From Rhodothermus profundi (GTDB lineage Bacteria; Bacteroidota; Rhodothermia; Rhodothermales; Rhodothermaceae): a stretch of 64,000 nt of DNA. A program made the position numbers and the translations under genes. Below, in pieces: positions 1 through 64,000 of the stretch. The stretch is taken from the NCBI RefSeq assembly GCF_900142415.1, contig NZ_FRAU01000001.1:551246-615245 (forward strand), given 5' to 3'. Every line of letters begins with the position of its first letter. The first letter of the stretch is position 1. The notes under the pieces were generated by a model. The model did not search any database, was not told the DNA's origin, and was given only the letters and a program-made list of their open reading frames with translations.

Positions 1-233
1 TGAAGCCGCCAGAGAGCAAGCATGCAGGCTATTGTAGCTACCGGATCATCCAGCCAGATCCCGATCCGATCCCCGCGCCCTACTCCTTCCTGTTGCAGTC
101 GGGCGAGAATCCTGCGCACCCGGTGTTCCAGAGCCCCGGCCGTAAGGGGCCCCGACGCCAGCCAGATCACCGGTTGGTCCGGCGCCCGGCTGCTCCACTG
201 AAAAAGAGGACAAATCAGGTTACGCGTGCTCAT
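1..233 (-). CDS. menE: o-succinylbenzoate--CoA ligase, N-terminal fragment
   Basis: Partial gene running off the left edge. Translation from the ATG at 231-233 starts MSTRNLICPLFQWSSRAPDQ and continues as the N-terminal end of an AMP-forming acyl-CoA ligase, with a segment ERVRRIL/GDRIGIWLDD-like region where such enzymes open with a lid and a GD-rich turn. MenE activates o-succinylbenzoate with ATP and CoA in menaquinone biosynthesis. The start overlaps the end of menC by 14 nt, which argues for translational coupling and fixes the assignment mostly by context; only about 77 residues are visible, so the catalytic motifs cannot be checked. Confidence 0.75.
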   Translation of the reverse strand, partial: MSTRNLICPLFQWSSRAPDQPVIWLASGPLTAGALEHRVRRILARLQQEGVGRGDRIGIWLDDPVATIACMLALWRL

Positions 234-1305
234 TGACCTCCTCCAGAACGGCTGCATTGAGACGCCAGGGACCCGTTAACGCGTCGGCTACCCGGGTTGC
301 CGGATGCAGCGCCAGCCGGGGATATACCACATCGTCAGCCAGCCAGTGGTAAGGATCCAGGCCAGCGGCCGCCTTGCTATGCGAGGCGGCGGCCAACGCC
401 AGCAGTCCACGGGTGCCTACGCCGGTCTCAAAGGCCGCGCTCCAGACCACGGTCATGCCCAGGGCGTTTGCTTCGCGAGCGCGTTGCCAGGCCCGCAGCA
501 GTCCCCCGATCAGGGCCGGCTTTAGCACCACGGCCGCCACGCCCTCCCAGCAGTGCAGCGGAACGTCTGGCTGCTCTGCCAACGTTTCGTCTAAGGCAAC
601 CGGTACCGGACTTCGACGCACAAAATCGTGGAGCTCGGCAGGATCACGCAACGGTTCCTCCAGATAAGCCACATTCCTATCGGCTATTGCCTCGGCAAAT
701 GTCAGCGCCTCGCGCAACGACCAGGCCCGGTTGGCATCCACACGCAACTCAACTTCTGGTCCCAGCAGGTTGCGCAGCAGCCTCACGTCCTGAGCGGCTT
801 CCTTCGGCGCATGCTGTCCCACTTTGACCTTCACCGCCTGATACCCAGCCGCTCGAATCGCCTGCAGTCGCTCTGGATGTTCTCGCCAGTCGATCGGAAT
901 CAGCGCATTGATCGAAACCATCGGCAGCGGATCCGGTGCCAACCAGGTATCCAGGCGTTTTCCCCGACGAGCAGCCTGGCACTGCGCAAGGGCCAGCTCG
1001 ACCCCCCACCGCACCGAAGCAGGCACGGATTCCAGGCTCTGCTCGACTGCTTCGGCCCATTCTGCCCAGGTGATCTCTGGCGGGAAAGAAGTCAGGCGAA
1101 ATAGCCGATCCTGCAGGATTCGGCCGGCTTCGTCGAGCGTCTCACGGCTAAAGCCCGGGAGAGGAGCAACTTCACCCCACCCAACAGCCTCCGCTTGCTG
1201 AATTTGTATCAGCCAGCCCTGCCGCACCCTGGCCCCTGACGGAAGGGAGATCCGCAGCGGCAATGCAAAACGAAACAGGCGCCAGGAAGTCTCCGGCATG
1301 GCCAT
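220..1305 (-). CDS. menC: o-succinylbenzoate synthase MenC
   Basis: Enolase-superfamily dehydratase that converts SHCHC to o-succinylbenzoate in cytoplasmic menaquinone synthesis. The 361-residue protein shows the superfamily residues in order: KVK at 159-161 (acid/base lysine), D190 in RVDANRAW, E216/E217 in YLEEPL, D239 in ALDET (metal ligands) and K262 in VVLKP on the opposite face. Its length is normal for MenC. One base separates it from the end of menA upstream and it overlaps menE by 14 nt downstream, so menA-menC-menE looks like one operon. A second in-frame Met two codons later is an equally possible start. Other enolase-superfamily racemases share the fold; the men context decides the call. 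Confidence 0.9.
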   Translation of the reverse strand: MAMPETSWRLFRFALPLRISLPSGARVRQGWLIQIQQAEAVGWGEVAPLPGFSRETLDEAGRILQDRLFRLTSFPPEITWAEWAEAVEQSLESVPASVRWGVELALAQCQAARRGKRLDTWLAPDPLPMVSINALIPIDWREHPERLQAIRAAGYQAVKVKVGQHAPKEAAQDVRLLRNLLGPEVELRVDANRAWSLREALTFAEAIADRNVAYLEEPLRDPAELHDFVRRSPVPVALDETLAEQPDVPLHCWEGVAAVVLKPALIGGLLRAWQRAREANALGMTVVWSAAFETGVGTRGLLALAAASHSKAAAGLDPYHWLADDVVYPRLALHPATRVADALTGPWRLNAAVLEEVNEHA

Positions 1306-1306
1306 T

Positions 1307-2227
1307 TCAGGTCAGCACCCACCCCAGTGAAAACAGTATGCTGTAGCTCAGCAGCAAGCGTCCGGTAGCGGCCAGTAACGCATTCAGCACGGCGCCCTCT
1401 TGCACACGCGCCAGCGTCCATATGGCCCGGACACTGGCCGGCAGTAGCGCGAGCACTGCTATCGCTCCCCCATGCCGATAGGTGACCAGATACCAGAGCA
1501 CTGGCAGCAGCAGCGCACTCAGCAAACAGAAGGCATACAAACCCACGCCGAAAGCTCGTCCAAAGCGCACCACAGGAGTCCGCTTACCGGCCTGCCGGTC
1601 TTCCTCAATGTCCCGTACGTTGTTTACCAGCAGGATCCCGGTCGAAATCAAACCCGGCGCCAATCCCATCAGCAGTACCTCTCCCGTGATGGAGAGTGTC
1701 TGCACATAATAGGTACCCCCTACAGCTACCGGTCCGAAAAAAATGAGCACAAAAAGTTCTCCCAGTCCCAGATAGGCCAGGGCGTACCGTCCACTTGTGT
1801 ACAGCACGCCGAAAAGAATCGAAAGCAAACCGATGGCCAGCACCGGCCAGCCTCCTCGCCAGATCAGGTAAAGGCCAGCCACCACAGCCAGTGCAAACAT
1901 CAATGCGGTTGCGCGCCGCATAGCCTCCGGGGTTACCAGACCGGCTGCCGTTACCCGCAATGGTCCCTTGCGCGTGGTCGTGTCCGCACCTTTCAAGTAA
2001 TCGGCGTAATCGTTGGCAAAGTTTGTCCCGATCTGTATCAACAGCGCCCCGACCAGCGCCAGCAGCGCCGATGGCACATGAACGCCCCCATCTGCCCAGG
2101 CCATCGCCGTGCCCATCAATACCGGGGCAACCGCCGCGGCAAGGGTCTTAGGACGCGCGGCCAATAGCCAGACGCGCCAGCGCGGAAGCGCCGGTACCGA
2201 AGCCGTTGAACCGGAACCATTCGGCAT
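1307..2227 (-). CDS. menA: 1,4-dihydroxy-2-naphthoate polyprenyltransferase MenA
   Basis: Integral membrane UbiA-family prenyltransferase that attaches the polyprenyl chain to DHNA, the first membrane-bound step of menaquinone synthesis. The 306-residue protein has the two Asp-rich diphosphate-binding motifs: NDYADYLKGAD at about 72-82, and NNVRDIEEDRQAGKRT at about 202-217. About eight hydrophobic helices lie around them. The sequence following the first motif (TTTRKGPLRVTAAGLVTP) is typical of MenA rather than UbiA. It lies 37 nt after the LysR gene and 1 nt before menC on the same strand. Confidence 0.92.
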   Translation of the reverse strand: MPNGSGSTASVPALPRWRVWLLAARPKTLAAAVAPVLMGTAMAWADGGVHVPSALLALVGALLIQIGTNFANDYADYLKGADTTTRKGPLRVTAAGLVTPEAMRRATALMFALAVVAGLYLIWRGGWPVLAIGLLSILFGVLYTSGRYALAYLGLGELFVLIFFGPVAVGGTYYVQTLSITGEVLLMGLAPGLISTGILLVNNVRDIEEDRQAGKRTPVVRFGRAFGVGLYAFCLLSALLLPVLWYLVTYRHGGAIAVLALLPASVRAIWTLARVQEGAVLNALLAATGRLLLSYSILFSLGWVLT

Positions 2228-2264
2228 GGGACCGCAGCCTTCTGCGTTTCAGGGATGGCCTCCT

Positions 2265-3179
2265 TCACGCAGCAGCCGCCCTTCCGTTCCAGTTTTTTGC
2301 GCGCCAGGCTTGAAGCACCTCCTCAAATGCCTGCGCGGCCCTGCTTACATAGGCCCCACGGCGACGCACTATCCCTACCGTCCGCCGAGGCGGCGGCGCA
2401 GGCAGGCGAACCGCGCGCAACCCGCAGGCCGTTTCCAAACGCAGCGTTAAGGCAGGCAATATGGTGGCTACTCGCAGCTTACGAACCAGATGCAACAACC
2501 CTTCGATCGCATTTATCTCCAGCATTACTTTCGGGCGCACGCCCATCGCCCGGGCCCAGCGATCCCAGAGTCGCCGCGTGCAGTACGTAGCAGGCAGGAG
2601 GGCCAGTGGAATCTGCGTAAGCATGTCCAGCGAAGCCACACGCTGCGCGGCCAGCGCATGGTCCGAGGGCACAACCAGCACAAGCTCTTCCTCAAACAAC
2701 GGCACAGTTTCCAGACCGTCAGATCCCGGCGGCACAAAACTGAGCCCCAGATGGAAACGCCCTTCCAGCACACCGGCCTCTACCTCGTCGGCAGGCAACT
2801 CCAGCACCTGCAACCGGATCCCCGGATACATGCGCGTAAATGTTGCGACAGCGTAGGGAATCAGATAGGCTTGCACTGTCTGCACGGCCCCTACCATCAG
2901 GCTCCCCCGCTGCAGTCCCTGCAGCTCATCCAGCGCCACCTGCATAGCCTCCAGCTCGGCCAGCACGCGTCGGGCATGCGCCGCCACCACTTCACCTGCC
3001 GCTGTCAACCGCACCGGCGTCACCGACCGATCTATCAGCACCTCGCCCAACGCCTCCTCCAGCTTCCGAATCTGCTGCGAAAGCGCAGGCTGCGAAACAA
3101 AGCAGCGCGCAGCAGCCCGCGTGAAATGTCCTTCTTCCGCGACGGCCAACAGGTAACGAAGCGATCGCAGCTCGATCAT
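2265..3179 (-). CDS. LysR-family transcriptional regulator
   Basis: A 304-residue LysR-type regulator. The N-terminal winged helix-turn-helix (about residues 1-60) reads MIELRSLRYLLAVAEEGHFT, then RAAARCFVSQPALSQQIRKL. This is followed by a linker helix and a periplasmic-binding-protein-like effector domain (about 90-290). LysR proteins often regulate a divergent gene; here the divergent gene is the protoglobin, and the 99-bp gap between the two start codons is strongly AT-rich. It is also the first gene of a run with menA, menC and menE (37 nt to menA), so it may be co-transcribed with them. The effector cannot be read from sequence. Confidence 0.88.
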   Translation of the reverse strand: MIELRSLRYLLAVAEEGHFTRAAARCFVSQPALSQQIRKLEEALGEVLIDRSVTPVRLTAAGEVVAAHARRVLAELEAMQVALDELQGLQRGSLMVGAVQTVQAYLIPYAVATFTRMYPGIRLQVLELPADEVEAGVLEGRFHLGLSFVPPGSDGLETVPLFEEELVLVVPSDHALAAQRVASLDMLTQIPLALLPATYCTRRLWDRWARAMGVRPKVMLEINAIEGLLHLVRKLRVATILPALTLRLETACGLRAVRLPAPPPRRTVGIVRRRGAYVSRAAQAFEEVLQAWRAKNWNGRAAAA

Positions 3180-3183
3180 AAGT

Positions 3184-3223
3184 ATAAGTTATCGCTTTTA
3201 GAAAAATTAAATATTTTACTTAT
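3184..3223. promoter_or_regulatory. AT-rich divergent promoter region with inverted repeat
   Basis: Between the LysR and protoglobin start codons lies an AT-rich stretch (about 3180-3240) that stands out from the GC-rich flanks. It contains ATAAGT at 3184-3189 and the complementary ACTTAT at 3218-3223, with an A/T-only core between them. Placement and base composition fit a divergent promoter with a LysR-type operator. The repeat is short and could be chance in AT-rich DNA. Confidence 0.35.
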
Positions 3224-3278
3224 TGAAGATATCCTCTTACCTTACTGCTGTCAAGTGCCACCCAACCTCTGGACGGCT

Positions 3279-3869
3279 ATGACGACCCAGACAATCCCAG
3301 GCTATACGTATGGACATCCGGACGTAGCGCGCTCGCCTGTCTCTATGGAGGAATTTGAGCGGCTTAAACAAACCGTATTATTCACCGAGGAAGACGTACA
3401 CTACCTGCGCATGGCGGGCGACGTGCTGGCCGATCAAATCGAGGACGTACTGGACCTGTGGTATGGGTTTGTAGGAAGTCATCCCCATCTGCTTTACTAC
3501 TTCCAGGGGCCAGATGGACAGCCTATTCCGTCCTACCTGGAGCGCGTGCGAGCTCGTTTTGGTCAATGGATCCTGGACACCTGCCGGCGCCCCTATGATC
3601 AGGACTGGCTCAACTATCAGATGGAGATCGGGCTCCGGCACCATCGAACGAAAAAGAACCAGACCGACGGCGTCCCGGCTCCTCCCCACATTCCACTGCG
3701 CTATCTGATTGCCTTCATTGTTCCCATTACCCTCACCATCCGGGATTTTCTGGCCCGCAAGGGGCATTCCCCCGAAACGGTCGAAAAGATGCACCAGGCC
3801 TGGTTCAAAGCTGTCACGCTCCAGGTAGTCCTCTGGAGCTATCCGTACGCTCGGGACGGCGACTTTTGA
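3279..3869 (+). CDS. Protoglobin (single-domain sensor-type globin)
   Basis: A 196-residue stand-alone heme protein of the protoglobin family, starting at ATG 3279. The reading frame is open further upstream, but that part is antisense to the LysR gene and has no globin features. Key residues line up with Methanosarcina acetivorans protoglobin with a one-residue offset: W61/Y62 (distal B9/B10), F94 (E11), and H121 in GLRHHRTKKN as proximal heme ligand. The C-terminal helices (YLIAFIVPITLTIRDFLARK) are typical. There is no output domain, so it probably binds O2, NO or CO, or acts as a redox protein, rather than signalling by itself. It is divergent from LysR and convergent with the molybdenum hydroxylase gene, with only 6 nt between their ends. 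Confidence 0.88.
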   Translation: MTTQTIPGYTYGHPDVARSPVSMEEFERLKQTVLFTEEDVHYLRMAGDVLADQIEDVLDLWYGFVGSHPHLLYYFQGPDGQPIPSYLERVRARFGQWILDTCRRPYDQDWLNYQMEIGLRHHRTKKNQTDGVPAPPHIPLRYLIAFIVPITLTIRDFLARKGHSPETVEKMHQAWFKAVTLQVVLWSYPYARDGDF

Positions 3870-3875
3870 GCCGGC

Positions 3876-6098
3876 TCAGCTCCGAAGCATCTCTGCCCGG
3901 ATGGGCAATTGGCGAAGGCGACGACCTGTGGCGGCGTAGATTGCATTAGCCAGAGCCGGAGCCACGGGAGGCACCGGGGGTTCGCCCAGGCCGGTTGGTT
4001 CCTGGTCGCTTTCCACGAAGTAGACTTCAATGGTTGGCGGCACCTCGCGCTGTCGCAGCAGGGGGTAGGTGTCAAAGTTGGTGATGGTGATCCGGCCTCC
4101 CTCCAGGGTAGCTTCTGCCTTTAAGGCAGTCCACAGACCATCCAGAATGCCGCCCACGGCCTGGGCTTCTGCGCCGTTCGGATTAATGATGCGTCCGCAG
4201 TCGATCGCCGCGACCACGCGATGCACGTGCACCTGGCCTTCGTCGTCCACCGAGGCTTCCACAACTTCGGCTACGTAACTTCGGAATGACCAGTGGCAGG
4301 CGATGCCCCGGCCGTGGCCTTCGGGCAACGGCTGTCCCCATCCCGCTTTTTCGGCTGCCAGCTCCAGCACGCGGCGTAGGCGGGCCGGGTCGTAGCCATA
4401 GGGCCCATCTGTGCGGGCTTCCATGTCGAACAGTTCCAGGCGATAGGCCAGCGGATCGCGACCGGCGGCCGCTGCCATCTCATCGATGAAGCTCTCGACC
4501 GCAAACGCCGTGTGCGTGTGATCGACCGAACGCCACCAACCGCGTGGCAGCGGACTCTGGAAGGGATGGTATTCGAGCCGCCAATTCGGCACGCGATACG
4601 GCAGCAGATCGGCTCCCCCGACCTCCGAGCGGTGCTGGTCGGGCGCCTCAGGTCCCTGCAACGTAGCGCGAATAGAAGTCGAAACCACGCGATGATACCA
4701 GGCCAGAGGTTGACCGCGTTCATCCAGTGCAGCACGAATGCGATGAACGGCCATCGGACGGTAAAAATCAAATTGCAGGTCATCTTCGCGCGTCCAGACT
4801 ACCTGCACCGGCGCACCGACAGCCTTTGAAATCAAGGCCGCTTCCACGGCATAATCCGGATTCAGTCGGCGGCCAAACCCGCCTCCCAGCAGCGTGATAA
4901 AGACGCGTACGTTTCGCTCCGGAATGCCCAGCGCCTGGGCTGTAGCGCGAGCTACCCAGGCAGGAATTTGCACAGGCGCCCAGATCGTACACCGGTTGCC
5001 TTCGACATGCGCGGTGGCATTCATTGGCTCCATCGGCGCATGTGCCAGGAAGGGCACAGCATAGGTGGCGTCGACACGCCGGGCTCCTTGATCCAGTGCT
5101 TTTTCTACAACACCCCGCTCGCGGATTACCTGACCGGGCCTGGCAGCTAGCGCCTGCATCTGCTCCAGATAAGCTGCCGAGCTGTGCGCGGCAGCTTCAC
5201 CGGGCTCCCATTCAACGCGCAGCGCCTGCCGCCCTTTCAAAGCCGCCCACGTATGCTCGGCCACCACGGCCACGCCCGGTCGCACATGCACATCCGCACC
5301 AATTGCGGGTACCTCGACGACCGTCCGCACGCCGGGGACCTGACGCGCTGCGGTATCGTCGTAGCTTCGCAACCGACCGGTAATGTAGGGGCACCGCACC
5401 ACACTGGCCACCAGCATGCCAGGCACATGCATGTCGATACCGTACGTGGCCCGGCCCGTAATGATCTCGGGCACATCCACCCCGATGTGCGGCCGGCCGA
5501 TCAGTTGAAATGCAGCTGGATCCTTCAGGGACACTGTTGCAGGAGGCTCCAGGCGCGCTGCTTCCGCTGCCAGCTCCCCGTAGGCAAGCACATCCCGTCC
5601 GTTCGGATGCAACACCTGCCCTTTTTTCGTACGGCAACGTGCCGGATCGACGCCCCATCGCCGGGCCGCGGCTTCGACAAGCAGCACCCGGGCCATCGCT
5701 CCAGCCTCGCGCAGCTCCTGCCAGCGCGTCCGCACGCTGCTGCTGCCTCCCGTTCCCTGGTTTCCGTATCTGGGATCCAGGGGAGCCTGCTCCACCCGCA
5801 CCTGCTCCCAGTCGGCGTCTAACTCTTCGGCGACCAGCAGGGCCAGCGAAGTACGCACGCCCTGCCCCATCTCCGACTTGGGCACGTAAATGCGCACCGT
5901 GCCGTCCGGGTCGATCTGCACATAAGGATTCAGTTCCACGGGAGCTTCTGCACGCGCCTGCCCACTGTGGGGCACCAGACTCCCGATCAACAAGCCTCCC
6001 GTGGCAGCTACACCCACCTTCAGGAAGTCCCGTCGGGTGAGCGTAACCGGACGGCGACGCGCTTCCAGACGTTCTAAAATGAGCTCATAGCCATTCAT
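3876..6098 (-). CDS. Molybdopterin-binding hydroxylase large subunit, Tat-exported (IorB type)
   Basis: A 740-residue xanthine oxidase-family molybdenum subunit of the isoquinoline 1-oxidoreductase/aldehyde dehydrogenase type. Residues 20-27 (LTRRDFLK) plus the hydrophobic stretch that follows form a twin-arginine signal, so the enzyme should be folded with its cofactor and exported. [12 protein letters not shown] at about 75-86 and [12 protein letters not shown] near the C-terminus (Glu at about 706, the family's catalytic Glu) are recognisable. It overlaps the 2Fe-2S subunit gene by 4 nt (ATGA). The substrate (aldehyde or N-heterocycle) cannot be read from sequence. No FAD subunit is present, consistent with IorAB-like enzymes that pass electrons to a cytochrome or other periplasmic acceptor. 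Confidence 0.88.
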
Positions 6099-6571
6099 CG
6101 CAGCCCCTCCTGCCGCATCAGTTCAGCAGCGCGGCGTATGGCCTGACGAATCCGTAAATAGGTGCCGCAACGACACAGGTTACCGGCCATGGCGGCCACA
6201 ATCTCTTCGTCGGTGGGATCAGGATGCTGCTGCAGCAGGGCAGCGGCTGTCATGAGCTGACCTGCCTGGCAGTAGCCGCACTGCGGCACGTTGAGCTCAC
6301 GCCAGGCTCGTTGCAGCGGATGATTGCCTGCTGGATCCAGGCCTTCAATCGTCGTAATAGGTTGGCCGGCCACCGCCGAGACAGGCAACACGCAGGAGCG
6401 CACAGGGGCACCATTCAGGTGGACCGTGCAGGCTCCACAAAGCGCTTTCCCACAACCAAATTTGGTCCCTTTCAGGCCCAGCACATCCCGCAGCACCCAG
6501 AGCAAAGGCATGTCAGGAGGCACTTCGACTGTATGCCGGGTGCCGTTGACGAGCAATTCAAACCGTTCCAT
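6095..6571 (-). CDS. 2Fe-2S subunit of molybdenum hydroxylase (IorA type)
   Basis: Small iron-sulfur subunit with two 2Fe-2S clusters. The first is plant-ferredoxin type ([16 protein letters not shown] plus a later Cys in VRSCVLP). The second is the all-helical type (CGYCQAGQ and [11 protein letters not shown]). I chose the ATG at 6571 ([10 protein letters not shown]) because GAAGAAGG lies just upstream and the family starts there; an in-frame ATG 20 codons earlier adds no conserved sequence. This gives 158 residues, the normal size. It is the first gene of the pair and its stop overlaps the large-subunit start. It has no signal of its own, so it should ride out with the Tat-bearing partner. 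Confidence 0.9.
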
Positions 6572-6659
6572 TATGCCTTCTTCGCAGGTACCTGTTGCTT
6601 GCATGTTACGATGAAATATATCATCTTGCAAGTAAGAGATCGATCAATCCCCTGGGATC

Positions 6660-7556
6660 ATGAACCGTCGCTCCTTTCTGCAGCAAACCGTTGCTGCATG
6701 CCTGTTGCCCCTGATCGGGCCTCGCAGGTTGTCCTTGCAGGAAGATCCGTTTCGCCTACTTCGCCGTAATGTGGGAATTTTTACCGGGCGCGGCGGTACT
6801 ATTGGCTGGTTGGCCACCTCCGAGGCGCTGATTGTGGTGGACGCGCAGTTTCCCGAAACCGCCACACAGTGCTGGGAAGGATTGCATGCACGCACTGAGC
6901 GCAGGATTGACGCGCTCATCAATACCCATCACCATCGGGATCACACAGCAGGCAATCGGGCACTGAAGCCGCACGCGCGCCAGATCATTGCGCATCGCAA
7001 CGTTCCGGAGCTTCAGCGCCGTGCAGCCCGGCAGCAGGGCACGCTGGACCAGCAGGTCTATGCCGACCGTACGTTTGACACGCAGCTCATGCTCGAAGCG
7101 GGCGACGAGCGCGTGCACGTCGTCTACTATGGGCCTGCGCATACAGGCGGCGATGCCATCATCTTTTTTGAAAAAGCTAACATCGTACACGTAGGAGATC
7201 TGGTCTTCAACCGGATGCCCTGTTTCATTGACCTGCCCGGGGGAGCGACAACGGAAGGATGGATTGCTGCCCTGGAACGGCTACATACTACCTACGAGTC
7301 AGACACCCAGTTCATCTTTGGCCACGGGCATCCCAGGTACGGCGTTGTTGGCAGCCGCGCCGATCTTCTGGTGATGCGCGACTTTCTGGAGGGGCTGCGG
7401 CGCTACGTTGAAGCAGGGCTCAAAGCTGGAAAGTCGGTTGACGAACTGGCGGCTGTCGACCGTCTACCGGATTTTCCGGAACATTACCTGGAAAGCTGGC
7501 AGCAGGGTATTCCCAATGCCATTCGCGCGGTTTACCAGGAGCTCACCGGTTCATAG
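6660..7556 (+). CDS. Metallo-beta-lactamase-fold hydrolase, probably exported
   Basis: A 298-residue MBL-fold protein. The N-terminus MNRRSFLQQTVAACLLPLIG looks like a Tat signal. The zinc motif HxHxDH is at residues 90-95 (THHHRDHTAGN); further ligands are probably in GPAHTGGDA, VHVGD and FGHGHP. The family includes beta-lactamases, quinoprotein-relay hydrolases and thioesterases; the substrate is unknown. It is transcribed divergently from the molybdenum hydroxylase pair (start codons 88 nt apart), and both products carry Tat-like signals, so a shared periplasmic role is possible. Its 3' end overlaps the convergent menD gene by 25 nt. Confidence 0.82.
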   Translation: MNRRSFLQQTVAACLLPLIGPRRLSLQEDPFRLLRRNVGIFTGRGGTIGWLATSEALIVVDAQFPETATQCWEGLHARTERRIDALINTHHHRDHTAGNRALKPHARQIIAHRNVPELQRRAARQQGTLDQQVYADRTFDTQLMLEAGDERVHVVYYGPAHTGGDAIIFFEKANIVHVGDLVFNRMPCFIDLPGGATTEGWIAALERLHTTYESDTQFIFGHGHPRYGVVGSRADLLVMRDFLEGLRRYVEAGLKAGKSVDELAAVDRLPDFPEHYLESWQQGIPNAIRAVYQELTGS

Positions 7557-9283
7557 AAAGCGGTCCGGATATCGCTGAGCATCGCCTCCAGCTCCTGCCA
7601 GCGCGCATAGGTGCGAGTGCGCCGGGTGCGCACTTCGATGAGCGTCGCAGTCGGACGAGTGCACGCTTCACGGTAAGCCTGCGCTAGCTCTGCAAGTGTT
7701 CGGGGAGCTGCATAGTCCAGGCCAAACAGCGCGGCTGCCTGTTCAAACCTCAGCCCATGAGGCGTTCCAAAGAAGGGCTCAAACATGTTGGTATGGGCGG
7801 CGACAGGAAGAAATGAGAAAATACCCCCCCCGTCGTTGTTCAGCACGACCACAACGACGGGTCGGTTGCGCAACAACGCCAGGCTGTTCAGGTCGTGCAG
7901 CAACGCCAGATCGCCGATCAGCAGCGTTACGGGGCGTTCCAGCCCCCAGCCGAAGCCCGTTGCGGTGGCTACGGTGCCGTCAATGCCACTGGCGCCACGA
8001 TTGGCTGCCACCGGAGGTTGCGGCCCGTCAGGAGCAGCCCAGGTATGCATCAGTCGTACCGGCAGACTGCTGGCCAGCACCAGTCCGTGCGTTGGAGGCA
8101 GCCAGCGCCCCAGGTGCCAGGCCACGTCTGGTTCGGCCAGTTCGCCCTCGTCAAACTGTTCCTGCAAACGGTCTTGAATGGCCCTGTTGGCCTGTTGCCA
8201 GTGGCAGGTCCAGGCAGACGGTTGCGCTGCAGAGGGCCATGCTTCGCATAGGGCGGCGCAGGCATGAGCGACGTCCGCCTCTATGCGCCACGTTACCCGA
8301 TGCGTTGGATCGAGCCGTGCCGGACTGTCGTGCACATGCACGTAGCAGCGCAGCCGGGCAGCTTTTACGAATTGAAGCAGGCGTTTAGAGACAAAGCGTC
8401 CGCCTACATGCAGCACGGCTTCTGGTTGCAAGGCGTGGGCAGCGCGTTCTGGATCGCGTAACAGCAGTTCGGCAAACGGAACATGCGGAAACGCATCAGC
8501 TCCCAGACGCAACCCGGACGTTACATCCGCCAACAGGGGCCAGCCCAGATGCGCTGCCAGTTTTGCAACGTGCGCTGCCGCGCCAAGCGAGCGCAGCCGT
8601 CCGGCTATGATGACCCCTCGTTCTACAGACCGAAGCGTAGCCGCCAGCTCGGCAACCGTGGCGGCATGCGGCCTCATCTCGGGCCCTGCATACCGCGTAT
8701 GCGGCGTTTCGGCGACTTCCATGGTACGAAGTGTCTCTGGCTGAGGCACCAGCGGTTCGCGAAAGGGACAGTTCAGGTGGACCGGACCTGCCGGTGGCCG
8801 CATACTGCGATAGACCGCCTGGCTTACGGTGGTTTGAACCAGTGCTGGTTCCAGGTCCGCATCGGGCACAGGAAGCTCAAATTGCCAGCGCACGTACGAC
8901 CCGAAAAGTTTTACCTGGTCAATCGTCTGGTTGGCACCAGTGTCGCGCAGCTCGGGCGGTCGGTCAGCGGTGAGTAGAAGTAGAGGTACCTCATCCTGGC
9001 TTGCTTCAATCACAGCAGGGAATCCATTGGCGACCGCCGTGCCTGAAGTGGTGATCCAGGCGGCGGGTCGTCCTGTAGCACGAGCGTAGCCCAGTGCCAG
9101 AAAAGCCGTCCCGCGCTCGTCATAATGAACCACAGCATGCGCATCCGGATGACGGGCCACGGCCGCTACCAGCGGTGTTGACCGTGATCCCGGGGCGATG
9201 CAGAAGTGCGTTACGCCACAGCGCACCAGCTCATCAACGAGCCGGTCTGCCCAGTGCTGCTGATTATGAACGTCGAAGCTCAA
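7532..9283 (-). CDS. menD: SEPHCHC synthase MenD
   Basis: Thiamine diphosphate enzyme that condenses 2-oxoglutarate-derived succinyl semialdehyde with isochorismate in menaquinone synthesis. The 583 residues show the MenD start CIAPGSRSTPLVAAV (28-42), the catalytic Glu at 56 in HYDERGTAFLALG, NCPFREPL (171-178), and the ThDP/Mg motif GDLALLHDLN (457-466) followed by NNDGGGIFSFLP. The length is normal. It overlaps the menF end by 20 nt, so the two are translationally coupled. The next expected genes, menH and menB, do not follow; a convergent hydrolase gene does. Confidence 0.95.
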   Translation of the reverse strand: MSFDVHNQQHWADRLVDELVRCGVTHFCIAPGSRSTPLVAAVARHPDAHAVVHYDERGTAFLALGYARATGRPAAWITTSGTAVANGFPAVIEASQDEVPLLLLTADRPPELRDTGANQTIDQVKLFGSYVRWQFELPVPDADLEPALVQTTVSQAVYRSMRPPAGPVHLNCPFREPLVPQPETLRTMEVAETPHTRYAGPEMRPHAATVAELAATLRSVERGVIIAGRLRSLGAAAHVAKLAAHLGWPLLADVTSGLRLGADAFPHVPFAELLLRDPERAAHALQPEAVLHVGGRFVSKRLLQFVKAARLRCYVHVHDSPARLDPTHRVTWRIEADVAHACAALCEAWPSAAQPSAWTCHWQQANRAIQDRLQEQFDEGELAEPDVAWHLGRWLPPTHGLVLASSLPVRLMHTWAAPDGPQPPVAANRGASGIDGTVATATGFGWGLERPVTLLIGDLALLHDLNSLALLRNRPVVVVVLNNDGGGIFSFLPVAAHTNMFEPFFGTPHGLRFEQAAALFGLDYAAPRTLAELAQAYREACTRPTATLIEVRTRRTRTYARWQELEAMLSDIRTAFYEPVSSW

Positions 9284-10667
9284 GGCCCAGCACGTTCACA
9301 AAGTCACTGATTTTGTGCTCAATCTCTTCCCACTCCAGCTCAGGTACCGATCCTTCTACAATACCGGCTCCGGAGTAAAGATACAGATGATGCCCCGCCG
9401 CCAGACCACATCGGATCGCCACGGCAAATTCCGCTGCTTCAACTCCTAGCCAGCCAATCGGACCGGTGTACCATCCGCGATCGAAGGGTTCCCAGGCGCG
9501 GATTGCCTCGACAGCAGCGGGGCGTGGATAGCCGCCTACAGCCGGTGTAGGATGCAACGCTTCGAGCAACGCCCCCGTCGAAACGCCTGGCCGCAATCGT
9601 CCGCGAATGCCTGTGTAGAGATGCCGTCCACGCGCCAACGTCATTTCCGAAAGCTGCGCATCGGCCTCCAGCGTCTCACACAGAGGGCGCAATTCCTCAA
9701 TGATGCTCTGCTGCACGTAGTATTGTTCGCGCCGATCCTTTTCGCTCTGCAGCAATTCGGCGGCCAGCCGGGCATCGTCCGCTTCGGTCTGTCCGCGTGG
9801 ACGAGTGCCGGCAACGGCTTCGCTCCAGACGTGCCCATCCGCTCGTCGAAACAGTCGCTCTGGCGAAGCGCCTAAAAACGCGGTCCCTGGTTGGGGTTGG
9901 TAGTAAAAGTGGAAGCATCCTGGGGTTGCCTCTTCGAGCCGGTGCAGCAGCGCCAGTCCATCAAGCGCCTCGTTAAAGACGTACTGCACCTGCCGCGCCA
10001 GCACCACCTTCACCATGTGCCCCTGCTGAAAGGCGGCCAGTGCTTGCGTAACGTTGCGCGTCCACCCCGCCTGATCGGGCATATCACAGCGATCTACCGG
10101 CAGCGGAAGCCGAGCGTCCATGGCCACTTCAGGCCATTGCAATGCCGCCAGCGCTTCTTTGATGGCCGCTTCGGCGGTACGATCTAGCTCCGGCACCAGG
10201 TTGCACACCAGCCAGTAGCGGCTTCCTTCTCGGCGAAGCTCAAAGCGGGGCAACCAGAACCGCCCCATGCCAAACGGTTGCCAGTGAGGTGCAACAGGAG
10301 CCTGTCCATCGAAGCGTCCTCCCCCATAAAACCGAACGCCAGGGTCTGCCTGCTGGAGATACGTCTCCAGGAAGCGCAGCGATTCTCTGGTGAGCGCCCT
10401 GTTGACCTCACACTGCAAGACCGCCCCCACTGCCGCAACTGCCTCATTCCCTTCCCGATCTGCCCAGTAGAATTTAAAGGCCATGGACTGAGCTGCCAGC
10501 CAGCTCAACAGATCGACCGGAGCAATCGGGCAACGCAGTTGCACAATCCGGTTGGTGCCCGTTTGCTGAAGGGCTCGCCGGATGCGACTCCCTAGCCGTC
10601 GAGGAAGCTCTGCGGGCGCGCACGCAGGCATTGCACCCGCTACCGCTGAAGGATCCGTTCGCCTCAT
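9264..10667 (-). CDS. menF: Isochorismate synthase MenF
   Basis: Chorismate-binding enzyme that isomerises chorismate to isochorismate and commits it to menaquinone. I place the start at ATG 10667 (MRRTDPSAVAG, 467 residues): GGAGGTGG lies 5 nt upstream, and this ATG overlaps the stop of the phosphatase gene as ATGA. The longer frame adds 32 residues with no family features. Motifs in the C-terminal chorismate-binding domain include SEAVAGTRPRGQ, EKDRREQYYVQQSI, GGYPRPAA and YSGAGIVEGSVPELEWEEIE (Mg ligands). Salicylate synthases share these, but the menD neighbour settles the role. Confidence 0.94.
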   Translation of the reverse strand: MRRTDPSAVAGAMPACAPAELPRRLGSRIRRALQQTGTNRIVQLRCPIAPVDLLSWLAAQSMAFKFYWADREGNEAVAAVGAVLQCEVNRALTRESLRFLETYLQQADPGVRFYGGGRFDGQAPVAPHWQPFGMGRFWLPRFELRREGSRYWLVCNLVPELDRTAEAAIKEALAALQWPEVAMDARLPLPVDRCDMPDQAGWTRNVTQALAAFQQGHMVKVVLARQVQYVFNEALDGLALLHRLEEATPGCFHFYYQPQPGTAFLGASPERLFRRADGHVWSEAVAGTRPRGQTEADDARLAAELLQSEKDRREQYYVQQSIIEELRPLCETLEADAQLSEMTLARGRHLYTGIRGRLRPGVSTGALLEALHPTPAVGGYPRPAAVEAIRAWEPFDRGWYTGPIGWLGVEAAEFAVAIRCGLAAGHHLYLYSGAGIVEGSVPELEWEEIEHKISDFVNVLGLELRRS

Positions 10668-11329
10668 GCCACCACCTCCGTTGCGCGTTCTGCTTTCACG
10701 GCGAGGCCCTCCAGATGGGCCGTACAATTCAACCGAAGTGCTCGAAACCGACCGTTTTCGCACACCAGATGATTAACGGCCGTATTGGTATGGGGCAGAG
10801 CTTCCATACGGGCCAGGCCGTACTCAGGCAGAATAGACGCCAGCAGAATACGGAGAAAGCGTCCATGGGTAACCACCAGTACCGCCTCCCCCTCATGACG
10901 CGCCAGTATGGTCTGTAAAGCGCGAAGCGCGCGGCGTTGGACATCCAGAACCGACTCCCCACCGGGAACAGGATAGGCATAATCACCAGCCTGCCAGCGC
11001 TCGTAGATGCGGCGAATCTGGGCATCATATGGGGGGGCGCAGGGTTTCCCTTCCAGATCTCCCCAGTCCATTTCTTCAAGATCTGCCATCTGGTAAAAAG
11101 GGAGATCCGGATGATACTGGCGCACCGCCTCGGCCGTAGCCCGGGCGCGCTGTAGCGGACTGGTATAGATGGCGTCTAAAGCAACCTCGGCAAAACGCCG
11201 CGCCAGCGCTTCAGCTTGCCGTTGTCCGTGTTCATTCAGCGGCGCATCTACACCGCGCCCCTGCACGATGCCGTGGCGGTTATAGTCTGTTTCGCCGTGC
11301 CGCACGAAATACAACGTTGTGATCGCCAT
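10664..11329 (-). CDS. Histidine phosphatase family protein (phosphoglycerate mutase-like)
   Basis: A 221-residue branch-1 histidine phosphatase. The phosphohistidine motif is YFVRHGETDYNRHGIVQG at about 7-24. A second RxR region follows (YTSPLQRARATAEAV), then MDWGDLEGK with its acid residue, and VTHGRFLRILL with the second His. Close relatives include cofactor-dependent phosphoglycerate mutases, CobC and broad phosphatases; the length and EMDWGDLEG fit a general phosphatase. Its stop overlaps the menF start by 4 nt, so it is co-translated with menaquinone genes, yet no known step of that pathway needs a phosphatase. Confidence 0.85.
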   Translation of the reverse strand: MAITTLYFVRHGETDYNRHGIVQGRGVDAPLNEHGQRQAEALARRFAEVALDAIYTSPLQRARATAEAVRQYHPDLPFYQMADLEEMDWGDLEGKPCAPPYDAQIRRIYERWQAGDYAYPVPGGESVLDVQRRALRALQTILARHEGEAVLVVTHGRFLRILLASILPEYGLARMEALPHTNTAVNHLVCENGRFRALRLNCTAHLEGLAVKAERATEVVA

Positions 11330-11337
11330 CTATCTGG

Positions 11338-11979
11338 TCAGGTTCGGTTCCAGGGAAGCTGGCGCAGGCGCTGCAGGAGTTCCTGCTCCATCGCCTGCAA
11401 TTCCGGTAAAGGCACGCGGTGGGTCAGAGCAGCCCGCAGCATTAGCGAGCGCAGCACCTGGTCAGGCAGCGGTAAGGGATACAGCGCTGCATGCAGACGA
11501 TCCAGCAGCGGCCGGAGCAGGCGGGCCAGCACTCCCCATCGAATCAACACAAAAACAGCCAGCCCTGTCCATACTGCCAGCAGGTGACCTTGCCAGGCCA
11601 GGCCAGTTAGTCCCACCACATAGGCAGCGCCCTGCAGCCAGGGGTTGGCCAGCCCCTTCAGTATCGGAGTCAGCGGCCGAAGAATCAACAACGGTAGCAG
11701 CAGGCTGCTCAGCAGATATACGCCTAACGCCAGGCCAACAGCTACTGCCGGCTCCCATAGCCACAGCAGCGGTAGGAGTGTCCAGAGCATCAGCAGCGCA
11801 GGCAGATGCAGCCAGGTGTCGGCCTGGCGCAGCAGTTTATCCAGCGGTTCGCGTGCGAGCAGCGGCCCCGCATAGGTTCTGAGTAATGCTTCCGTTGTGC
11901 GAAACCAGTGGCCGGCCGCCGTAAAGAGCCCACGCGGCGTGTCCACATAGTACTCCGAGTGATCGGTCTCAAGGGTCAT
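11338..11979 (-). CDS. Small polytopic membrane protein of unknown function
   Basis: A 213-residue protein I do not recognise. After about 55 polar residues come roughly four hydrophobic segments (about 58-75, 78-100, 115-135, 138-155), with an amphipathic helical tail rich in Leu, Arg and Gln. The frame is supported by its position in a tight minus-strand run: 8 nt upstream of the phosphatase gene, and about 86 nt after the YbbR gene. It probably sits in the inner membrane. Nothing in it points to an enzyme. Confidence 0.65.
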   Translation of the reverse strand: MTLETDHSEYYVDTPRGLFTAAGHWFRTTEALLRTYAGPLLAREPLDKLLRQADTWLHLPALLMLWTLLPLLWLWEPAVAVGLALGVYLLSSLLLPLLILRPLTPILKGLANPWLQGAAYVVGLTGLAWQGHLLAVWTGLAVFVLIRWGVLARLLRPLLDRLHAALYPLPLPDQVLRSLMLRAALTHRVPLPELQAMEQELLQRLRQLPWNRT

Positions 11980-12065
11980 AGGGGCCGCACTCCGATTTCA
12001 GCGCCGTTCGCTCCAACGAGAGGGCTTACGCCTTGTTTCGGTTTCAGCAAAAAGAGACAAAACCG

Positions 12066-13088
12066 TTACTGAATAAGCACATTGTAGTAGCGAAGCGCCG
12101 GTGGAATCATTACAACGTCTCGAATGACAACCCCGTCGGGCAGGTGAAGAATAGGCCGTACGCGTCCGGTTGTATCGGCGCGGATGACTTCATAAGGAAC
12201 AGTTGCAAAAAAGTCGGGTGCTGTCATCGCTGCTTCGTACTGGAAGAGGGGAACGCGAAAGCGCACGCGCACGGTAGCCGGCTCCAGGGTTACCATCCGC
12301 TGGCTGGAGGGCACTCCGGTTACGCGAACGGCCAGTTCTCGGACGCCTTCGGTGAAGGGTACCACCCGAACGTATAGCTGCACGGCCTCGGGGACGACGG
12401 TTACCAGTGGCCGCAGCGTATCAGCCAGCGGCACCCGGAGCGACAGGGAATCGCGCACCTCGCGCAGGTGCATCCGCTCAGTTGGCCAGGCAGCAAGCCG
12501 GGCTACAATAGAAGCCGCTCCTGAAACCTGCACGCTGTCCGGATCAATGCGTGGCGGATAAAGCAGATCATGCGTGGGAGGCGTCTCTATCACAACGCGC
12601 AGTTCAACCGGGAGACGGCGGGTTACGCGCGGTTCTTTTCGCAGCTCCACAACCTGCGGAACAATGCTTTCCACAACCACACCGCGCGGCAGGTTCAGAT
12701 CTATGCCGGTCAGATCGACTACGTCCTGCCGGGCGTCCAGCGTAACAGTGGGAGGATTAAAATAGAGCTGCACGAGCGGATAGCCTTCTCCGCGAAGCTG
12801 CACGCGCACGACCTGTGGCGGCGGCATGGCCAGCGCCTGGTCGGGTGGCAGATTGACAACCCGCACGGGGAGATTTAGCGTCGCGGTATAGGTTTCCTGG
12901 AGCGTAAATGTAAACCAGAGGAGCGTAGAAATTAGAATGCAAATGGTAATGACCGTGCCTTTTGAAGGGCCACGCTCTGGGCGGCGTCCGTCACCTGCAG
13001 GCGTGCGCCGGCTGAAAAGCTGCTGCAACAATGGGAAGCGCTGCGTGATTTCGCTCCACACAGTCCGTTCAGCCCAGAAAGTTTGCAT
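12066..13088 (-). CDS. YbbR-like (CdaR-type) domain protein
   Basis: A 340-residue protein with a cytoplasmic N-terminus, one transmembrane helix at about 46-66 (VITICILISTLLWFTFTL) and a long extracytoplasmic part built of repeated beta modules. These follow the YbbR pattern: LNLPVRVVNLPP...PPPQVVRVQLRGEG, then RRLPVELRV, VQVSGAASIVARL, and RELAVRVTGVPSSQ. In Firmicutes such proteins (CdaR) anchor and modulate the diadenylate cyclase CdaA. No cyclase gene is nearby here, so that partnership is an inference only. It lies between a flippase and a small membrane protein on the same strand. Confidence 0.78.
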   Translation of the reverse strand: MQTFWAERTVWSEITQRFPLLQQLFSRRTPAGDGRRPERGPSKGTVITICILISTLLWFTFTLQETYTATLNLPVRVVNLPPDQALAMPPPQVVRVQLRGEGYPLVQLYFNPPTVTLDARQDVVDLTGIDLNLPRGVVVESIVPQVVELRKEPRVTRRLPVELRVVIETPPTHDLLYPPRIDPDSVQVSGAASIVARLAAWPTERMHLREVRDSLSLRVPLADTLRPLVTVVPEAVQLYVRVVPFTEGVRELAVRVTGVPSSQRMVTLEPATVRVRFRVPLFQYEAAMTAPDFFATVPYEVIRADTTGRVRPILHLPDGVVIRDVVMIPPALRYYNVLIQ

Positions 13089-13139
13089 GGACGTCTCCAG
13101 GGCACCGCAATATAGAGCGCCGCACCAGCTTTTTGCAAT

Positions 13140-14648
13140 TTAATCATCTGCTGCTCGAAGCAGCCGCCATCTGCGGCGCAGCCATTGCCACCCTTCTTGA
13201 AGCTCTTCGTAGCGATACAGCCGAAACGCTACCACCAGCAATCCATAGAGCAATACCAGCAGCCCCCGTCCGACTAGCCGCGCTGCTGCCGGCCACGTAA
13301 GGGTTGGTAAGCCCAGCAAAAATAATCCCACCACAATGGCCGTTGTAAGGCCCAGCACGCGCCAGGGGTACGTGGTAGGACGCACGCGAAGAGCCCGCCA
13401 GGCAGCCCCGCCAGCCAGCACCCCATACGCCACAACGGTGGCCAGTGCCGCCCCCATCGCACCCAGCACCGGAATCCACCACAGGTTCAAGGCAACGTTG
13501 AGCAGGCCTGCTCCTACCACGTTCCAGGCAATAAACCGGCTTTCGCCAGCCGCATGCAAGACGTTGACAAAGATGTTATGGAGGCCTAATAGCAAATAGC
13601 CCAGGCTCAGCGGCAGCACCAGCGGATCTGCCTGCAGGTAAACCGGGTCAGATGCCAGCCACGCGGTCACGTCATAAGCGCTCAGCGACAGTGCCAACAC
13701 AATCCAGCCGCCCCAGATGCTGTAATGCCGAAACGTTCGCCGATGTAGGGTCGCTTCGCCTGCTGGCTGCGCGCCCAGGGCTTTCAGGCCGATCACGGCA
13801 AAGGCTAACTGGAAGCTCTGCACCAGCAGCATGTTGAGCACGCCGCTCAGGCGGGCTGCCCATCCATAAACGGCAACCGTTTCAGGCCCAGCAAGCCATC
13901 CAAGCAGATAACGGTCGCCGACATGAAGGACCGGCATGGCCACGCCAGCCAGCGCCAGCGGTACGCCAAAACGCATGAGCGCCCCTATCAAGTGGGGACT
14001 CCAGCGCCACGGAATGACCCGCAACATGCCGCCTACCAGCACCAGCGCGCTGCTGCCGGAAGCAAGCACCATGGCCTGCACGACCCCGCGAAGCCCCAGA
14101 TGGGCGTGCGCCAGAAAGTAGTATACCCCACCAATAAACAGGGTGGTCTCCAGAAGCATGGCTGTCGTATACAGCAAGGCCCGCTCCCGCAGCCGGAGAA
14201 ATGCCAATGGGACGCCGCCCACAATCTTCGCAGCCAGGTAGCCCCCAAACAGACGTAAAATGGGCGCGCCCTCTGGCCATCCCAACCTGGCGCTTAGCCA
14301 TCCAGCACTCCCTCCGCTCACAACAACCACAAGCAGGGCCATGCCAACCGACACACTCAGCACGGTAAAGGGCACTGCTTCCTGATCAGCTCGGCGAGCC
14401 GGATCCGTTGCAAATTTGAAGAGTCCGGTCGTCATACCCAGCCCCAGGAGGGGAAGCAGCAACTGGGCGGTGGCCTCCAGCAACACCAGGTACCCATAGG
14501 ATTCTTGAGGCAGCAGTGCCGTGTTGAGATACAGCGGGGCCAACAGCAACCCGCTGGCCTTCAGGAGCAGATTGCCTACGGCATAAATGCTGCCCTGCCG
14601 AAGCAGACGGCCCAGCATACCTGAAGGAGCTGCGTGCCTTGCGGACAT
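13140..14648 (-). CDS. Polysaccharide flippase (Wzx/MATE-like)
   Basis: A 502-residue integral membrane protein with about 12-14 hydrophobic helices. The N-terminal pattern GMLGRLLRQGSIYAVGNLLL and the repeated short loops are typical of the polysaccharide transporters that flip lipid-linked glycan units across the inner membrane. It ends in a basic cytoplasmic tail (RYEELQEGWQWLRRRWRLLR). It follows a glycosyltransferase gene with 5 nt spacing and closes a cluster containing wecB and three glycosyltransferases, which supports a role in exporting their product. The exact glycan is unknown. Confidence 0.85.
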   Translation of the reverse strand: MSARHAAPSGMLGRLLRQGSIYAVGNLLLKASGLLLAPLYLNTALLPQESYGYLVLLEATAQLLLPLLGLGMTTGLFKFATDPARRADQEAVPFTVLSVSVGMALLVVVVSGGSAGWLSARLGWPEGAPILRLFGGYLAAKIVGGVPLAFLRLRERALLYTTAMLLETTLFIGGVYYFLAHAHLGLRGVVQAMVLASGSSALVLVGGMLRVIPWRWSPHLIGALMRFGVPLALAGVAMPVLHVGDRYLLGWLAGPETVAVYGWAARLSGVLNMLLVQSFQLAFAVIGLKALGAQPAGEATLHRRTFRHYSIWGGWIVLALSLSAYDVTAWLASDPVYLQADPLVLPLSLGYLLLGLHNIFVNVLHAAGESRFIAWNVVGAGLLNVALNLWWIPVLGAMGAALATVVAYGVLAGGAAWRALRVRPTTYPWRVLGLTTAIVVGLFLLGLPTLTWPAAARLVGRGLLVLLYGLLVVAFRLYRYEELQEGWQWLRRRWRLLRAADD

Positions 14649-14653
14649 GACGG

Positions 14654-15784
14654 TCAGGATTGCGGGCTAGCTACGCGTTCGTACAGCGCCAGCAGTTTGG
14701 CTGCTTCCCGCTCCCAGTGTAAGGAAGTGAGAAACAGACGGCGTCCGCGTTGTCCCATCGCCTGCGCTTCGCCTGGATGCTCCAGCAACCAGCGAATGGC
14801 TTCCGCAATAGCGCGCACGTCGCGCGGATCGACCAGTATTCCGGCCTCAGCAGGAGCTACAATTTCGCGAATCAGAGGCAAATCGCTGGCCACCACCGGA
14901 ATACCGGCTGCCATGTATTCAAACAACTTGGTAGGATAAGCATGAGAATAATGCTTGCCCGGATGAATGAGCGCCAGCCCCACCCGAGCCCTGTGCAGCA
15001 CCTGCTGCACGGCCTCACGCGTTTGCCAGCCGGCGTAGCGGACATACTGCCAGCCAGGCAGTCGTTCCATTTCCTGTTGCAGCGTCGGTGGATGGAAAGC
15101 GCCGCCCAGATGGAGGGTAACTGGACATCCCTGCTCGTTGAGCAGCGCGACAGCCTGGATCATCTCCTGAATGCCACGCAAACGCGTCAGCGTCCCTACA
15201 TACACGACCAGAGGAGCACGGGCTGCATAGGGCATGCCTGCATCCGTCGCAAATTCAGCTCTCAAGGGCAAATTTCTCACCACAATTGTGCGCGGCGAGC
15301 GCAATCGTTTCTGAATCGGCTCGGTCGCGACGACAATGCCGTCCAGCCTTGCAACGGCCCGTTGTTCCAGATAAGCAAACAGTCGGCTAAGTGGGCGCCG
15401 AGCTAGCCGTGGAATCCAGTGCTGGTAAAGTAGCCAGAGGGGCGTGTCTTCGTGGACGTCGTAGATGACCCGATAGCCCCTCCGTTTTAGCGCAAACCCC
15501 ACAAATAGCAACTCGGGATCATGAAGATGAAAAATAACGTCTTGCGGATAGGCACATGCGCGCCGCCAGGCTTCCCGGTTGGTTTGCGTGAAGCGTCGGA
15601 TCCCACGATTCGGTCCCTTCAACGCCCGAATCTGAATACCTTCTATCACTTCATCGCGCTCGCCGGGCGCCACGATTTCCACGGAATATCCTGCCTGTTG
15701 CAGCGTGCGGGCTTCTTTGTGGAAGATCCGGATATCCCGGGGATGATGTACTGTCGAAAGATGAACCACTGTAGCGCGTTTCAT
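14654..15784 (-). CDS. Glycosyltransferase family 4 (GT-B)
   Basis: A 376-residue GT-B glycosyltransferase. The N-terminal domain has the Rossmann start VVHLSTVHHPRDIRIFHKEA and the acceptor-side motif HLHDPELL. The C-terminal domain carries the nucleotide-sugar binding region KLFEYMAAGIPVVASDLPLI followed by GILVDPRDVRAIAEAI, with the E-x7-E type motif of GT4 enzymes. It lies immediately after wecB (1 nt apart) and before the flippase, so it probably adds a sugar to the same surface glycan. Donor and acceptor cannot be predicted. Confidence 0.87.
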   Translation of the reverse strand: MKRATVVHLSTVHHPRDIRIFHKEARTLQQAGYSVEIVAPGERDEVIEGIQIRALKGPNRGIRRFTQTNREAWRRACAYPQDVIFHLHDPELLFVGFALKRRGYRVIYDVHEDTPLWLLYQHWIPRLARRPLSRLFAYLEQRAVARLDGIVVATEPIQKRLRSPRTIVVRNLPLRAEFATDAGMPYAARAPLVVYVGTLTRLRGIQEMIQAVALLNEQGCPVTLHLGGAFHPPTLQQEMERLPGWQYVRYAGWQTREAVQQVLHRARVGLALIHPGKHYSHAYPTKLFEYMAAGIPVVASDLPLIREIVAPAEAGILVDPRDVRAIAEAIRWLLEHPGEAQAMGQRGRRLFLTSLHWEREAAKLLALYERVASPQS

Positions 15785-16843
15785 CTATCCCTGCAGTAGG
15801 CGAACAATGTGTTGCGAAGGGGCTTCCGCCCCGTTTTTCAAAGTCGGGGCTGGGCCGGTTGGTTGGCGATGAGCCGCCGCGGCAATGCGCTCTGGATCGG
15901 CTCCCACTAGCTGGTTCCAACCGCCTTCAAGCGTTTCTATCCACTCGGTTTCGTCGCGCAGGGTAATGCACGGCACGCCCAGCCAGACCGCTTCTTTCTG
16001 CAGACCACCCGAATCGGTCAGCACGGCACGTGCGTGCTGCACCAGCGTTAGCATGGCCAAATAGCCCACTGGCTTGCGCAGCTCCACATTAGCCGGAATG
16101 CGAATGCTACCGTCCAGGCGAGCGCGCGTGCGCGGATGCAGCGGCAGAATCACAGGTAGTTCTAACCGTCCCAGCCCTTCGAAGATACCCTGCAACCGAA
16201 CCGGATTGTCTGTGTTCTCTGCCCGATGCACGGTGGCTAGATAGTACTGGCCCGGTGCATGCCCCGTCAGATGCGTCAGCGGTACCTGTTGCTGCGCCCT
16301 CCGGGCATAACACCAGACGGCTTCCTGCATTACATCGCCTGTCAGATGCACGCCACGTGTAATTCCTTCGCGCCGCAGATTTTCGACGGCCGTAGGCGTC
16401 GGGGCAAATAACAACTGGGACAGATGATCGGCCACCACGCGGTTGATTTCCTCGGGCATTGTCCGGTTAAACGAACGCAGTCCGGCTTCTACATGGGCCA
16501 GCGGCAGCTTCAGTTTAGAGGCCACCAGCGCACCGACCAGCGTACTGTTGGTATCGCCGTAAATCAGGACCCAGTCGGGTGCCGGTTTCATGTTGCGCAG
16601 CGCCGCCTCCAGTCGGATCATCATCAGCCCGGTCTGTTCGGCATGGGTACCAGAGCCCACGCCCAGATGTATCTGGGGCGGTGGCAGGCGTAGCTCCTCA
16701 AAGAAGATGCGGTTCAGATTATCATCGTAGTGCTGTCCGGTATGAATCAGCACTTCCTCTATGCCAGCATCGACCAGCGCTCGGCTCACCATCGCTGCTT
16801 TGATGAACTGGGGGCGTGCGCCTACGATGCTGCAGACTCGCAT
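15785..16843 (-). CDS. wecB: UDP-N-acetylglucosamine 2-epimerase (non-hydrolysing)
   Basis: Converts UDP-GlcNAc to UDP-ManNAc for surface polysaccharide synthesis. The 352 residues carry the family motifs: GARPQFIKAAMVSRAL at 8-23, TGQHYDDN, YGDTNST (95-101), HVEAGLRSFNRTMPEEINR (117-135, with the catalytic acids) and LTDSGGLQKEAVWLGVPC near 270-290. Its length is normal. Its start overlaps the end of the upstream glycosyltransferase by 22 nt. No UDP-ManNAc dehydrogenase (WecC) gene is in the window, so the sugar may be used as ManNAc or oxidised elsewhere. Confidence 0.93.
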   Translation of the reverse strand: MRVCSIVGARPQFIKAAMVSRALVDAGIEEVLIHTGQHYDDNLNRIFFEELRLPPPQIHLGVGSGTHAEQTGLMMIRLEAALRNMKPAPDWVLIYGDTNSTLVGALVASKLKLPLAHVEAGLRSFNRTMPEEINRVVADHLSQLLFAPTPTAVENLRREGITRGVHLTGDVMQEAVWCYARRAQQQVPLTHLTGHAPGQYYLATVHRAENTDNPVRLQGIFEGLGRLELPVILPLHPRTRARLDGSIRIPANVELRKPVGYLAMLTLVQHARAVLTDSGGLQKEAVWLGVPCITLRDETEWIETLEGGWNQLVGADPERIAAAAHRQPTGPAPTLKNGAEAPSQHIVRLLQG

Positions 16844-18141
16844 GGTACCGAGCGGGTTACTTCCTCGAGCAAGTGAGCCAGTTCGCCTGCCAGGTACGGC
16901 CGGCTATATCGCTGGGCCAGCGTGGGCAGTGCCCCGGGCAGGGGCCGACCGGCCGCCCAGGCTTCGTAATGCCGACGCAGATAGGCAGCAATGCCTTCTA
17001 CGTCGTCGTAGTCGAACATCTTGCCGGCCTTTGTCTCCTGCAGAACGGCGGCGGCATCACCCTGCACTGGCCCGATCCCCAGCACCGGCCGCCCGCTTCC
17101 CAGGTATTCGTACAGTTTGCTGGTCACAATCCCCGCATTACCGGCCGTTCGGTTGATGACCAGCAGCAGTAGCGCACTCTCCCGCAGGTACGGCAGCACC
17201 TGTCGACGCGGCATGAACGGCAGGAGGGCTACCTGCTCCGCAAGGTGATGGCGCATGAGGGCCTGGCGCACCGACGCGTCAATCAGCCCGATCAGACGCA
17301 CCCGGATGGGAAGTCCGCTGGCCCTCAGTTGCACTAACGCTTTCCATAATCCTTCAGGGTTTGCGGTTGGCCCCATGCTGCCGGCATACGTGATCCAGAA
17401 ATCATGAGTAGCGCGGGGAGGGCTTGCCTCAAAATCTGCCGGATCGTATCCATTGGGAATGCATACGGCGGACAGGCCTTTGGTCTGGAGCGTGCGTTGC
17501 ATGGTGGGCGTCACCACAACGCGCGCCTGAGCCTGCGCCAGCACCCGTCGTTCCATCCAGGCATCCAGTCGGCGTGCCCAGCGCGTCATGGGTAGCATCT
17601 CGTAGTAATAGACATCCGTCCAGGGGTCGCGCAGGTCGGCTACCCAGGGTAGCCGGTAGCGCCGTTGTGCCCGATACCCGATCAGATGGGTTGAATGCGG
17701 CGGTCCGGTCGTGACAATTGCTTCGATCGGATACTGCCGAAGCAGGCGGGGCAGCGCGCGCAGCGCAAACGGCACCCATCCGACCCTGGCATCCGGCAAA
17801 AACAGGTTGGCCCGTATCCAGCGCGCCAAGCGCTCTTTCCAGCGCTGGTGGGGACGTCCTGCAAATCCTACGCTCACCGCCTCCTCTTTGCGCTGGCCCA
17901 GCCACCGGGCGTAAGCTGCGTATGGATCCCAGGTGCGCGTGCGAAACACCGGGACCTCAACCGGAACCTCTGCCTCCAGGGCCTCATCGCGAAACGGATA
18001 GGCAGCATCCTCGGAGCGAACCGTTAGCACCACCGGCCGCCAATCATATGCCGGAAGATAGCGGGCAAATTTCAAAAACCGCTGCACGGCTGCTCCCCCC
18101 GCAGGTGGGAAATAGTACGTTACCAGCAACACATACCGCAT
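16822..18141 (-). CDS. Glycosyltransferase family 4-like protein
   Basis: A 439-residue GT-B transferase. It opens MRYVLLVTYYFPPAGGAAVQ, a common start for WcaI/GT4-like enzymes that act on polyprenyl-linked glycans. It has TTGPPHSTHLIG and WVADLRDPWTD in the N-terminal half, and IPNGYDPADF, ITYAGSM and KLYEYLGSGRPVLGI in the C-terminal half. It overlaps wecB by 22 nt at its end and starts 2 nt after the AT-rich glycosyltransferase gene, so it is translated as part of the same glycan run. Base composition is GC-rich and fits the rest of the cluster, unlike its upstream neighbour. Confidence 0.87.
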   Translation of the reverse strand: MRYVLLVTYYFPPAGGAAVQRFLKFARYLPAYDWRPVVLTVRSEDAAYPFRDEALEAEVPVEVPVFRTRTWDPYAAYARWLGQRKEEAVSVGFAGRPHQRWKERLARWIRANLFLPDARVGWVPFALRALPRLLRQYPIEAIVTTGPPHSTHLIGYRAQRRYRLPWVADLRDPWTDVYYYEMLPMTRWARRLDAWMERRVLAQAQARVVVTPTMQRTLQTKGLSAVCIPNGYDPADFEASPPRATHDFWITYAGSMGPTANPEGLWKALVQLRASGLPIRVRLIGLIDASVRQALMRHHLAEQVALLPFMPRRQVLPYLRESALLLLVINRTAGNAGIVTSKLYEYLGSGRPVLGIGPVQGDAAAVLQETKAGKMFDYDDVEGIAAYLRRHYEAWAAGRPLPGALPTLAQRYSRPYLAGELAHLLEEVTRSVPCESAAS

Positions 18142-18143
18142 AT

Positions 18144-19325
18144 TTATGACGCCTCAACCTTTTTCAAACACCTGCTATAAACTTGAACCAGTCTATGAAC
18201 TACATATTGTTCACCAAAATGTTTTACAGCATATTCTCGAATGTATTTCCGTCGTTTTTTCCATGAATCATAGGCGGTATACATCTGCCGCATGGCGCCG
18301 GAAAGTGCTGCTACATTCCCCGGTTCTACCAGCATACCAGTTTCAGGCAGAACAATCTCCTCGGGTCCACCACATTGCGTAGCAATAACCGGCAACCCAG
18401 TCGCCATCGCTTCGATAAGAACAACTCCAAACGTCTCATATCTACTGGGGTGCACTAAAACATGAGATTGCCACAGGCATTGGCGTATCTCTTCACGCGT
18501 GCATCGGCCGCGAAAATGGACGCGCTCCGCTATGCCAAGCTGCTGCGCTAACCGTTGAAGCGACGCTCGCTCCGGACCATCTCCGCAGATTAATAATCGC
18601 ACCTTTTGATCCTTTCCAAAGGCCGTCGCATAGGCATGTAACAGATAGTCTATTCCCTTTTCTCTTTTTAGATTAGAGATTGTAATAAATTGAAAACACT
18701 CGATTGCAGGCGTTCTTTCAGGAGCTTTAAAAAAAGCTGCCTCTACAAGGTTGGGAATGACTTCAAAATCATATATAGCAAATTTTCTTTGCAAGACCTG
18801 CTTCAGCGCCTGACTGACTGCTATCCGAACGCAGGCCTGTCGAAACGCTCGGCGAGCAGTCCGATACTGCCATGCGGGTAAGGATTGCTGCACCAATGCC
18901 GAGCTATGCTCGGTGATTACATACGGAATATTCCATGTAGCTGCGATTTGCCGGGCTGCGCTTCCTCCCCACAGAACACCATGGGCATGGATCAGATCAG
19001 GCCGTCCATACTGTGCGGCGTATGCTGCAAACAGGCGTGCTGATTGCCTGACAAAAAACCACGCTTCCATTCTCCTGAAAAAAATCTTCCAACCGCGCAC
19101 ATACAATTCCGGAAACCCTTCTGTGGAAGCAGATTCTATCTGAAAACGATAGGATATTAATCTCTTCCATCCTAAACTGGAGATGCCTCTAATCTCGGGA
19201 AAAATAACCCCTACTTTAATTCCTGCTCGGTGCAGCGCTTTAGCCTGATCTTTAAAGAAGATTCCTCGTTGGGGATTTTCAGCTATAGCGTACCAGGAAG
19301 GTATCAACAAGACATGCATACTCAC
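18144..19325 (-). CDS. Glycosyltransferase family 4, AT-rich gene
   Basis: A 393-residue GT4 enzyme. The N-terminal part reads MHVLLIPSWYAIAENPQRG; the middle has LIHAHGVLWGG and VITEHSSALV; the C-terminal part has ISNLKREKGIDYLL, LLICGDGPERASL, VLVHPSRYETFGVVLIEAMA and GLPVIATQCGGPEEI. The annotated start is a GTG overlapping the upstream stop by 4 nt; an ATG two codons later is an alternative. The whole gene is markedly richer in A/T than both neighbours and uses A/T-ending codons, which suggests recent acquisition into the glycan cluster. Confidence 0.88.
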   Translation of the reverse strand: MSMHVLLIPSWYAIAENPQRGIFFKDQAKALHRAGIKVGVIFPEIRGISSLGWKRLISYRFQIESASTEGFPELYVRGWKIFFRRMEAWFFVRQSARLFAAYAAQYGRPDLIHAHGVLWGGSAARQIAATWNIPYVITEHSSALVQQSLPAWQYRTARRAFRQACVRIAVSQALKQVLQRKFAIYDFEVIPNLVEAAFFKAPERTPAIECFQFITISNLKREKGIDYLLHAYATAFGKDQKVRLLICGDGPERASLQRLAQQLGIAERVHFRGRCTREEIRQCLWQSHVLVHPSRYETFGVVLIEAMATGLPVIATQCGGPEEIVLPETGMLVEPGNVAALSGAMRQMYTAYDSWKKRRKYIREYAVKHFGEQYVVHRLVQVYSRCLKKVEAS

Positions 19326-21838
19326 TTTTTAGCAAAACGCTTTCGATAAAAGGATATGCCATACATAAGGACAATGGTTCCATAAACCAGAAGGGTTGCT
19401 ATCCATACCAGAACGATGCCCAGCCGATGGCTGCGCGGCTCAAAGCGCATCACCACCGTATGCATCCCTGCAGGCACCGGCACGGCTCGGAGTAGATAGT
19501 TGGCCTGCAGGATGGGCACAGGTTGGTCATCGATCGTGGCCTGCCATCCGGCTGGATAGTAGATCTCGTCTACGACCAGGAGCCTCGGGGCGTCCGTATT
19601 CACTTCCCAGACAATCTCGCGAGGGCCGAAGCGCACGAGACGGACCCGGGCCGTACTCGTTGAATCAATAGGGACTACGTTGACGCCGGGCGCCTCTCGC
19701 AACAGTACCGTCTGGCGTAAATCCAGCGTGGGGTCCAGCAGGCGCTGGCGATGCGCTTCCAGGTCGGCTATCACCTCATAACGTCCTACAAGGAACGCAC
19801 GTGGCAGCGCGGTAGGATTCTCCAACACGCGCCAGCGGTCGTCCTCAAACACGACCCGCATGTTCGGCAGCGAAGCTCCAGCCGGCACGACCACGTAGCG
19901 TACGCTCAGCAGGTCCAGCGCTCGGGAGCGCGGCAGGCCGGTGGTAGGATCGATAAACAGGTGATCAATGTAATCCTGAAACAGCCGTAGCTTGGCCCCG
20001 TGGTAGCCGCCGATCGATTCGTGATAATAGGAAGGCCGGGCGTTTGTCATCGGATCGCTGCGCTCCAGCGAGAGGATCCGAAAGTGTCCCGGTCCGCCCA
20101 CTTCCTGTTGGCGCTCCAACAGAAAATGGTCGAAGGAATAGGTTGGAATGAGTTCGGTAATGGCCTGCGCGTCTGTCAACACCTCTTGATTCAGGTGGCG
20201 TCGTCCTACGCCCCACAGGTCTATTGTGATGAGCAGTGCCAGACCGGCCGTCGCTCCCCATCCAGGAAGCCGTTGCCGATCGTAAAGCCACAGAAGTCCA
20301 CCGGCCAGTAGCAGGAAAAGCAGCGTGCGCTGCGCATCGCGGCCAAATCGCTCGGCGCGTTCGGTTCGCTGCTGGGCTACATACTGGCGCACCACCTGCA
20401 GCAGCCGTGGATCGTCGGGCGGCACGTTGTTGGCCGCGGCCACCTGTTGCGCGAGCTGTGCAACTTCACCCGGGCGCTCAAAGGAAAACAGGCTGCCGCG
20501 CGCCAGCCAGAGCACCAGCACCAGTCCGGTCAACCCCAGCCATAGTTGATAAGCCGGCCGCAACGAACGCGGCCGTCCCTGTCTGGATGCTACGAACAGC
20601 CAGCCCGCGCCCAGTGCAGCCAGTAAAGCGAGGCCCAGTGCCGCTGTGCTCAACCACGTTTCCGGCACGCGAAAGGCGTCGAACAGGGGGAAGTATTCAA
20701 ACATGAAGCGGTTCAGGAGCGGAAAGTAGCTGCCCAACGAAAAGAGAATCATAAGCAGCGTGCCGCCTCCAATAATCCACACGGTGCGTTCCCGGCGACG
20801 CCAGAGCGCCAGCAGGGCCAGCCAGAGTACGATTCCGCCTACATAGTGAGGGCCTTCTGTAAAAGGCTTGGGTCCCCAGTAGGTGGGACTGCCTCCTCCG
20901 TAGGCATCTGCAATCAGCAGGGTAATCAGCTCGCCTGGCGCCTGGCTCCAGCCCATCGCATAGTCCCAGTCCAGCCCCTCCTCCCTGCCGGTCACTTCAC
21001 TACCGCCGCGTATGGTGTACTGCTTGTACTCATAGACCGGCCAGTAGGGCTGGGCGATCATCAGAAGCGCCAGGACACTTCCCAAGGCCAGCCATCCGGT
21101 CGCCCGTCCAAACCCTGCCCATCGATGCGCACGCCAGGCCGCAATGCCCTCACCCACCCACCAGAGTCCTAGCAGAAACGTTACATAGTAGGTAATCTGC
21201 ACATGTCCGGCGCGCAAGTTTGCTGCCAGCGCTACGGCGAACAGTAATCCGGAGAGCAAGCGAGGTTGCCGTAGCACGTGCACAAAAGCCAGCACCAGCC
21301 AGGGAGCCAGGCACAGGGCAATAAACTTCGAATTGTGCCCCGCTTTCAAAATAATCGGGATATACGTAGTCAATCCATAGGCTACCGCTGCCAGCACACC
21401 GGCCAGCGGGCGGCGTGTCAGATAGACTACCACCCCATACATGCCGGCCAGTAAAAAGAAAAAATGCGAGGTTGGCCAGAGGAACCCCCGTAGCCATCCC
21501 AGCAGATTATCAATCTGCGGCACTTTGGCCGGATAGGAAATCATGTAGGCCGGCATGCCTGCAAAGGCATTGGTGGCCCAGAGCGGCTCGGTGCCTGTTG
21601 AATCGCGATAGGCAATCACCGACTGGGCCATCGCACGCCAGTTGACCGTATCACTACCGATCAACTGCTTGCCTCCGAAGTGAATGGGCGCAAAAAAGGC
21701 AAGCGAGAGGGCCAAAAGCAACAGCAAGCAGAGCAAATGCTGATAGGGTCTGGCAAGGCGTTCCCAGGCGTCATGCCAGGCGGGCCGATGTGCTGCAGCC
21801 GCCTTTTTGGAGCGCGACGAGCGGGCCTGCGCAGCCAT
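19322..21838 (-). CDS. Large YfhO-like membrane protein
   Basis: About 838 residues. A basic N-terminus is followed by roughly twelve hydrophobic helices (to about residue 560), then a soluble C-terminal region of about 250 residues and a last helix near the C-terminus (LGIVLVWIATLLVYGTIVLM). This arrangement, with the extracytoplasmic sequences LARGSLFSFERPGE and PAGWQATIDDQPVPILQANY, matches the YfhO family (GT-C-like membrane proteins linked to glycosylation of lipoteichoic acid or other polymers). I prefer the ATG at 21838, which has AGGGG 9 nt upstream; a GTG two codons earlier is possible. It lies between gatC and the glycosyltransferases and so probably belongs to surface glycan synthesis. 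Confidence 0.78.
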   Translation of the reverse strand: MAAQARSSRSKKAAAAHRPAWHDAWERLARPYQHLLCLLLLLALSLAFFAPIHFGGKQLIGSDTVNWRAMAQSVIAYRDSTGTEPLWATNAFAGMPAYMISYPAKVPQIDNLLGWLRGFLWPTSHFFFLLAGMYGVVVYLTRRPLAGVLAAVAYGLTTYIPIILKAGHNSKFIALCLAPWLVLAFVHVLRQPRLLSGLLFAVALAANLRAGHVQITYYVTFLLGLWWVGEGIAAWRAHRWAGFGRATGWLALGSVLALLMIAQPYWPVYEYKQYTIRGGSEVTGREEGLDWDYAMGWSQAPGELITLLIADAYGGGSPTYWGPKPFTEGPHYVGGIVLWLALLALWRRRERTVWIIGGGTLLMILFSLGSYFPLLNRFMFEYFPLFDAFRVPETWLSTAALGLALLAALGAGWLFVASRQGRPRSLRPAYQLWLGLTGLVLVLWLARGSLFSFERPGEVAQLAQQVAAANNVPPDDPRLLQVVRQYVAQQRTERAERFGRDAQRTLLFLLLAGGLLWLYDRQRLPGWGATAGLALLITIDLWGVGRRHLNQEVLTDAQAITELIPTYSFDHFLLERQQEVGGPGHFRILSLERSDPMTNARPSYYHESIGGYHGAKLRLFQDYIDHLFIDPTTGLPRSRALDLLSVRYVVVPAGASLPNMRVVFEDDRWRVLENPTALPRAFLVGRYEVIADLEAHRQRLLDPTLDLRQTVLLREAPGVNVVPIDSTSTARVRLVRFGPREIVWEVNTDAPRLLVVDEIYYPAGWQATIDDQPVPILQANYLLRAVPVPAGMHTVVMRFEPRSHRLGIVLVWIATLLVYGTIVLMYGISFYRKRFAKK

Positions 21839-21856
21839 AAACACGTGCCCCTGCGG

Positions 21857-22144
21857 TTATTCAATTACTTTCGGCACCCGGAAGTAGTCGCTGTCAGCAT
21901 CGGGTGCGTTACGCAACGCATCTTCGTGCGAAATGCGCTGCACGACGGAGTCCTCCCGAAAAACATTGTAGAGATCCAGTACGTGCGACATAGGCGGGAC
22001 GTCGCGGGTGTCCAGTTCATTCAACTTGGCTACGTAATCCAGAATTTCTCCCATCTGCTCGGCCAGCATGTGCTCTTCTTCCTCCGAAAACTCAAGACGA
22101 GCCAGCCGTGCAATGTAGCGGACTTCCTCAATAGAGATCGCCAT
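21857..22144 (-). CDS. gatC: Asp-tRNA(Asn)/Glu-tRNA(Gln) amidotransferase subunit C
   Basis: A 95-residue GatC. The start MAISIEEVRYIARLARLEFSEEEE and the C-terminal MSHVLDLYNVFREDSV with RNAPDADSDYFRVPKVIE are diagnostic. GatC clamps GatA and GatB and is needed to make Gln-tRNA or Asn-tRNA by transamidation. gatA and gatB are not next to it. The gene is 18 nt upstream of the YfhO-like gene and 74 nt downstream of plsC. The amidase at the right end of the window is not its obvious partner. Confidence 0.93.
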   Translation of the reverse strand: MAISIEEVRYIARLARLEFSEEEEHMLAEQMGEILDYVAKLNELDTRDVPPMSHVLDLYNVFREDSVVQRISHEDALRNAPDADSDYFRVPKVIE

Positions 22145-22218
22145 GGTGGTGCATGCGGGTTGATGCTGCCTGGCCTGTCAAGATACCAAACCTCGGGCGC
22201 GTGCGCTACCACGTAGCC

Positions 22219-23040
22219 CTACGCGTGGTTCCCTGCCTCTCGAAGCATCGCCTGCATGCGCGCCTGCACGGTATCCATCAGCGTGGCCAGATGTCGGCGA
22301 CGCAACCCTTCGGTCGGCACGGGCTCGCCGATCACAACCCGAATTGTACCGGGCCGTGAAACCATGCGGCGCTCATCCAGGCAGCGATAGCTATCACAGA
22401 TAACTACTGGAATCAGCGGAACGCCAGCCTCGACAGCCAGCAGAAAAGCTCCTTTTTTGAAAGGTCGCAGCTCTGGTCGATAGCCGCGCGTTCCTTCTGG
22501 AAAGAGTAGCACCGGATGGCCCTGCCGGATGCGTTCACCTGCCAGCCGTAAGCTCTCCAGCGACCGTCTTGGATTGTTTCGGTCGATAAACAGCGAAGCC
22601 GAATGCCGCATGGCCCATCCCAGCACAGGCACACGTTCCAGTTCAGCCTTTGCCACAAAGCCGAAGGGATAAGGCAGCGCATGCGACAACACCAGAATAT
22701 CCAGGGCGCACTGATGATTGGCCACAAACAGACAGGGCTGCCCTGGAGACAGCCGGGCACGGTCTTCCCAGACAACCCGCCAGCCACAGGCACGCAGAAT
22801 CATGCCGGCCCACCGTCGCGCCCATTTCTTAAAATTGGCGGCTGTGGGCCGGAAGCGGTGCGTGATCACCTGCAGCGGGGCAATCAGCAGCGTGCTAAGC
22901 AGGCCGACTCCAACAAACCAGAAGAAATGCAGCCGCGTCCACAGCGTAGCTGGCGGTGCTCCCTCGACGGGTGCCTCGACAGGTGCGGGGGCCAGTAAAG
23001 GCGCTATGGAAGACGTCTCCTTGACAGATTCAGCGGCCAT
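22219..23040 (-). CDS. plsC: 1-acyl-sn-glycerol-3-phosphate acyltransferase
   Basis: A 273-residue membrane-associated acyltransferase that forms phosphatidic acid in phospholipid synthesis. It has a Pro/Ala-rich N-terminus of about 30 residues, a transmembrane helix (FFWFVGVGLLSTLLIAPL) and the HX4D catalytic motif in NHQCALDILVLSH. FVAKAEL, FIDRNNPRRS and the glycerol-phosphate binding block LLFPEGTRGYRPELRPFKKG follow. It starts 6 nt after the TIM-barrel gene and so belongs to the same transcription unit. The length is normal apart from the added N-terminal tail. Confidence 0.92.
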   Translation of the reverse strand: MAAESVKETSSIAPLLAPAPVEAPVEGAPPATLWTRLHFFWFVGVGLLSTLLIAPLQVITHRFRPTAANFKKWARRWAGMILRACGWRVVWEDRARLSPGQPCLFVANHQCALDILVLSHALPYPFGFVAKAELERVPVLGWAMRHSASLFIDRNNPRRSLESLRLAGERIRQGHPVLLFPEGTRGYRPELRPFKKGAFLLAVEAGVPLIPVVICDSYRCLDERRMVSRPGTIRVVIGEPVPTEGLRRRHLATLMDTVQARMQAMLREAGNHA

Positions 23041-23046
23041 AGCCCA

Positions 23047-23862
23047 TTAGCCTCCAGCAGTCATCGTGGAAGATTTTCGCGTCTGGCGTAGCAGCTTCAG
23101 CAAGCGCAACGCATCGTGAAACCCTCGCTTTGCGCGGGGTTCCGCATGCACTTCGAGGCTCAGCGGCCCGGTAAATCCCATTGCCTGGAGCAACTGGAGC
23201 TGGGCGTACCATTGCACGGCCCCTTCTCCGAAGGGAGCAGGTTCCCAGACGCCTCGGTCTGGATCGATCCGCCAGTCACTGCAACGCACCAGAAAGATAC
23301 GCCCTGTCAGCGCCTGCCCTCCCGCAACAGGGTTCTCGCCCGCCTTCAAAGCCGCAGCCGGATTCCAGGCCGCGCCTACCGCCGGGTGATCGACTGCTTC
23401 CAGCAGCTCGGCCAGGGCTTTGCCGGTAGGAAACGCGCTTTCTGGTTCGTTCAATACCGCCACGCGCACCTGATAGGCAGCCGCCTTATCGCCTGCCATT
23501 CGAAGTGCCTGCGCTGCTTCTTCTATCGCCACTTCCTCCTCCGCAGCAAATGCTGACACCACCACGCAGGAACAATCAATGCGCCGGCAGAAGCTCAGCA
23601 CTTCATCAAAAGCAGCAATTTCATTCATCCATGTACGCCGATCCCTCACCGATCCCTCAAACATTCCAGGTACAATCGCTACAGCAGGCAGTTCATTCTC
23701 CAGCAAGCGCCGGCGCAGCTTTTCTTCGTTAACAAAAGGCACGCGGTCGGACGGCCTGCCAATCGTGCGCAGCTCTACTCCTTCTAACCCCCACAGCAAG
23801 GTCAGGTAAAGAGCACGGTCCAGGTTCAGCGTTACGGTATCTGTCAAAAGTGCAGGAATCAT
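23047..23862 (-). CDS. TIM-barrel protein, sugar phosphate isomerase/epimerase-like
   Basis: A 271-residue (beta/alpha)8 protein of the xylose isomerase-like superfamily. It shows the strand pattern LWGLEGVELRTIG, VAIVPGMFEG, CSCVVVSAF, VRVAVLNEPESAFPTG (with the characteristic E), VGAAWNPAAALKAGENP and GPLSLEVHAEP near the C-terminus (metal-ligand position). Such proteins isomerise or epimerise sugars, often with a divalent metal. The substrate cannot be predicted. It overlaps the degenerate M28-like gene by 4 nt and precedes plsC by 6 nt. Confidence 0.75.
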   Translation of the reverse strand: MIPALLTDTVTLNLDRALYLTLLWGLEGVELRTIGRPSDRVPFVNEEKLRRRLLENELPAVAIVPGMFEGSVRDRRTWMNEIAAFDEVLSFCRRIDCSCVVVSAFAAEEEVAIEEAAQALRMAGDKAAAYQVRVAVLNEPESAFPTGKALAELLEAVDHPAVGAAWNPAAALKAGENPVAGGQALTGRIFLVRCSDWRIDPDRGVWEPAPFGEGAVQWYAQLQLLQAMGFTGPLSLEVHAEPRAKRGFHDALRLLKLLRQTRKSSTMTAGG

Positions 23863-25238
23863 GGGCGATGCTCCAAAGCAGGCAATGGGAGCGTATCTTC
23901 ACGTACGGGTTCCCAGGGCTCCGGCAAAATTACTTCAGACAACAGCGTTGCCTGCGCTGCCCGAACCAGCATGCGGGCTCGTTGCAACGCACGAACCCGA
24001 AGCGCTTCAGGGTCCGGGGGTGAAACAGCGGGTGAGGTCCTGTAGATCCGTTGATAGGCCTGCTGCCACCCTGAGGGGACGTTCCAGAATACCTGTCGCT
24101 CGACTTGCACCGAGTCGGGCAGCAACACCGGCTTCAGCGTGAGCCCATAGGCCGCTACGAGCTCTTGCAAATGCGGCAACGTTGCAGGATCCGGATCCAG
24201 ATAGATAATTCGTTGGGTAGCGTTCAGCTCCCAGAGAGGCTGGCGCAGGTAGGCCTGCAGTCCCTGGTATCCCTGACGAGCCCCTGACCAGACGGCGAAT
24301 AATACCGTGCGCTGAGGAAGCGGCCAGTAGGTAGCCAGTGTGCTGTAAAAACGCGCCAACTCCAGCAGCGCTGCGACCCCTTCTCCCAGATGGGCGCCAT
24401 CGAATAGCAAAGAAGTGCCTGGCAGGGCAATAGCATCCAGATCCGCGCATACAATGACCAGCTCGGCGCGGAGCAAGGGATCTTTGCCGGCCACAAATCC
24501 CAGTACATTGAGCGCTCCCACCTGTGTCTCGTCCAGCCGTTGCACGCGCAACCGCAGGGGACGGCGGAGCCGAAGTGCCACAGCCTCCGCGCCGGTTAGA
24601 TGCGCTGTCAGCGTAGACGGCGACAGCCCCAGCAGGCGTCCGGCCGCATTCGGCGTTAGCTGCAGGATTTTCAGGTTAGCAATCGGCGCGTGCGCCAGCT
24701 CTGGCCGCAATGGTCCCACCAGCAGCACTGCCTGCACCCCCTGAGCACGTGCCACGGCCGGTACCTTTTTGGCAAACGCTGCCGGCAGCAGCCAGACCGG
24801 AGCAGACGGACACCCATCTGGCACAGCGCAGAGGGCTACGCGGTCGGCCACTACGCGTCCGGTATCACTACGCGCATCCGGCCAGAATTCCAGTCCGGGA
24901 TAAAAAGCAGCCGTGTCCCGATCCGCCCATCCCAGGGTGACCGGCCAGGGCAAATGCACACGTGCTTCGTAGACAAGCTGGTAGCGACCTGCTAGTGCCG
25001 GCTGCAGTCGAAACTCTCGCATGCGATCTGCTACGTACCGTGCAGCTAAGGCAAAGCTACGCGAACCGGTCACCCGTTCCCGCATAGCAGGCTGCAGCAG
25101 CACGTCCAGATGTTCCGCCAGCAAAAGCGGATCGTCCGGTTCATGGAATTGAATCCGTTCTTCCGCGGGGGGACGTGGTGCCGGTGCACAGGTCGCTACC
25201 CCGATCGTCAGCCCCAGAATTGGCAGTAGACGGTACAT
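23859..25238 (-). CDS. M28 peptidase-like lipoprotein lacking catalytic residues
   Basis: A 459-residue exported protein. The N-terminus MYRLLPILGLTIGVATCAP looks like a lipoprotein signal with Cys17. Residues 235-350 follow the M28 aminopeptidase fold: VIVCADLDAI (261-270), DGAHLGEGVAALLELAR (280-296), FAVWSGARQGYQG (314-326) and YLDPDP (346-351). At the zinc and catalytic positions the usual His, the Asp of GADDN and the Glu-Glu pair are replaced by D266, H283-L284 and A320-R321. It is therefore probably a non-catalytic binding protein. It overlaps the TIM-barrel gene by 4 nt. Confidence 0.72.
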   Translation of the reverse strand: MYRLLPILGLTIGVATCAPAPRPPAEERIQFHEPDDPLLLAEHLDVLLQPAMRERVTGSRSFALAARYVADRMREFRLQPALAGRYQLVYEARVHLPWPVTLGWADRDTAAFYPGLEFWPDARSDTGRVVADRVALCAVPDGCPSAPVWLLPAAFAKKVPAVARAQGVQAVLLVGPLRPELAHAPIANLKILQLTPNAAGRLLGLSPSTLTAHLTGAEAVALRLRRPLRLRVQRLDETQVGALNVLGFVAGKDPLLRAELVIVCADLDAIALPGTSLLFDGAHLGEGVAALLELARFYSTLATYWPLPQRTVLFAVWSGARQGYQGLQAYLRQPLWELNATQRIIYLDPDPATLPHLQELVAAYGLTLKPVLLPDSVQVERQVFWNVPSGWQQAYQRIYRTSPAVSPPDPEALRVRALQRARMLVRAAQATLLSEVILPEPWEPVREDTLPLPALEHRP

Positions 25239-25313
25239 GCCGCGCGCAGCACACCTAAGAGTCAGGACTTAACCCTCAAGCCCTTTATTACGTTTCGCCG
25301 GATGCTGGGCCGA

Positions 25314-25348
25314 ACAAAAAGCGGGAAGCTGATAAATCAGCTTCCCGC
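25314..25348 (-). terminator. Intrinsic terminator of the PilT-secretin unit
   Basis: Downstream of the secretin stop on the minus strand, a perfect 12-bp stem GCGGGAAGCTGA/TCAGCTTCCCGC (25321-25348) with a 4-nt loop is followed by a run of five U residues. This is a classical rho-independent terminator for the minus strand and separates the pilus genes from the gene at 25238. Confidence 0.88.
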
Positions 25349-25376
25349 CTGCTACCCGCCATCTTCTAGTTTCCTG

Positions 25377-26765
25377 TCAATCACGCGGCATGCGCGCCTG
25401 GCGCATCGCTTGCTGACTGAACCGCTCCAACCGTTCTCGAAGCTCCTGGCGGCTGCGTTCCAGCAGGTCGCGCTCCAGCGGCCGCTGGGCCCGCACCGTG
25501 AGCGGATCCAGAATCTTCACCTGCAGCACGATCAGGAGTTCAGTCTGGGTAATGGTGCGCTGCGTGCGGCCGAAGATGTACCGCAGCCCAAAAAACCACC
25601 AAGGTAGGTCCTTCAAAAGCGGAACGCCCTTCCGCGCAATCGACTCGCGCGTTGAGTAAAGTCCGCCAATAATGGTCTGCTCGCCATCCAGCAGAAGCAC
25701 TTGCGTATCGGCAGTGTTTCGGTCAATAATGGGGCCGGCCGGGGAAGGCGTTGCGCTGGAATTTTCGACCAGCACATCCAGATGCACAAATTCGACCAGC
25801 GGGGCGCCCGCCGTGTCGGCTACCGGGGCTACAATAAGGGTAGGTGTAACGTCGATAATGATACCGGTTGACACAAACTGGGTAATGGTATTGCCGGCAA
25901 AGTCCCGGGTCTGGATCGGAACGTCTGAGCCAATCTGGATGCGCCCCTGCTCTCCACTTTGCACCGTGATCTGCGGACTGGCAATTGTCTCGCCGATTCC
26001 TTCTGTCTCCAGAAAGCGGAAGAAATTGGTCAGTTGCCGAAAGTTGATACGCTCGGGCGCTTCAATAAGGGGCTGGAGTGGATCAAACAGCTTATCGGTT
26101 TTCAGATAGAACTGCACATTATCCTGGCCGGCCACACCTCCTGCTGCTCCCCCACCTCCTACTCCGCCGGCACCGCCTCCCTGGCCCGCACCGACATTGA
26201 GCCCAAAGAATTGATCCCAGTTAATGCCGATATCTCGCGCTTTGGTCAGGTTCACGCTGAACAGAATGGCATTGATCTGGATCTCTCTTGTTTCAAGCGT
26301 AGCGGGTTGAACCAGTTCGGGCTGGGGAGCCGCTTCAGCCCGCCGAGGCCCGATAATCACCTCTGGCTTTTCAGGAGCCTGTTCGACAATGAAAAACTTT
26401 TCGGTTTCCCGATAGGTCAGGCCTTTTGTCTGAAGCACCAGCTCAAAAGCGTCGAAAAAGTGCATGCTTGAGATAGAAATTCCGATAGGCTCGGTGCGTT
26501 CTTCAGGATCGATAATCTGCTTGCCCGTCACCCGCTGAAAGATTGGATTGAGCAGCTCAAAAAACTGATTGAGCGGTGTGGTGGGCAAAAACGACACCAG
26601 TTGATCAGGGGGCACGTAGGTGCGCATCACCCGTTGCGGTGGGCGATCCTGCGACAGACCGGGCCAGGTCAGCAGTCCACCAATCAGTAGCAAACCAAGT
26701 GCTGTCGCGATCCAGGTTCTCGTCTGCACGTGCTCCATGGCAACTCTTTTCGGGTTAGCTTCCAT
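25377..26765 (-). CDS. pilQ: Type IV pilus secretin (PilQ/GspD family)
   Basis: Outer-membrane secretin through which the pilus passes. The 462 residues have a hydrophobic export signal (about 19-35), an N0/STN-like domain (about 60-130, ISISSMHFFDAFELVLQTKG), a Gly-rich insertion (192-213) and a C-terminal secretin domain. The signature VPLLKDLPWWFFGLRYIFG (381-399) and the end TELLIVLQVKIL are present. It is short for PilQ, with no AMIN domains. The first ATG follows directly on the stop of the PilO-PilP gene; an ATG at 26738 (MEHVQTR) is an alternative that fits the signal peptide better. It is the last gene before a terminator. Confidence 0.92.
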   Translation of the reverse strand: MEANPKRVAMEHVQTRTWIATALGLLLIGGLLTWPGLSQDRPPQRVMRTYVPPDQLVSFLPTTPLNQFFELLNPIFQRVTGKQIIDPEERTEPIGISISSMHFFDAFELVLQTKGLTYRETEKFFIVEQAPEKPEVIIGPRRAEAAPQPELVQPATLETREIQINAILFSVNLTKARDIGINWDQFFGLNVGAGQGGGAGGVGGGGAAGGVAGQDNVQFYLKTDKLFDPLQPLIEAPERINFRQLTNFFRFLETEGIGETIASPQITVQSGEQGRIQIGSDVPIQTRDFAGNTITQFVSTGIIIDVTPTLIVAPVADTAGAPLVEFVHLDVLVENSSATPSPAGPIIDRNTADTQVLLLDGEQTIIGGLYSTRESIARKGVPLLKDLPWWFFGLRYIFGRTQRTITQTELLIVLQVKILDPLTVRAQRPLERDLLERSRQELRERLERFSQQAMRQARMPRD

Positions 26766-27722
26766 TTACTGGTTTAAGGGCATCAGCAAGACGGGGCCCA
26801 GTGCCTGCCGGTAGCGTTCACCGGTTTCCAGGTGCAAGACCACTTCGTCTAGAATGCCCCCACGATTCAGCCGGGCCACCACTCGGCCTTCCACCGGATC
26901 AATTTCCGTAATCTGTCCCAGGTACACGGCGTCCCCGACCTTTACCGTGCGCAGCCCGGAAGCGTCCTGAAAGACGGCACGGTCCCCTACGATAGAGACC
27001 AGCGTAGCCTGCTCGATGTCTACCAGGTTGTCGGTGTTTGGCGGAAGCTGCTCCAGGATGCCCGGATAGAAGGGATTAACCGGTGGATTTTTTTCTGGAA
27101 AGACAGCACGGGGCAGTTGCCGGTACAAACTGTCAGCCAGGTGCGCTACCTGCAGATCGGGCAATCCACCATAGTAGGCTTCCAGTAGCATATTGAACGA
27201 GACCATGATCATCATGCGTTCTTTACCGCTGACGCGGTCGGCCTTGACCAGGTCGATGTGGTCCAGCGAAAGATGGCGGATTCGGTAAAGCTCGGGGCTG
27301 TTTTCAATTTCCCAGACAAAGCGATACAGGTGATGAAAATAGCCTCGGCCTTCAATGCGGAAGGTGTAGTAATTGACATTCTGCGTTTGTCCGCTTCCTA
27401 TGAATTGCACATTGAAGGTTTCAAAGCCGCGTCGCGACAGTTCGTTCAGGCGCGCCACGACGTCGGGCGTACTCAACGATGCCGGGATGTATCGATAGCG
27501 CGAGCGCCACCGGCTTTCGACTTCCCGCGCGCGCTCTTCAGAGGCGCTGTACTCAGCCAGTAATGATCCCATTTCAGTTTCGCGCATATGCGCCAGCTTT
27601 TCCAGCTTTTCGTAGTGTTCAATCGCCCTAGGCAGCTTGAAATAGGTCAGGTAAATGCCCACGCCGGTCAGTATCAACCAGCCTACAAACAGCAGCAGCG
27701 CGTTGCCGTACTTCTTCCACAT
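26766..27722 (-). CDS. PilO-PilP fusion, inner-membrane alignment protein
   Basis: A 318-residue protein with one N-terminal transmembrane helix (about 7-27, ALLLFVGWLILTGVGIYLTY), a coiled-coil stretch (about 35-70), then a PilO-like ferredoxin-type domain (about 80-200; YYTFRIEGRGYFHHLYRFVW). The C-terminal part (about 235-312; LVSIVGDRAVFQDASGLRTV, VKVGDAVYLGQITEIDP) resembles the beta domain of PilP/GspC homology regions that contacts the secretin. In most bacteria PilO and PilP are separate and PilP is a lipoprotein. It lies between the PilM-PilN fusion (6 nt) and the secretin (0 nt). The PilP part is recognised by pattern only. Confidence 0.78.
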   Translation of the reverse strand: MWKKYGNALLLFVGWLILTGVGIYLTYFKLPRAIEHYEKLEKLAHMRETEMGSLLAEYSASEERAREVESRWRSRYRYIPASLSTPDVVARLNELSRRGFETFNVQFIGSGQTQNVNYYTFRIEGRGYFHHLYRFVWEIENSPELYRIRHLSLDHIDLVKADRVSGKERMMIMVSFNMLLEAYYGGLPDLQVAHLADSLYRQLPRAVFPEKNPPVNPFYPGILEQLPPNTDNLVDIEQATLVSIVGDRAVFQDASGLRTVKVGDAVYLGQITEIDPVEGRVVARLNRGGILDEVVLHLETGERYRQALGPVLLMPLNQ

Positions 27723-27728
27723 AGTTGC

Positions 27729-29459
27729 TTATGGATTCGAGGGTTTGGACTGTACAGGCTGAGCATTGACGGCAAACTGCTCGCGCAGGTAGCGTGCAGG
27801 CTCGGGCAGGTCGTTGGGCAGCGGGATTTCGATTACAAAGGCATACACCGGCCACCCGCGAATTTCTGAGAAGGTGAGCGCGCGGATGATGCCGTTCATA
27901 CGCTGAGCCAGCTCCACAACGCGGTCGCGAGCGATGGCGCTGCCCTTTAATTCGACCCCATCGGTACGCGGGCGCCAACTGTCAACCCAGATGCCGCGGA
28001 CCATTGCGACCTCACGCGAGAGTTGCGCCAGCGCCCGGCTCCAGCGGTCGCTTCCTACCAGCAACGAGTCAAGCACGTCGAGCGCCCGGAGTGCCTGCTG
28101 CGTGCGTGCATTCAGACTGTCGATGCGGGCCTGGAGCGCCCGTGCGTCGGTTTCGGCAATAGCCGGGGGAAGCCTGCGCAGGCGTTCCTGGCGTTCGTTC
28201 AGCTCGGCCTCCAGCGTCAGATAACGCCATACAAAAAAGAGCGTGGTAACAAAAAGCAGCGCATAGAGCGCCCACACCTGCCAGCCAAACGGCAACTCCC
28301 AGCGCCGTCGCAGGCTGGATGGAAAGAGGTTAACAGGTTCGAAGGCCTTCAAAAACTCCGGATCCCCCACCAGACGCAGGGCAGCTAACTGCGCTGCCAG
28401 CGATCCCGGCCCCACTTCCTGATCGTCCAGCGGCAGATATCGCCGTAGGTTTTCAATGCGGGCGTTGGGAAAAAAGACCTCCAGACTTCGCTGGATTTCG
28501 GTCTCGCCGTGCTCGCCCACCAGGAAGACGTGCGACACTTCCCCGATGCCGTATTCATCTTGCAACAGCAGAATGCGGCTGCAGATCGTCTCGGGCGTGT
28601 CGTGCATAGTCAGCGAGCGAAGACTTTCGGCGTGCTGGAGCGTCTCCCCTTGTATGAAGAGCACCAGCGTGTCGTCGGCGCCTACGCGCAGCACCAGCGA
28701 GCGCGTTTCCGGCGATTCGGGAGCTATCTGGCGCAGCGCCGTCCGAACCAGTCCCAGGTATAGCGACACTTCGGTCTCAAACAGCCGCGTACGTGGCAAC
28801 CGGCGATTCGACTCGGCCTTGAGCGCCTGCAGCGTAGCCGTTACCGGCTCGCTGGGACGTGGATAAATGGCCAAAAATCGATGCGTCTCTTCATCAGAAG
28901 GCGTCATGGCCAGGAAGGCCACCTGCTCTTCCTCAAGTGGCGTTCCCACCTGCTGCTCCAGTAGCTCCAGCAGCGCCTTGCGATCAACCGGACCGGTCTC
29001 CTGATCTTTGGTTGCCAGGCGGCGGGGCAATCGCAACTCAACGTAGGACAGATCCACAGAAGGCAGGCAGAAGGCCACCTCGGGATCGCCATAGCCCGCT
29101 TCCCGGCATTCAGCCAGGATGTCGGAAAGCTCCATCACAAAGATGGCGGCCGGCGGTCCCTGTTCGCTGCCTGCTCCATCGCCACTTAGATCAAATTCGG
29201 ACTTTAAAAATGGCGTTGCAGTCCCACTTCCACCGAACTGAATCGAAAAGTCGCCTCCCGTCTCCTGGCCTTTGACTTCCGGCACGCCCTGTTGCACACT
29301 GGCAAAACGGGTTACGCGCTGTCGCGTAAATCGCCGCACGACTTCCAGCCCTTCTGCCTCGCGCTTTAGCAGCACGGCATAGACGGTCCGTCCTGCTATC
29401 GTAACGCCCAGCACGTAAGGGACCTTGGCACGCGTGACCTTCTGTTGCTTCGACTTCAT
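27729..29459 (-). CDS. PilM-PilN fusion, pilus inner-membrane platform
   Basis: A 576-residue protein. The N-terminal approximately 370 residues have an actin-like PilM pattern (YVLGVTIAGRTVYAVLLKRE, then LRVGADDTLVLFIQGETLQH and HVFLVGEHGE). Next come a PilN-type motif FEPVNLFPSSLRRRW, one transmembrane helix (about 397-417, VWALYALLFVTTLFFVWRYL), a coiled coil and a ferredoxin-like periplasmic domain. In standard systems PilM is cytoplasmic and binds the short N-terminal INLLP peptide of PilN. Here that interaction is replaced by a covalent link. It follows PilT by about 50 nt and precedes PilO-PilP by 6 nt. Confidence 0.82.
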   Translation of the reverse strand: MKSKQQKVTRAKVPYVLGVTIAGRTVYAVLLKREAEGLEVVRRFTRQRVTRFASVQQGVPEVKGQETGGDFSIQFGGSGTATPFLKSEFDLSGDGAGSEQGPPAAIFVMELSDILAECREAGYGDPEVAFCLPSVDLSYVELRLPRRLATKDQETGPVDRKALLELLEQQVGTPLEEEQVAFLAMTPSDEETHRFLAIYPRPSEPVTATLQALKAESNRRLPRTRLFETEVSLYLGLVRTALRQIAPESPETRSLVLRVGADDTLVLFIQGETLQHAESLRSLTMHDTPETICSRILLLQDEYGIGEVSHVFLVGEHGETEIQRSLEVFFPNARIENLRRYLPLDDQEVGPGSLAAQLAALRLVGDPEFLKAFEPVNLFPSSLRRRWELPFGWQVWALYALLFVTTLFFVWRYLTLEAELNERQERLRRLPPAIAETDARALQARIDSLNARTQQALRALDVLDSLLVGSDRWSRALAQLSREVAMVRGIWVDSWRPRTDGVELKGSAIARDRVVELAQRMNGIIRALTFSEIRGWPVYAFVIEIPLPNDLPEPARYLREQFAVNAQPVQSKPSNP

Positions 29460-29509
29460 GGTGTTACAAATCGTCGTTGCGGTAACGTTTGGAAACGCAG
29501 AGCCGCTGT

Positions 29510-30808
29510 TTACTGGAGCAATTGCTGAAGGCGCCGCTTATTATTGGCGAAATCAAAGGCCACTTCCGGCGTAATCAAATGCTGCCGGACCAGTCGGTAC
29601 AAATCCTGTTCCAGGGTGGTCATGCCCAGTGCTCCGCCTTCCCACATCATCTGGTAGATTTCGCCGATATTCTTGTTTTTGATGGCCGCCCGTGCTGAGG
29701 GCGTCATCCAGAGCACTTCCTTGGCCAGAATGCGCCCTCCCCCGATCTTAGGCACCAGCTTCTGCGAGATCACGCAGCGCAGCACATCAGCCAGCCGATT
29801 TCGCACGCGGTCCTGCTCATCGGGCGGATATTCAGCTACGATGCGGTCGATTGTCTCTACGGCCGAGCTGGTGTGCAGGGTGGAAAAGACTTTGTGTCCC
29901 GAGTCGGTAATCTCCAGGGCCGCCGAGATGGTCTCGGGATCTCGCATCTCCCCGATCACGATAATGTCAGGGTCCTGGCGAAGGGCCTGCACAATCCCCT
30001 CCTTAAAGGTGCGCACGTCACGTCCAACTTCGCGATGGCGAATCAGGCATTTGCGCGAACGGTGCACATATTCTATAGGCCGTGCGATAATGACCACGTG
30101 CGCATAAACGTCGTCGTTGTTCGCGTCAATGATGGCATCAAGCGTGGTGCTCTTACCGGAGCCTGTAACCCCCGTCACCAGCGTGAGGCCATCCCGCACG
30201 TGCCGAAACATGAGGCCGCGCTCAATCAGCGGATGGAAGCCCAGGCTTTTGAGCGGACGAATTTCGTCGCTAATGGCGCGCATGTTCAGCGCCACATGGT
30301 CCATATCGAAGTAGACGGTGGCGCGGAACCGCCGGGGCATGCCATTGCGGCCCTCAACAGGCAGCTCATACGAAAAGTCAAGCGCACACTCTTCGAAAAA
30401 GAGCTGGAGCTGCCGTTCAGTAAGCAGATTCAGAATAAGCAGCGCGGCCTCATCACATGAGTAGGTGCCCATTTCCTGGTAGGGCCGCTTGTCGCCATGC
30501 ACGCGGTACCAGACGTATCCATTGGCAGCGGGCCCTCCCATATCCAGGTCGCTGGCATTGAGCTCCAGCATGCGCTTCACCAGCAACTGCATGTGCTCGC
30601 GCAGCAGCGTGCGGTCTTTATCCAGCAGTGCGTTGACCTGCTCGGCCAGATAGCGCGCGCGGTCCTGGCCCACAAGCGAAGGCGGCACCGCATCCAGAAG
30701 CGTCTTGCAGATCTTGGGCAAAGGCGGTACGGGCCGCACGCGCGGTCGCTGCGACGCAGAAGCATGCTGCGCCAGCACTTCGGCCAGCGCGGGATTGGGG
30801 TTCGACAT
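29510..30808 (-). CDS. pilT: PilT-family retraction ATPase with altered Asp box
   Basis: A 432-residue secretion ATPase of the PilT/PilU type. It has an N-terminal PAS-like domain, Walker A GVTGSGKST (213-221), Walker B DIIVIGEMRDPE (281-292) and the His-box STLHTSSAVETIDRI. The C-terminal VISQKLVPK and ALGMTTLEQDLYRLV also fit PilT. The usual acidic motif EDPIE is ARPIE here (242-246), removing two conserved acids. The N-terminus carries about 45 extra residues. It is the first gene of the PilT-PilMN-PilOP-PilQ unit and follows the terminator of the pilin unit. It should power retraction or DNA uptake, if the variant is active. Confidence 0.88.
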   Translation of the reverse strand: MSNPNPALAEVLAQHASASQRPRVRPVPPLPKICKTLLDAVPPSLVGQDRARYLAEQVNALLDKDRTLLREHMQLLVKRMLELNASDLDMGGPAANGYVWYRVHGDKRPYQEMGTYSCDEAALLILNLLTERQLQLFFEECALDFSYELPVEGRNGMPRRFRATVYFDMDHVALNMRAISDEIRPLKSLGFHPLIERGLMFRHVRDGLTLVTGVTGSGKSTTLDAIIDANNDDVYAHVVIIARPIEYVHRSRKCLIRHREVGRDVRTFKEGIVQALRQDPDIIVIGEMRDPETISAALEITDSGHKVFSTLHTSSAVETIDRIVAEYPPDEQDRVRNRLADVLRCVISQKLVPKIGGGRILAKEVLWMTPSARAAIKNKNIGEIYQMMWEGGALGMTTLEQDLYRLVRQHLITPEVAFDFANNKRRLQQLLQ

Positions 30809-30876
30809 GGTTCGTTCACCCGATCGGTTACCTTTACGGATATCGCCTCCTACGTCTGTCGCTTAAGTTCGCCGGT

Positions 30877-30925
30877 AAAAAAAGACGGCGTTACAGCGGA
30901 GAAGCGCCTCTGCCGCAACGCCGTC
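30877..30925 (-). terminator. Intrinsic terminator of the pilin unit
   Basis: Minus-strand hairpin with arms GACGGCGTT and AACGCCGTC flanking an internal stem (TGCCG/CAGCGGA region), followed directly by seven U residues. It lies 28 nt past the stop of the 378-residue pilin-like gene and 68 nt before the PilT start codon, so it splits the pilus locus into two transcription units. Confidence 0.85.
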
Positions 30926-30952
30926 GGCGCTCACATACGACCCGTCGCAGGC

Positions 30953-32089
30953 TCAGGAAGCCGGAACCGGGATGAATTCGATTTCAATCACCTGGTCACT
31001 GAAGTCCGGCATGTGCCCGAAATCGAGCAACTTGTAGTAGCCGCGGCTGTCGGTTTCGCGCCATCCCCATCCACCATAGCTGCGCTTTCCGTTACGCTCT
31101 CCCCACTGAGGGCCTCGGCGTCGTCTCCAGCGCCGATCTCCATATCCCCACCGCTTGACATCTTCCAGCTTGGCCCGCGGGAAGATGAGGTCCTCAAAGG
31201 CAATGCGCCAGACGTTAGGACGGGTCGGATGCGCCTGAATCATAGCGTACATGCCCTCCTGCATCTGGCTAAAATCACCCACACTCTCCAGCAGCGCAGG
31301 CCGCGTGTATTCATAGAAGGGATCATTGATATCAATACTGGTGTCGCCGCGCCGCTCGCAGTTGAAGTCGGCATCGACGGCCAGAATGAAATTCACCCGC
31401 TCACCCGGATTCAACACCGTCGAATACAGCGCCTCCGCTCCATCCCGATTGTTCCCCGGCGCAAACACCAACTCAGGCTCCAGGGCAATGTATCGGCCGT
31501 TACCGTTACCGCGCAGCTCCACGTCGCGCTGATTGCTGCACGATCCGCCCAGCGCCGGATTGCTGGGATCACATCCTCCCAGATTGTTGCCCATTCCATT
31601 GTTGTTCCTGGGCACGAAGCGTTGGAGATAGATGGCCGAGCAATACCCCGCCATCGACTCTAGAAACGTCACCTTCACCTGACTCGGCTGATCCACCTCC
31701 AACACCCCCCGCATCACCCGATGCGAACCAATCCGATGCTCCGCCTCCCCATACCGACCGATCGCCACCGCCCCATAGGACGAAGCCCCCAGCGGATAAA
31801 CCCAGGCCTCGTAGCTGCCTCCCTGAAGCTGACCCGTCAGCTTCCCGGCGCTGCCGTTGACCGCCGAAACCAGTTGCTCCAGGCTCCAGTCGGGGTTGGC
31901 CGATTCCAGGCGCCGGGCCCGTGAAATAATCCGGTTGTAGGCTGAACGGGCAATTTCGCGGGCCAGTGCCTCCTCCTGACGCTCCGCCTGTCGCTCATCC
32001 GACTCCAAACGCATTGAGCTGCTCTGCAACAGCAGAATGCTACCCCCAATAACTGCTGCTACAGCCAGTAGAATAGCGATCTTTCCCAT
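30953..32089 (-). CDS. Pilin-like membrane-anchored protein (378 aa), unknown family
   Basis: The N-terminus MGKIAILLAVAAVIGGSILL forms a hydrophobic helix right after a Met-Gly leader and continues into a charged helix (RLESDERQAERQEEALAREI), the shape of a type IV pilin stalk, but without a Glu at position 5. The C-terminal 300 residues are Gly/Asn/Tyr-rich, with scattered Cys pairs (GCDPSNPALGGSC) that could form disulfides. I do not recognise the globular part. It is the last gene of the pilin unit before the terminator, and its size suits a large tip or minor pilin of the PilX/PilY1-priming kind. Function is inferred from position and helix only. Confidence 0.68.
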   Translation of the reverse strand: MGKIAILLAVAAVIGGSILLLQSSSMRLESDERQAERQEEALAREIARSAYNRIISRARRLESANPDWSLEQLVSAVNGSAGKLTGQLQGGSYEAWVYPLGASSYGAVAIGRYGEAEHRIGSHRVMRGVLEVDQPSQVKVTFLESMAGYCSAIYLQRFVPRNNNGMGNNLGGCDPSNPALGGSCSNQRDVELRGNGNGRYIALEPELVFAPGNNRDGAEALYSTVLNPGERVNFILAVDADFNCERRGDTSIDINDPFYEYTRPALLESVGDFSQMQEGMYAMIQAHPTRPNVWRIAFEDLIFPRAKLEDVKRWGYGDRRWRRRRGPQWGERNGKRSYGGWGWRETDSRGYYKLLDFGHMPDFSDQVIEIEFIPVPAS

Positions 32090-32129
32090 ACCTTTTCTTC
32101 ACTGTTTTGGTGAATGGATTACGTCTCGT

Positions 32130-32765
32130 TTACGAGTTGCTATCTATCCTGCGAACCAGCAGGGTTGACCCATAGTAGACCTGTCGTAGCACCTGAGAAC
32201 GGGCCACTTCAAATGGCGTGACCATGGTAAACCGAACACGGGTATTTTGCATCTGGTCTTTTTGCGCCACCGGATCGCTCAGAGGCTTTGCATCCCGGTC
32301 CAGCAAATCGATCCTGAAATAGCTCAGCAGGGCCGGACTGCTACCACTGTATTGCCAGCTTCCACTTCCAACCCGCTCCTCACGCAGAAGCCGGTACACT
32401 GCTATCGAATCACCCTGAAGGGCTCGCTTCCCTACCGAAATCAGACGATAGCGTACGTACAGGCGAATGGTTGAGCCATCGCTGGCAATCGAGTCGCGGA
32501 AAAATACGAACTGGGTCGTTACGCCTGTTGCGTTATCATATACGGGATTCTCATAGGGCGCCTCTGAGGCAAAGTCAACATTTTCGCCCATCCGCAGCAA
32601 GTCATCTTCCAGCCAGGTAGCCAGATCATTGGCCTGACGCTTGATGATATAGTTCACCGATTGCTCCAGGTTGATCTCGGCTACTCGCTGCTGGACTCCC
32701 AGCAGCATCAAAAACAGCACGCCACCTACAATCAGGGCGTTGAGATTGTCAAAAATGACCCACAT
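32130..32765 (-). CDS. Pilin-like membrane-anchored protein (211 aa), unknown family
   Basis: A 211-residue protein with a short polar start (MWVIFDNLN), a hydrophobic helix (about 10-24, ALIVGGVLFLMLLGV), then a long charged amphipathic helix. After residue 60 it has a beta-rich part with few cysteines. The shape matches a minor pilin of the PilW/GspJ kind, but the usual GFTLIE cleavage motif is absent. It lies 40 nt upstream of the 378-residue gene and 16 nt downstream of the 182-residue one. Function is unknown; a role as a minor subunit is an inference. Confidence 0.65.
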   Translation of the reverse strand: MWVIFDNLNALIVGGVLFLMLLGVQQRVAEINLEQSVNYIIKRQANDLATWLEDDLLRMGENVDFASEAPYENPVYDNATGVTTQFVFFRDSIASDGSTIRLYVRYRLISVGKRALQGDSIAVYRLLREERVGSGSWQYSGSSPALLSYFRIDLLDRDAKPLSDPVAQKDQMQNTRVRFTMVTPFEVARSQVLRQVYYGSTLLVRRIDSNS

Positions 32766-32781
32766 GGCCGCATTTCACCCT

Positions 32782-33330
32782 TCAATAGCCGTAGGCAAAA
32801 ACACGCTGCAGTCGAATGGGCACCGATAGAAAAGGATCTAGCGTGTTTCTCCAGTCATCCTGCACCGCAATGGTTACCCGCTTGAAAGCCGTTGGAGAGG
32901 TCGCTCTGACTGCCTCGCCCAGCGCGTTGTAATCCACGTACTCGACGGTAATGCCCACATTGAACCACACCGTATCCTGCCCCATTACAAAGGGACGCAG
33001 CACGCGCTGGTTATGAAAGTCGTCGATATCGTCACAGGTAGCCGTTCCGCCAAAAGCCTGGCAATGCAGATTAGAGGGCGTCCCGAAGTCTGTCGTGTCC
33101 GAAAACAACGTCAGGTCGTTCACCGTCCCATTGGTCAATCCATCCACCACGGCCTGGTCGAAGGCCCGCGTGCGGATAATCTCCATGGTCTCTATCGCCA
33201 CCGATTGCGCCATTTCTTCGATTTCGCGCTTAAGCGTGGCCCGCTGAAAGGCGACGTACCACTGATTGACCGATACGGCGAAGTTGACGGCCAAGATCAT
33301 GGCCAGCAACGCAAACAATGACTGGGCCAT
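32782..33330 (-). CDS. Pilin-like membrane-anchored protein (182 aa), unknown family
   Basis: A 182-residue protein beginning MAQSLFALLAMILAVNFAVS: a Met-Ala-Gln start directly followed by a hydrophobic helix, then a charged amphipathic helix (LKREIEEMAQSVAIETMEII). The same start pattern is seen in the main pilin (MGQQQLLLLVLG). The rest is beta-rich, with two Cys around 92 and 98 (NLHCQAFGGTATCDD). No Glu5 is present. It follows PilB by about 120 nt and is the first of three such genes. It is probably a minor pilin or pseudopilin; this is inferred from shape and context. Confidence 0.67.
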   Translation of the reverse strand: MAQSLFALLAMILAVNFAVSVNQWYVAFQRATLKREIEEMAQSVAIETMEIIRTRAFDQAVVDGLTNGTVNDLTLFSDTTDFGTPSNLHCQAFGGTATCDDIDDFHNQRVLRPFVMGQDTVWFNVGITVEYVDYNALGEAVRATSPTAFKRVTIAVQDDWRNTLDPFLSVPIRLQRVFAYGY

Positions 33331-33450
33331 GACTCCCTGTTGTCTGGTTATGGAATATGGGCTACAAAGGGTATTCCACCCCTTTAGATTCGCCTATCTG
33401 GCGCTCTGTGATCTGGATCTCAGCTCGACAGGTTACCTTTTGTAACTCAC

Positions 33451-36400
33451 TCACTCGTCTGTGGTCGTCACCCGCACCATTTCTTCGACCGTAGTCTCAC
33501 CGGCCAGCACTACCTCACGGGCAGCGTCTCGCAGCGTCTGCATGCCCTCTTTGATGGCCTGCTCCCGGAGCGCATCCTCGTCAATAGATCCCTGGGCCTC
33601 GACGATCATGTGCCGGATCGTCCGCGAGAAATACATGGCCTCGACGATCGCCCGCCGGCCCTTGTAGCCAACCCCCTTGCACACTTTGCAGCTCCGATCT
33701 CGGCCTGCCTTGTAGAAGGTAGTGCGGGCAATCTCTTCGTCTGTGAAGCCCAGCTTACGCAGCATTACGTAGTCAGGATCCTTGTCTTCTACTTTGCAGG
33801 CCGGACAGACTTTTCGGATCAGGCGCTGCGCCACCACCAGGTTAATCGCATAGGCAATCAAAAACGGCTCAATCCCCATCTTGTAGAGCCGGCTCACCGC
33901 ACTGGGCGCATCGTTCGTGTGCAGCGTCGAAAACGTCAAATGCCCCGTGTTGGCCAGCTTGATGGCCAGCTCGGCCGTCTGCCGGTCGCGCATCTCGCCT
34001 ACCATGACAATGTCGGGGTCGTGCCGCAAAATGGCGCGCAGCGCATCCTCCAGCCCCAGCTTATGATTGAGCTTAATCTGGCGCACGCCCGGGATGATGT
34101 ATTCGACCGGATCTTCAATAGTCAGCACGTTCACTTCCGGGCTGACGACCTGGTGGAGGGCGGCGTAGAGGGTGGTGCTTTTACCGCTGCCGGTAGGACC
34201 GGTAACGATCACCATGCCGTGAGGCTGCCGAATAGCCCGCTCAAAACGCTCCAGCGCCTTCTTGCTAAGCCCCAGCAGACGCAGGTCTTTGATAACCCGG
34301 CGATCGTCCAGCACGCGAATAACGATCGACTCAGAGCGCAGGTCTTCCAGCGCGTTGGCAATAGGCAGTACGGAGACGCGGAAGCGGATCAGGTGGTCGT
34401 CGATCCAGCGCTGAATAAAACCATCCTGCGCCGCTTCGCGCTCAAAGCGATCCACATTCATCGACTGGTCTTTGATCACCGCGATGAATGCTTCCGGGTG
34501 CACCTTGTCTTCGACGTGCCAGCGCGTGAGCCGTCCATCAATTCGGAAATGAATTTCTACCTTTTTCTGGTTGTTCGGGAAGATGTGGATGTCTGAGGCG
34601 CCCTGGCGGACGGCTTCGACCAGCGTTGCTTCAAAGAGATTGATAAGCTTGGAGCGGTTGATCTCGGCTTCCAGGGCGTCTTCATCGATCAGCTCTGTTT
34701 CGGTGTCGTAGCTGGTCCCCAGGTCATACGCAGCTTCTTCTTGCACACGCTCCAGGTATTCGTTCCGCCGCGGATAGGCTTCCATCAGCGCCTGCATAAT
34801 CACCCCCCGGGGCGCGTACTGGAGCTCAAACCGCTCTAGCTTGAGCCGGTGCACCAGCCGATGCACTTCAGGCCGCATGGGGTCGTGCGTAACCAGCACG
34901 AGCTTGACGGCACCGGTCTGGGCGTCCAGATCTACCTCAAAGGGCACAACCCCCAGCTCGATCAGGCGCTCCCGCACCTCTTCTTCGAAGGTATCCATCA
35001 CCGAACGCACAAACTCTGGACTGGGCTTACCCGGCTCCAATTTGGCAATGGGGAATGCGTACAGCCGCGCCGCCTCTTCATAAATGGAGTCCTGAGGCAC
35101 ATGATCACTTTGCGCCAGCACACGCCAGAGTGGTTCCCTGAGCTTTTCATCCTGCTGCCGTTGATAGGCCTGATAGACCTGATGCAGCGCCACCACCTCT
35201 TTTTCCAGCAGTCGGCTCACGACACGATCCCGACTAATGGCCTCCTTGAGTTCCGGCAGATCATCCAGTACGATTTTAACAGGCGGCGGCACGTCTTCTT
35301 CCTCGTCGTCCGCAGAGGACGTATCAAGCGACTGCTCTTCGTCCCCAGCCGCATCGGACGCCACCTCTAACGTCTCCACCTCCACCTCAGGCGTTGATTC
35401 GAGAACAGCTTCAGCCTGGGCTTCCGCCGCAGGCTCTGCTGCAGGCGTGTCGATCAGCTCGTCCGGTGCCGATACGGCAGGAGGGTCGCCAACAGGCGCA
35501 GACTCCGAGGCCGGATCTACCAGCACTTCTCCGACAGGCTCCTCTTCAGGCACTCCAGACGTTACGGTGGCCGCTACCTCCTCATCGATTCCTCCTGTAT
35601 CCTCTTCCCGCCCGCTTTCTGGCAATGCTTCAAGCGCCGAAGGCGCAGGCCGGGCGTCGGCTTCAGTCGCCTCCTCATCGGGTAAGCTGCCCGACACCTC
35701 CACTACCTCGGGTTCTGACGGAGCTGCGGATGGCACTGCCTCTTCCCCCTGCGTCGCTTCCTCAGTTTCCGGCATCGATGCCTCCGGCGAAGCCGGTGGA
35801 GCTTCGGGCGACGCCGGGGTCAGTAAGGGCGGTCGGAAATTTTCCAGTTCAGCCAACCGTTGCTGCAGAATACGCTCCGGCGCGTACCGTAGCTCGGCCG
35901 GCAATCCTAATTGCTGGATAACGGTCTCTAGCTCGGGACGCGTTGGATCGTGCGTGGCCAGCAGCAAGACGCGGTCCCCGCCCTTCTTACCCTGAGCAAA
36001 TGCACAGGGTAACAGTTGCCACTCAAACAGGGCATGCTGCACTGCAGGCGGCAGCAGCAACAAAATGGCCTTAATGAACTCCACCGACGGACGCGTCTCG
36101 TCCACGGGCGCCGGTTCAACTCCGCCGACACGGGCGGCTTCCGCCAGCACGGTTTCCCGATCAACGCCCGGCACTTCCAGCAAGCAGCGCCAGAGCGTTT
36201 GATCCGGGCATCGACGGCGCAGCACGATAGCCCGGGCAATTTGATCCAGCCGCACGGCTCCCCCATAGAGCAGCGCCATGACCACCTCATCTTCGAACAT
36301 TTCTGCCAGCTCAGGCATGAGTGCTCCTGGGGGTAAGGAAGCCGTTCGCGCATCACGGGCTGCTGCTCCGTTGCTTTGCTGGTCAGCTTTCGCGCCAGGT

Positions 36401-36936
36401 TCTCCAGCGTGCTTTTGAGGCGGCGGGGACGTTCTCCCCGGGACGTTCTCGCCGCCCGCGGCCGCACTAGACAGGCTGGCCTGCATGCGAGCAGGCGGTG
36501 GCTCTTTGCCAGCAGCAACATCCGACCGATTTTTCAACCGGCGCTCATCTGGCAGCGCATCAGCGGGTGGCTCTTTGCCAGCAACCTCTAACAGAGCATC
36601 CGTCAGATCCGAGGATGCTGTATGAGCAGCGTCTACCTCTATCCTGTCTGGCTCCTGCGACGCAGGCGGCGGTTCTGGAGGACGTTCAGAATGTCCGTCG
36701 CCGGCCATTTCCAACCATGCCTGCGTCGGACGCCGATTCTCCTGATGCCCGGATGCTGCTTGCGGTGCAGATTCCGGTTGCCGCTCCTCTGGCGCCTTCC
36801 CTCCAGATGCTTGCCCGGCGGCATCGGGCGATTGTTGCATGGAAGCCGACGCGTTATCCCCGAACTTCAGCCGCCGCAGCTCTTCGTTCCACTCACGATG
36901 CGAACGGCGGCGCCCGAACAGACCACTCCAGCTCAT
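33451..36936 (-). CDS. pilB: Type IV pilus assembly ATPase PilB with duplicated N-terminal domain
   Basis: An 1161-residue extension ATPase, about twice the usual PilB length. Residues 1-200 are low complexity. An MshEN/GspE-N-like domain (about 203-365; LLLATHDPTRPELETVIQQL) is followed by an acidic Pro/Ala/Glu linker (about 370-555) and a second copy of the domain (about 558-720; LVLVTHDPMRPEVHRLVHRL). The catalytic core has SDIHI (781-785), Walker A GPTGSGKST (913-921), Walker B DIVMVGEMRD (975-984), His box STLHTND and a zinc motif with Cys 1044, 1047, 1083 and 1086. In several species MshEN domains bind c-di-GMP. It follows PilC by about 70 nt. Confidence 0.93.
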   Translation of the reverse strand: MSWSGLFGRRRSHREWNEELRRLKFGDNASASMQQSPDAAGQASGGKAPEERQPESAPQAASGHQENRRPTQAWLEMAGDGHSERPPEPPPASQEPDRIEVDAAHTASSDLTDALLEVAGKEPPADALPDERRLKNRSDVAAGKEPPPARMQASLSSAAAGGENVPGRTSPPPQKHAGEPGAKADQQSNGAAARDARTASLPPGALMPELAEMFEDEVVMALLYGGAVRLDQIARAIVLRRRCPDQTLWRCLLEVPGVDRETVLAEAARVGGVEPAPVDETRPSVEFIKAILLLLPPAVQHALFEWQLLPCAFAQGKKGGDRVLLLATHDPTRPELETVIQQLGLPAELRYAPERILQQRLAELENFRPPLLTPASPEAPPASPEASMPETEEATQGEEAVPSAAPSEPEVVEVSGSLPDEEATEADARPAPSALEALPESGREEDTGGIDEEVAATVTSGVPEEEPVGEVLVDPASESAPVGDPPAVSAPDELIDTPAAEPAAEAQAEAVLESTPEVEVETLEVASDAAGDEEQSLDTSSADDEEEDVPPPVKIVLDDLPELKEAISRDRVVSRLLEKEVVALHQVYQAYQRQQDEKLREPLWRVLAQSDHVPQDSIYEEAARLYAFPIAKLEPGKPSPEFVRSVMDTFEEEVRERLIELGVVPFEVDLDAQTGAVKLVLVTHDPMRPEVHRLVHRLKLERFELQYAPRGVIMQALMEAYPRRNEYLERVQEEAAYDLGTSYDTETELIDEDALEAEINRSKLINLFEATLVEAVRQGASDIHIFPNNQKKVEIHFRIDGRLTRWHVEDKVHPEAFIAVIKDQSMNVDRFEREAAQDGFIQRWIDDHLIRFRVSVLPIANALEDLRSESIVIRVLDDRRVIKDLRLLGLSKKALERFERAIRQPHGMVIVTGPTGSGKSTTLYAALHQVVSPEVNVLTIEDPVEYIIPGVRQIKLNHKLGLEDALRAILRHDPDIVMVGEMRDRQTAELAIKLANTGHLTFSTLHTNDAPSAVSRLYKMGIEPFLIAYAINLVVAQRLIRKVCPACKVEDKDPDYVMLRKLGFTDEEIARTTFYKAGRDRSCKVCKGVGYKGRRAIVEAMYFSRTIRHMIVEAQGSIDEDALREQAIKEGMQTLRDAAREVVLAGETTVEEMVRVTTTDE
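36497..36583. repeat. 18-bp direct repeat inside pilB
   Basis: GGTGGCTCTTTGCCAGCA occurs at 36497-36514 and 36566-36583, 69 nt (23 codons) apart and in the same frame. It encodes the repeated peptide AGKEPP in the low-complexity N-terminal region of PilB. Recombination between the copies would delete 23 residues in frame. Confidence 0.7.
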
Positions 36937-37005
36937 AGGCTCGATCGTTCTGGCGCGCTTGCGCGTGGTTGTTGGTTAATGCCGCACTGTTCCTCCGCAG
37001 CGGTG

Positions 37006-38367
37006 CTACCGCCCCATCCGCATCAGGTCGGTGGTAGAGGGTTGCACCAGGGCTACCTCGGAGGAAATAATGGTCAGCACGGCAATGGCGATCGTAATCA
37101 AAATGGCGATGACTGTCTGGATTCCTTCCACCACCGCCTTCAGCTTTAGCGTTGTCTCGCTTTCGTAGTAGTTGGCCATCTGCTCGGCCGCTCCTCGCAC
37201 GTTCCCCGTCTCCGAACCACTCCGAAAACGTGCCAGTGCCATCTGAGTAAAGACCCCACTGGCTTCCATGGCCCGCACCAGATCCATCCCCTGCGCTACC
37301 ATCAAGGGAATCGTAATGGTCTTGATCCGGTGCTCCATGTAGCGGTTACCACAGGCTTCCGCGGCAATTTTGATCACACTGATATTTTCCCCGCTGTTGG
37401 AATACAGAATGGCAAAGACCCGGCAGAAAATTTCAATGTTGAGCTTGTGCAACAGTCCACCAATGATGGGCAGCTTGATCAGCCAGCGATGCACAACCAG
37501 TTGCCCCTTCTCGGAGCGAGCAAACGCCACAAAAGCGCCTACCGCCGCCGCAAATCCCAGCGTCAGCCACAAAATGTTGCGATCAAGCCACTCTGAAAAC
37601 TTCATGGTTGCGGCCGTCATGGGCGGCAGTTCCATGCCCAGATCGGCCAGGAGCCCGGCTGTCATCGGGAAGATGTACCACACGTACCAGATAAACGTGG
37701 CCACCAGCGCGACGATCGTAATGGCCGGCGTGATCATCGCGCTGCGGACGCTTTTGCGAAACTCGTTCTGCCGCTCCAGGAACCGGGCCGTGGACTCAAA
37801 AATCTCGGCCATGTTACCACTTTTGGAGGCCAGGCCGAGCATGTAGGCTGTAAACTTACCCAGAATGTGCTGATGCTTCATGAACGCCTGCTGCGCTTCC
37901 ATGCCGGCCTTCAGGTCGGCGTTCAAATCCCGAATGACCTGGCGCAGCGAGCTGGAAGAGATGTCGTTAACCAGCAGGTTCAGCACTTCGTCGAAAGGCA
38001 ACTTCTCGCGCAGCAGATTGGCTGCCAGCCGCACGAACATAATGATGTCGGTCCGGGGGGGCTTCAACTGGAGGTCGAGCAGCTTCCGCTCAATGCGGAT
38101 CACCTCCAGCCCCATCTTGCGCAGGGCCTGTGCCAGCTCTTCGGCCGTGTACGCCTTTTGCTCACCGGTGATGACCCGGCCGCTTGGATGCCGCACCTTG
38201 TAAAGGAACGTGCGGCGCGGCTGCAACATCTGCGGCCGGAAGCCGTGTTTCTTGGCCAGTTCGGCGAGTTTCTTACGGGCTGCCCGCATCGAAGGGGCCA
38301 GCACCGTCCCCTGCACAGGAACCCCGCTCAGACTGATCCCACTGAAGCGAAACTCACGAACAGGCAT
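37006..38367 (-). CDS. pilC: Type IV pilus platform protein PilC (GspF family)
   Basis: A 453-residue inner-membrane platform protein from the ATG at 38367 (MPVREFRFSGISLSGVPVQG). A longer frame to 38433 exists, but its extra 22 codons lie inside the hairpin region after the pilin gene, so I reject it. After a PilC-type N-terminal ARNK-like region come two GspF domains (about 150-270 and 340-450). Membrane helices include ITIVALVATFIWYVWYIF and LWLTLGFAAAVGAFVAF, and the sequence ends in a helix (TVIAILITIAIAVLTIISSE). The second-domain signature AMEASGVFTQMALARFRSGS is clear. It lies between pilin and pilB, consistent with one operon. Confidence 0.92.
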   Translation of the reverse strand: MPVREFRFSGISLSGVPVQGTVLAPSMRAARKKLAELAKKHGFRPQMLQPRRTFLYKVRHPSGRVITGEQKAYTAEELAQALRKMGLEVIRIERKLLDLQLKPPRTDIIMFVRLAANLLREKLPFDEVLNLLVNDISSSSLRQVIRDLNADLKAGMEAQQAFMKHQHILGKFTAYMLGLASKSGNMAEIFESTARFLERQNEFRKSVRSAMITPAITIVALVATFIWYVWYIFPMTAGLLADLGMELPPMTAATMKFSEWLDRNILWLTLGFAAAVGAFVAFARSEKGQLVVHRWLIKLPIIGGLLHKLNIEIFCRVFAILYSNSGENISVIKIAAEACGNRYMEHRIKTITIPLMVAQGMDLVRAMEASGVFTQMALARFRSGSETGNVRGAAEQMANYYESETTLKLKAVVEGIQTVIAILITIAIAVLTIISSEVALVQPSTTDLMRMGR

Positions 38368-38395
38368 AGGAAGCTGCCGCCAATCCTTATGAAGG

Positions 38396-38460
38396 GAAGA
38401 AAAGGAGGCCGGTGGCGCCCCGCCGGGGCGCACTCCCCCGCACAGAACGCCACCGGACCT
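38396..38460 (-). terminator. Attenuator-like hairpin between pilin and pilC
   Basis: On the minus strand the pilin stop is followed by a long GC-rich hairpin. The outer arms are AGGTCCGGTGGCG and CGCCACCGGCCT (38406-38417 and 38449-38460 on the plus strand), and the inner stem is GCGCCCC-GCC-GGGGCGC. A pyrimidine-rich tract with interrupted U residues comes after it. It lacks a clean U run, so it probably works as a partial terminator or an RNA-stability element that raises pilin over PilC output. Confidence 0.55.
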
Positions 38461-38495
38461 TTACGCGCAATGGGTATGTTCGGGGGGTTACAACA

Positions 38496-38972
38496 TCAAC
38501 CGCCGCCGCCGTTGTTATTATTGTTGCCTGTGGTGTAGCTCCACGTAATGTCGTCCGGCGTGGTACCGTCAATCGTGACCGTGGCAATGGTCGTATTCGC
38601 GTCACAAACGCGGTTGCCGTTCTGATCGGTCGTCAGCCCATAGATGGTCAGCGTGGCAGCTGAACTATTACCGCTGAGCGCATAGCAACCATTCACCGTC
38701 AGGTAACGGCCATTAGCATCCAGGCTGGACGAGGGAATGCCAATCGCCTGGAAGCTGACGCTCGTCCAATTACCACTGTCGCCTCCTCCACCAAACGCTT
38801 TGGGCTTAAGCATCCAGGCCTGGATGTCGGAAATCAGCCGCATCGCATCGCTGACCGCTGCATCCCGGTCGGCCTTGGCCTTACCTTCGGAGAAGGCCTG
38901 AATACCGGCGACCACGGCAATTCCGACGATCACCATGCCGAGCACGAGGAGCAGAAGCTGTTGCTGACCCAT
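38496..38972 (-). CDS. Major pilin-like protein without Glu5
   Basis: A 158-residue protein. The N-terminus MGQQQLLLLVLGMVIVGIAV has a possible two-residue leader ending in Gly, then a hydrophobic helix that runs into a charged helix (FSEGKAKADRDAAVSDAM), as in type IV pilins. There is no F1 and no Glu5 of the classic G/FTLIE site. The globular part is Ser/Thr/Asn-rich, with one Cys pair (96 and 123) suited to a disulfide loop, and ends in five Asn and four Gly. GGAGG lies 8 nt upstream of the ATG. It is the first gene of the pilin unit, with a sigma-54-like promoter and a structured leader, as expected of a highly expressed main subunit. The identity as major pilin is inferred. Confidence 0.8.
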   Translation of the reverse strand: MGQQQLLLLVLGMVIVGIAVVAGIQAFSEGKAKADRDAAVSDAMRLISDIQAWMLKPKAFGGGGDSGNWTSVSFQAIGIPSSSLDANGRYLTVNGCYALSGNSSAATLTIYGLTTDQNGNRVCDANTTIATVTIDGTTPDDITWSYTTGNNNNNGGGG

Positions 38973-39031
38973 GACGAGCCTCCTGTTTGGTTAATGAATG
39001 TTTCGCTTTTCGTTAGAGGACAGGCTTCTGA

Positions 39032-39090
39032 GCAGGTATCGACCGCAGGTGCCTGCGGCTTAAATACCTGCCGCATTTTTTTTCCTGCGG
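39032..39090 (-). promoter_or_regulatory. Structured pilin mRNA leader with alternative stems
   Basis: Two nested perfect stems: outer GCAGGTAT (39032-39039) with ATACCTGC (39064-39071), inner CCGCAGG (39043-39049) with CCTGCGG (39052-39058). A second CCGCA (39071-39075) and TGCGG (39086-39090) flank an 8-nt T run and can pair with each other or with the inner stem arms. In the pilin transcript these form mutually exclusive hairpins about 60-120 nt before the start codon. Confidence 0.6.
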
Positions 39091-39121
39091 CGCCTCCACC
39101 GAAGCCCTGGCCCTAGCTTGC

Positions 39122-39137
39122 TGCACACGTCGTGCCA
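39122..39137 (-). promoter_or_regulatory. Sigma-54-type (-24/-12) promoter of the pilin gene
   Basis: Read on the minus strand the site is TGGCACGACGTGTGCA. It matches the sigma-54 consensus TGGCACG-N4-TTGCW with one mismatch (GTGC for TTGC) and the exact GG-to-GC spacing. Transcription would start near 39110 and give a leader of about 138 nt. Pilin genes of several proteobacteria are driven by sigma-54 and the PilR activator; no activator gene is in this window. Confidence 0.55.
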
Positions 39138-39442
39138 CTTTGATTCCCGACGCTATTGACTGGCCTTTTCGCTATGAAATCCAATCTTTTAGAGCCTATC
39201 CTCATCAGAATTGAGTAACCTCCTCTATGCCCCAGGCATTACATTAGGTAACCAGGTGCGCAAAAATGAATCCTCTCTCTCTTTGCGTGGACTGGCAACT
39301 GAAGAAAGACGCCGGCCCATCAAGCAGACAACGCGGTAGATCGGCCTTTTAACGCTGCAAAAGCGCAGGTTACAATGCGATAGGCCAGGCACGGGTACCT
39401 GCATGCGCCGGTAGCGCCGAACCCACCTAGGCAGTTCCCCCT

Positions 39443-39470
39443 AAAAAAAGCCCCTCCACAGGGAGGGGCT
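39443..39470 (-). terminator. Intrinsic terminator of the TPR lipoprotein gene
   Basis: Minus-strand hairpin AGCCCCTCC-CTGT-GGAGGGGCT followed by seven U residues, about 55 nt past the stop codon of the TPR gene. Stem and U-tract are both strong. Confidence 0.9.
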
Positions 39471-39524
39471 CAGGAAGATGCCGAAAGAGCGTTCAGGCAA
39501 GCGCTCTCTGCTCTGTCCGATCCA

Positions 39525-40763
39525 TCAATTACTGTTCAGTCCGGCACAGGCTTCGACTTCTTTAGCTTTTTCCATCTGGTCGGTCTGCACATACGCCTGG
39601 AAGAGGGCGCGGCAAATAGGCTGAACGTTTTCTCCCTGCGCTTCCATGAGCTCGCGCGCCCGTTCCAGCGGCGGAATCGCCTGCGCAAAGAGCTGTCGGC
39701 GTTCTTCAATCAATTGCGCTATCTGTTCTTCGAGCTGGCGAATTTGATCACGGGAGAGCTCCGAGCGATGCGCGCGCAGGCTGTCGTCCAGCGCCACAGC
39801 TCTGTCGTTCACATCAACCGCCTTGTTAATATAGGTGGCGCCCAGATTGTAGAAGGCGTTTGCATATTCCGGATCCAGCTCGGTTGCCTTCTTTAGATGC
39901 GTGATCGCTTCATCGTAGCGACCGGCTTCCAGCAACAGCGAGCCGTAGTTGTATTGGTAAAGTTTGTTGTCAGGCTCTTTCTCTACCGCCTCTTTATACA
40001 TATTCATTGCTTCCTCTAGCTTGCCGGCCTGCACATAGGCATTCAGCAACTGCGACTCAATATCCGGATCGTCTGGATAGCGCTGGCGTGCCTTTTCCAG
40101 GATTTCCAGCGCCTTTTCCGGCTGCTGCTGAATCCGATACAGGTCGGCCAGAATCAGATAGGTATCTTTGGAAGCTTCGCCTTTCGAGATAGCCGTTTCC
40201 AGAGGGGGAATGGCTTCCGCCCGCTTGCCCGCATTCAGCAGAGAAAAGGCCTGGTTCACATAGGCCCCGGCCGAATCGGGCTGGATAATGGTAGCCCCTT
40301 CAAAATAGGCGGCTGCCCATAGATAGTAGGTTGAATCCTCACTGCCTCGGTTGAAAGCATTAATACCGTTCTGGAACTCTCGAACGTAGGCAAAGCGGAG
40401 CTGGTTGACAATACCTTCTTCTAATTTGGGATCCAGTTCTATGGCCTTCTGAAAGGCCGCCACCATCGCCCGCACCGTATCCAGGCGTGCTTCAGGCTCC
40501 AGGTCCTGCTGGTTGGCCAGAATGTCCAGAATTATCCGGCCTTTGAGTTCATAGGCCTCGGGGTTCTGCGGATTGCGCTCCAGTGCTTTTTCGACGTTCT
40601 CTAGAGCCCGAGCATAGTCCTTATTGCGCAGGTCCAGTTTGGCCCCTTCAATGTTAGGATCTCCTGAGCAGCCATTGGCACCGGCCAGCACCAGCACCCA
40701 CCCGCTTATCAGCAGCATGCCCAGCGAGCGCTTCCAGGCAGCAAAACAGTGTAGCGCGTTCAT
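39525..40763 (-). CDS. Tetratricopeptide repeat protein, probable lipoprotein
   Basis: A 412-residue exported TPR protein. I place the start at ATG 40763 (MNALHCFAAWKRSLGMLLIS), with GAGGG 6 nt upstream. The longer frame to 41027 adds 88 residues that resemble no signal or domain. The hydrophobic signal ends in AGANGC, a weak lipobox. About eight TPR units follow (for example YARALENVEKALERNPQNPE, AYELKGRIILD, and YANAFYNLGATYINKAVDVN), then a charged coiled coil (DQIRQLEEQIAQLIEERRQL). TPR proteins scaffold complexes, often at the outer membrane; it could serve the nearby pilus as a PilF/PilW-like pilotin, but the gap of 550 nt and its own terminator leave that open. Confidence 0.82.
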   Translation of the reverse strand: MNALHCFAAWKRSLGMLLISGWVLVLAGANGCSGDPNIEGAKLDLRNKDYARALENVEKALERNPQNPEAYELKGRIILDILANQQDLEPEARLDTVRAMVAAFQKAIELDPKLEEGIVNQLRFAYVREFQNGINAFNRGSEDSTYYLWAAAYFEGATIIQPDSAGAYVNQAFSLLNAGKRAEAIPPLETAISKGEASKDTYLILADLYRIQQQPEKALEILEKARQRYPDDPDIESQLLNAYVQAGKLEEAMNMYKEAVEKEPDNKLYQYNYGSLLLEAGRYDEAITHLKKATELDPEYANAFYNLGATYINKAVDVNDRAVALDDSLRAHRSELSRDQIRQLEEQIAQLIEERRQLFAQAIPPLERARELMEAQGENVQPICRALFQAYVQTDQMEKAKEVEACAGLNSN

Positions 40764-41089
40764 GTTGCCCTCGGCTTTGCAGTTAACAGAAATCACCTCA
40801 ATGCCTTTAACGGCTATTTCTTTCCTGAAGGAAATTAACGACTGAATGCGCCCGGCACAACCGGTTGACTGGATTCTTTCATTTTTGAAAGCAAAACGAC
40901 AGGGTTTCCCGCCAAAACGTCTGAGCGCCTCGGACACCTGTCGTGCTACGTCACTGCATTTTTTCTCATGTTGTTTGTCGTTTTTTCGGCGGCATGTGCC
41001 AATCTGGCGCACTTTCACCAGCGGCATAGCTGTTGATAAAAAGTGGGGTGGAATCCTGAGAAAACAACCATCAAACGGAGGAGAGAGCC
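40764..41089. other. Divergent intergenic region, TPR gene / hsp20
   Basis: A 326-nt region between the divergent TPR and hsp20 start codons. One frame on the minus strand is open across it but shows no coding features and no plausible ribosome site. I see no CIRCE element. GGAGGAGAG before the hsp20 ATG is a strong ribosome binding site. Promoters for both genes must lie here, but none is clear enough to mark. Confidence 0.5.
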
Positions 41090-41536
41090 ATGACGAGCCT
41101 GGTTCGTTTCTCGCCGATGACTGAACTGCGCCGGCTGCAGCGCGAAATGGATCGGCTGTTTGATACGTTCTTCGGGCGCGAGGTGGAAACGACCGAAGAA
41201 ACCACGCCGGTAACCTGGGTGCCGCGGGCTGACCTGGCCGAAACAGACGATGCCTACCTGATCCAGCTCGACGTACCCGGCATGAGCAAGGATGAGCTGA
41301 CGGTGACCTACCATGATGGCACGCTCACCGTCAGCGGCGAACGGAAGTCGGAAACAAAGGAAGAAAAACCCAACTTCATCCGGGTTGAGCGCAGCTACGG
41401 CCGCTTCTATCGGAGCTTTACGCTTCCGAAGGCGGTCGATGACAAAAACATCGAAGCGAAGTACGAGAACGGTGTGCTGACGATTCGCGTGCCCAAAGCG
41501 GAAGGCAGCAGGGCACGCCGCATCGAAATCAGCTAA
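41090..41536 (+). CDS. Small heat shock protein, Hsp20/alpha-crystallin family
   Basis: A 148-residue ATP-independent holdase chaperone that keeps unfolding proteins soluble. The N-terminus MTSLVRFSPMTELRRLQREM with the DRLFDTFF segment is typical. The alpha-crystallin domain runs from about 43 to 138: WVPRADLAETDDAYLIQLDV, GTLTVSGERKSE, RSYGRFYRSFTLP and YENGVLTIRVPKA. The C-terminal IEIS matches the I-x-I anchor. GGAGGAGAG precedes the ATG, and a strong terminator follows. It is a single-gene unit divergent from the TPR gene. Confidence 0.95.
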   Translation: MTSLVRFSPMTELRRLQREMDRLFDTFFGREVETTEETTPVTWVPRADLAETDDAYLIQLDVPGMSKDELTVTYHDGTLTVSGERKSETKEEKPNFIRVERSYGRFYRSFTLPKAVDDKNIEAKYENGVLTIRVPKAEGSRARRIEIS

Positions 41537-41556
41537 TCAGCCCGGCAGCACATGAG

Positions 41557-41595
41557 ATCGGGGCTATTCCCAGCGGAATAGCCCCGATTTTGTTT
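41557..41595 (+). terminator. Intrinsic terminator after hsp20
   Basis: A perfect 14-bp stem ATCGGGGCTATTCC/GGAATAGCCCCGAT (41557-41570 and 41575-41588) with loop CAGC, followed by TTTGTTTG. It is a strong terminator for the plus strand. Confidence 0.92.
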
Positions 41596-41738
41596 GTCGC
41601 CCTTTGGCGCTACACATATCAGGGGCTATCTGTAGACTCAGACGCGCGGCTTTATGCTGTCTCTTTTTGTTTTTGTGGAGCCGCCTGCTCTAAAACTTCA
41701 GGAATCTCCCGAACGCCCCGCGCGTACGCGCATGCAGT

Positions 41739-42386
41739 ATGCGCAGGTTAACTTTTGCGGAGTGCATTGCTCGGTTGCGCCAACGGTTGGCCGGTCCACT
41801 TCCTGGCATCGCTGCCCACCTCCAGATGGCTCCGGCCTACCGGCAGTCTCCCGATCAGCTTCGCGTCGAAGGGAAGCCCTGCCGGGAGGCCGGCGTGCTG
41901 GCCCTGCTGTTTCCGGAGCAGGATGATCCCTACCTGCTGCTGGTAGCGCGCCCCGCTCATCTGAAAGATCATGGGGGCCAGATCGGATTTCCCGGTGGGC
42001 GCCGCGAACAGGGCGAAACGTTGCAGGAAACCGCGCTGCGAGAAGCCTACGAAGAGCTGGGCCTGCCCCCCGAACGCATTGACGTGCTGGGTGCCCTGAC
42101 GCCCCTTTACATTCCGGTCTCTAACTACTGCGTGCACCCCTTTGTCGGGTGCATCGCTTCGCTGCCGGAGCTCCGTCCCTGTCCTGAAGAGGTGGAAGCT
42201 GTGCTCCGCATCCCCCTGACTGCCCTGCTGGACCCCACCAATCGACGCCGAGAACGCTGGATGATTCGAGGCCAGGCGGTTATGGTGCCCTTCTTTGCCA
42301 TACAGCATTATCGCATCTGGGGCGCTACGGCGATGATGCTGGCCGAGCTGCTGGCTTTGCTCCGCGAGGAGACGCTGATGGATTAG
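41739..42386 (+). CDS. Nudix hydrolase, CoA pyrophosphatase-like
   Basis: A 215-residue Nudix enzyme. The full Nudix box lies at 87-109 (GRREQGETLQETALREAYEE, then LGL), matching GX5EX7REUXEEXGU. Just before it, HGGQIGFPGG (78-87) is the UPF0035 signature of coenzyme A pyrophosphatases such as NudL/PCD1. These cleave CoA or oxidised CoA to 3',5'-ADP and 4'-phosphopantetheine. The gene is monocistronic after the hsp20 terminator, and its 3' end overlaps the convergent sufE gene by 62 nt. The hydrolase class is secure; the CoA substrate rests on the signature. Confidence 0.9.
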   Translation: MRRLTFAECIARLRQRLAGPLPGIAAHLQMAPAYRQSPDQLRVEGKPCREAGVLALLFPEQDDPYLLLVARPAHLKDHGGQIGFPGGRREQGETLQETALREAYEELGLPPERIDVLGALTPLYIPVSNYCVHPFVGCIASLPELRPCPEEVEAVLRIPLTALLDPTNRRRERWMIRGQAVMVPFFAIQHYRIWGATAMMLAELLALLREETLMD

Positions 42387-42810
42387 CGAAAAAGCCTGCT
42401 TTCTCAGCAATTTCCCGTCGCAATCTCTGATAGATCGCTGTCAGTCCACGCAGACGTTGCATCCCCAGCAGCGGTGCAATGCCCAACTGAGAAAGCAGAT
42501 CTTCAGGTGCCTCCAGCACCGCTTCGGGAGGCTCCCCGTCAAAGGCCTCAATCAACAACGCCGTAAAAGCACGGGGTGTAGGCGCCTCACGCGGCACATC
42601 GGCATAGATGCGCACGCGCCCTTCCTGCACTTCGGGCAAGAAAAAAACCGGCGACTGGCATTCGCGGACCATGCCTATCCCGGCATCCCGAAGGGGGACA
42701 TACGCAGGCGGAAGCGGGGGCAGCCGATCCGCAAAATCCAGCAGCAACTCCAACCGCTGGTCCTGATCGGCTTCCCGAAACATCTCCAGTAAGACATCCA
42801 GCTTACGCAT
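42325..42810 (-). CDS. sufE: Cysteine desulfuration protein SufE
   Basis: A 161-residue SufE. It accepts persulfide sulfur from the cysteine desulfurase SufS and passes it to the SufBCD scaffold during Fe-S cluster assembly. The acceptor Cys51 sits in MVRECQSPVFFL, at the same number as in E. coli SufE. FADRLPPLPP and the C-terminal LSQLGIAPLLGMQRLRGLTA are family signatures. The last 20 or so residues are a disordered, Ala/Pro-rich tail, which is where the gene overlaps the convergent Nudix gene (62 nt). No other suf gene is adjacent. A sulfurtransferase gene follows upstream on the same strand. Confidence 0.92.
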   Translation of the reverse strand: MRKLDVLLEMFREADQDQRLELLLDFADRLPPLPPAYVPLRDAGIGMVRECQSPVFFLPEVQEGRVRIYADVPREAPTPRAFTALLIEAFDGEPPEAVLEAPEDLLSQLGIAPLLGMQRLRGLTAIYQRLRREIAEKAGFFANPSASPRGAKPAARPASSP

Positions 42811-42877
42811 AACCCTTTAATTTTTCTTGAGAGACGCTGCAACAGCAGGCTTTGCTCCCATAAAGCCCCCCTGACAC

Positions 42878-43756
42878 CTAGAGGGCTTCAGTCCGACTCG
42901 CCTCCGAATCGCCCCGTTCGATAGGCACGCCGACCAGGTTGCCCCATTCGGTCCACGAACCGTCGTAGTTCTTTACCTGCGCAAAACCCAGCAGGTACTT
43001 CAGCACAAACCAGGTATGGCTTGAGCGTTCGCCAATGCGGCAATAGGTGATCACGGTCTCTTCCGGGCACAGCCCTTTCTCCCGCAAATAAATGCGTTCC
43101 AGCTCTTCCCGTGATTTAAACGTGCCGTCTTCCCGCACGGCCATGCTCCAGGGGACGTTCTGCGCGCCGGGGATATGACCGGCCCGTAACGCTCCTTCCT
43201 GAGGATAGTCGGGCATATGAACCAGCTCTCCCCGGTACTCAGCCGGCGTCCGCACGTCAATCAAGGGCTTGCCCGCCTGCATGTGCGCCTGCACCTCATC
43301 CCGGAAAGCTCGAATCGAAAGATCCGGATCCCGGGCCTGGTAAGCGGTGCGCGGAAACGAAGGCATAGCCCGGGTCAGCAGCCGCCCTTCCGCAATCCAC
43401 TTCTGACGCCCACCATCCATAATGGCGCATCGCTCGTGGCCAAAAAGTTTAAAAATCCAGAAGGCATAGCAGGCCCACCAGTTGTTTTTGTCACCGTAAA
43501 AGACGACCAGCATATCGTTTGAAATGCCCCGAGCCGCGCACAGCGCTTCAAATTGTTCTTTGTTGATATAGTCCCGAACGATCGGATCTTGCAGATCCTG
43601 CACCCAGTCGATTTTGACCGCGTTCGGGATATGACCGGTTTCGTAGAGCAGCACATCCTCGTCCGACTCCACAAGGCGCACATGCTCGGTATCGCTCAGA
43701 TGCGCAGCCACCCAGTCGGTAGAAACTAACGCCTCGGGATGGGCATAGCCGGCCAT
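42878..43756 (-). CDS. Thiosulfate/3-mercaptopyruvate sulfurtransferase (tandem rhodanese)
   Basis: A 292-residue two-domain rhodanese. The N-terminal inactive domain has [15 protein letters not shown]. The C-terminal domain has [25 protein letters not shown] and the active-site loop CRIGERSSH with Cys239. The CRIGERS loop fits thiosulfate sulfurtransferases (CysA-like) better than the CGSGVT loop of mercaptopyruvate enzymes. It moves sulfane sulfur to cyanide or protein thiols. It lies 67 nt upstream of sufE on the same strand, so a role in sulfur supply for cluster assembly is plausible. Confidence 0.92.
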
Positions 43757-43936
43757 GATTTTATCTGGTTTCTGCGTTACCTGCCTGCTCCCACCCTTTT
43801 TAAAGCCTTGTACTCGTTACACCAGAAAATAGTGTCATTCGCCTCGGGACGGAAGATGCTCGGACCCGCTATCGTCGTCTGAGAATAATCGACCCGGTTT
43901 TATTTCGGTAAAGCGTTGTGTGGCCGACGAAGTACC

Positions 43937-44830
43937 TCAGCGCGTGACGACAAACGTGTACTGCACGCGCGCGTAGCTCCCGAAAACACCGCGGCCTCCT
44001 TCCACATGCTCCAGCACCGCCGGAATCTCGCCCGGTGAAAGCGTCGAACCTCCCTGCTGCACGCTCTGCGTGCGGATCAAATCGTACAGGTTATCATCCA
44101 GCGCACTGATCGTTACCCGATTCGGTCCGTAGAAAAGCACCGCCAACCAGGGCAGTTGCAGGCGCAGTGTTCCATCGGCCGCCTCCACATAATGGGCCTC
44201 GTTCAGAATGGGAGAGCCGCTGACGCGCATCTCATCCAGGGTGAAGGTGCTGTCCTCGTAAAGCGCCCGGCCCAGCGGCGTCAGATTCTCTTCGGTGGGC
44301 TCCAGGGCTTCGGTGGTGATGATATAGACTGCCTGGCGTCCGGGATATTCGCTGCGCGTCATGAACAGCTCCAGACGCACCTCACTTCGATAACGCACCG
44401 AATCCAGATTGACACCAAGCACGCGGAACGTATCCGGCACCGTCGTCTCAGCCGTCAATAGCGTCCCGTCCGGCATGCGGGCCTCCAACCGATACCTGCG
44501 CAACGGACGCACCCGCACCTCGCGCACCAGCGGAACCGGCACGTAGTACCCCGGAGCCTCCGGATGCTCTTCGTACGGATACCAACGCTCCAGCATACCC
44601 TGGGCGTCCAATAACGCAATGCGCACCTGCGCCCCCCGAACCCGCACCGAATCCGGCACGTAACGCGCCTCCAGCGGAAGCGTCCGCGTCAGCCAGACCG
44701 GCTGCAGGGGCTCCCCGGCAATCTGATAGGACTCCACTACGTATTCCGGAACAAAACGAACGGGCGCAACCTGGTCGCAGGCCGCCCAACCCAACGCGCC
44801 AAGAAGCACCACGACGATAATGCGATACAT
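43937..44830 (-). CDS. DUF4249-type lipoprotein
   Basis: A 297-residue exported protein. Its signal ends in LGWAAC (Cys18), a probable lipoprotein anchor. The body is beta-rich, with VVESYQIAGEPLQPVWLTRT near the N-terminus and RYRLEARMPDGTLLTAETTV in the middle, which resembles the DUF4249 family of Bacteroidota-type bacteria. Members are often encoded next to a TonB-dependent receptor, and here the receptor ends 3 nt upstream on the same strand. The likely role is a surface lipoprotein partner of that receptor. The ligand is unknown. Confidence 0.72.
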   Translation of the reverse strand: MYRIIVVVLLGALGWAACDQVAPVRFVPEYVVESYQIAGEPLQPVWLTRTLPLEARYVPDSVRVRGAQVRIALLDAQGMLERWYPYEEHPEAPGYYVPVPLVREVRVRPLRRYRLEARMPDGTLLTAETTVPDTFRVLGVNLDSVRYRSEVRLELFMTRSEYPGRQAVYIITTEALEPTEENLTPLGRALYEDSTFTLDEMRVSGSPILNEAHYVEAADGTLRLQLPWLAVLFYGPNRVTISALDDNLYDLIRTQSVQQGGSTLSPGEIPAVLEHVEGGRGVFGSYARVQYTFVVTR

Positions 44831-44833
44831 AGC

Positions 44834-47098
44834 TCAAAACTGTAAGGTAAAAGAGAGATTAGGCAACGGAATGGGAATCTGAGGAACTTCGTTGCGCCGG
44901 ACTTCTCCCTCTCGAGTAAACTCAAAGAAGTAGAACCACAGATTACGCCGGGCATAGGCATTAAGCACCTGCACCTGAAGCGTGTAGTCGGCTATTCCGA
45001 AAAAGCGACCGCGCCGCGTCAGCCCTACATCCAGCCGATGATAGGCAGGCAGCCGGGCATTGTTGTAACCCGGCGTCAGAATCACATTGCGCGTATCGGC
45101 GCCAAAAGGATCTCGCCCGAGCCGGTACTGCCCGTAGGGCTCTGTATAGGCCTGCCCCGTTGCGTAGGTAAAAACGGTCGAAAGCCGCCAGCTCCTGGAC
45201 AGATCGTAACTGAGCACCAGACTCAGGTCATGCGTCCGATCGTATTTAGGAGGATAGAACTGCGGACGTCCCTGCGCATCCAGGTTCACGCCCGGGAAAC
45301 GCCGACGCGTACGTCCCCAGGTATAGCCCAGCAGTCCCGTCAAGCGCCCTACTGAACGTTGCACCAGAACCTCTACGCCATAGGCGTATCCATCTCCTAC
45401 CCGAAACAGGTCGCGGTAAGCCAACCCGGCCACATCAGGCAGAAATGGATCGAACTCAAACAACGCCCGCATGGTGCGGTAATAGGCTTCCAGCTCCACC
45501 TGCACGCCGGCGGCTGGTTCCCACTTGGCGCCCATGACCACCTGATCGCCCCACGCCGGCCGCACGCCCTCATCCACCGTCAACCAGACGTCAAACGCGG
45601 TGATGAGCTCACTGGAAATGAGCGTCAGGTACTGATAATAGCGGCCATAGCCCGCCTGCAACCGCAGATTGGCACGGGGACGATACTCGACCGACAGACG
45701 CGGTTCCACGCGCACATAGGATCCTCGGCCGAAGTAGCTCAGCCGCACGCCGCCTTCCAGCACCCAGCGCACCGACGGACGGAACGTCTCCTGCACATAA
45801 AGCGCGCCGTAAAGCGCATCAATGGCCGCGCGCATGCTCTCTTCCTGGTCGAACCGGTCGCGCAGGCGAAAGCGAAACAGTCCTCCCCAGTACCCCAGTT
45901 TCAGCGTATGCTTGTCGCTGGGGAAGTATTCAAAATCGCCGCGCACCGACCAGTCGGTTACCGTGTTGGTGCGTTCGAAGGGCGTGCCCGCCAGCTCAAA
46001 CGTAGGCAAGCTGAAATAATAGGAACCCGTCACCCGAAAGCTGGCAAATAGTTGCTCCGAGAACAAATGCATCCATCCCACCGTGGCTGTTCGGTTTCCG
46101 TAAGAAACCCGCAACTGACTGTCTTCCAGAAAAGGCAACTTCAACGCGTCCATCCCTGCGTAGAAGGCCAGCGAGAGTCGATCATTGGCCGAGGCATCAA
46201 TGTTCAGTTTACTATTCAGATCATAGAAATAGAACCGATCGGGTGCTCCTTCTACGTTTTGACTGCGCAGCACTGCCAGCAGGGGTTCTATCGTAGATCG
46301 GCGAAATGCAATCATCCAGGATCCCCACCGGTATGGGCCTTCGAGCAGGAGGCGCGAGGCTAACATCCCGATGCTCAGGCGGCCCCGGGTCTGGTTACGG
46401 TTACCATCTTTGTTGTACACGGCCAGCACGGACCCCAGGCGGCCGCCGTAGGCAGCCGGATACGCTCCTTTATAGAGACGGACGTCCTTAATGGCGTCGG
46501 GGTTGAACGTAGAGAAAAAGCCAAAGACATGCGTGGGATTATAGACGGTGGTGCCGTCCAGCAAGATCAGCGTCTGATCCGGGCTTCCCCCCCGCACGTA
46601 CAGCCCACTGGAGTAATCAGAGGCTGCCTTCACGCCGGGCAGCAGTTGCAGCGTTCGAAATACATCTGGTTCAAAAGCAGCGGGCAGTTCCTGCACCAGG
46701 CGGGTTTCAACCTGCGCAACGCTCAGGTTGCGCGCCTCTTCCAGCGTTCGCGTTGCCGTTACCACCACTTCTTCTGCTTTCAGGGGCTCAGGCTCCAGTG
46801 CCACATCGAGCCGCCTGCGCTCACCGGGCTGCAGCGTTAGCTCGATCTGGAAGCGGCGATAGCCCAGGTAGGAAACAGCCAGGGTGTACGTGCCGGGTGG
46901 GACGCCGGTTAACGTATAGAATCCGGCCGCATTGGTCGCTGTCCCATAAGCGGTTCCTTGGAGCACGACGTTAGCCGAAATCAGCGTTTCGCCGGTGGCA
47001 GCGTCCCGCACAAACCCGCTAATCGTTGCAGGTTGCGCCTGCGCCTCCCCGGTCAGTAACAGAGTACCGATGAGCACAAACCAGCAGCCGCGATGCAT
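44834..47098 (-). CDS. TonB-dependent outer-membrane receptor with CarboxypepD-like domain
   Basis: A 754-residue receptor. A signal peptide (to about residue 21) is followed by a carboxypeptidase-regulatory-like beta domain (ATISGFVRDAATGETLISAN to LDVALEPEP, about 24-105). Next comes a plug domain (about 120-230; TRLVQELPAAFEPDVFRTLQ, GLYVRGGSPDQTLILLDGT), then a 22-strand beta barrel ending in LPNLSFTLQF with terminal Phe. It is shorter than SusC-type receptors and has no SusD partner; the DUF4249 lipoprotein follows 3 nt later. The transported ligand cannot be read. Confidence 0.88.
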   Translation of the reverse strand: MHRGCWFVLIGTLLLTGEAQAQPATISGFVRDAATGETLISANVVLQGTAYGTATNAAGFYTLTGVPPGTYTLAVSYLGYRRFQIELTLQPGERRRLDVALEPEPLKAEEVVVTATRTLEEARNLSVAQVETRLVQELPAAFEPDVFRTLQLLPGVKAASDYSSGLYVRGGSPDQTLILLDGTTVYNPTHVFGFFSTFNPDAIKDVRLYKGAYPAAYGGRLGSVLAVYNKDGNRNQTRGRLSIGMLASRLLLEGPYRWGSWMIAFRRSTIEPLLAVLRSQNVEGAPDRFYFYDLNSKLNIDASANDRLSLAFYAGMDALKLPFLEDSQLRVSYGNRTATVGWMHLFSEQLFASFRVTGSYYFSLPTFELAGTPFERTNTVTDWSVRGDFEYFPSDKHTLKLGYWGGLFRFRLRDRFDQEESMRAAIDALYGALYVQETFRPSVRWVLEGGVRLSYFGRGSYVRVEPRLSVEYRPRANLRLQAGYGRYYQYLTLISSELITAFDVWLTVDEGVRPAWGDQVVMGAKWEPAAGVQVELEAYYRTMRALFEFDPFLPDVAGLAYRDLFRVGDGYAYGVEVLVQRSVGRLTGLLGYTWGRTRRRFPGVNLDAQGRPQFYPPKYDRTHDLSLVLSYDLSRSWRLSTVFTYATGQAYTEPYGQYRLGRDPFGADTRNVILTPGYNNARLPAYHRLDVGLTRRGRFFGIADYTLQVQVLNAYARRNLWFYFFEFTREGEVRRNEVPQIPIPLPNLSFTLQF

Positions 47099-47168
47099 AA
47101 ACGTAGGGGTTGTCGGTTCAGGCCGGTTTCATTTGACGAAAAGGCCTGCCGTCGGTTGCATTGCCGCT

Positions 47169-48005
47169 TCAGCGTGGTAGCAGAGTCAGCGCCCGATCCG
47201 GATAGTCCGTAATCAGTCCGTCCACCCCCAGGCGCAGCAGTCGTTGCATGTCCGCGATGCGGTTGACGGTCCAGGGAATCAGGCGCATGCCATGGGCATG
47301 GACAGCCGCCACCAGGGATGCCGTGACCAGTCGGAAGTGCGGACCGTACACTTCTGGCACAAACCCTAACCGCTCCAGTTGTTCTTCCAGGGTACGCGGA
47401 TCGCGGCGCTCCACCAGCAGGGATAGGGCCAGCTCTGGAAACAGCCGCCGGGCCACCTGGAGCACGCGCACATCAAAGGACAGCAGTGTGGTTCGCGCTA
47501 CCACGCCACAGGCAGCTACCACGGCTTGCACCTGCCGCACGAACGTTTCCGGATCCGGATGGTATCGTCCGTCCCATTCAGGCCGGGATTTGATCTCAAT
47601 GCTGTAGTGCAGGGGTGGGCGCTTCAGGCTGGCCGCATACGCCTCTGCCTGGCGCAGCACGTCCTTTAGGCGAGGTTTGGGCGCAGGCACAGGTTCCTGA
47701 TGCGGAAACCGGGGATGTCGCCGGCTGCCGCAATCAAACCGGGCAATTTCTGCATACGTCATCCGGTACAGGTTGTAGCGCCGAAACGGCCGGACGGGAC
47801 GCCCCGAAGGCTCCCGGCACAAGGTGGCCGAAAACCAGGGCTCATGCGACACGACCATTTCGCCATCTCCGGCGATGACAACGTCCATTTCCAGCGAAGT
47901 AACCCCCAGTTCAATGGCTCGAGCAAAAGCAGGCCATGTATTTTCTGGACGCAGCCCGCGCGCGCCGCGATGCCCCTGAATGTCTGGCCAGGTCGGTCCT
48001 TTCAT
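47169..48005 (-). CDS. Glycerophosphodiester phosphodiesterase
   Basis: A 278-residue GDPD-family TIM barrel that hydrolyses glycerophosphodiesters to sn-glycerol 3-phosphate and an alcohol. It has the catalytic HRGARGLRPENTWPAFARAI (12-31), the metal motif LEMDVVIAGDGEMVVSHEP, YSIEIKSRPEWD, and the C-terminal MRLIPWTVNRIADMQRLLRL, GVDGLITDYPD. It has no signal peptide, so it acts in the cytoplasm. It is monocistronic and divergent from gyrA across an AT-rich 190-bp gap. Confidence 0.93.
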   Translation of the reverse strand: MKGPTWPDIQGHRGARGLRPENTWPAFARAIELGVTSLEMDVVIAGDGEMVVSHEPWFSATLCREPSGRPVRPFRRYNLYRMTYAEIARFDCGSRRHPRFPHQEPVPAPKPRLKDVLRQAEAYAASLKRPPLHYSIEIKSRPEWDGRYHPDPETFVRQVQAVVAACGVVARTTLLSFDVRVLQVARRLFPELALSLLVERRDPRTLEEQLERLGFVPEVYGPHFRLVTASLVAAVHAHGMRLIPWTVNRIADMQRLLRLGVDGLITDYPDRALTLLPR

Positions 48006-48195
48006 TTACCTGCTGCTTCTTTTTTGCAAATACAAATTTATTCAAGCTTTCTAAATCCAGAAAATGAGAACTTTTTTCATCTGGTGCGTTCGCTTTTTTG
48101 AGACGATTTTTCTATTTTGTAACGTTTCTCAGCAAAAAACGCTCTGTTACTCTTACATCCAATTTACTGCTTGTTTTAAACCAGTAATATCAAAA

Positions 48196-50757
48196 ATGGA
48201 AGCAGAAAAACCTCGCATTATTCCTGTCAATATTGAGGAGGAAATGAAATCCTCCTACATTGATTATTCCATGTCTGTCATTGTGGGACGAGCCCTTCCA
48301 GACGTGCGAGATGGTCTGAAGCCGGTGCATCGGCGCGTCCTCTACGGCATGTATGAGCTGGGGTTGACGTCGGGGGCTCCGTACAAAAAAAGCGCCCGCA
48401 TTGTAGGGGAAGTGCTCGGCAAGTATCATCCCCATGGTGATGCAGCCGTTTACGACACCATGGTGCGCATGGCGCAGGATTTCGCCATGCGGTATCCCCT
48501 GGTTGATGGCCAGGGCAACTTCGGCTCCATCGACGGCGACAGTCCCGCGGCAATGCGCTATACAGAGGCGCGCCTGACGCGCCTGGCCGAAGAAATGCTG
48601 CGCGACATCGACAAGGATACGGTCGACTTTCAGGATAACTTCGACGGCTCTCTGAAAGAACCGGTAGTCTTGCCCGCAGCACTTCCCAACCTGATCGTCA
48701 ACGGAGCCGACGGGATCGCCGTGGGCATGGCCACGAAGATCCCTCCGCACAACCTGGGAGAAGCCGTCGATGCCCTGGTGGCTATGATTGACAACCCGGA
48801 TATTTCGCTTGACGAGCTGCTCCAACACCTTCCTGCCCCCGACTTTCCCACAGGAGGCATTATCTACGGCTATAGCGGCGTCAAGGAAGCCTACGCTACC
48901 GGACGCGGCCGCATTGTCATTCGCGCCCGCATGCACGAAGAGGAAGTGCGGCCCGGCCGCATGGCGCTGGTCATTACAGAAATTCCCTATCAGGTGAACA
49001 AAAGCAGCCTAATCGAAAAAATCGCGCATCTGGTGCGAGAACGCCGCATTGAGGGCATCACGGACATTCGAGACGAAAGCGACCGAGAAGGACTCCGCGT
49101 TGTGTTAGAGCTGCGTAAAGATGCGGTGCCGCTGGTCGTGCAGAACCAGCTCTATAAATATACCCCGTGCCAGCAAACTTTCGGGGTCAACATGGTGGCC
49201 CTGGTAAATGGCCGCCCCCGCACGCTCACGCTCCGAGAACTGATGCGCCACTACCTGGACCACCGCCACCAGGTCGTGACGCGCCGCACTCGCTTTGAGC
49301 TACGTAAAGCCGAAGAGCGTGCTCATATCCTGGAAGGACTCAAAATTGCGCTGGATCATCTCGACATTGTTATCAACATCATTCGCTACTCGGCCGATCC
49401 CGAAGAAGCGCGGCAGCGCCTCATGGAAGGCGTGCTGCCCGAACGTCTGACGCCAGCCCAGCGGCAACGCCTGGGCCTACCCGTCGAACCGGTCTCGCAC
49501 TTTACGCTTACCGAAACCCAGGCCAATGCGATCCTGGCCCTGCGGCTGAGCCGCCTGACCGGCCTCGAACGCCAGAAAATCGAAGAAGAGTATCGCACCC
49601 TGCTGCAGGAAATTGAACGGCTACAGAGCATTTTGAACAACGAGCCGCTGCGCTGGCAGATCATTCGGGAAGAACTGCTGGCACTGAAGCAGAAGTACGC
49701 CGACGCGCGCCGCACCGAGATCGACTACGCCGGCGGGGGAGACTTCGCCATTGAGGACTTGATCGAAGACGAGCAGGTGGTGGTCACGCTCTCGCATCAG
49801 GGACTCATTAAACGCACCCCGGTCCACATCTACCGCCAACAGGGCCGCGGTGGCGTCGGGATGAAGGCCAGTGGCATGCGCGAAGACGACTATATCGAAC
49901 ACTTATTTGCCTGCAAGAACCACGACTACCTTCTCTTTTTTACCGACCACGGCCGCTGCTACTGGCTGCGCGTCTATGACATCCCCGAAGGAAGCCGCAC
50001 CAGCCTGGGCCGCTCCATTCGCAACCTGATCCAGATCGCACCCGACGACCGCGTACGGGCTGTGCTGAACATTCGCAAGGAAGATTTTGAAAACCCGGAT
50101 TTCCTACGCACACATTACGTGCTCATGGCCACCCGTCAGGGACTCGTCAAAAAGACGGAGCTGGCCGCCTTTAGCCGTCCTCGCGCCGACGGCATTATCG
50201 CTATAGCGTTTGCCGAAGGCGATGAACTCATTGAAGCCGTGTTGACCGATGGCCGGGCGCACGTACTCCTGGCCTCTTCCGGCGGACGCGTGGTGCGCTT
50301 CGACGAATCCGATGTGCGGCCTATGGGACGCAACACGCGGGGCGTGCGCGGCATTGCGCTGGGCACTGGCGAGCAGGTGGTGGGCATGGTGGCTGTCGCT
50401 CCGGAAGTAGCACCCTGCATTCTGGCTATCAGCGCCAGAGGCTACGGGAAACGTACCCCCCTGGCGGAATATCCCGTTCACCGGCGGGGCGGCAAAGGTG
50501 TATGGACCATGAAAATCACACCCCGCACCGGCCGTCTCATCGCCATCAAAGCCGTGCAGGACACCGATGACTTGATGATTATTACCCAGAACGGCTTGAT
50601 GATTCGTCTGCATGTAGCCGGCATTAATCGGATGGGGCGGCACACCCAGGGCGTCCGACTGATCCAGCTCAAACCGGGCGACGCTATTGCGGATGTAACC
50701 CGACTCGTAACCGAAGCGCAAGAGGACGAAGCCGTGCCAGCAGAGACTACTGTCTGA
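48196..50757 (+). CDS. gyrA: DNA gyrase subunit A
   Basis: An 853-residue GyrA. I start at ATG 48196 ([20 protein letters not shown]). The frame is open for 44 codons upstream, but that stretch is AT-rich promoter DNA without coding character. The breakage-reunion domain carries the catalytic Tyr122 in MRYTEARL, in the same numbering as E. coli. The C-terminal domain has a GyrA box (QGRGGVG, about 590), which marks gyrase rather than topoisomerase IV. In the quinolone region GDAAVYD (81-87) position 83 is Ala rather than Ser; D87 is present. It relaxes and supercoils DNA with GyrB, which is not in the window. Confidence 0.97.
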
Positions 50758-50779
50758 GGTGGCCCGCAGCGACTTTTCA

Positions 50780-50805
50780 GGGACTCGTCCGCTCGGACGA
50801 GTCCC
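50780..50805. terminator. Hairpin downstream of gyrA
   Basis: Perfect 11-bp stem GGGACTCGTCC/GGACGAGTCCC with loop GCTC, 22 nt after the gyrA stop. No U run follows, so it may act as an RNA-end stabiliser or a weak terminator. The stop of the convergent lysine transaminase gene has its own terminator 110 nt further on. Confidence 0.55.
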
Positions 50806-50858
50806 TCGCTCGGGTGGGCCGCGCCTGCTCATGGGACACGGGTGCACCCCCGCTTTAC

Positions 50859-50891
50859 AAAAAAATAAGGTCGGCCTTTACAGACCGACCT
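50859..50891 (-). terminator. Intrinsic terminator of the lysine 6-transaminase gene
   Basis: Minus-strand stem AGGTCGG(T)C...GGCCGACCT followed by a U-rich tail of seven U residues, 24 nt past the stop. The stem is short but the U-tract is clean. Confidence 0.8.
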
Positions 50892-50914
50892 GAGGATACC
50901 ACGCAGACCGCGTT

Positions 50915-52273
50915 TCAGCTAGCAGACTGCTGACGTGCCACGTGCTCCAGCGCCCGGCGTAACCGTTGAAGCCCCTCGTCAATCTCCGCCTCGGTGATAA
51001 TAAGGGGAGGCCGAAAACGGATTGAGCGTTCTCCGCAGGCCAGGATAAGGACGCCCTCTTCCAGGCTTCGCTGGCGGACGGCATCCCGAAACGCCGGCGT
51101 TGGCAGGTCAAAGGCGCACATGAGTCCGCGCCCCCGCACATTGGTCATGAAGGGGAGTTCCCGCGCCATTTCCTCCAGGCGACGCAACAGATGAGCGCCC
51201 GCCCGGGCTGCGTTTTCTACTAGATGATCTTCTTCAATAATCTCCAGAATCCGATCAAACCGAACCATGTCCGCCAGGTTACCGCCCCAGGTAGAATTTA
51301 ACCGGCTGGACACGTGAAACACATTGTCTTCGACTTCATCCAGCCGGCGTCCTGCCAGAATGCCGCACACCTGCGTCTTCTTGCCAAAGGCAATGATGTC
51401 GGGCTGCACGCCAAGCGCCTGATGGGCCCAGAAGGCACCTGTAATGCCTACTCCGGTCTGCACCTCGTCAAAGATCAACAAGGCATCGTTCTCATCCGCC
51501 AGCTCCCGAAGCGCCTGCAAAAACTCTGGCCGGAAGTGGTTGTCGCCCCCTTCTGCCTGAATCGGCTCAATGATAATGCAGGCAATTTCATCTTTGTACT
51601 CGTAGAAATACTGTTTGGCCTGGCGGATCGCCAGTTGCTCCAGCCTAATCGTACGCTCCAGGTTTTCCTCCGTCAGCGGAAACGTCAGTTTGGGATTGAT
51701 CACGCGCGGCCAGTCAAACTTGGGAAAGTACTGGGTCTTCCGTGGATCAAACGTATTTGTCAAGGAAAGCGTATAGCCACTGCGCCCATGAAATGCCTGA
51801 TCAAAATGCAATACGCGGTGCCCTACTTCACGGCGATATCCCTTCTGAAAGTTCTTGCGCACTTTCCAGTCAAAAGCCGCTTTGAGTGCATTTTCTACAG
51901 CCAACGCCCCGCCATCGATGAAGAAAGCATAAGGCAAATAGTCTGGGATGCCCACCCGCTCGAACGTCTGCACAAACCGCGCCATATGGACGGTATAAAT
52001 ATCCGAATTGGTTACCTTGTTAAGCGCAGCCTCCAGCAGACGTTTTTTAAAGTCCTCGTCTGCTAGCATTTTGGGATGATTCATCCCGACCGCGCTGGAT
52101 GCAAAAAAACCAAAAAAGTCAACAAATTCCCGACCCGTAAGCTGGTCGTACAGACGCACGCCCTGGCTCCGCTCCATATCAAGCACAAGGGGCAGCCCAT
52201 CCGTCAGCAGGTGGCGCGACAGAACGGGCCGCACCATTTCCGGCGTAATCTGCTGCGTGGTCAGATGCTCCAT
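50915..52273 (-). CDS. lat: L-lysine 6-transaminase
   Basis: A 452-residue PLP aminotransferase (class III) that removes the epsilon-amino group of lysine to give 2-aminoadipate semialdehyde. Start chosen at ATG 52273 (MEHLTTQQITPEMV), with AGAAGGGAG upstream. Markers are FFIDGGALAVENALKAAFDW, FHGRSGYTLSLTNT, IIEPIQAEGGDNHF, LLIFDEVQTGVG, and the PLP-lysine region AFGKKTQVCG (about 295-304). The stretch FASSAVGMNHP and KTQVCGILAGRR are specific to LAT. It may serve lysine breakdown or osmolyte/piperidine synthesis. It is monocistronic, divergent from lipA. Confidence 0.93.
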   Translation of the reverse strand: MEHLTTQQITPEMVRPVLSRHLLTDGLPLVLDMERSQGVRLYDQLTGREFVDFFGFFASSAVGMNHPKMLADEDFKKRLLEAALNKVTNSDIYTVHMARFVQTFERVGIPDYLPYAFFIDGGALAVENALKAAFDWKVRKNFQKGYRREVGHRVLHFDQAFHGRSGYTLSLTNTFDPRKTQYFPKFDWPRVINPKLTFPLTEENLERTIRLEQLAIRQAKQYFYEYKDEIACIIIEPIQAEGGDNHFRPEFLQALRELADENDALLIFDEVQTGVGITGAFWAHQALGVQPDIIAFGKKTQVCGILAGRRLDEVEDNVFHVSSRLNSTWGGNLADMVRFDRILEIIEEDHLVENAARAGAHLLRRLEEMARELPFMTNVRGRGLMCAFDLPTPAFRDAVRQRSLEEGVLILACGERSIRFRPPLIITEAEIDEGLQRLRRALEHVARQQSAS

Positions 52274-52463
52274 AAGACACTCCCTTCTGTTTTCCACAAC
52301 AACAGTTCAGGCGCAAAATACAAAAACCAAACCATCGAAACGGAAACGCCGGGCGGGAAAAACTTGAAAGAACAACGAAGGAGCGACTGGATCTGCCTGG
52401 TAACCGCATGGGATCATTTCGGCACGAACCGGGTAGCCTTTCCCCGATTTTGGGTCAGCTAAG

Positions 52464-53474
52464 ATGCTTTGGAAAGCGCAACCTGCTATGAACCAGCAGC
52501 ATACCCCGTCACCTCGTCGTCGCTTTCTACCGGGCGAAATTGAGTTAAAGCGGGTGCCCAAGGAGCCCCTTTTCCCAGAAGGAGATGGAGGTTTTTTCGA
52601 ACTGCCCGTCATTGATCCGCCTCCTGTAACCAACGAGCGCGGCCGGCGCCCGGCCTGGCTTCGCGCCAAATTACCCTATGGCCCTACGTACCGACGCGTG
52701 CTGGACATCGTGGAGACGCACCGGCTGCACACGGTCTGCCAGAGTGCCCGCTGTCCGAACATGGGGGAATGCTGGACAGCAGGTACGGCCACGTTTATGA
52801 TCCTGGGGAACGTCTGCACGCGCTCATGCGGCTTCTGCGCGGTCAAAACTGGCCGACCCGATCCGGTCGATTGGGATGAGCCGCGTCGCGTAGCCGAAGC
52901 CGTGCGTCTGATGGGCATCCGACATGCCGTCGTTACCTCCGTTGACCGGGACGATCTGGAAGATGGGGGCGCGGCCCTGTTCGCAGAAACGATTCGACAG
53001 ATTCGAGCCCTCAATCCGGGCGTAACCGTCGAAGTGCTGATTCCGGACTTTCAGGGCAACTGGGACGCCCTGCAATTGGTGTTGGACGAACGTCCGGACA
53101 TTCTTAACCATAATATCGAAACCGTCCCTCGCCTCTATCGACGCGTACGTCCGCAGGCACGTTATGACAGATCTCTGGAACTGCTCTGGCGCGCCAAGCA
53201 GGCCGGCCTGCGCACTAAAAGCGGTATTATGGTTGGACTAGGCGAAACCAGAGAAGAGGTGCTGGCCGTGATGGACGACTTCGCCCGCATTCAGCTCGAC
53301 ATTATGACCATTGGCCAGTACCTGCAACCTACCCGCATGCACTTGCCGGTAGAAGAGTTTGTGCATCCCGACGTGTTCCGATGGTACAAAGAAATGGGAG
53401 AAGCCAAGGGTATTGGCCATGTTGAAAGTGGACCCCTTGTCCGCTCTTCCTATCACGCCGAGCAGCACGTATAG
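52464..53474 (+). CDS. lipA: Lipoyl synthase
   Basis: A 336-residue radical SAM enzyme that inserts two sulfurs into protein-bound octanoyl groups. It binds an auxiliary 4Fe-4S cluster through [12 protein letters not shown] (Cys 92, 97, 103). The radical SAM cluster is bound through CTRSCGFC (118, 122, 125). The C-terminal VRSSYHAEQ supplies the conserved Ser. [20 protein letters not shown] and [12 protein letters not shown] are also typical. The N-terminus is about 25 residues longer than usual; an in-frame Met at residue 9 is another possible start. No lipB is nearby. Confidence 0.96.
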
Positions 53475-53483
53475 GAGGCGTCC

Positions 53484-53705
53484 TTAGCGCCGTCTCCGGC
53501 TATTTGTCCGAGGCGAAGCGCCCTGCTCCAGCTTTCGGACCCATTGCTGCCACTGGGCCGGATCAATCAGAACGGCTACCGCCTTTCCCTGCCGCTGCAC
53601 AATTACCGGCCCCTGGGCCAGTCGTCTTTTCAGTTCTTGTGTCGCCTGCAAGCGAATCCTGGAAATAGCCACCGTCTCTGCCGGTGCTTCACGCATGCGC
53701 TTCAT
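53484..53705 (-). CDS. Phd/YefM-type antitoxin, without toxin partner
   Basis: A 73-residue protein that follows the Phd/YefM pattern: a short basic start, then VAISRIRLQATQELKRRLAQ, GPVIVQRQGKAVAVLIDPAQ and WQQW (about 14-60). In operons these bind and neutralise a RelE- or Doc-like toxin and repress their own promoter. No toxin gene lies on either side: the downstream neighbour is the convergent lipA end, and upstream there is only a 150-nt gap. The C-terminus is Arg-rich (TNSRRRR) and differs from the usual toxin-binding tail. Small, so moderate confidence. Confidence 0.65.
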   Translation of the reverse strand: MKRMREAPAETVAISRIRLQATQELKRRLAQGPVIVQRQGKAVAVLIDPAQWQQWVRKLEQGASPRTNSRRRR

Positions 53706-53855
53706 TGTCCCAGATCAGTCACCTCTCTAGCATTTGTAGAGTATTACGCCGAACCAGTCAATTTTTGCCGTTCGTTACCACTTTATTACGCATGTTACTT
53801 CCCCCATCTATTACCTTGTATTTGGTTGTCATAACAAACTGGATGGGCCCCTGTC

Positions 53856-54068
53856 ATGAAACGTAACGTAGGCACCATTGACCGGGTTATTCGCATTGTC
53901 ATTGCCCTGGTAATTGGCGGGCTGTACGTTACCGGTCAGATCAGCGGCACCGTGGCCGTCATTCTAGGCATTCTGGCGCTGATTTTTCTGGTAACGGGGC
54001 TGGCCGGGAGCTGTCCCCTTTACGCCGCCCTTGGCCTGTCCACTTGCCCGCGAAAAGCCAGCAGCTAA
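53856..54068 (+). CDS. YgaP-like membrane protein (DUF2892)
   Basis: A 70-residue inner-membrane protein with the DUF2892 pattern: MKRNVGTIDRVIRIVIALVI, GGLYVTGQISG, then AVILGILALIFLVTGLAGSC and PLYAALGLSTC. It has two transmembrane helices and two conserved Cys (C53 in GSCPLY, C63 in STCP). The domain also appears fused to rhodanese in YgaP, where it may handle sulfur or thiocyanate. It is a single gene between the antitoxin and the lipid cluster. Confidence 0.88.
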   Translation: MKRNVGTIDRVIRIVIALVIGGLYVTGQISGTVAVILGILALIFLVTGLAGSCPLYAALGLSTCPRKASS

Positions 54069-54090
54069 TCGCTCCAGCGATTACGTTTCC

Positions 54091-54131
54091 CGCATGGTGA
54101 GGTAGCGTAGCAAGCTACCCCACCATGCGGA
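54091..54131. terminator. Hairpin between the convergent YgaP-like and SCP2 genes
   Basis: A 17-bp stem CCGCATGGTGAGGTAGC/GCTACCCCACCATGCGG (one mismatch) with a 7-nt loop, located between two convergent stop codons. There is no clear U run on either side, so a bidirectional terminator is likely but not certain. Confidence 0.6.
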
Positions 54132-54152
54132 GCGTATGCTGTTTCTCAGGCT

Positions 54153-54515
54153 TTACCCGGTCCGGAAAAGAGACTGGAACTTCATAGCCATCGGCAGTGA
54201 GCCGCTCACCTTGAGTTTGCCCATCATCATGAGCGACATCGGATTGGCCTTGCCGTTGTTGATCTTAAGCCAGTTTTCGGCGGAGGTGGTTACAGTGACC
54301 GTGGGGTTTTCGTGCGTTCCTTCTTTGATTTCCAGCGTGCCATCCTTGATCACCATGTAGTACGTCCCTCCGCCTTCGCCGGTCAGGTTAAGCTGCACGA
54401 CACCTTCCACACCTGCTGCCTGATCGGGCAGGAATCGCTCCTTATAGGATTCGAGCACTTCGGGAATACTGTTGTACTGTGGCATGGCTGATCTCAGCTT
54501 GGTGAAACGGTTCAT
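54153..54515 (-). CDS. SCP2 sterol-carrier domain protein
   Basis: A 120-residue single-domain SCP2 protein. It has a hydrophobic cavity that binds acyl-CoA or other lipids. Family sequence: RFLPDQAAGVEGVVQLNLTG, YYMVIKDGTLEIKEG, PTVTVTTSAENWLKINNGKA, NPMSLMMMGKLKVSGSLPMAMK. It begins with an ATGA overlap on the upstream CaiB-type gene; an ATG 10 codons later (MPQYNSIPEV) is an alternative. In eukaryotes the domain is fused to HSDL2 or 17-beta-HSD4; here it is separate, but an HSDL2-like SDR is encoded at 60849-61688. Confidence 0.9.
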   Translation of the reverse strand: MNRFTKLRSAMPQYNSIPEVLESYKERFLPDQAAGVEGVVQLNLTGEGGGTYYMVIKDGTLEIKEGTHENPTVTVTTSAENWLKINNGKANPMSLMMMGKLKVSGSLPMAMKFQSLFRTG

Positions 54516-55714
54516 GTTGTAGCCAAACCGGCCCCGAATGCTCCTTCGGCAGCCAGTTTCTGAATTTCCTTCATTGTAAACCCAGCTTCCTGGAGCACCG
54601 TCAGGGTGTGCGCGCCCAGAGAGGGCCCGGTATGCCGATAGGTAGGCGGCGTGCGCGAAAAATGTACAGGAAAGCCTACCTGGCGCTGGGTGGTGCCGTC
54701 TGGACGCGACACGGTAACGATCAGTTGCCGCGCCTGCACCTGAGGGTGCTGCGTCATTTCCTCCAGCGTCAATACGGGCTCAACGCACACATCATGTTCA
54801 GCAAAGCGTGCCTGCCATTCGGCCAGGGTGCGCGAAGCGATGGTCTGGTGAATTTCCTTTTTGAGGCGTTGCTGGACAGCGACATCCCACACATTGTAGC
54901 CGTAAGGAGCCAGGTCGGGGCGACCGATTGCCTTGCAAAAGCCTTCCCAGAACTTAGGCTCCAGTCCGGCCACAGCCAGGTAGCGTCCGTCGCGCGTGCG
55001 GTAGCAGTCGTAGAAACTGCCCCCATTCAGGGGTTCGGTTTCGTAGCCGGGTTGATGTCCGGCTGCTAGAAAACCACTGACGGCCAGGCCATTGAAAGCG
55101 ATGGTGGTATCAAGAAGAGCCAGATCCAGATATTGTCCTTTGCCTGTGCGCTGGCGATGCACTACAGCAGCCAGAATGGCCAGCGCGGCAAAGAGTCCGC
55201 CTGCCACGTCGGCCAGGGGCACGCCAGAAGGTCCTGGTCCGGCTTCCCGACGGCCGGTATGGCTCAGCAGACCCGAAAGCGCCTGATAATTCAGGTCATG
55301 CCCTGCCCGTTCGCGGTAAGGCCCTGTCTGGCCATAGCCCGTGATGGAGCAGTAAATCAGGGCTGGATTTTCCTTAGCCAGCGTCTCATAGTCAAGCCCC
55401 AGCCGCTGCATAACGCCTGGCCGGAAGCCTTCAATGACCACGTCGTAGTGCCGGACGAGCCGGCGTACCACCATGGCCGCTTTGGGGTGCTTCAGGTCAA
55501 GTGCTACAGAACGCTTAGAGCGGTGGATCCAGGCATAGCCGGCCGCCACTCCGGTTTCATCGTAGGGGGGTGCCAGACGCATCAGGTCAGGCCGATCCGG
55601 GGCTTCAATGCGCACCACGTCGGCGCCCAGATCGGCCAGCAGGAGCGTCGCATACGGTCCGGGCAACAGCGTCGTAAAATCGAGCACGCGTAGCGAAGCC
55701 AGCGGTCCTGGCAT
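54512..55714 (-). CDS. CaiB/BaiF family CoA transferase, alpha-methylacyl-CoA racemase-like
   Basis: A 400-residue family III CoA transferase-fold protein. It resembles alpha-methylacyl-CoA racemase: the motif GHDLNYQALSGLL (138-150) supplies His139, and PLADVAGG supplies Asp169. The pair is spaced 30 apart as in mycobacterial MCR (H126/D156). LEPKFWEGF (251-259) holds the third conserved Glu. Such enzymes invert the 2-methyl stereocentre so branched acyl-CoAs can enter beta-oxidation. It is second in the TetR-CaiB-SCP2 operon, with gaps of 6 nt and a 4-nt overlap. CoA-transferase activity cannot be excluded. Confidence 0.85.
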   Translation of the reverse strand: MPGPLASLRVLDFTTLLPGPYATLLLADLGADVVRIEAPDRPDLMRLAPPYDETGVAAGYAWIHRSKRSVALDLKHPKAAMVVRRLVRHYDVVIEGFRPGVMQRLGLDYETLAKENPALIYCSITGYGQTGPYRERAGHDLNYQALSGLLSHTGRREAGPGPSGVPLADVAGGLFAALAILAAVVHRQRTGKGQYLDLALLDTTIAFNGLAVSGFLAAGHQPGYETEPLNGGSFYDCYRTRDGRYLAVAGLEPKFWEGFCKAIGRPDLAPYGYNVWDVAVQQRLKKEIHQTIASRTLAEWQARFAEHDVCVEPVLTLEEMTQHPQVQARQLIVTVSRPDGTTQRQVGFPVHFSRTPPTYRHTGPSLGAHTLTVLQEAGFTMKEIQKLAAEGAFGAGLATT

Positions 55715-55720
55715 AGATCT

Positions 55721-56332
55721 TCAGGCATTTACCGAGGCGGAAACGCCCATGGCCGTTTTTTGCAGGTTGCCCAAGACCAGGGGCGTTAGCCATGCTGCCA
55801 CCGCCTCCGGCGTCTGTTTTCCCTTGAGGCTGCCCCAGCAATAGACTCCCTGCACCAGGCTAATGTACGCGCTGGCCAGCCGCTCCGGATCAGAAATGGT
55901 TGTGAACGTTTTCTGTTGTTTTCCCTCCTCGATTACAGCCTGCCAGCAGGCTTCATATTGCTGCAGCACCTCTTCCAGGTTGATCGTGAGCGTTTGCTGC
56001 AGCGTTTCTAGATCTTCGCACTGCAGGAGCAGCCAGCTTTCATGATAGGTGATCAGGTTACACAGGTGGTGCTCAATAAGCTGCGCCAGTTTGGTTTCTG
56101 GATTTGCCGTGCTGTTTACAATGTTCCGTGCCTGTTGGAGCAAATGGCAGAGGGGAGTTTCGATAACCGTCCATATCAGGTCAGCTTTACTGGCTACATA
56201 GTAATAAAGGGCACCCCGAGGGATGCCTGCCTCCTCGGCCACGTCCTGCAACCGCACCCGTTTCAATCCCTTACGTCGAAATACGCGGGCTGCGGCCTGA
56301 TAGATTGCTGCTTCGCGTTCCCTTCGATTCAT
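55721..56332 (-). CDS. TetR/AcrR-family repressor
   Basis: A 203-residue TetR regulator. The DNA-binding domain is at about 6-55 (AIYQAAARVFRRKGLKRVRL, QDVAEEAGIPRGALYYYVAS, KADLIW). The C-terminal ligand domain is helical, with a TetR_C-type pocket. It starts an operon with the racemase-like and SCP2 genes (6 nt spacing). Several TetR regulators of lipid breakdown (FadR/PsrA-like) release DNA on binding acyl-CoA. Matching palindromes upstream of the acyl-CoA ligase and the SDR/hydratase pair are the likely operators. Confidence 0.9.
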   Translation of the reverse strand: MNRREREAAIYQAAARVFRRKGLKRVRLQDVAEEAGIPRGALYYYVASKADLIWTVIETPLCHLLQQARNIVNSTANPETKLAQLIEHHLCNLITYHESWLLLQCEDLETLQQTLTINLEEVLQQYEACWQAVIEEGKQQKTFTTISDPERLASAYISLVQGVYCWGSLKGKQTPEAVAAWLTPLVLGNLQKTAMGVSASVNA

Positions 56333-56357
56333 ACCCGCCTGTCATATATCCCGATAT

Positions 56358-56396
56358 CCGGCAGGGTCCGGAGGCCAGGGCTCCGAACCCTGCCGG
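56358..56396 (-). terminator. Hairpin after the lipid-cluster TonB receptor gene
   Basis: Stem CCGGCAGGGTTCGGAGCCCTGG... pairing with CCGGAGG...CCCTGCCGG (imperfect, about 16 bp) 16 nt after the receptor stop on the minus strand. It is GC-rich with a short U-poor tail (GGATATCGGG), so a weak or rho-assisted terminator is most likely. Confidence 0.55.
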
Positions 56397-56411
56397 CCGG
56401 GAACCTGTGGT

Positions 56412-59102
56412 TTAGTATCCTCCTACGGTGTAGGTCAGGCGCGTCGTAATCAGCCGTCCCATCTTGGGCGCGCCGATATATTCGCGATGCTTGTTATTGA
56501 GCAGGTTTTGCGCCAGTATGTCAATGCGCAGGCCAGGCGCCAGGCGGCTCAGGTCATAGCCTACTCCCAGATCAAGCAGGAAGTAGCTCTCAACCGTACC
56601 TCTGAAGATACCCGAGCGCACCTCAAACTTATCTACGTAACGCCCGGCCAGGTTAATTGACAGCCCCGAAGGAGCGGTGTACGTTACTCCACCTCCCACT
56701 TTGTAGCGCGGTGCGTTCATTGAGATCTCGCGTCCAGTGCCGGGTTCGCCCAGCTCCTCATCGTCAAAGAAGTTATCGCTGACCCATGAGAAGTTGGCAA
56801 ATAGATTCCACCGCGCATCTGGCGTCCATTGCACGGCTACGTCAACGCCATAATAGTCCACGTCTCCAAAGTTTACGTAGGTAAGCAGCAGTTCAGGCTT
56901 TCGATTCGGATCGAAGTTTTCGACCGGCTCAATAAGCCCAATGGGATTCGCGGCCAGGGCAGCGGCAGCCTGCTGATAGATACCGGCCAGGGTCTGCCGG
57001 TCCAGCCCATAGGCAGCCAGTTCATCATCCGTAAAGGCATCCATAATGGCCGCGGCCAGATCGTTGGCCACGCCAGGCGTCACCACGAGCGGGGTAAAGG
57101 GCTGCAGCTCGCTAATAAAGTTTTTCTTACGGGTGTAGTACAGATCGACCATTACCAGCAGCTTGTTGGCAAACAGCCCTTTATACCCCAGTTCATACGA
57201 GTTGGTGATCGTCTGACGCGCAGCGGGTACATCTTCCAGGCTGGTAAGCACGGCCCCGTCAGGAGTGACCATCAGTCCTGACGAAAAGCCCTGAATCTGA
57301 CTGGCTTTGCTTTGCAGGAACGCCACCAGGGGGCCTGGAAGCGCGCCCTGGGCTGCCAGCCCAGCGGTTACCGCCTGATAAGCTACGGCCAGCGGAATGC
57401 CGACGCCAGGCCAGGCCCGGATGCCCGGAATGAAGCTAGAGGTCTGCACCTGGCTTGGGAACGTCCAGCCATCGACGGCCCCTACCCCCCGTATGCCAAA
57501 GGGTCCGCGATCTTCGATAAAGAGATCCAGGAAGAGGTTCACGCCCGGCGGTGTGGTAAACGCGCGGTTATAGGTGGTGCGGAAGCTGTGCGTAGAAGAA
57601 GGCTTAAAGACAAATGCCACGCGCGGCGAGAACTGCGTTTTCTGAATCACATCATCATAGTCCAGGCGTCCTGCCAGGACGATGTCGAGCGCGTCGCCCA
57701 GACGCGTTTCCGACTGGACGTACCCGCCGACCTCATTGGTTTCATCCCGTCCTTCGAAACGGCCGTGGATAGTCCCGCCCGTACGGGGCACCGTCCGACG
57801 GTAGTCGGCGCCTATGACAAAGCGCTGGCGATCGTCCAGCACACTGAAGCTGTACTGCGCCTGCGCGCTCATGAGAAAAGATTTTTCGTAGACATAGACA
57901 GGGCTTCGCACAAAGTGCGTGTTGCCGTCGTCATTTTGCGTGTAAAACACCTGCCCGAAGAATCCACCGGCCTGCAGCCGAAGCTGGGCAAAGTAGGTCG
58001 AGAAATTATCCAGCACGTTTTCGCCTGTGTTGGCCAGTGTAATTTGCTTGATGGAGGAGTATCCGCCACTGGCCGTTAACGTGGTCTGAGGATTCAGTTG
58101 GTACTGCAAGGTGCCGTAGACATAGCCCTGCCAGGTGTCGTAATCGCGTCCTCCCCAGCGGGGATGAATGGCATTGAGCAGCTCCCGATCTGTTGGATCG
58201 TCCGGATCCAGGCGCCAGTCCTGTCCCTGGCTGTAGTAACCTACAATTTTGTAACCCAGCCGATCATTGATGACGCCTGCGTGGCGAAGCGCCCCCTGAA
58301 TGATTGAGCGCTCGCCTCCACCAATCATGACCGACGTACCTGGATAAGTCAGTGGGTCTTTTGTGATGAAGTGGATTACGCCTTGCTCCACACCCGCACC
58401 ATAAAGCGCCGAGTTAGGCCCTCGAACCACTTCAACCCGGGCCAGGTCAATCGGCGCAATAGGCATAGCGGAAAAGGCATTAATAGCCAGGCTAGGCGTG
58501 GTGGCCTGCCGGTAATCCACCAGGGCATACGTTTTGGCAACGAAGACAGAGTTGAACCCCCGCAGCGATACCTGGAAACGATTCAGGCTGGATTGCGCAA
58601 TGTCTACGCCGGGAACGTACCGCAAAGAGGCCACCGTAGCGTGCGTGGCCGTTTGCTCCAGCTCTCGCGCGTCTAATACCGAAATGGACGCTGGCGACTC
58701 CAGCACTTTCTCCTGCCGACGAGAGGCCGTTACCACCACGGGGTTCAACCCCAGTTCAACGGGCGTCAGGGCCAGGTTAACGGTTACCGTAGCCCCGGCT
58801 GTCAGCGTAACCGTTTGCCGGGCATCTTCATAGCCCACAAAGCGGGCAACTACCTCATAGGTACCGGCCGGCAGATTTTCTAACCGATAGTTTCCTGAAA
58901 CATCGGCTGCCGTACCCCGAAAGACCGTAGTTTCACCTGGACGATAGAGGACTACGTTGGCGCCCGGCAAGGGATCACCATTTTCGGCATCCGTCACCTG
59001 CCCTTGAATCGTGGCCGTCGATTGCGCGGCAGCCAGTCCAGGCAAAAACACCAGGGCTAGCAATAGCCAGCTACGCATAAGCACGTAGGTCATTGTTGTC
59101 AT
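56412..59102 (-). CDS. TonB-dependent receptor, lipid-cluster
   Basis: About 896 residues. The signal peptide ends near AAAQS; a CarboxypepD-like domain follows (ATIQGQVTDAENGDPLPGAN to VNLALTP). The plug is at about 135-240 (SPASISVLDARELEQTATHA, FQVSLRGFNSVFVAKTYALV, VEVVRGPNSALYGAGVEQGV). A long barrel ends in GRLITTRLTYTVGGY. Several in-frame Met or GTG codons lie in the first 20 codons; I used the ATG at 59102, but MTYVLMR (59093) or MRSWLL (59078) are possible. It sits amid fatty acid catabolism genes, so its cargo may be a lipid or lipid-like molecule. Confidence 0.85.
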   Translation of the reverse strand: MTTMTYVLMRSWLLLALVFLPGLAAAQSTATIQGQVTDAENGDPLPGANVVLYRPGETTVFRGTAADVSGNYRLENLPAGTYEVVARFVGYEDARQTVTLTAGATVTVNLALTPVELGLNPVVVTASRRQEKVLESPASISVLDARELEQTATHATVASLRYVPGVDIAQSSLNRFQVSLRGFNSVFVAKTYALVDYRQATTPSLAINAFSAMPIAPIDLARVEVVRGPNSALYGAGVEQGVIHFITKDPLTYPGTSVMIGGGERSIIQGALRHAGVINDRLGYKIVGYYSQGQDWRLDPDDPTDRELLNAIHPRWGGRDYDTWQGYVYGTLQYQLNPQTTLTASGGYSSIKQITLANTGENVLDNFSTYFAQLRLQAGGFFGQVFYTQNDDGNTHFVRSPVYVYEKSFLMSAQAQYSFSVLDDRQRFVIGADYRRTVPRTGGTIHGRFEGRDETNEVGGYVQSETRLGDALDIVLAGRLDYDDVIQKTQFSPRVAFVFKPSSTHSFRTTYNRAFTTPPGVNLFLDLFIEDRGPFGIRGVGAVDGWTFPSQVQTSSFIPGIRAWPGVGIPLAVAYQAVTAGLAAQGALPGPLVAFLQSKASQIQGFSSGLMVTPDGAVLTSLEDVPAARQTITNSYELGYKGLFANKLLVMVDLYYTRKKNFISELQPFTPLVVTPGVANDLAAAIMDAFTDDELAAYGLDRQTLAGIYQQAAAALAANPIGLIEPVENFDPNRKPELLLTYVNFGDVDYYGVDVAVQWTPDARWNLFANFSWVSDNFFDDEELGEPGTGREISMNAPRYKVGGGVTYTAPSGLSINLAGRYVDKFEVRSGIFRGTVESYFLLDLGVGYDLSRLAPGLRIDILAQNLLNNKHREYIGAPKMGRLITTRLTYTVGGY

Positions 59103-59168
59103 CCACGGTTGGTTAACGGTGTTCACTCCTCGGGGTGTTATAAGACGGTTTAATCAGGACAAGAGGCT

Positions 59169-60746
59169 TTACGCCAATCCCGCAGCCTCCCGCTCGCGCC
59201 GCACCAGTTCCCGTCGCAGGATTTTGCCTGACAGCGTCTTGGGGATTTCCTCCACGAACGCCACGCGGCGAATCTTTTTGTACGGCGCTACCCGTTCGGC
59301 TACATAGGCCATTAATTCCTCAGCGGTTGCCTGCATGCCAGGCTTGAGCACTACATAGGCCTTGGGAACCTCGCCCGCCTCTTCATCGGGGCTTGGCACC
59401 ACCGCCACGTCGGCCACCGCCGGATGGCCCTGCAGAATCTCCTCCAGCTCGGCCGGTGCTACCTGATAGCCTTTGTACTTGATGAGCTCTTTTACCCGGT
59501 CCACAATGTACAGGTAGCCGTCCGCGTCGATGCGGGCAACATCGCCGGTGTGCAACCATCCCTCGTCGTCAATCGTGTCGCGCGTCGCCTGCGGATTTTT
59601 CCAGTAGCCCTTCATCACCTGAGGTCCCCGAATCCACAGCTCGCCTGTCTCTCCTTCCGGCACATCTTCATGGGTCGCCACATCCACAATGCGGAACTCC
59701 GTATTCGGCACCGCCACGCCCACCGACGAAAGCTTGATGGGATAGCCGCGCGGCAAGAAATGCGTTACGGGACTTGTCTCCGTCATGCCGTATCCCTGAC
59801 GCACGATGACGTTCAGTCGCTCTGCACACTGGCGCGCCACCGGCTCCGGCAGAGGAGCTGCCCCGGAGTTGACGTAGCGCAGACTGGACAGGTCATACTG
59901 ATCCACCAGCGGATGCTTCGCCAGCGCCAGGATAATGGGAGGCACCAGAAAGGCGGTTGTAATCCGATAGCGTTGGAGCAGCTCTAGAAACTGCTCCAGA
60001 TCGAAGCGCGGCATGGTGACTACCGTACATCCAGCATGGAGCGCCATGCTCATAATGACTGTCATGCCGTATATGTGGTAAAACGGCAAAATGCCAATAA
60101 GCACCTCGTCCTCTTCGAATTGCTCGACGGCCATTGTCTGAGCAATATTCGCCACCAGGTTATAGTGCGTGAGCATGACGCCCTTGGGCCGTCCCGTGGT
60201 GCCACTTGAATACGGCAACACCACCAGATCCTCGCGCGGTTGAATTTCCACAGCCGGTGGCTCGGCGCTGGTCTGCAACAGCGCAGCCAGCGGCGTAGCC
60301 CCCTCAGCCTCACCAATGACAATCACCTCCTCTACGCCCGCACGTTCGGCGGCTGCCCGCGCGTTTTCCAGAAACATCGGGAATGTTACCAGCAACCGGG
60401 CTCCGGAATCCTCCAGTTGATGCGCCAGCTCATCAACAGTATAAAGCGGATTGACAGTGGTGACAATACCACCGGCCATCGCCACCCCATAGAACACAAC
60501 GGCATACTCTGGCAAGTTGGGGCTGTAGATGGCCAGCACATCTCCTTTCCGAAACCCCCGGGCAGCCAGACCGGCCGCAAAGGCCTGCGCCCGCGCGCGA
60601 AGCTGCGCGTAGCTCAGCGTGCGCCCTGTCATCCCCTCAATGAGCGCCGGCTTGTCCGGATGCGTATCCACCCGCTGGAAGACCATCTCCGGCAGCGAAA
60701 TCTCCGGAATCGGAACGTCGGCAAAAGGACTCTTGTAAATGCGCAT
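59169..60746 (-). CDS. Acyl-CoA ligase (long-chain fatty acid or 4-coumarate type)
   Basis: A 525-residue AMP-forming ligase that activates carboxylic acids with ATP and CoA. It has P-loop YSSGTTGRPKGVMLTHYNL (about 178-196), A5 motif YGMTETSPVTHF, A7/A8 motifs GELWIRGPQVMKGYWKNP and GWLHTGDVARID, and the C-terminal PKTLSGKILRREL with the A10 Lys. Its length and hinge resemble the 4CL/FadD class. It starts the cluster downstream of a palindrome (60797-60810) and may produce the acyl-CoA used by the racemase and hydratase. Confidence 0.92.
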   Translation of the reverse strand: MRIYKSPFADVPIPEISLPEMVFQRVDTHPDKPALIEGMTGRTLSYAQLRARAQAFAAGLAARGFRKGDVLAIYSPNLPEYAVVFYGVAMAGGIVTTVNPLYTVDELAHQLEDSGARLLVTFPMFLENARAAAERAGVEEVIVIGEAEGATPLAALLQTSAEPPAVEIQPREDLVVLPYSSGTTGRPKGVMLTHYNLVANIAQTMAVEQFEEDEVLIGILPFYHIYGMTVIMSMALHAGCTVVTMPRFDLEQFLELLQRYRITTAFLVPPIILALAKHPLVDQYDLSSLRYVNSGAAPLPEPVARQCAERLNVIVRQGYGMTETSPVTHFLPRGYPIKLSSVGVAVPNTEFRIVDVATHEDVPEGETGELWIRGPQVMKGYWKNPQATRDTIDDEGWLHTGDVARIDADGYLYIVDRVKELIKYKGYQVAPAELEEILQGHPAVADVAVVPSPDEEAGEVPKAYVVLKPGMQATAEELMAYVAERVAPYKKIRRVAFVEEIPKTLSGKILRRELVRREREAAGLA

Positions 60747-60796
60747 GGCAATTTTTCACAGAATGAAAGAGATTTTAACAAAGCTTCACCATAAAA

Positions 60797-60810
60797 TAAA
60801 CGATCGTTCA
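60797..60810. promoter_or_regulatory. Candidate TetR operator upstream of acyl-CoA ligase
   Basis: TAAACGATCGTTCA, an imperfect palindrome (TRAAC-N4-GTTCA) 51 nt before the ligase start codon, inside an AT-rich region. It has the same architecture as the site at 61730-61743. That repetition near two different promoters supports a shared operator. Confidence 0.5.
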
Positions 60811-60848
60811 CTTTTGCGCAAACCCATTTGGATGGGACCATTAACTGT

Positions 60849-61688
60849 TCAGACAAAAAGATCGGGCGTCAATTCCCCGATGGAGGGATCAACCGCATAC
60901 GGCGTGAAATCTGTCACGCCTACCTGGCGCAGCACGTCCTCGTCGATGAAGAACTGCCCGGTGCACTGGCGACTGGGTTGCGTCAGAATAACATGCGCTG
61001 CATCGGCCATAATCTCAGGCTTGCGGGAGCGCCGCACCATCTCTTCGCCGCCCAGCAGATTACGCACGGCGGCCGTTGCAATCGTCGTGCGCGGCCATAG
61101 CGCATTGACCGCCACCCCGGCCTCGCGAAATTCCTCGGCCATTCCCAGCACGCACATCGACATGCCATATTTCGAAAGCGTATAGGCCAGATGCGGCGCA
61201 AACCACCGCGGCTCTAGCTTGAGCGGCGGCGACAATACCAGAATATGCGGGTTTTCCGCCTTCATCAGATGCGGCAGGCAGGCCTGCGAGCAGGCAAACG
61301 TTGCGCGCACGTTCACCTGATGCATCAGATCAAAACGCTTCATGGGCGTTTCAAGGGTGCCTGCCAGATAGATTGCACTGGCATTGTTCACCAGGATGTC
61401 GATTCCCCCAAAGTGGGCAACGGCTTTTTCAACAGCCTCCTGGATCTGATCCTCAAAGCGCACATCGACCGGAAGCGGCAACGCCTCTCCCCCGACTGCC
61501 CGAATTTCTTCGGCTGCTGTGTAAATAGTGCCCGGCAGTTTCGGGTGGGGCTCTACCGTCTTAGCTGCAATCACGATGCGCGCCCCATCGCGCGCAGCCC
61601 GCAGCGCGATCGCTTTGCCAATACCGCGACTCGCGCCGGTAATGAACAATACTTTCCCCTTGAGGGACCCTCCTGTTACAAGCTGCAT
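60849..61688 (-). CDS. SDR oxidoreductase, HSDL2-like
   Basis: A 279-residue short-chain dehydrogenase from ATG 61688 (MQLVTGGSLKGKVLFITGAS); a longer frame to 61781 would overlap the divergent hydratase promoter and start codon. NAD(P)-binding TGASRGIG is at 17-24, NNASAIYL at 101-108, catalytic Ser153, and Tyr169-x3-Lys173 (AYTLSKYG). The segment IAAKTVEPHPKLPGTIYTAA is a hallmark of HSDL2, a peroxisomal and mitochondrial SDR with a fused SCP2 domain in animals. The SCP2 part here is a separate gene (54153-54515). It probably oxidises hydroxyacyl-CoA or a related lipid. Confidence 0.9.
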   Translation of the reverse strand: MQLVTGGSLKGKVLFITGASRGIGKAIALRAARDGARIVIAAKTVEPHPKLPGTIYTAAEEIRAVGGEALPLPVDVRFEDQIQEAVEKAVAHFGGIDILVNNASAIYLAGTLETPMKRFDLMHQVNVRATFACSQACLPHLMKAENPHILVLSPPLKLEPRWFAPHLAYTLSKYGMSMCVLGMAEEFREAGVAVNALWPRTTIATAAVRNLLGGEEMVRRSRKPEIMADAAHVILTQPSRQCTGQFFIDEDVLRQVGVTDFTPYAVDPSIGELTPDLFV

Positions 61689-61729
61689 CTTTCCGAAGGT
61701 CTTTTCTTCATGGAACGCACATAGTATAT

Positions 61730-61743
61730 TGAACAAGTGTTCA
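61730..61743. promoter_or_regulatory. Candidate TetR operator between SDR and hydratase genes
   Basis: TGAACAAGTGTTCA, with perfect 6-bp arms (TGAACA/TGTTCA) and a 2-nt centre. It lies in the 80-bp divergent promoter between the HSDL2-like SDR and the hydratase genes, next to a -10-like TATATT (61725-61730). It could control both directions. It has the same TRAAC-N4-GTTCA frame as the site at 60797-60810. Confidence 0.6.
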
Positions 61744-61768
61744 CTCGCGCAATCCCTCTCAATCGCCC

Positions 61769-62563
61769 ATGCAGGTAACAATGCACGAAACGCTGCTCCT
61801 TGAACGCGACGGGCCGGTGGCTGTGTTAACGTTGAACCGACCCGAACGACGCAATGCGCTCAATCGCACTCTGGAAAAGGCGCTGCACAACGCGCTGCTG
61901 CACGTGCGAGACGATCCAGATATCCGCGCCATCGTGCTGACCGGTGCGGGACCTGACTTCTGCTCAGGTGCCGATCTGGACGCCTTTCAGGCCAACCCCT
62001 CACCGGCCTTCGTGCGCCAGCACTTGCTGCAGGTCTACGGCCCTCTGGTTGAACTGATAACGTCGATCGAAAAACCCATCCTGGGCGCTATCAATGGCAC
62101 CGCGGCCGGGGCCGGATGCTCGCTGGCGCTGGCCTGCGACCTGCGCATCATGGCCGACAACGCAAGCCTGATGCTGGCTTTTAGCAACATCGGCCTGGTC
62201 CCCGACATGGGGGCCACGTTTCTACTGGTGCGCCTGGTGGGCTATGCACGCGCCTTTGAAATGGCAGCCGAAGGGCAGCGCATCCCGGCCAGCCGTTGTC
62301 TTTCGTGGGGACTGGCCAACCGGGTGGTGCCAGCAGACCGACTCCAGGAAGAAGCGCGTCGCTGGGCCCATGAGCTGGCGGCCCGTCCCACGCTAGCCCT
62401 GGGCCTGACCAAAACAGCCCTGCACTATGCACTTACCGCTTCCTTGCGTGAGGCCGTTGCCTATGAAGCGCTCCTTCAGCAACAGTGCATCCTGAGCAAC
62501 GACCACCGCGAAGGGGTCCAGGCCTTCCTGGAAAAACGTCCCCCCGTATTTACCGGAAGCTGA
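61769..62563 (+). CDS. Enoyl-CoA hydratase/isomerase, PaaG-like
   Basis: A 264-residue crotonase-fold protein. It has NRPERRNALNRTLEKAL, FCSGADLDAF (oxyanion-hole region) and GTAAGAGCSLALACDLRIMA. The stretch MLAFSNIGLVPDMGATFLLV resembles PaaG, the phenylacetate-pathway isomerase, with Asp146 in PDMG matching its catalytic Asp. The two crotonase Glu positions (GGCELA and QPEI) are Ser here, so classic hydration is unlikely and isomerisation more so. An in-frame ATG at codon 5 is also possible. Divergent from the SDR; 3 nt before the amidase. Confidence 0.87.
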   Translation: MQVTMHETLLLERDGPVAVLTLNRPERRNALNRTLEKALHNALLHVRDDPDIRAIVLTGAGPDFCSGADLDAFQANPSPAFVRQHLLQVYGPLVELITSIEKPILGAINGTAAGAGCSLALACDLRIMADNASLMLAFSNIGLVPDMGATFLLVRLVGYARAFEMAAEGQRIPASRCLSWGLANRVVPADRLQEEARRWAHELAARPTLALGLTKTALHYALTASLREAVAYEALLQQQCILSNDHREGVQAFLEKRPPVFTGS

Positions 62564-62566
62564 ATC

Positions 62567-63994
62567 ATGGAACTGTGGCAACACTCCGCACTCGAACTGG
62601 GCCAGTTGATTGCCCGCCGAGAGCTGCGTGCCGTCGAAGTGGTCGAGCATTTTCTAGAGCGCATCGCCGCGCTAAATCCTACCCTTAACGCGCTTGTCAC
62701 GCTGGACCCGGAAGGTGCTCTGGCGGCTGCCCAGGCTGTGGATGAACAGTTGGACCGTGGCGAATCCCTTTCGCCGCTGGCCGGAGTGCCCGTCACGATC
62801 AAGGATCTGACGGAAACGAAAGGTCTGCGGACCACGTACGGCTCGGTGCTGCTGCGCAACCACGTGCCCACCGTCGATGCCGTGCTCGTTGAGCGGCTGC
62901 GCCGGGCTGGACTCCCCATTCTGGGCAAAACCAACACGCCGGAATTCGGTGGCAAATTCGACACCGAGAATCGTCTGTTTGGCGCCACACGCAATCCCTG
63001 GAAGCTGTCGCACAGCCCGGGCGGCTCTTCGGGAGGAGCAGCCGCCCAGGTAGCGGCCGGCCTAGGCCCTCTTGCTCACGGCAACGATGGTGGGGGCTCG
63101 ATTCGCGTGCCTGCCTCCTGTTGCGGCGTGTTCGGACTTAAACCGCAGTTCGGACGCGTGCCTTTCTGGCCCCGCCAGGATAGCTGGGCCACGCTGAACC
63201 ACGAAGGCCCTCTTGCCCGAACCGTGCGCGACGCGGCCGTCCTGCTGGACATCATGGCCGGGCCAGATGCCCGCGATCCCTACAGCCTGCCCGGCCCTGT
63301 CCCTTCGTTTCTGGCTTCCTGCGAAGGCGACGTGCAGGGCCTGCGAGTGGCCTGGAGCCCTACCCCAGGCTATGGCCGCATCGATCCCGAAGTGAAAACG
63401 CTCTGCGAGACGGCCGCTCGCACCTTTGAAGACCTGGGTTGTTACGTCGAAGAAGCTTCTCCGCGGTTGGACTTTCCTGCGGAAGCGTTCCTGGGCATTA
63501 TCGTCCCCCGCATGGTTGCCCAGCTTGAACGCGACCTGCCTCCAGACTTTGCAGCGCACCTGGATCCCATGCTGGCCGTCTTTCTACCTTATGCCGATCA
63601 CCTTTCATCCCGCGACGTAGCTCGCGCCGAATTTACCCGGCTACAACTTTATGATCGGGTGGAAGCCTTCTTGCAACAATACGATCTCTGGCTTTTGCCG
63701 GTTATGGCGGCTCCTCCTCATCGCTCGGGTGAATTCGGTCCTACCGAAGTGGCAGGCCACCCGGTCGAAAGTCCTCTAGAACCATTCTTTACGTTTCCAT
63801 TCAACTTGACCGGACACCCGGCCGCCAGCGTGCCGGCTGGTTTTACGCAGGAGGGATTACCCGTCGGTCTGCAACTTGTCGGTCGACGCTTTGACGAAGC
63901 TACCGTTCTGCGGGCCGCAGCCTGTTACGAGGCGGCTCGTCCATGGGCCAACCATTGGCCTGAGATTGCGCTTCAGCCAACCAACCACGCCTGA
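62567..63994 (+). CDS. Amidase (amidase signature family)
   Basis: A 475-residue Ser-cisSer-Lys hydrolase. The triad positions are Lys79 (VPVTIKDLTE), Ser154 (SPGGSSGGAAA) and Ser178 (GNDGGGSIRVPA), the same numbers as in GatA. LAGVPVTIKD and CGVFGLKPQFGRVP are signatures. It lacks GatA-specific context and is not near gatB; its C-terminus (PAASVPAGFTQEGLPVGLQL) is common to the whole family. The 3-nt gap after the PaaG-like gene suggests one operon, so it may cleave an amide-bound lipid or acyl compound. The end is complete, 7 nt inside the window edge. Confidence 0.9.
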   Translation: MELWQHSALELGQLIARRELRAVEVVEHFLERIAALNPTLNALVTLDPEGALAAAQAVDEQLDRGESLSPLAGVPVTIKDLTETKGLRTTYGSVLLRNHVPTVDAVLVERLRRAGLPILGKTNTPEFGGKFDTENRLFGATRNPWKLSHSPGGSSGGAAAQVAAGLGPLAHGNDGGGSIRVPASCCGVFGLKPQFGRVPFWPRQDSWATLNHEGPLARTVRDAAVLLDIMAGPDARDPYSLPGPVPSFLASCEGDVQGLRVAWSPTPGYGRIDPEVKTLCETAARTFEDLGCYVEEASPRLDFPAEAFLGIIVPRMVAQLERDLPPDFAAHLDPMLAVFLPYADHLSSRDVARAEFTRLQLYDRVEAFLQQYDLWLLPVMAAPPHRSGEFGPTEVAGHPVESPLEPFFTFPFNLTGHPAASVPAGFTQEGLPVGLQLVGRRFDEATVLRAAACYEAARPWANHWPEIALQPTNHA

Positions 63995-64000
63995 CAGACA

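Follow-up and report, generated by a model that had tools for sequence, protein, structure and literature searches.

A type IV pilus-like operon of Rhodothermus profundi and its relatives, with leaderless pilins and, in most genomes, no detectable prepilin peptidase

How could a pilin be built into a type IV pilus if it carries no leader to be removed and its genome appears to hold no enzyme that could remove one? Type IV pilins are defined in reviews by a class III signal peptide (PMC10191384, PMC4471445), and a 2023 review places the pilin, the prepilin peptidase, the extension ATPase and the platform protein in every type 4 filament system (PMC10191384). In a survey, Nanoarchaeota was the only phylum with prepilins in which the peptidase was not found (PMC4471445). 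The question is raised by a 64-kb stretch of the Rhodothermus profundi genome (64,000 nucleotides; hereafter the window), in which pilA heads an operon encoded on one strand, in the order pilA, pilC, pilB, three minor pilins, pilT, pilMN, pilO and pilQ (Table 1). We suggest that the locus encodes a retractable type IV pilus like those of the T4aP class, and that its subunits may be made without a cleavable leader.

Table 1. Position in the window, strand and assignment of the features at the pilus locus
Feature	Position	Strand	Evidence or remark
In-frame TAA	38991..38993	(-)	six codons 5' of the pilA ATG; no start codon between
Shine-Dalgarno of pilA, AGGAGG	38979..38984	(-)	six bases 5' of the ATG
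pilA, major pilin, 158 aa	38496..38972	(-)	starts MGQQQLLLLVLG, leaderless, without Glu5
pilC, inner-membrane platform protein	37006..38433	(-)	T2SSF E 3.3e-28, two copies
pilB, extension ATPase	33451..36936	(-)	T2SSE E 1.7e-103
Minor pilin candidate m1	32782..33330	(-)	MAQSLFALLAM..., leaderless
Minor pilin m2	32130..32765	(-)	MWVIFDNLNAL..., predicted GspJ/PilW-like fold
Minor pilin candidate m3	30953..32089	(-)	MGKIAILLAV..., larger subunit, no acidic residue near start
pilT, retraction ATPase	29510..30808	(-)	TIGR01420 E 5.2e-95, 318.6 bits against a cut-off of 319.1
pilM-pilN-like fusion	27729..29459	(-)	PilN part resembles Myxococcus PilN (3jc8, E 4e-7); PilM by position only
pilO-like	26766..27722	(-)	by position and architecture only
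pilQ, short secretin	25377..26765	(-)	Secretin E 1.4e-28; best NCBIfam match PilQ, below cut-off

The major pilin and its start

The original prediction held that the major pilin lacks Glu5, and this is borne out. The N-terminal stretch of the pilA translation reads MGQQQLLLLVLGMVIVGIAVVAGIQAF, and there is no Asp or Glu at residues 2-28, so Glu5 is absent whether the numbering begins at Met1, Gly2 or Gln3. The accompanying proposal of a two-residue leader cut at G^Q fared less well, since no prepilin peptidase that could make the cut was detected in the genome or the genus; the MG of the major pilin is probably not a leader. The disulfide pair that had been noted is present as Cys96 and Cys123, but it is limited to Rhodothermus-like members.

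A mis-set start codon, concealing a longer protein with a GFTLIE site, had been named as a way in which this picture could be wrong. The pilA ATG is secure, being preceded by AGGAGG and, upstream of that, by an in-frame TAA; with no start codon between the TAA and the ATG, a longer leader with GFTLIE is excluded. We therefore give almost no credence to the idea that a normal class III leader is hidden by a longer start or a sequencing error. The strong ribosome site also speaks against it, as does the position of the upstream stop in relatives, which lies zero to four codons from the pilin start in 91 of 152 of them (directly before the start codon in one, and with room for a single codon in several others). 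No canonical leader motif occurs in any frame of the 64-kb window. The in-frame stops here and in relatives refute the mis-set start.

The start is strongly conserved. All fetched loci were scanned with the helix motif of the pilin as the query, the N-terminus being left unused, and 156 distinct pilin-like ORFs were matched. Among these, 152 begin with MGQQQL and three with MG[ST]QQL, and the remaining one is part of a canonical pilin; an acidic residue at positions 2-12 was found in none of the 152. Every synonymous codon of Gly (four), Gln (two) and Leu (six) is in use at the invariant sites, and such free codon variation at invariant residues points to selection on the protein. Relatives with the MGQQQL start include Roseithermus, Salinivenus, Balneola, Gracilimonas, Aliifodinibius, Ignavibacteria, Chrysopegis, Melioribacteraceae and KSB1. 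In several genomes, among them those of loci L112 and L156, the GQQQ pilin is present as two to seven paralogues, of which some lie in tandem, and there is a second class of paralogue whose likeness to the major pilin lies mainly in the first ten or so residues.

Searches of Pfam, NCBIfam and PHROGs assigned no family to the major pilin or the minor subunits (one match, to DUF7263, was sub-threshold at E 0.064), and no solved homologue of the major pilin was significant by sequence. Because Pfam and NCBIfam searches miss such pilins, they have been overlooked, as in the genome paper on Melioribacter roseus, which reported pilTQBC and concluded that pilA and pilD were absent (PMC3534657). A phage or plasmid origin was considered and rejected, given that the major pilin is absent from the PLSDB plasmids and that the phage matches of PilC are only distant.

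The operon and the predicted folds

The order pilC-pilB-pilT-(pilMN)-pilO-pilQ was recovered in all 20 genomes sampled across the phylum, with pilMN undetected by tblastn in one, and pilA lies inside the fetched stretch in 17 of the 20. In about half of these genomes, small pilin-like ORFs are clustered between pilB and pilT; where this cassette is missing, the minor subunits must be located elsewhere or have gone unrecognised. The PilM- and PilN-like parts appear to form one fused protein across the lineage. PilB scores 400 bits with TIGR02538 and 404 bits with TIGR02533, both under the equivalog cut-offs. It is 1161 aa in length, with a long linker rich in Ala and Glu and an N-terminal region that is repeated, such that a single region of one relative aligns to both residues 210-368 and residues 566-707. 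A 500-aa TPR protein is encoded upstream of pilA on the same strand (39525-41027); in other systems TPR proteins can serve as pilots of the secretin.

Apart from pilC, the 20 sampled operons have no multi-spanning gene in common. In five relatives a protein with seven to nine spans and a Wzy_C (O-antigen-ligase) domain is encoded between pilA and pilC (L035:15935-17446, L037:15243-16796, and also L141, L143 and L144), and one such protein weakly matches TfpM, an O-linking transferase. It was considered as a peptidase within the operon and rejected, as it is instead an O-antigen-ligase/TfpM-like glycosyltransferase, and it is probably a pilin glycosylation gene. The 64-kb window itself contains no gene of this kind.

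Structure prediction had been proposed as a check for the lollipop fold of pilins, and its outcome favours a type IV pilin-like major subunit. The AlphaFold2 model (pLDDT 79.6, from a 16-sequence alignment) has a helix at residues 3-55 followed by a four-stranded sheet. Foldseek returned no significant match for this model, and in a VIA-align re-alignment the best 13 rows were all type IV pilins, with Z from 7.8 to 4.1. Values of Z below 8 make this a moderate match, yet 13 consecutive rows of one family are telling. The first residue of the full-length PAK pilin (1oqw, Z 7.0, 119 residues, 3.5 A) coincides with model residue 4, and that of the gonococcal pilin (5vxx, Z 5.7, 119 residues, 4.0 A) with model residue 2.

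The minor subunits had been said to share the same non-canonical start. In all three the membrane helix does come first, with no charged leader ahead of it, but the N-terminal motifs differ (MxQ[ST], MxxxxD and MG[KR]). For m2, Foldseek alone gave no significant match, and structural re-alignment of the model placed nine rows of the GspJ/PilW class at Z 12.5-10.2, with the next row at 5.0. In the alignment with the integrative model 9a1f (Z 10.7, 177 residues, 5.0 A), the first residue of mature XcpW is matched by residue 2 of m2, so Asp6 would occupy the Glu5 position if the leader is Met1 only. Asp6 is invariant in eight aligned relatives and missing from two Balneolota-type candidates. Weak profile matches of m3 to viral hemagglutinins were treated as chance.

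The prepilin peptidase across the phylum

The genome of R. profundi (3.14 Mb, 99.7% complete) has no match to Peptidase_A24 (PF01478), not even at E<=1, and none at E<=0.1 to a custom profile built from 20 diverse A24 enzymes of Bacteroidota. Neither the A24_N methylase domain (PF06750) nor a canonical N_methyl pilin was found in it. As PF01478, the custom profile and PF06750 all came back empty, a peptidase encoded elsewhere in the genome was rejected. Six congeners, including one on a single contig rated 100% complete and one on two contigs, likewise have no significant A24 match. The controls of the A24 search were positive in 12 of 14.

In one fixed set of 296 genomes surveyed for the phylum, the pilin was found in 101, the orthologous PilC in 103 and both in 101. 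Only 12 of the 103 pilus-bearing genomes have an A24 match over the cut-off; 91 are without one. Each of these 12 has N_methyl pilins and, besides the orthologous PilC, a second and distant one (Fisher p 1e-12 for A24 against the signs of a second system), which suggests that A24 goes with another, canonical system. The GQQQ pilin is leaderless in A24-positive genomes too, in the three that were read. A24 is absent and the system present in Roseithermus sacchariphilus (complete chromosome), Salinivenus iranica, Salinivenus lutea, Aliifodinibius salipaludis and Chrysopegis kryptomonas, while in KSB1 genomes A24 and, in most, a second PilC occur together.

At least nine survey genomes have canonical N_methyl pilins and no convincing A24, so very divergent A24 enzymes can escape detection. 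Eight of these nine (all except G217) have a distant PilC as well, and represent either a divergent A24 or another exception. A further 23 survey genomes, mostly of one family (f27), show strong A24 and no detected match to N_methyl pilins or PilC.

Routes to a filament

Our reading, which we consider likely, is that only the initiator Met is left of the leader and that the pilins are synthesised in essentially mature form, so that the prepilin peptidase is not needed. Methionine aminopeptidase removes a Met that precedes Gly. It would take Met1 off the major pilin and expose Gly, leaving G1-QQQLLLLVLG..., and neither a prepilin peptidase nor an N-methylase would be required. As in a cleaved pilin, the protein would then open directly with its membrane helix, and PilB and PilC would extract and polymerise the subunit. 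Without Glu5 and N-methylation, the N-terminal amine would have to be handled differently in the filament core. The GQQQ tip, polar and invariant, would be the most likely means, perhaps through hydrogen bonds or through a chemical block. Candidates m1 (MA, MS) and m3 (MG) would obey the same rule of Met removal; m2 (MW, MH) would not. Methionine aminopeptidase should not process a Met before Trp, so Met may stay on m2.

A different route, to which we assign a minor share of the probability, is that the MG of the major pilin is removed by a peptidase unrecognisable as A24, being very divergent or unrelated, and that the N-terminal Gln becomes pyroglutamate. The charge at the N-terminus would be gone and Glu5 unnecessary, as in some archaeal G^Q pilins. 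Some archaeal pilins do have G^Q cleavage sites, and the G-Q step, invariant in the 152 relatives, resembles them. N-terminal cyclisation is known for a Methanococcus maripaludis pilin (reviewed in PMC4471445), and profiles can miss divergent A24 enzymes. The proposal has to contend with conserved operons that share no candidate multi-spanning gene, with the association of A24, where present, with a second canonical system, and with a leader of M or MG that is far under the known 6-26 residues (PMC4471445). The minor pilins, moreover, lack the G-Q step (MW, MH, MQ, MG[KR]), and one enzyme would need another rule for them.

It is also conceivable, at a considerably lower probability than cleavage after MG, that no long filament is made, and that the subunits form a short pseudopilus or secretion piston or that the pilin stays bound to the membrane. 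We found no documented pili and no experimental pilus data for these organisms in the open-licence literature, and the GspE and PilB profiles score the ATPase PilB nearly equally. What counts against a piston is the combination of a PilT-family ATPase, a PilN-like part and a PilQ-like secretin, typical of retractable T4aP, together with the several pilin copies that genomes often carry. The O-antigen-ligase/TfpM-like gene beside pilA in relatives also suggests subunits that are glycosylated and exposed at the surface.

The system resembles the T4aP of Pseudomonas, Neisseria, Myxococcus and Thermus in its ATPases for extension and retraction, its PilC platform, its PilN-like part and its PilQ-like secretin, and, as predicted here, in its lollipop pilins and GspJ/PilW-like minor pilin. 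It differs from them in having no leader, no detectable prepilin peptidase or N-methylase and no Glu5 in the major pilin, and also in the apparent fusion of PilM with PilN and the retention of the core genes in one operon. Archaeal type IV pilins and archaellins also often lack Glu5, have G-Q at the start of the helix and are not N-methylated, but they have retained both the leader and a peptidase of the A24 type (PibD/FlaK), whereas the machinery here is of the bacterial T4aP kind. MSHA loci likewise have no peptidase gene (PMC6668835); MSHA pilins, however, keep their leaders, and MSHA genomes always have the peptidase of another system to borrow, while 91 of 103 pilus genomes here show no A24 that could be borrowed. 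The Cytophaga-type T2SS of Bacteroidota belongs to the same superphylum and the T4F superfamily and branches with T4aP (PMC6668835), but its pilins are canonical N_methyl pilins, and when PilC proteins from canonical systems of this sort are compared with the PilC described here, they reach only about 42-103 bits.

The loss of Glu5 alone is unsurprising, because reviews allow exceptions (PMC10191384). That classical pilins with a mutated Glu5 form no homopolymers (reviewed in PMC4471445) counts against our reading. The surprise is the missing leader together with the missing peptidase across many relatives. On the genome evidence, two defining features of classical membership, the leader and the peptidase, are lacking in this system. 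We think it probable that one of the four 'universal' core proteins has been lost from a whole branch of the type IV filament superfamily, which spans Rhodothermota, Balneolota, Ignavibacteriota and neighbouring lineages. In this branch pilins would be born mature, and the peptidase step would have given way to removal of Met or to nothing.

From the perspective of pilus biology, this would be a lineage apparently without the prepilin peptidase, which is counted among the four proteins of every type 4 filament (PMC10191384). Such a system bears on the purpose of the leader, on the reason for N-methylation and Glu5, on pilin topology and on how pilins exit from the membrane. A natural peptidase-free system might permit the assembly of pili from fewer parts.
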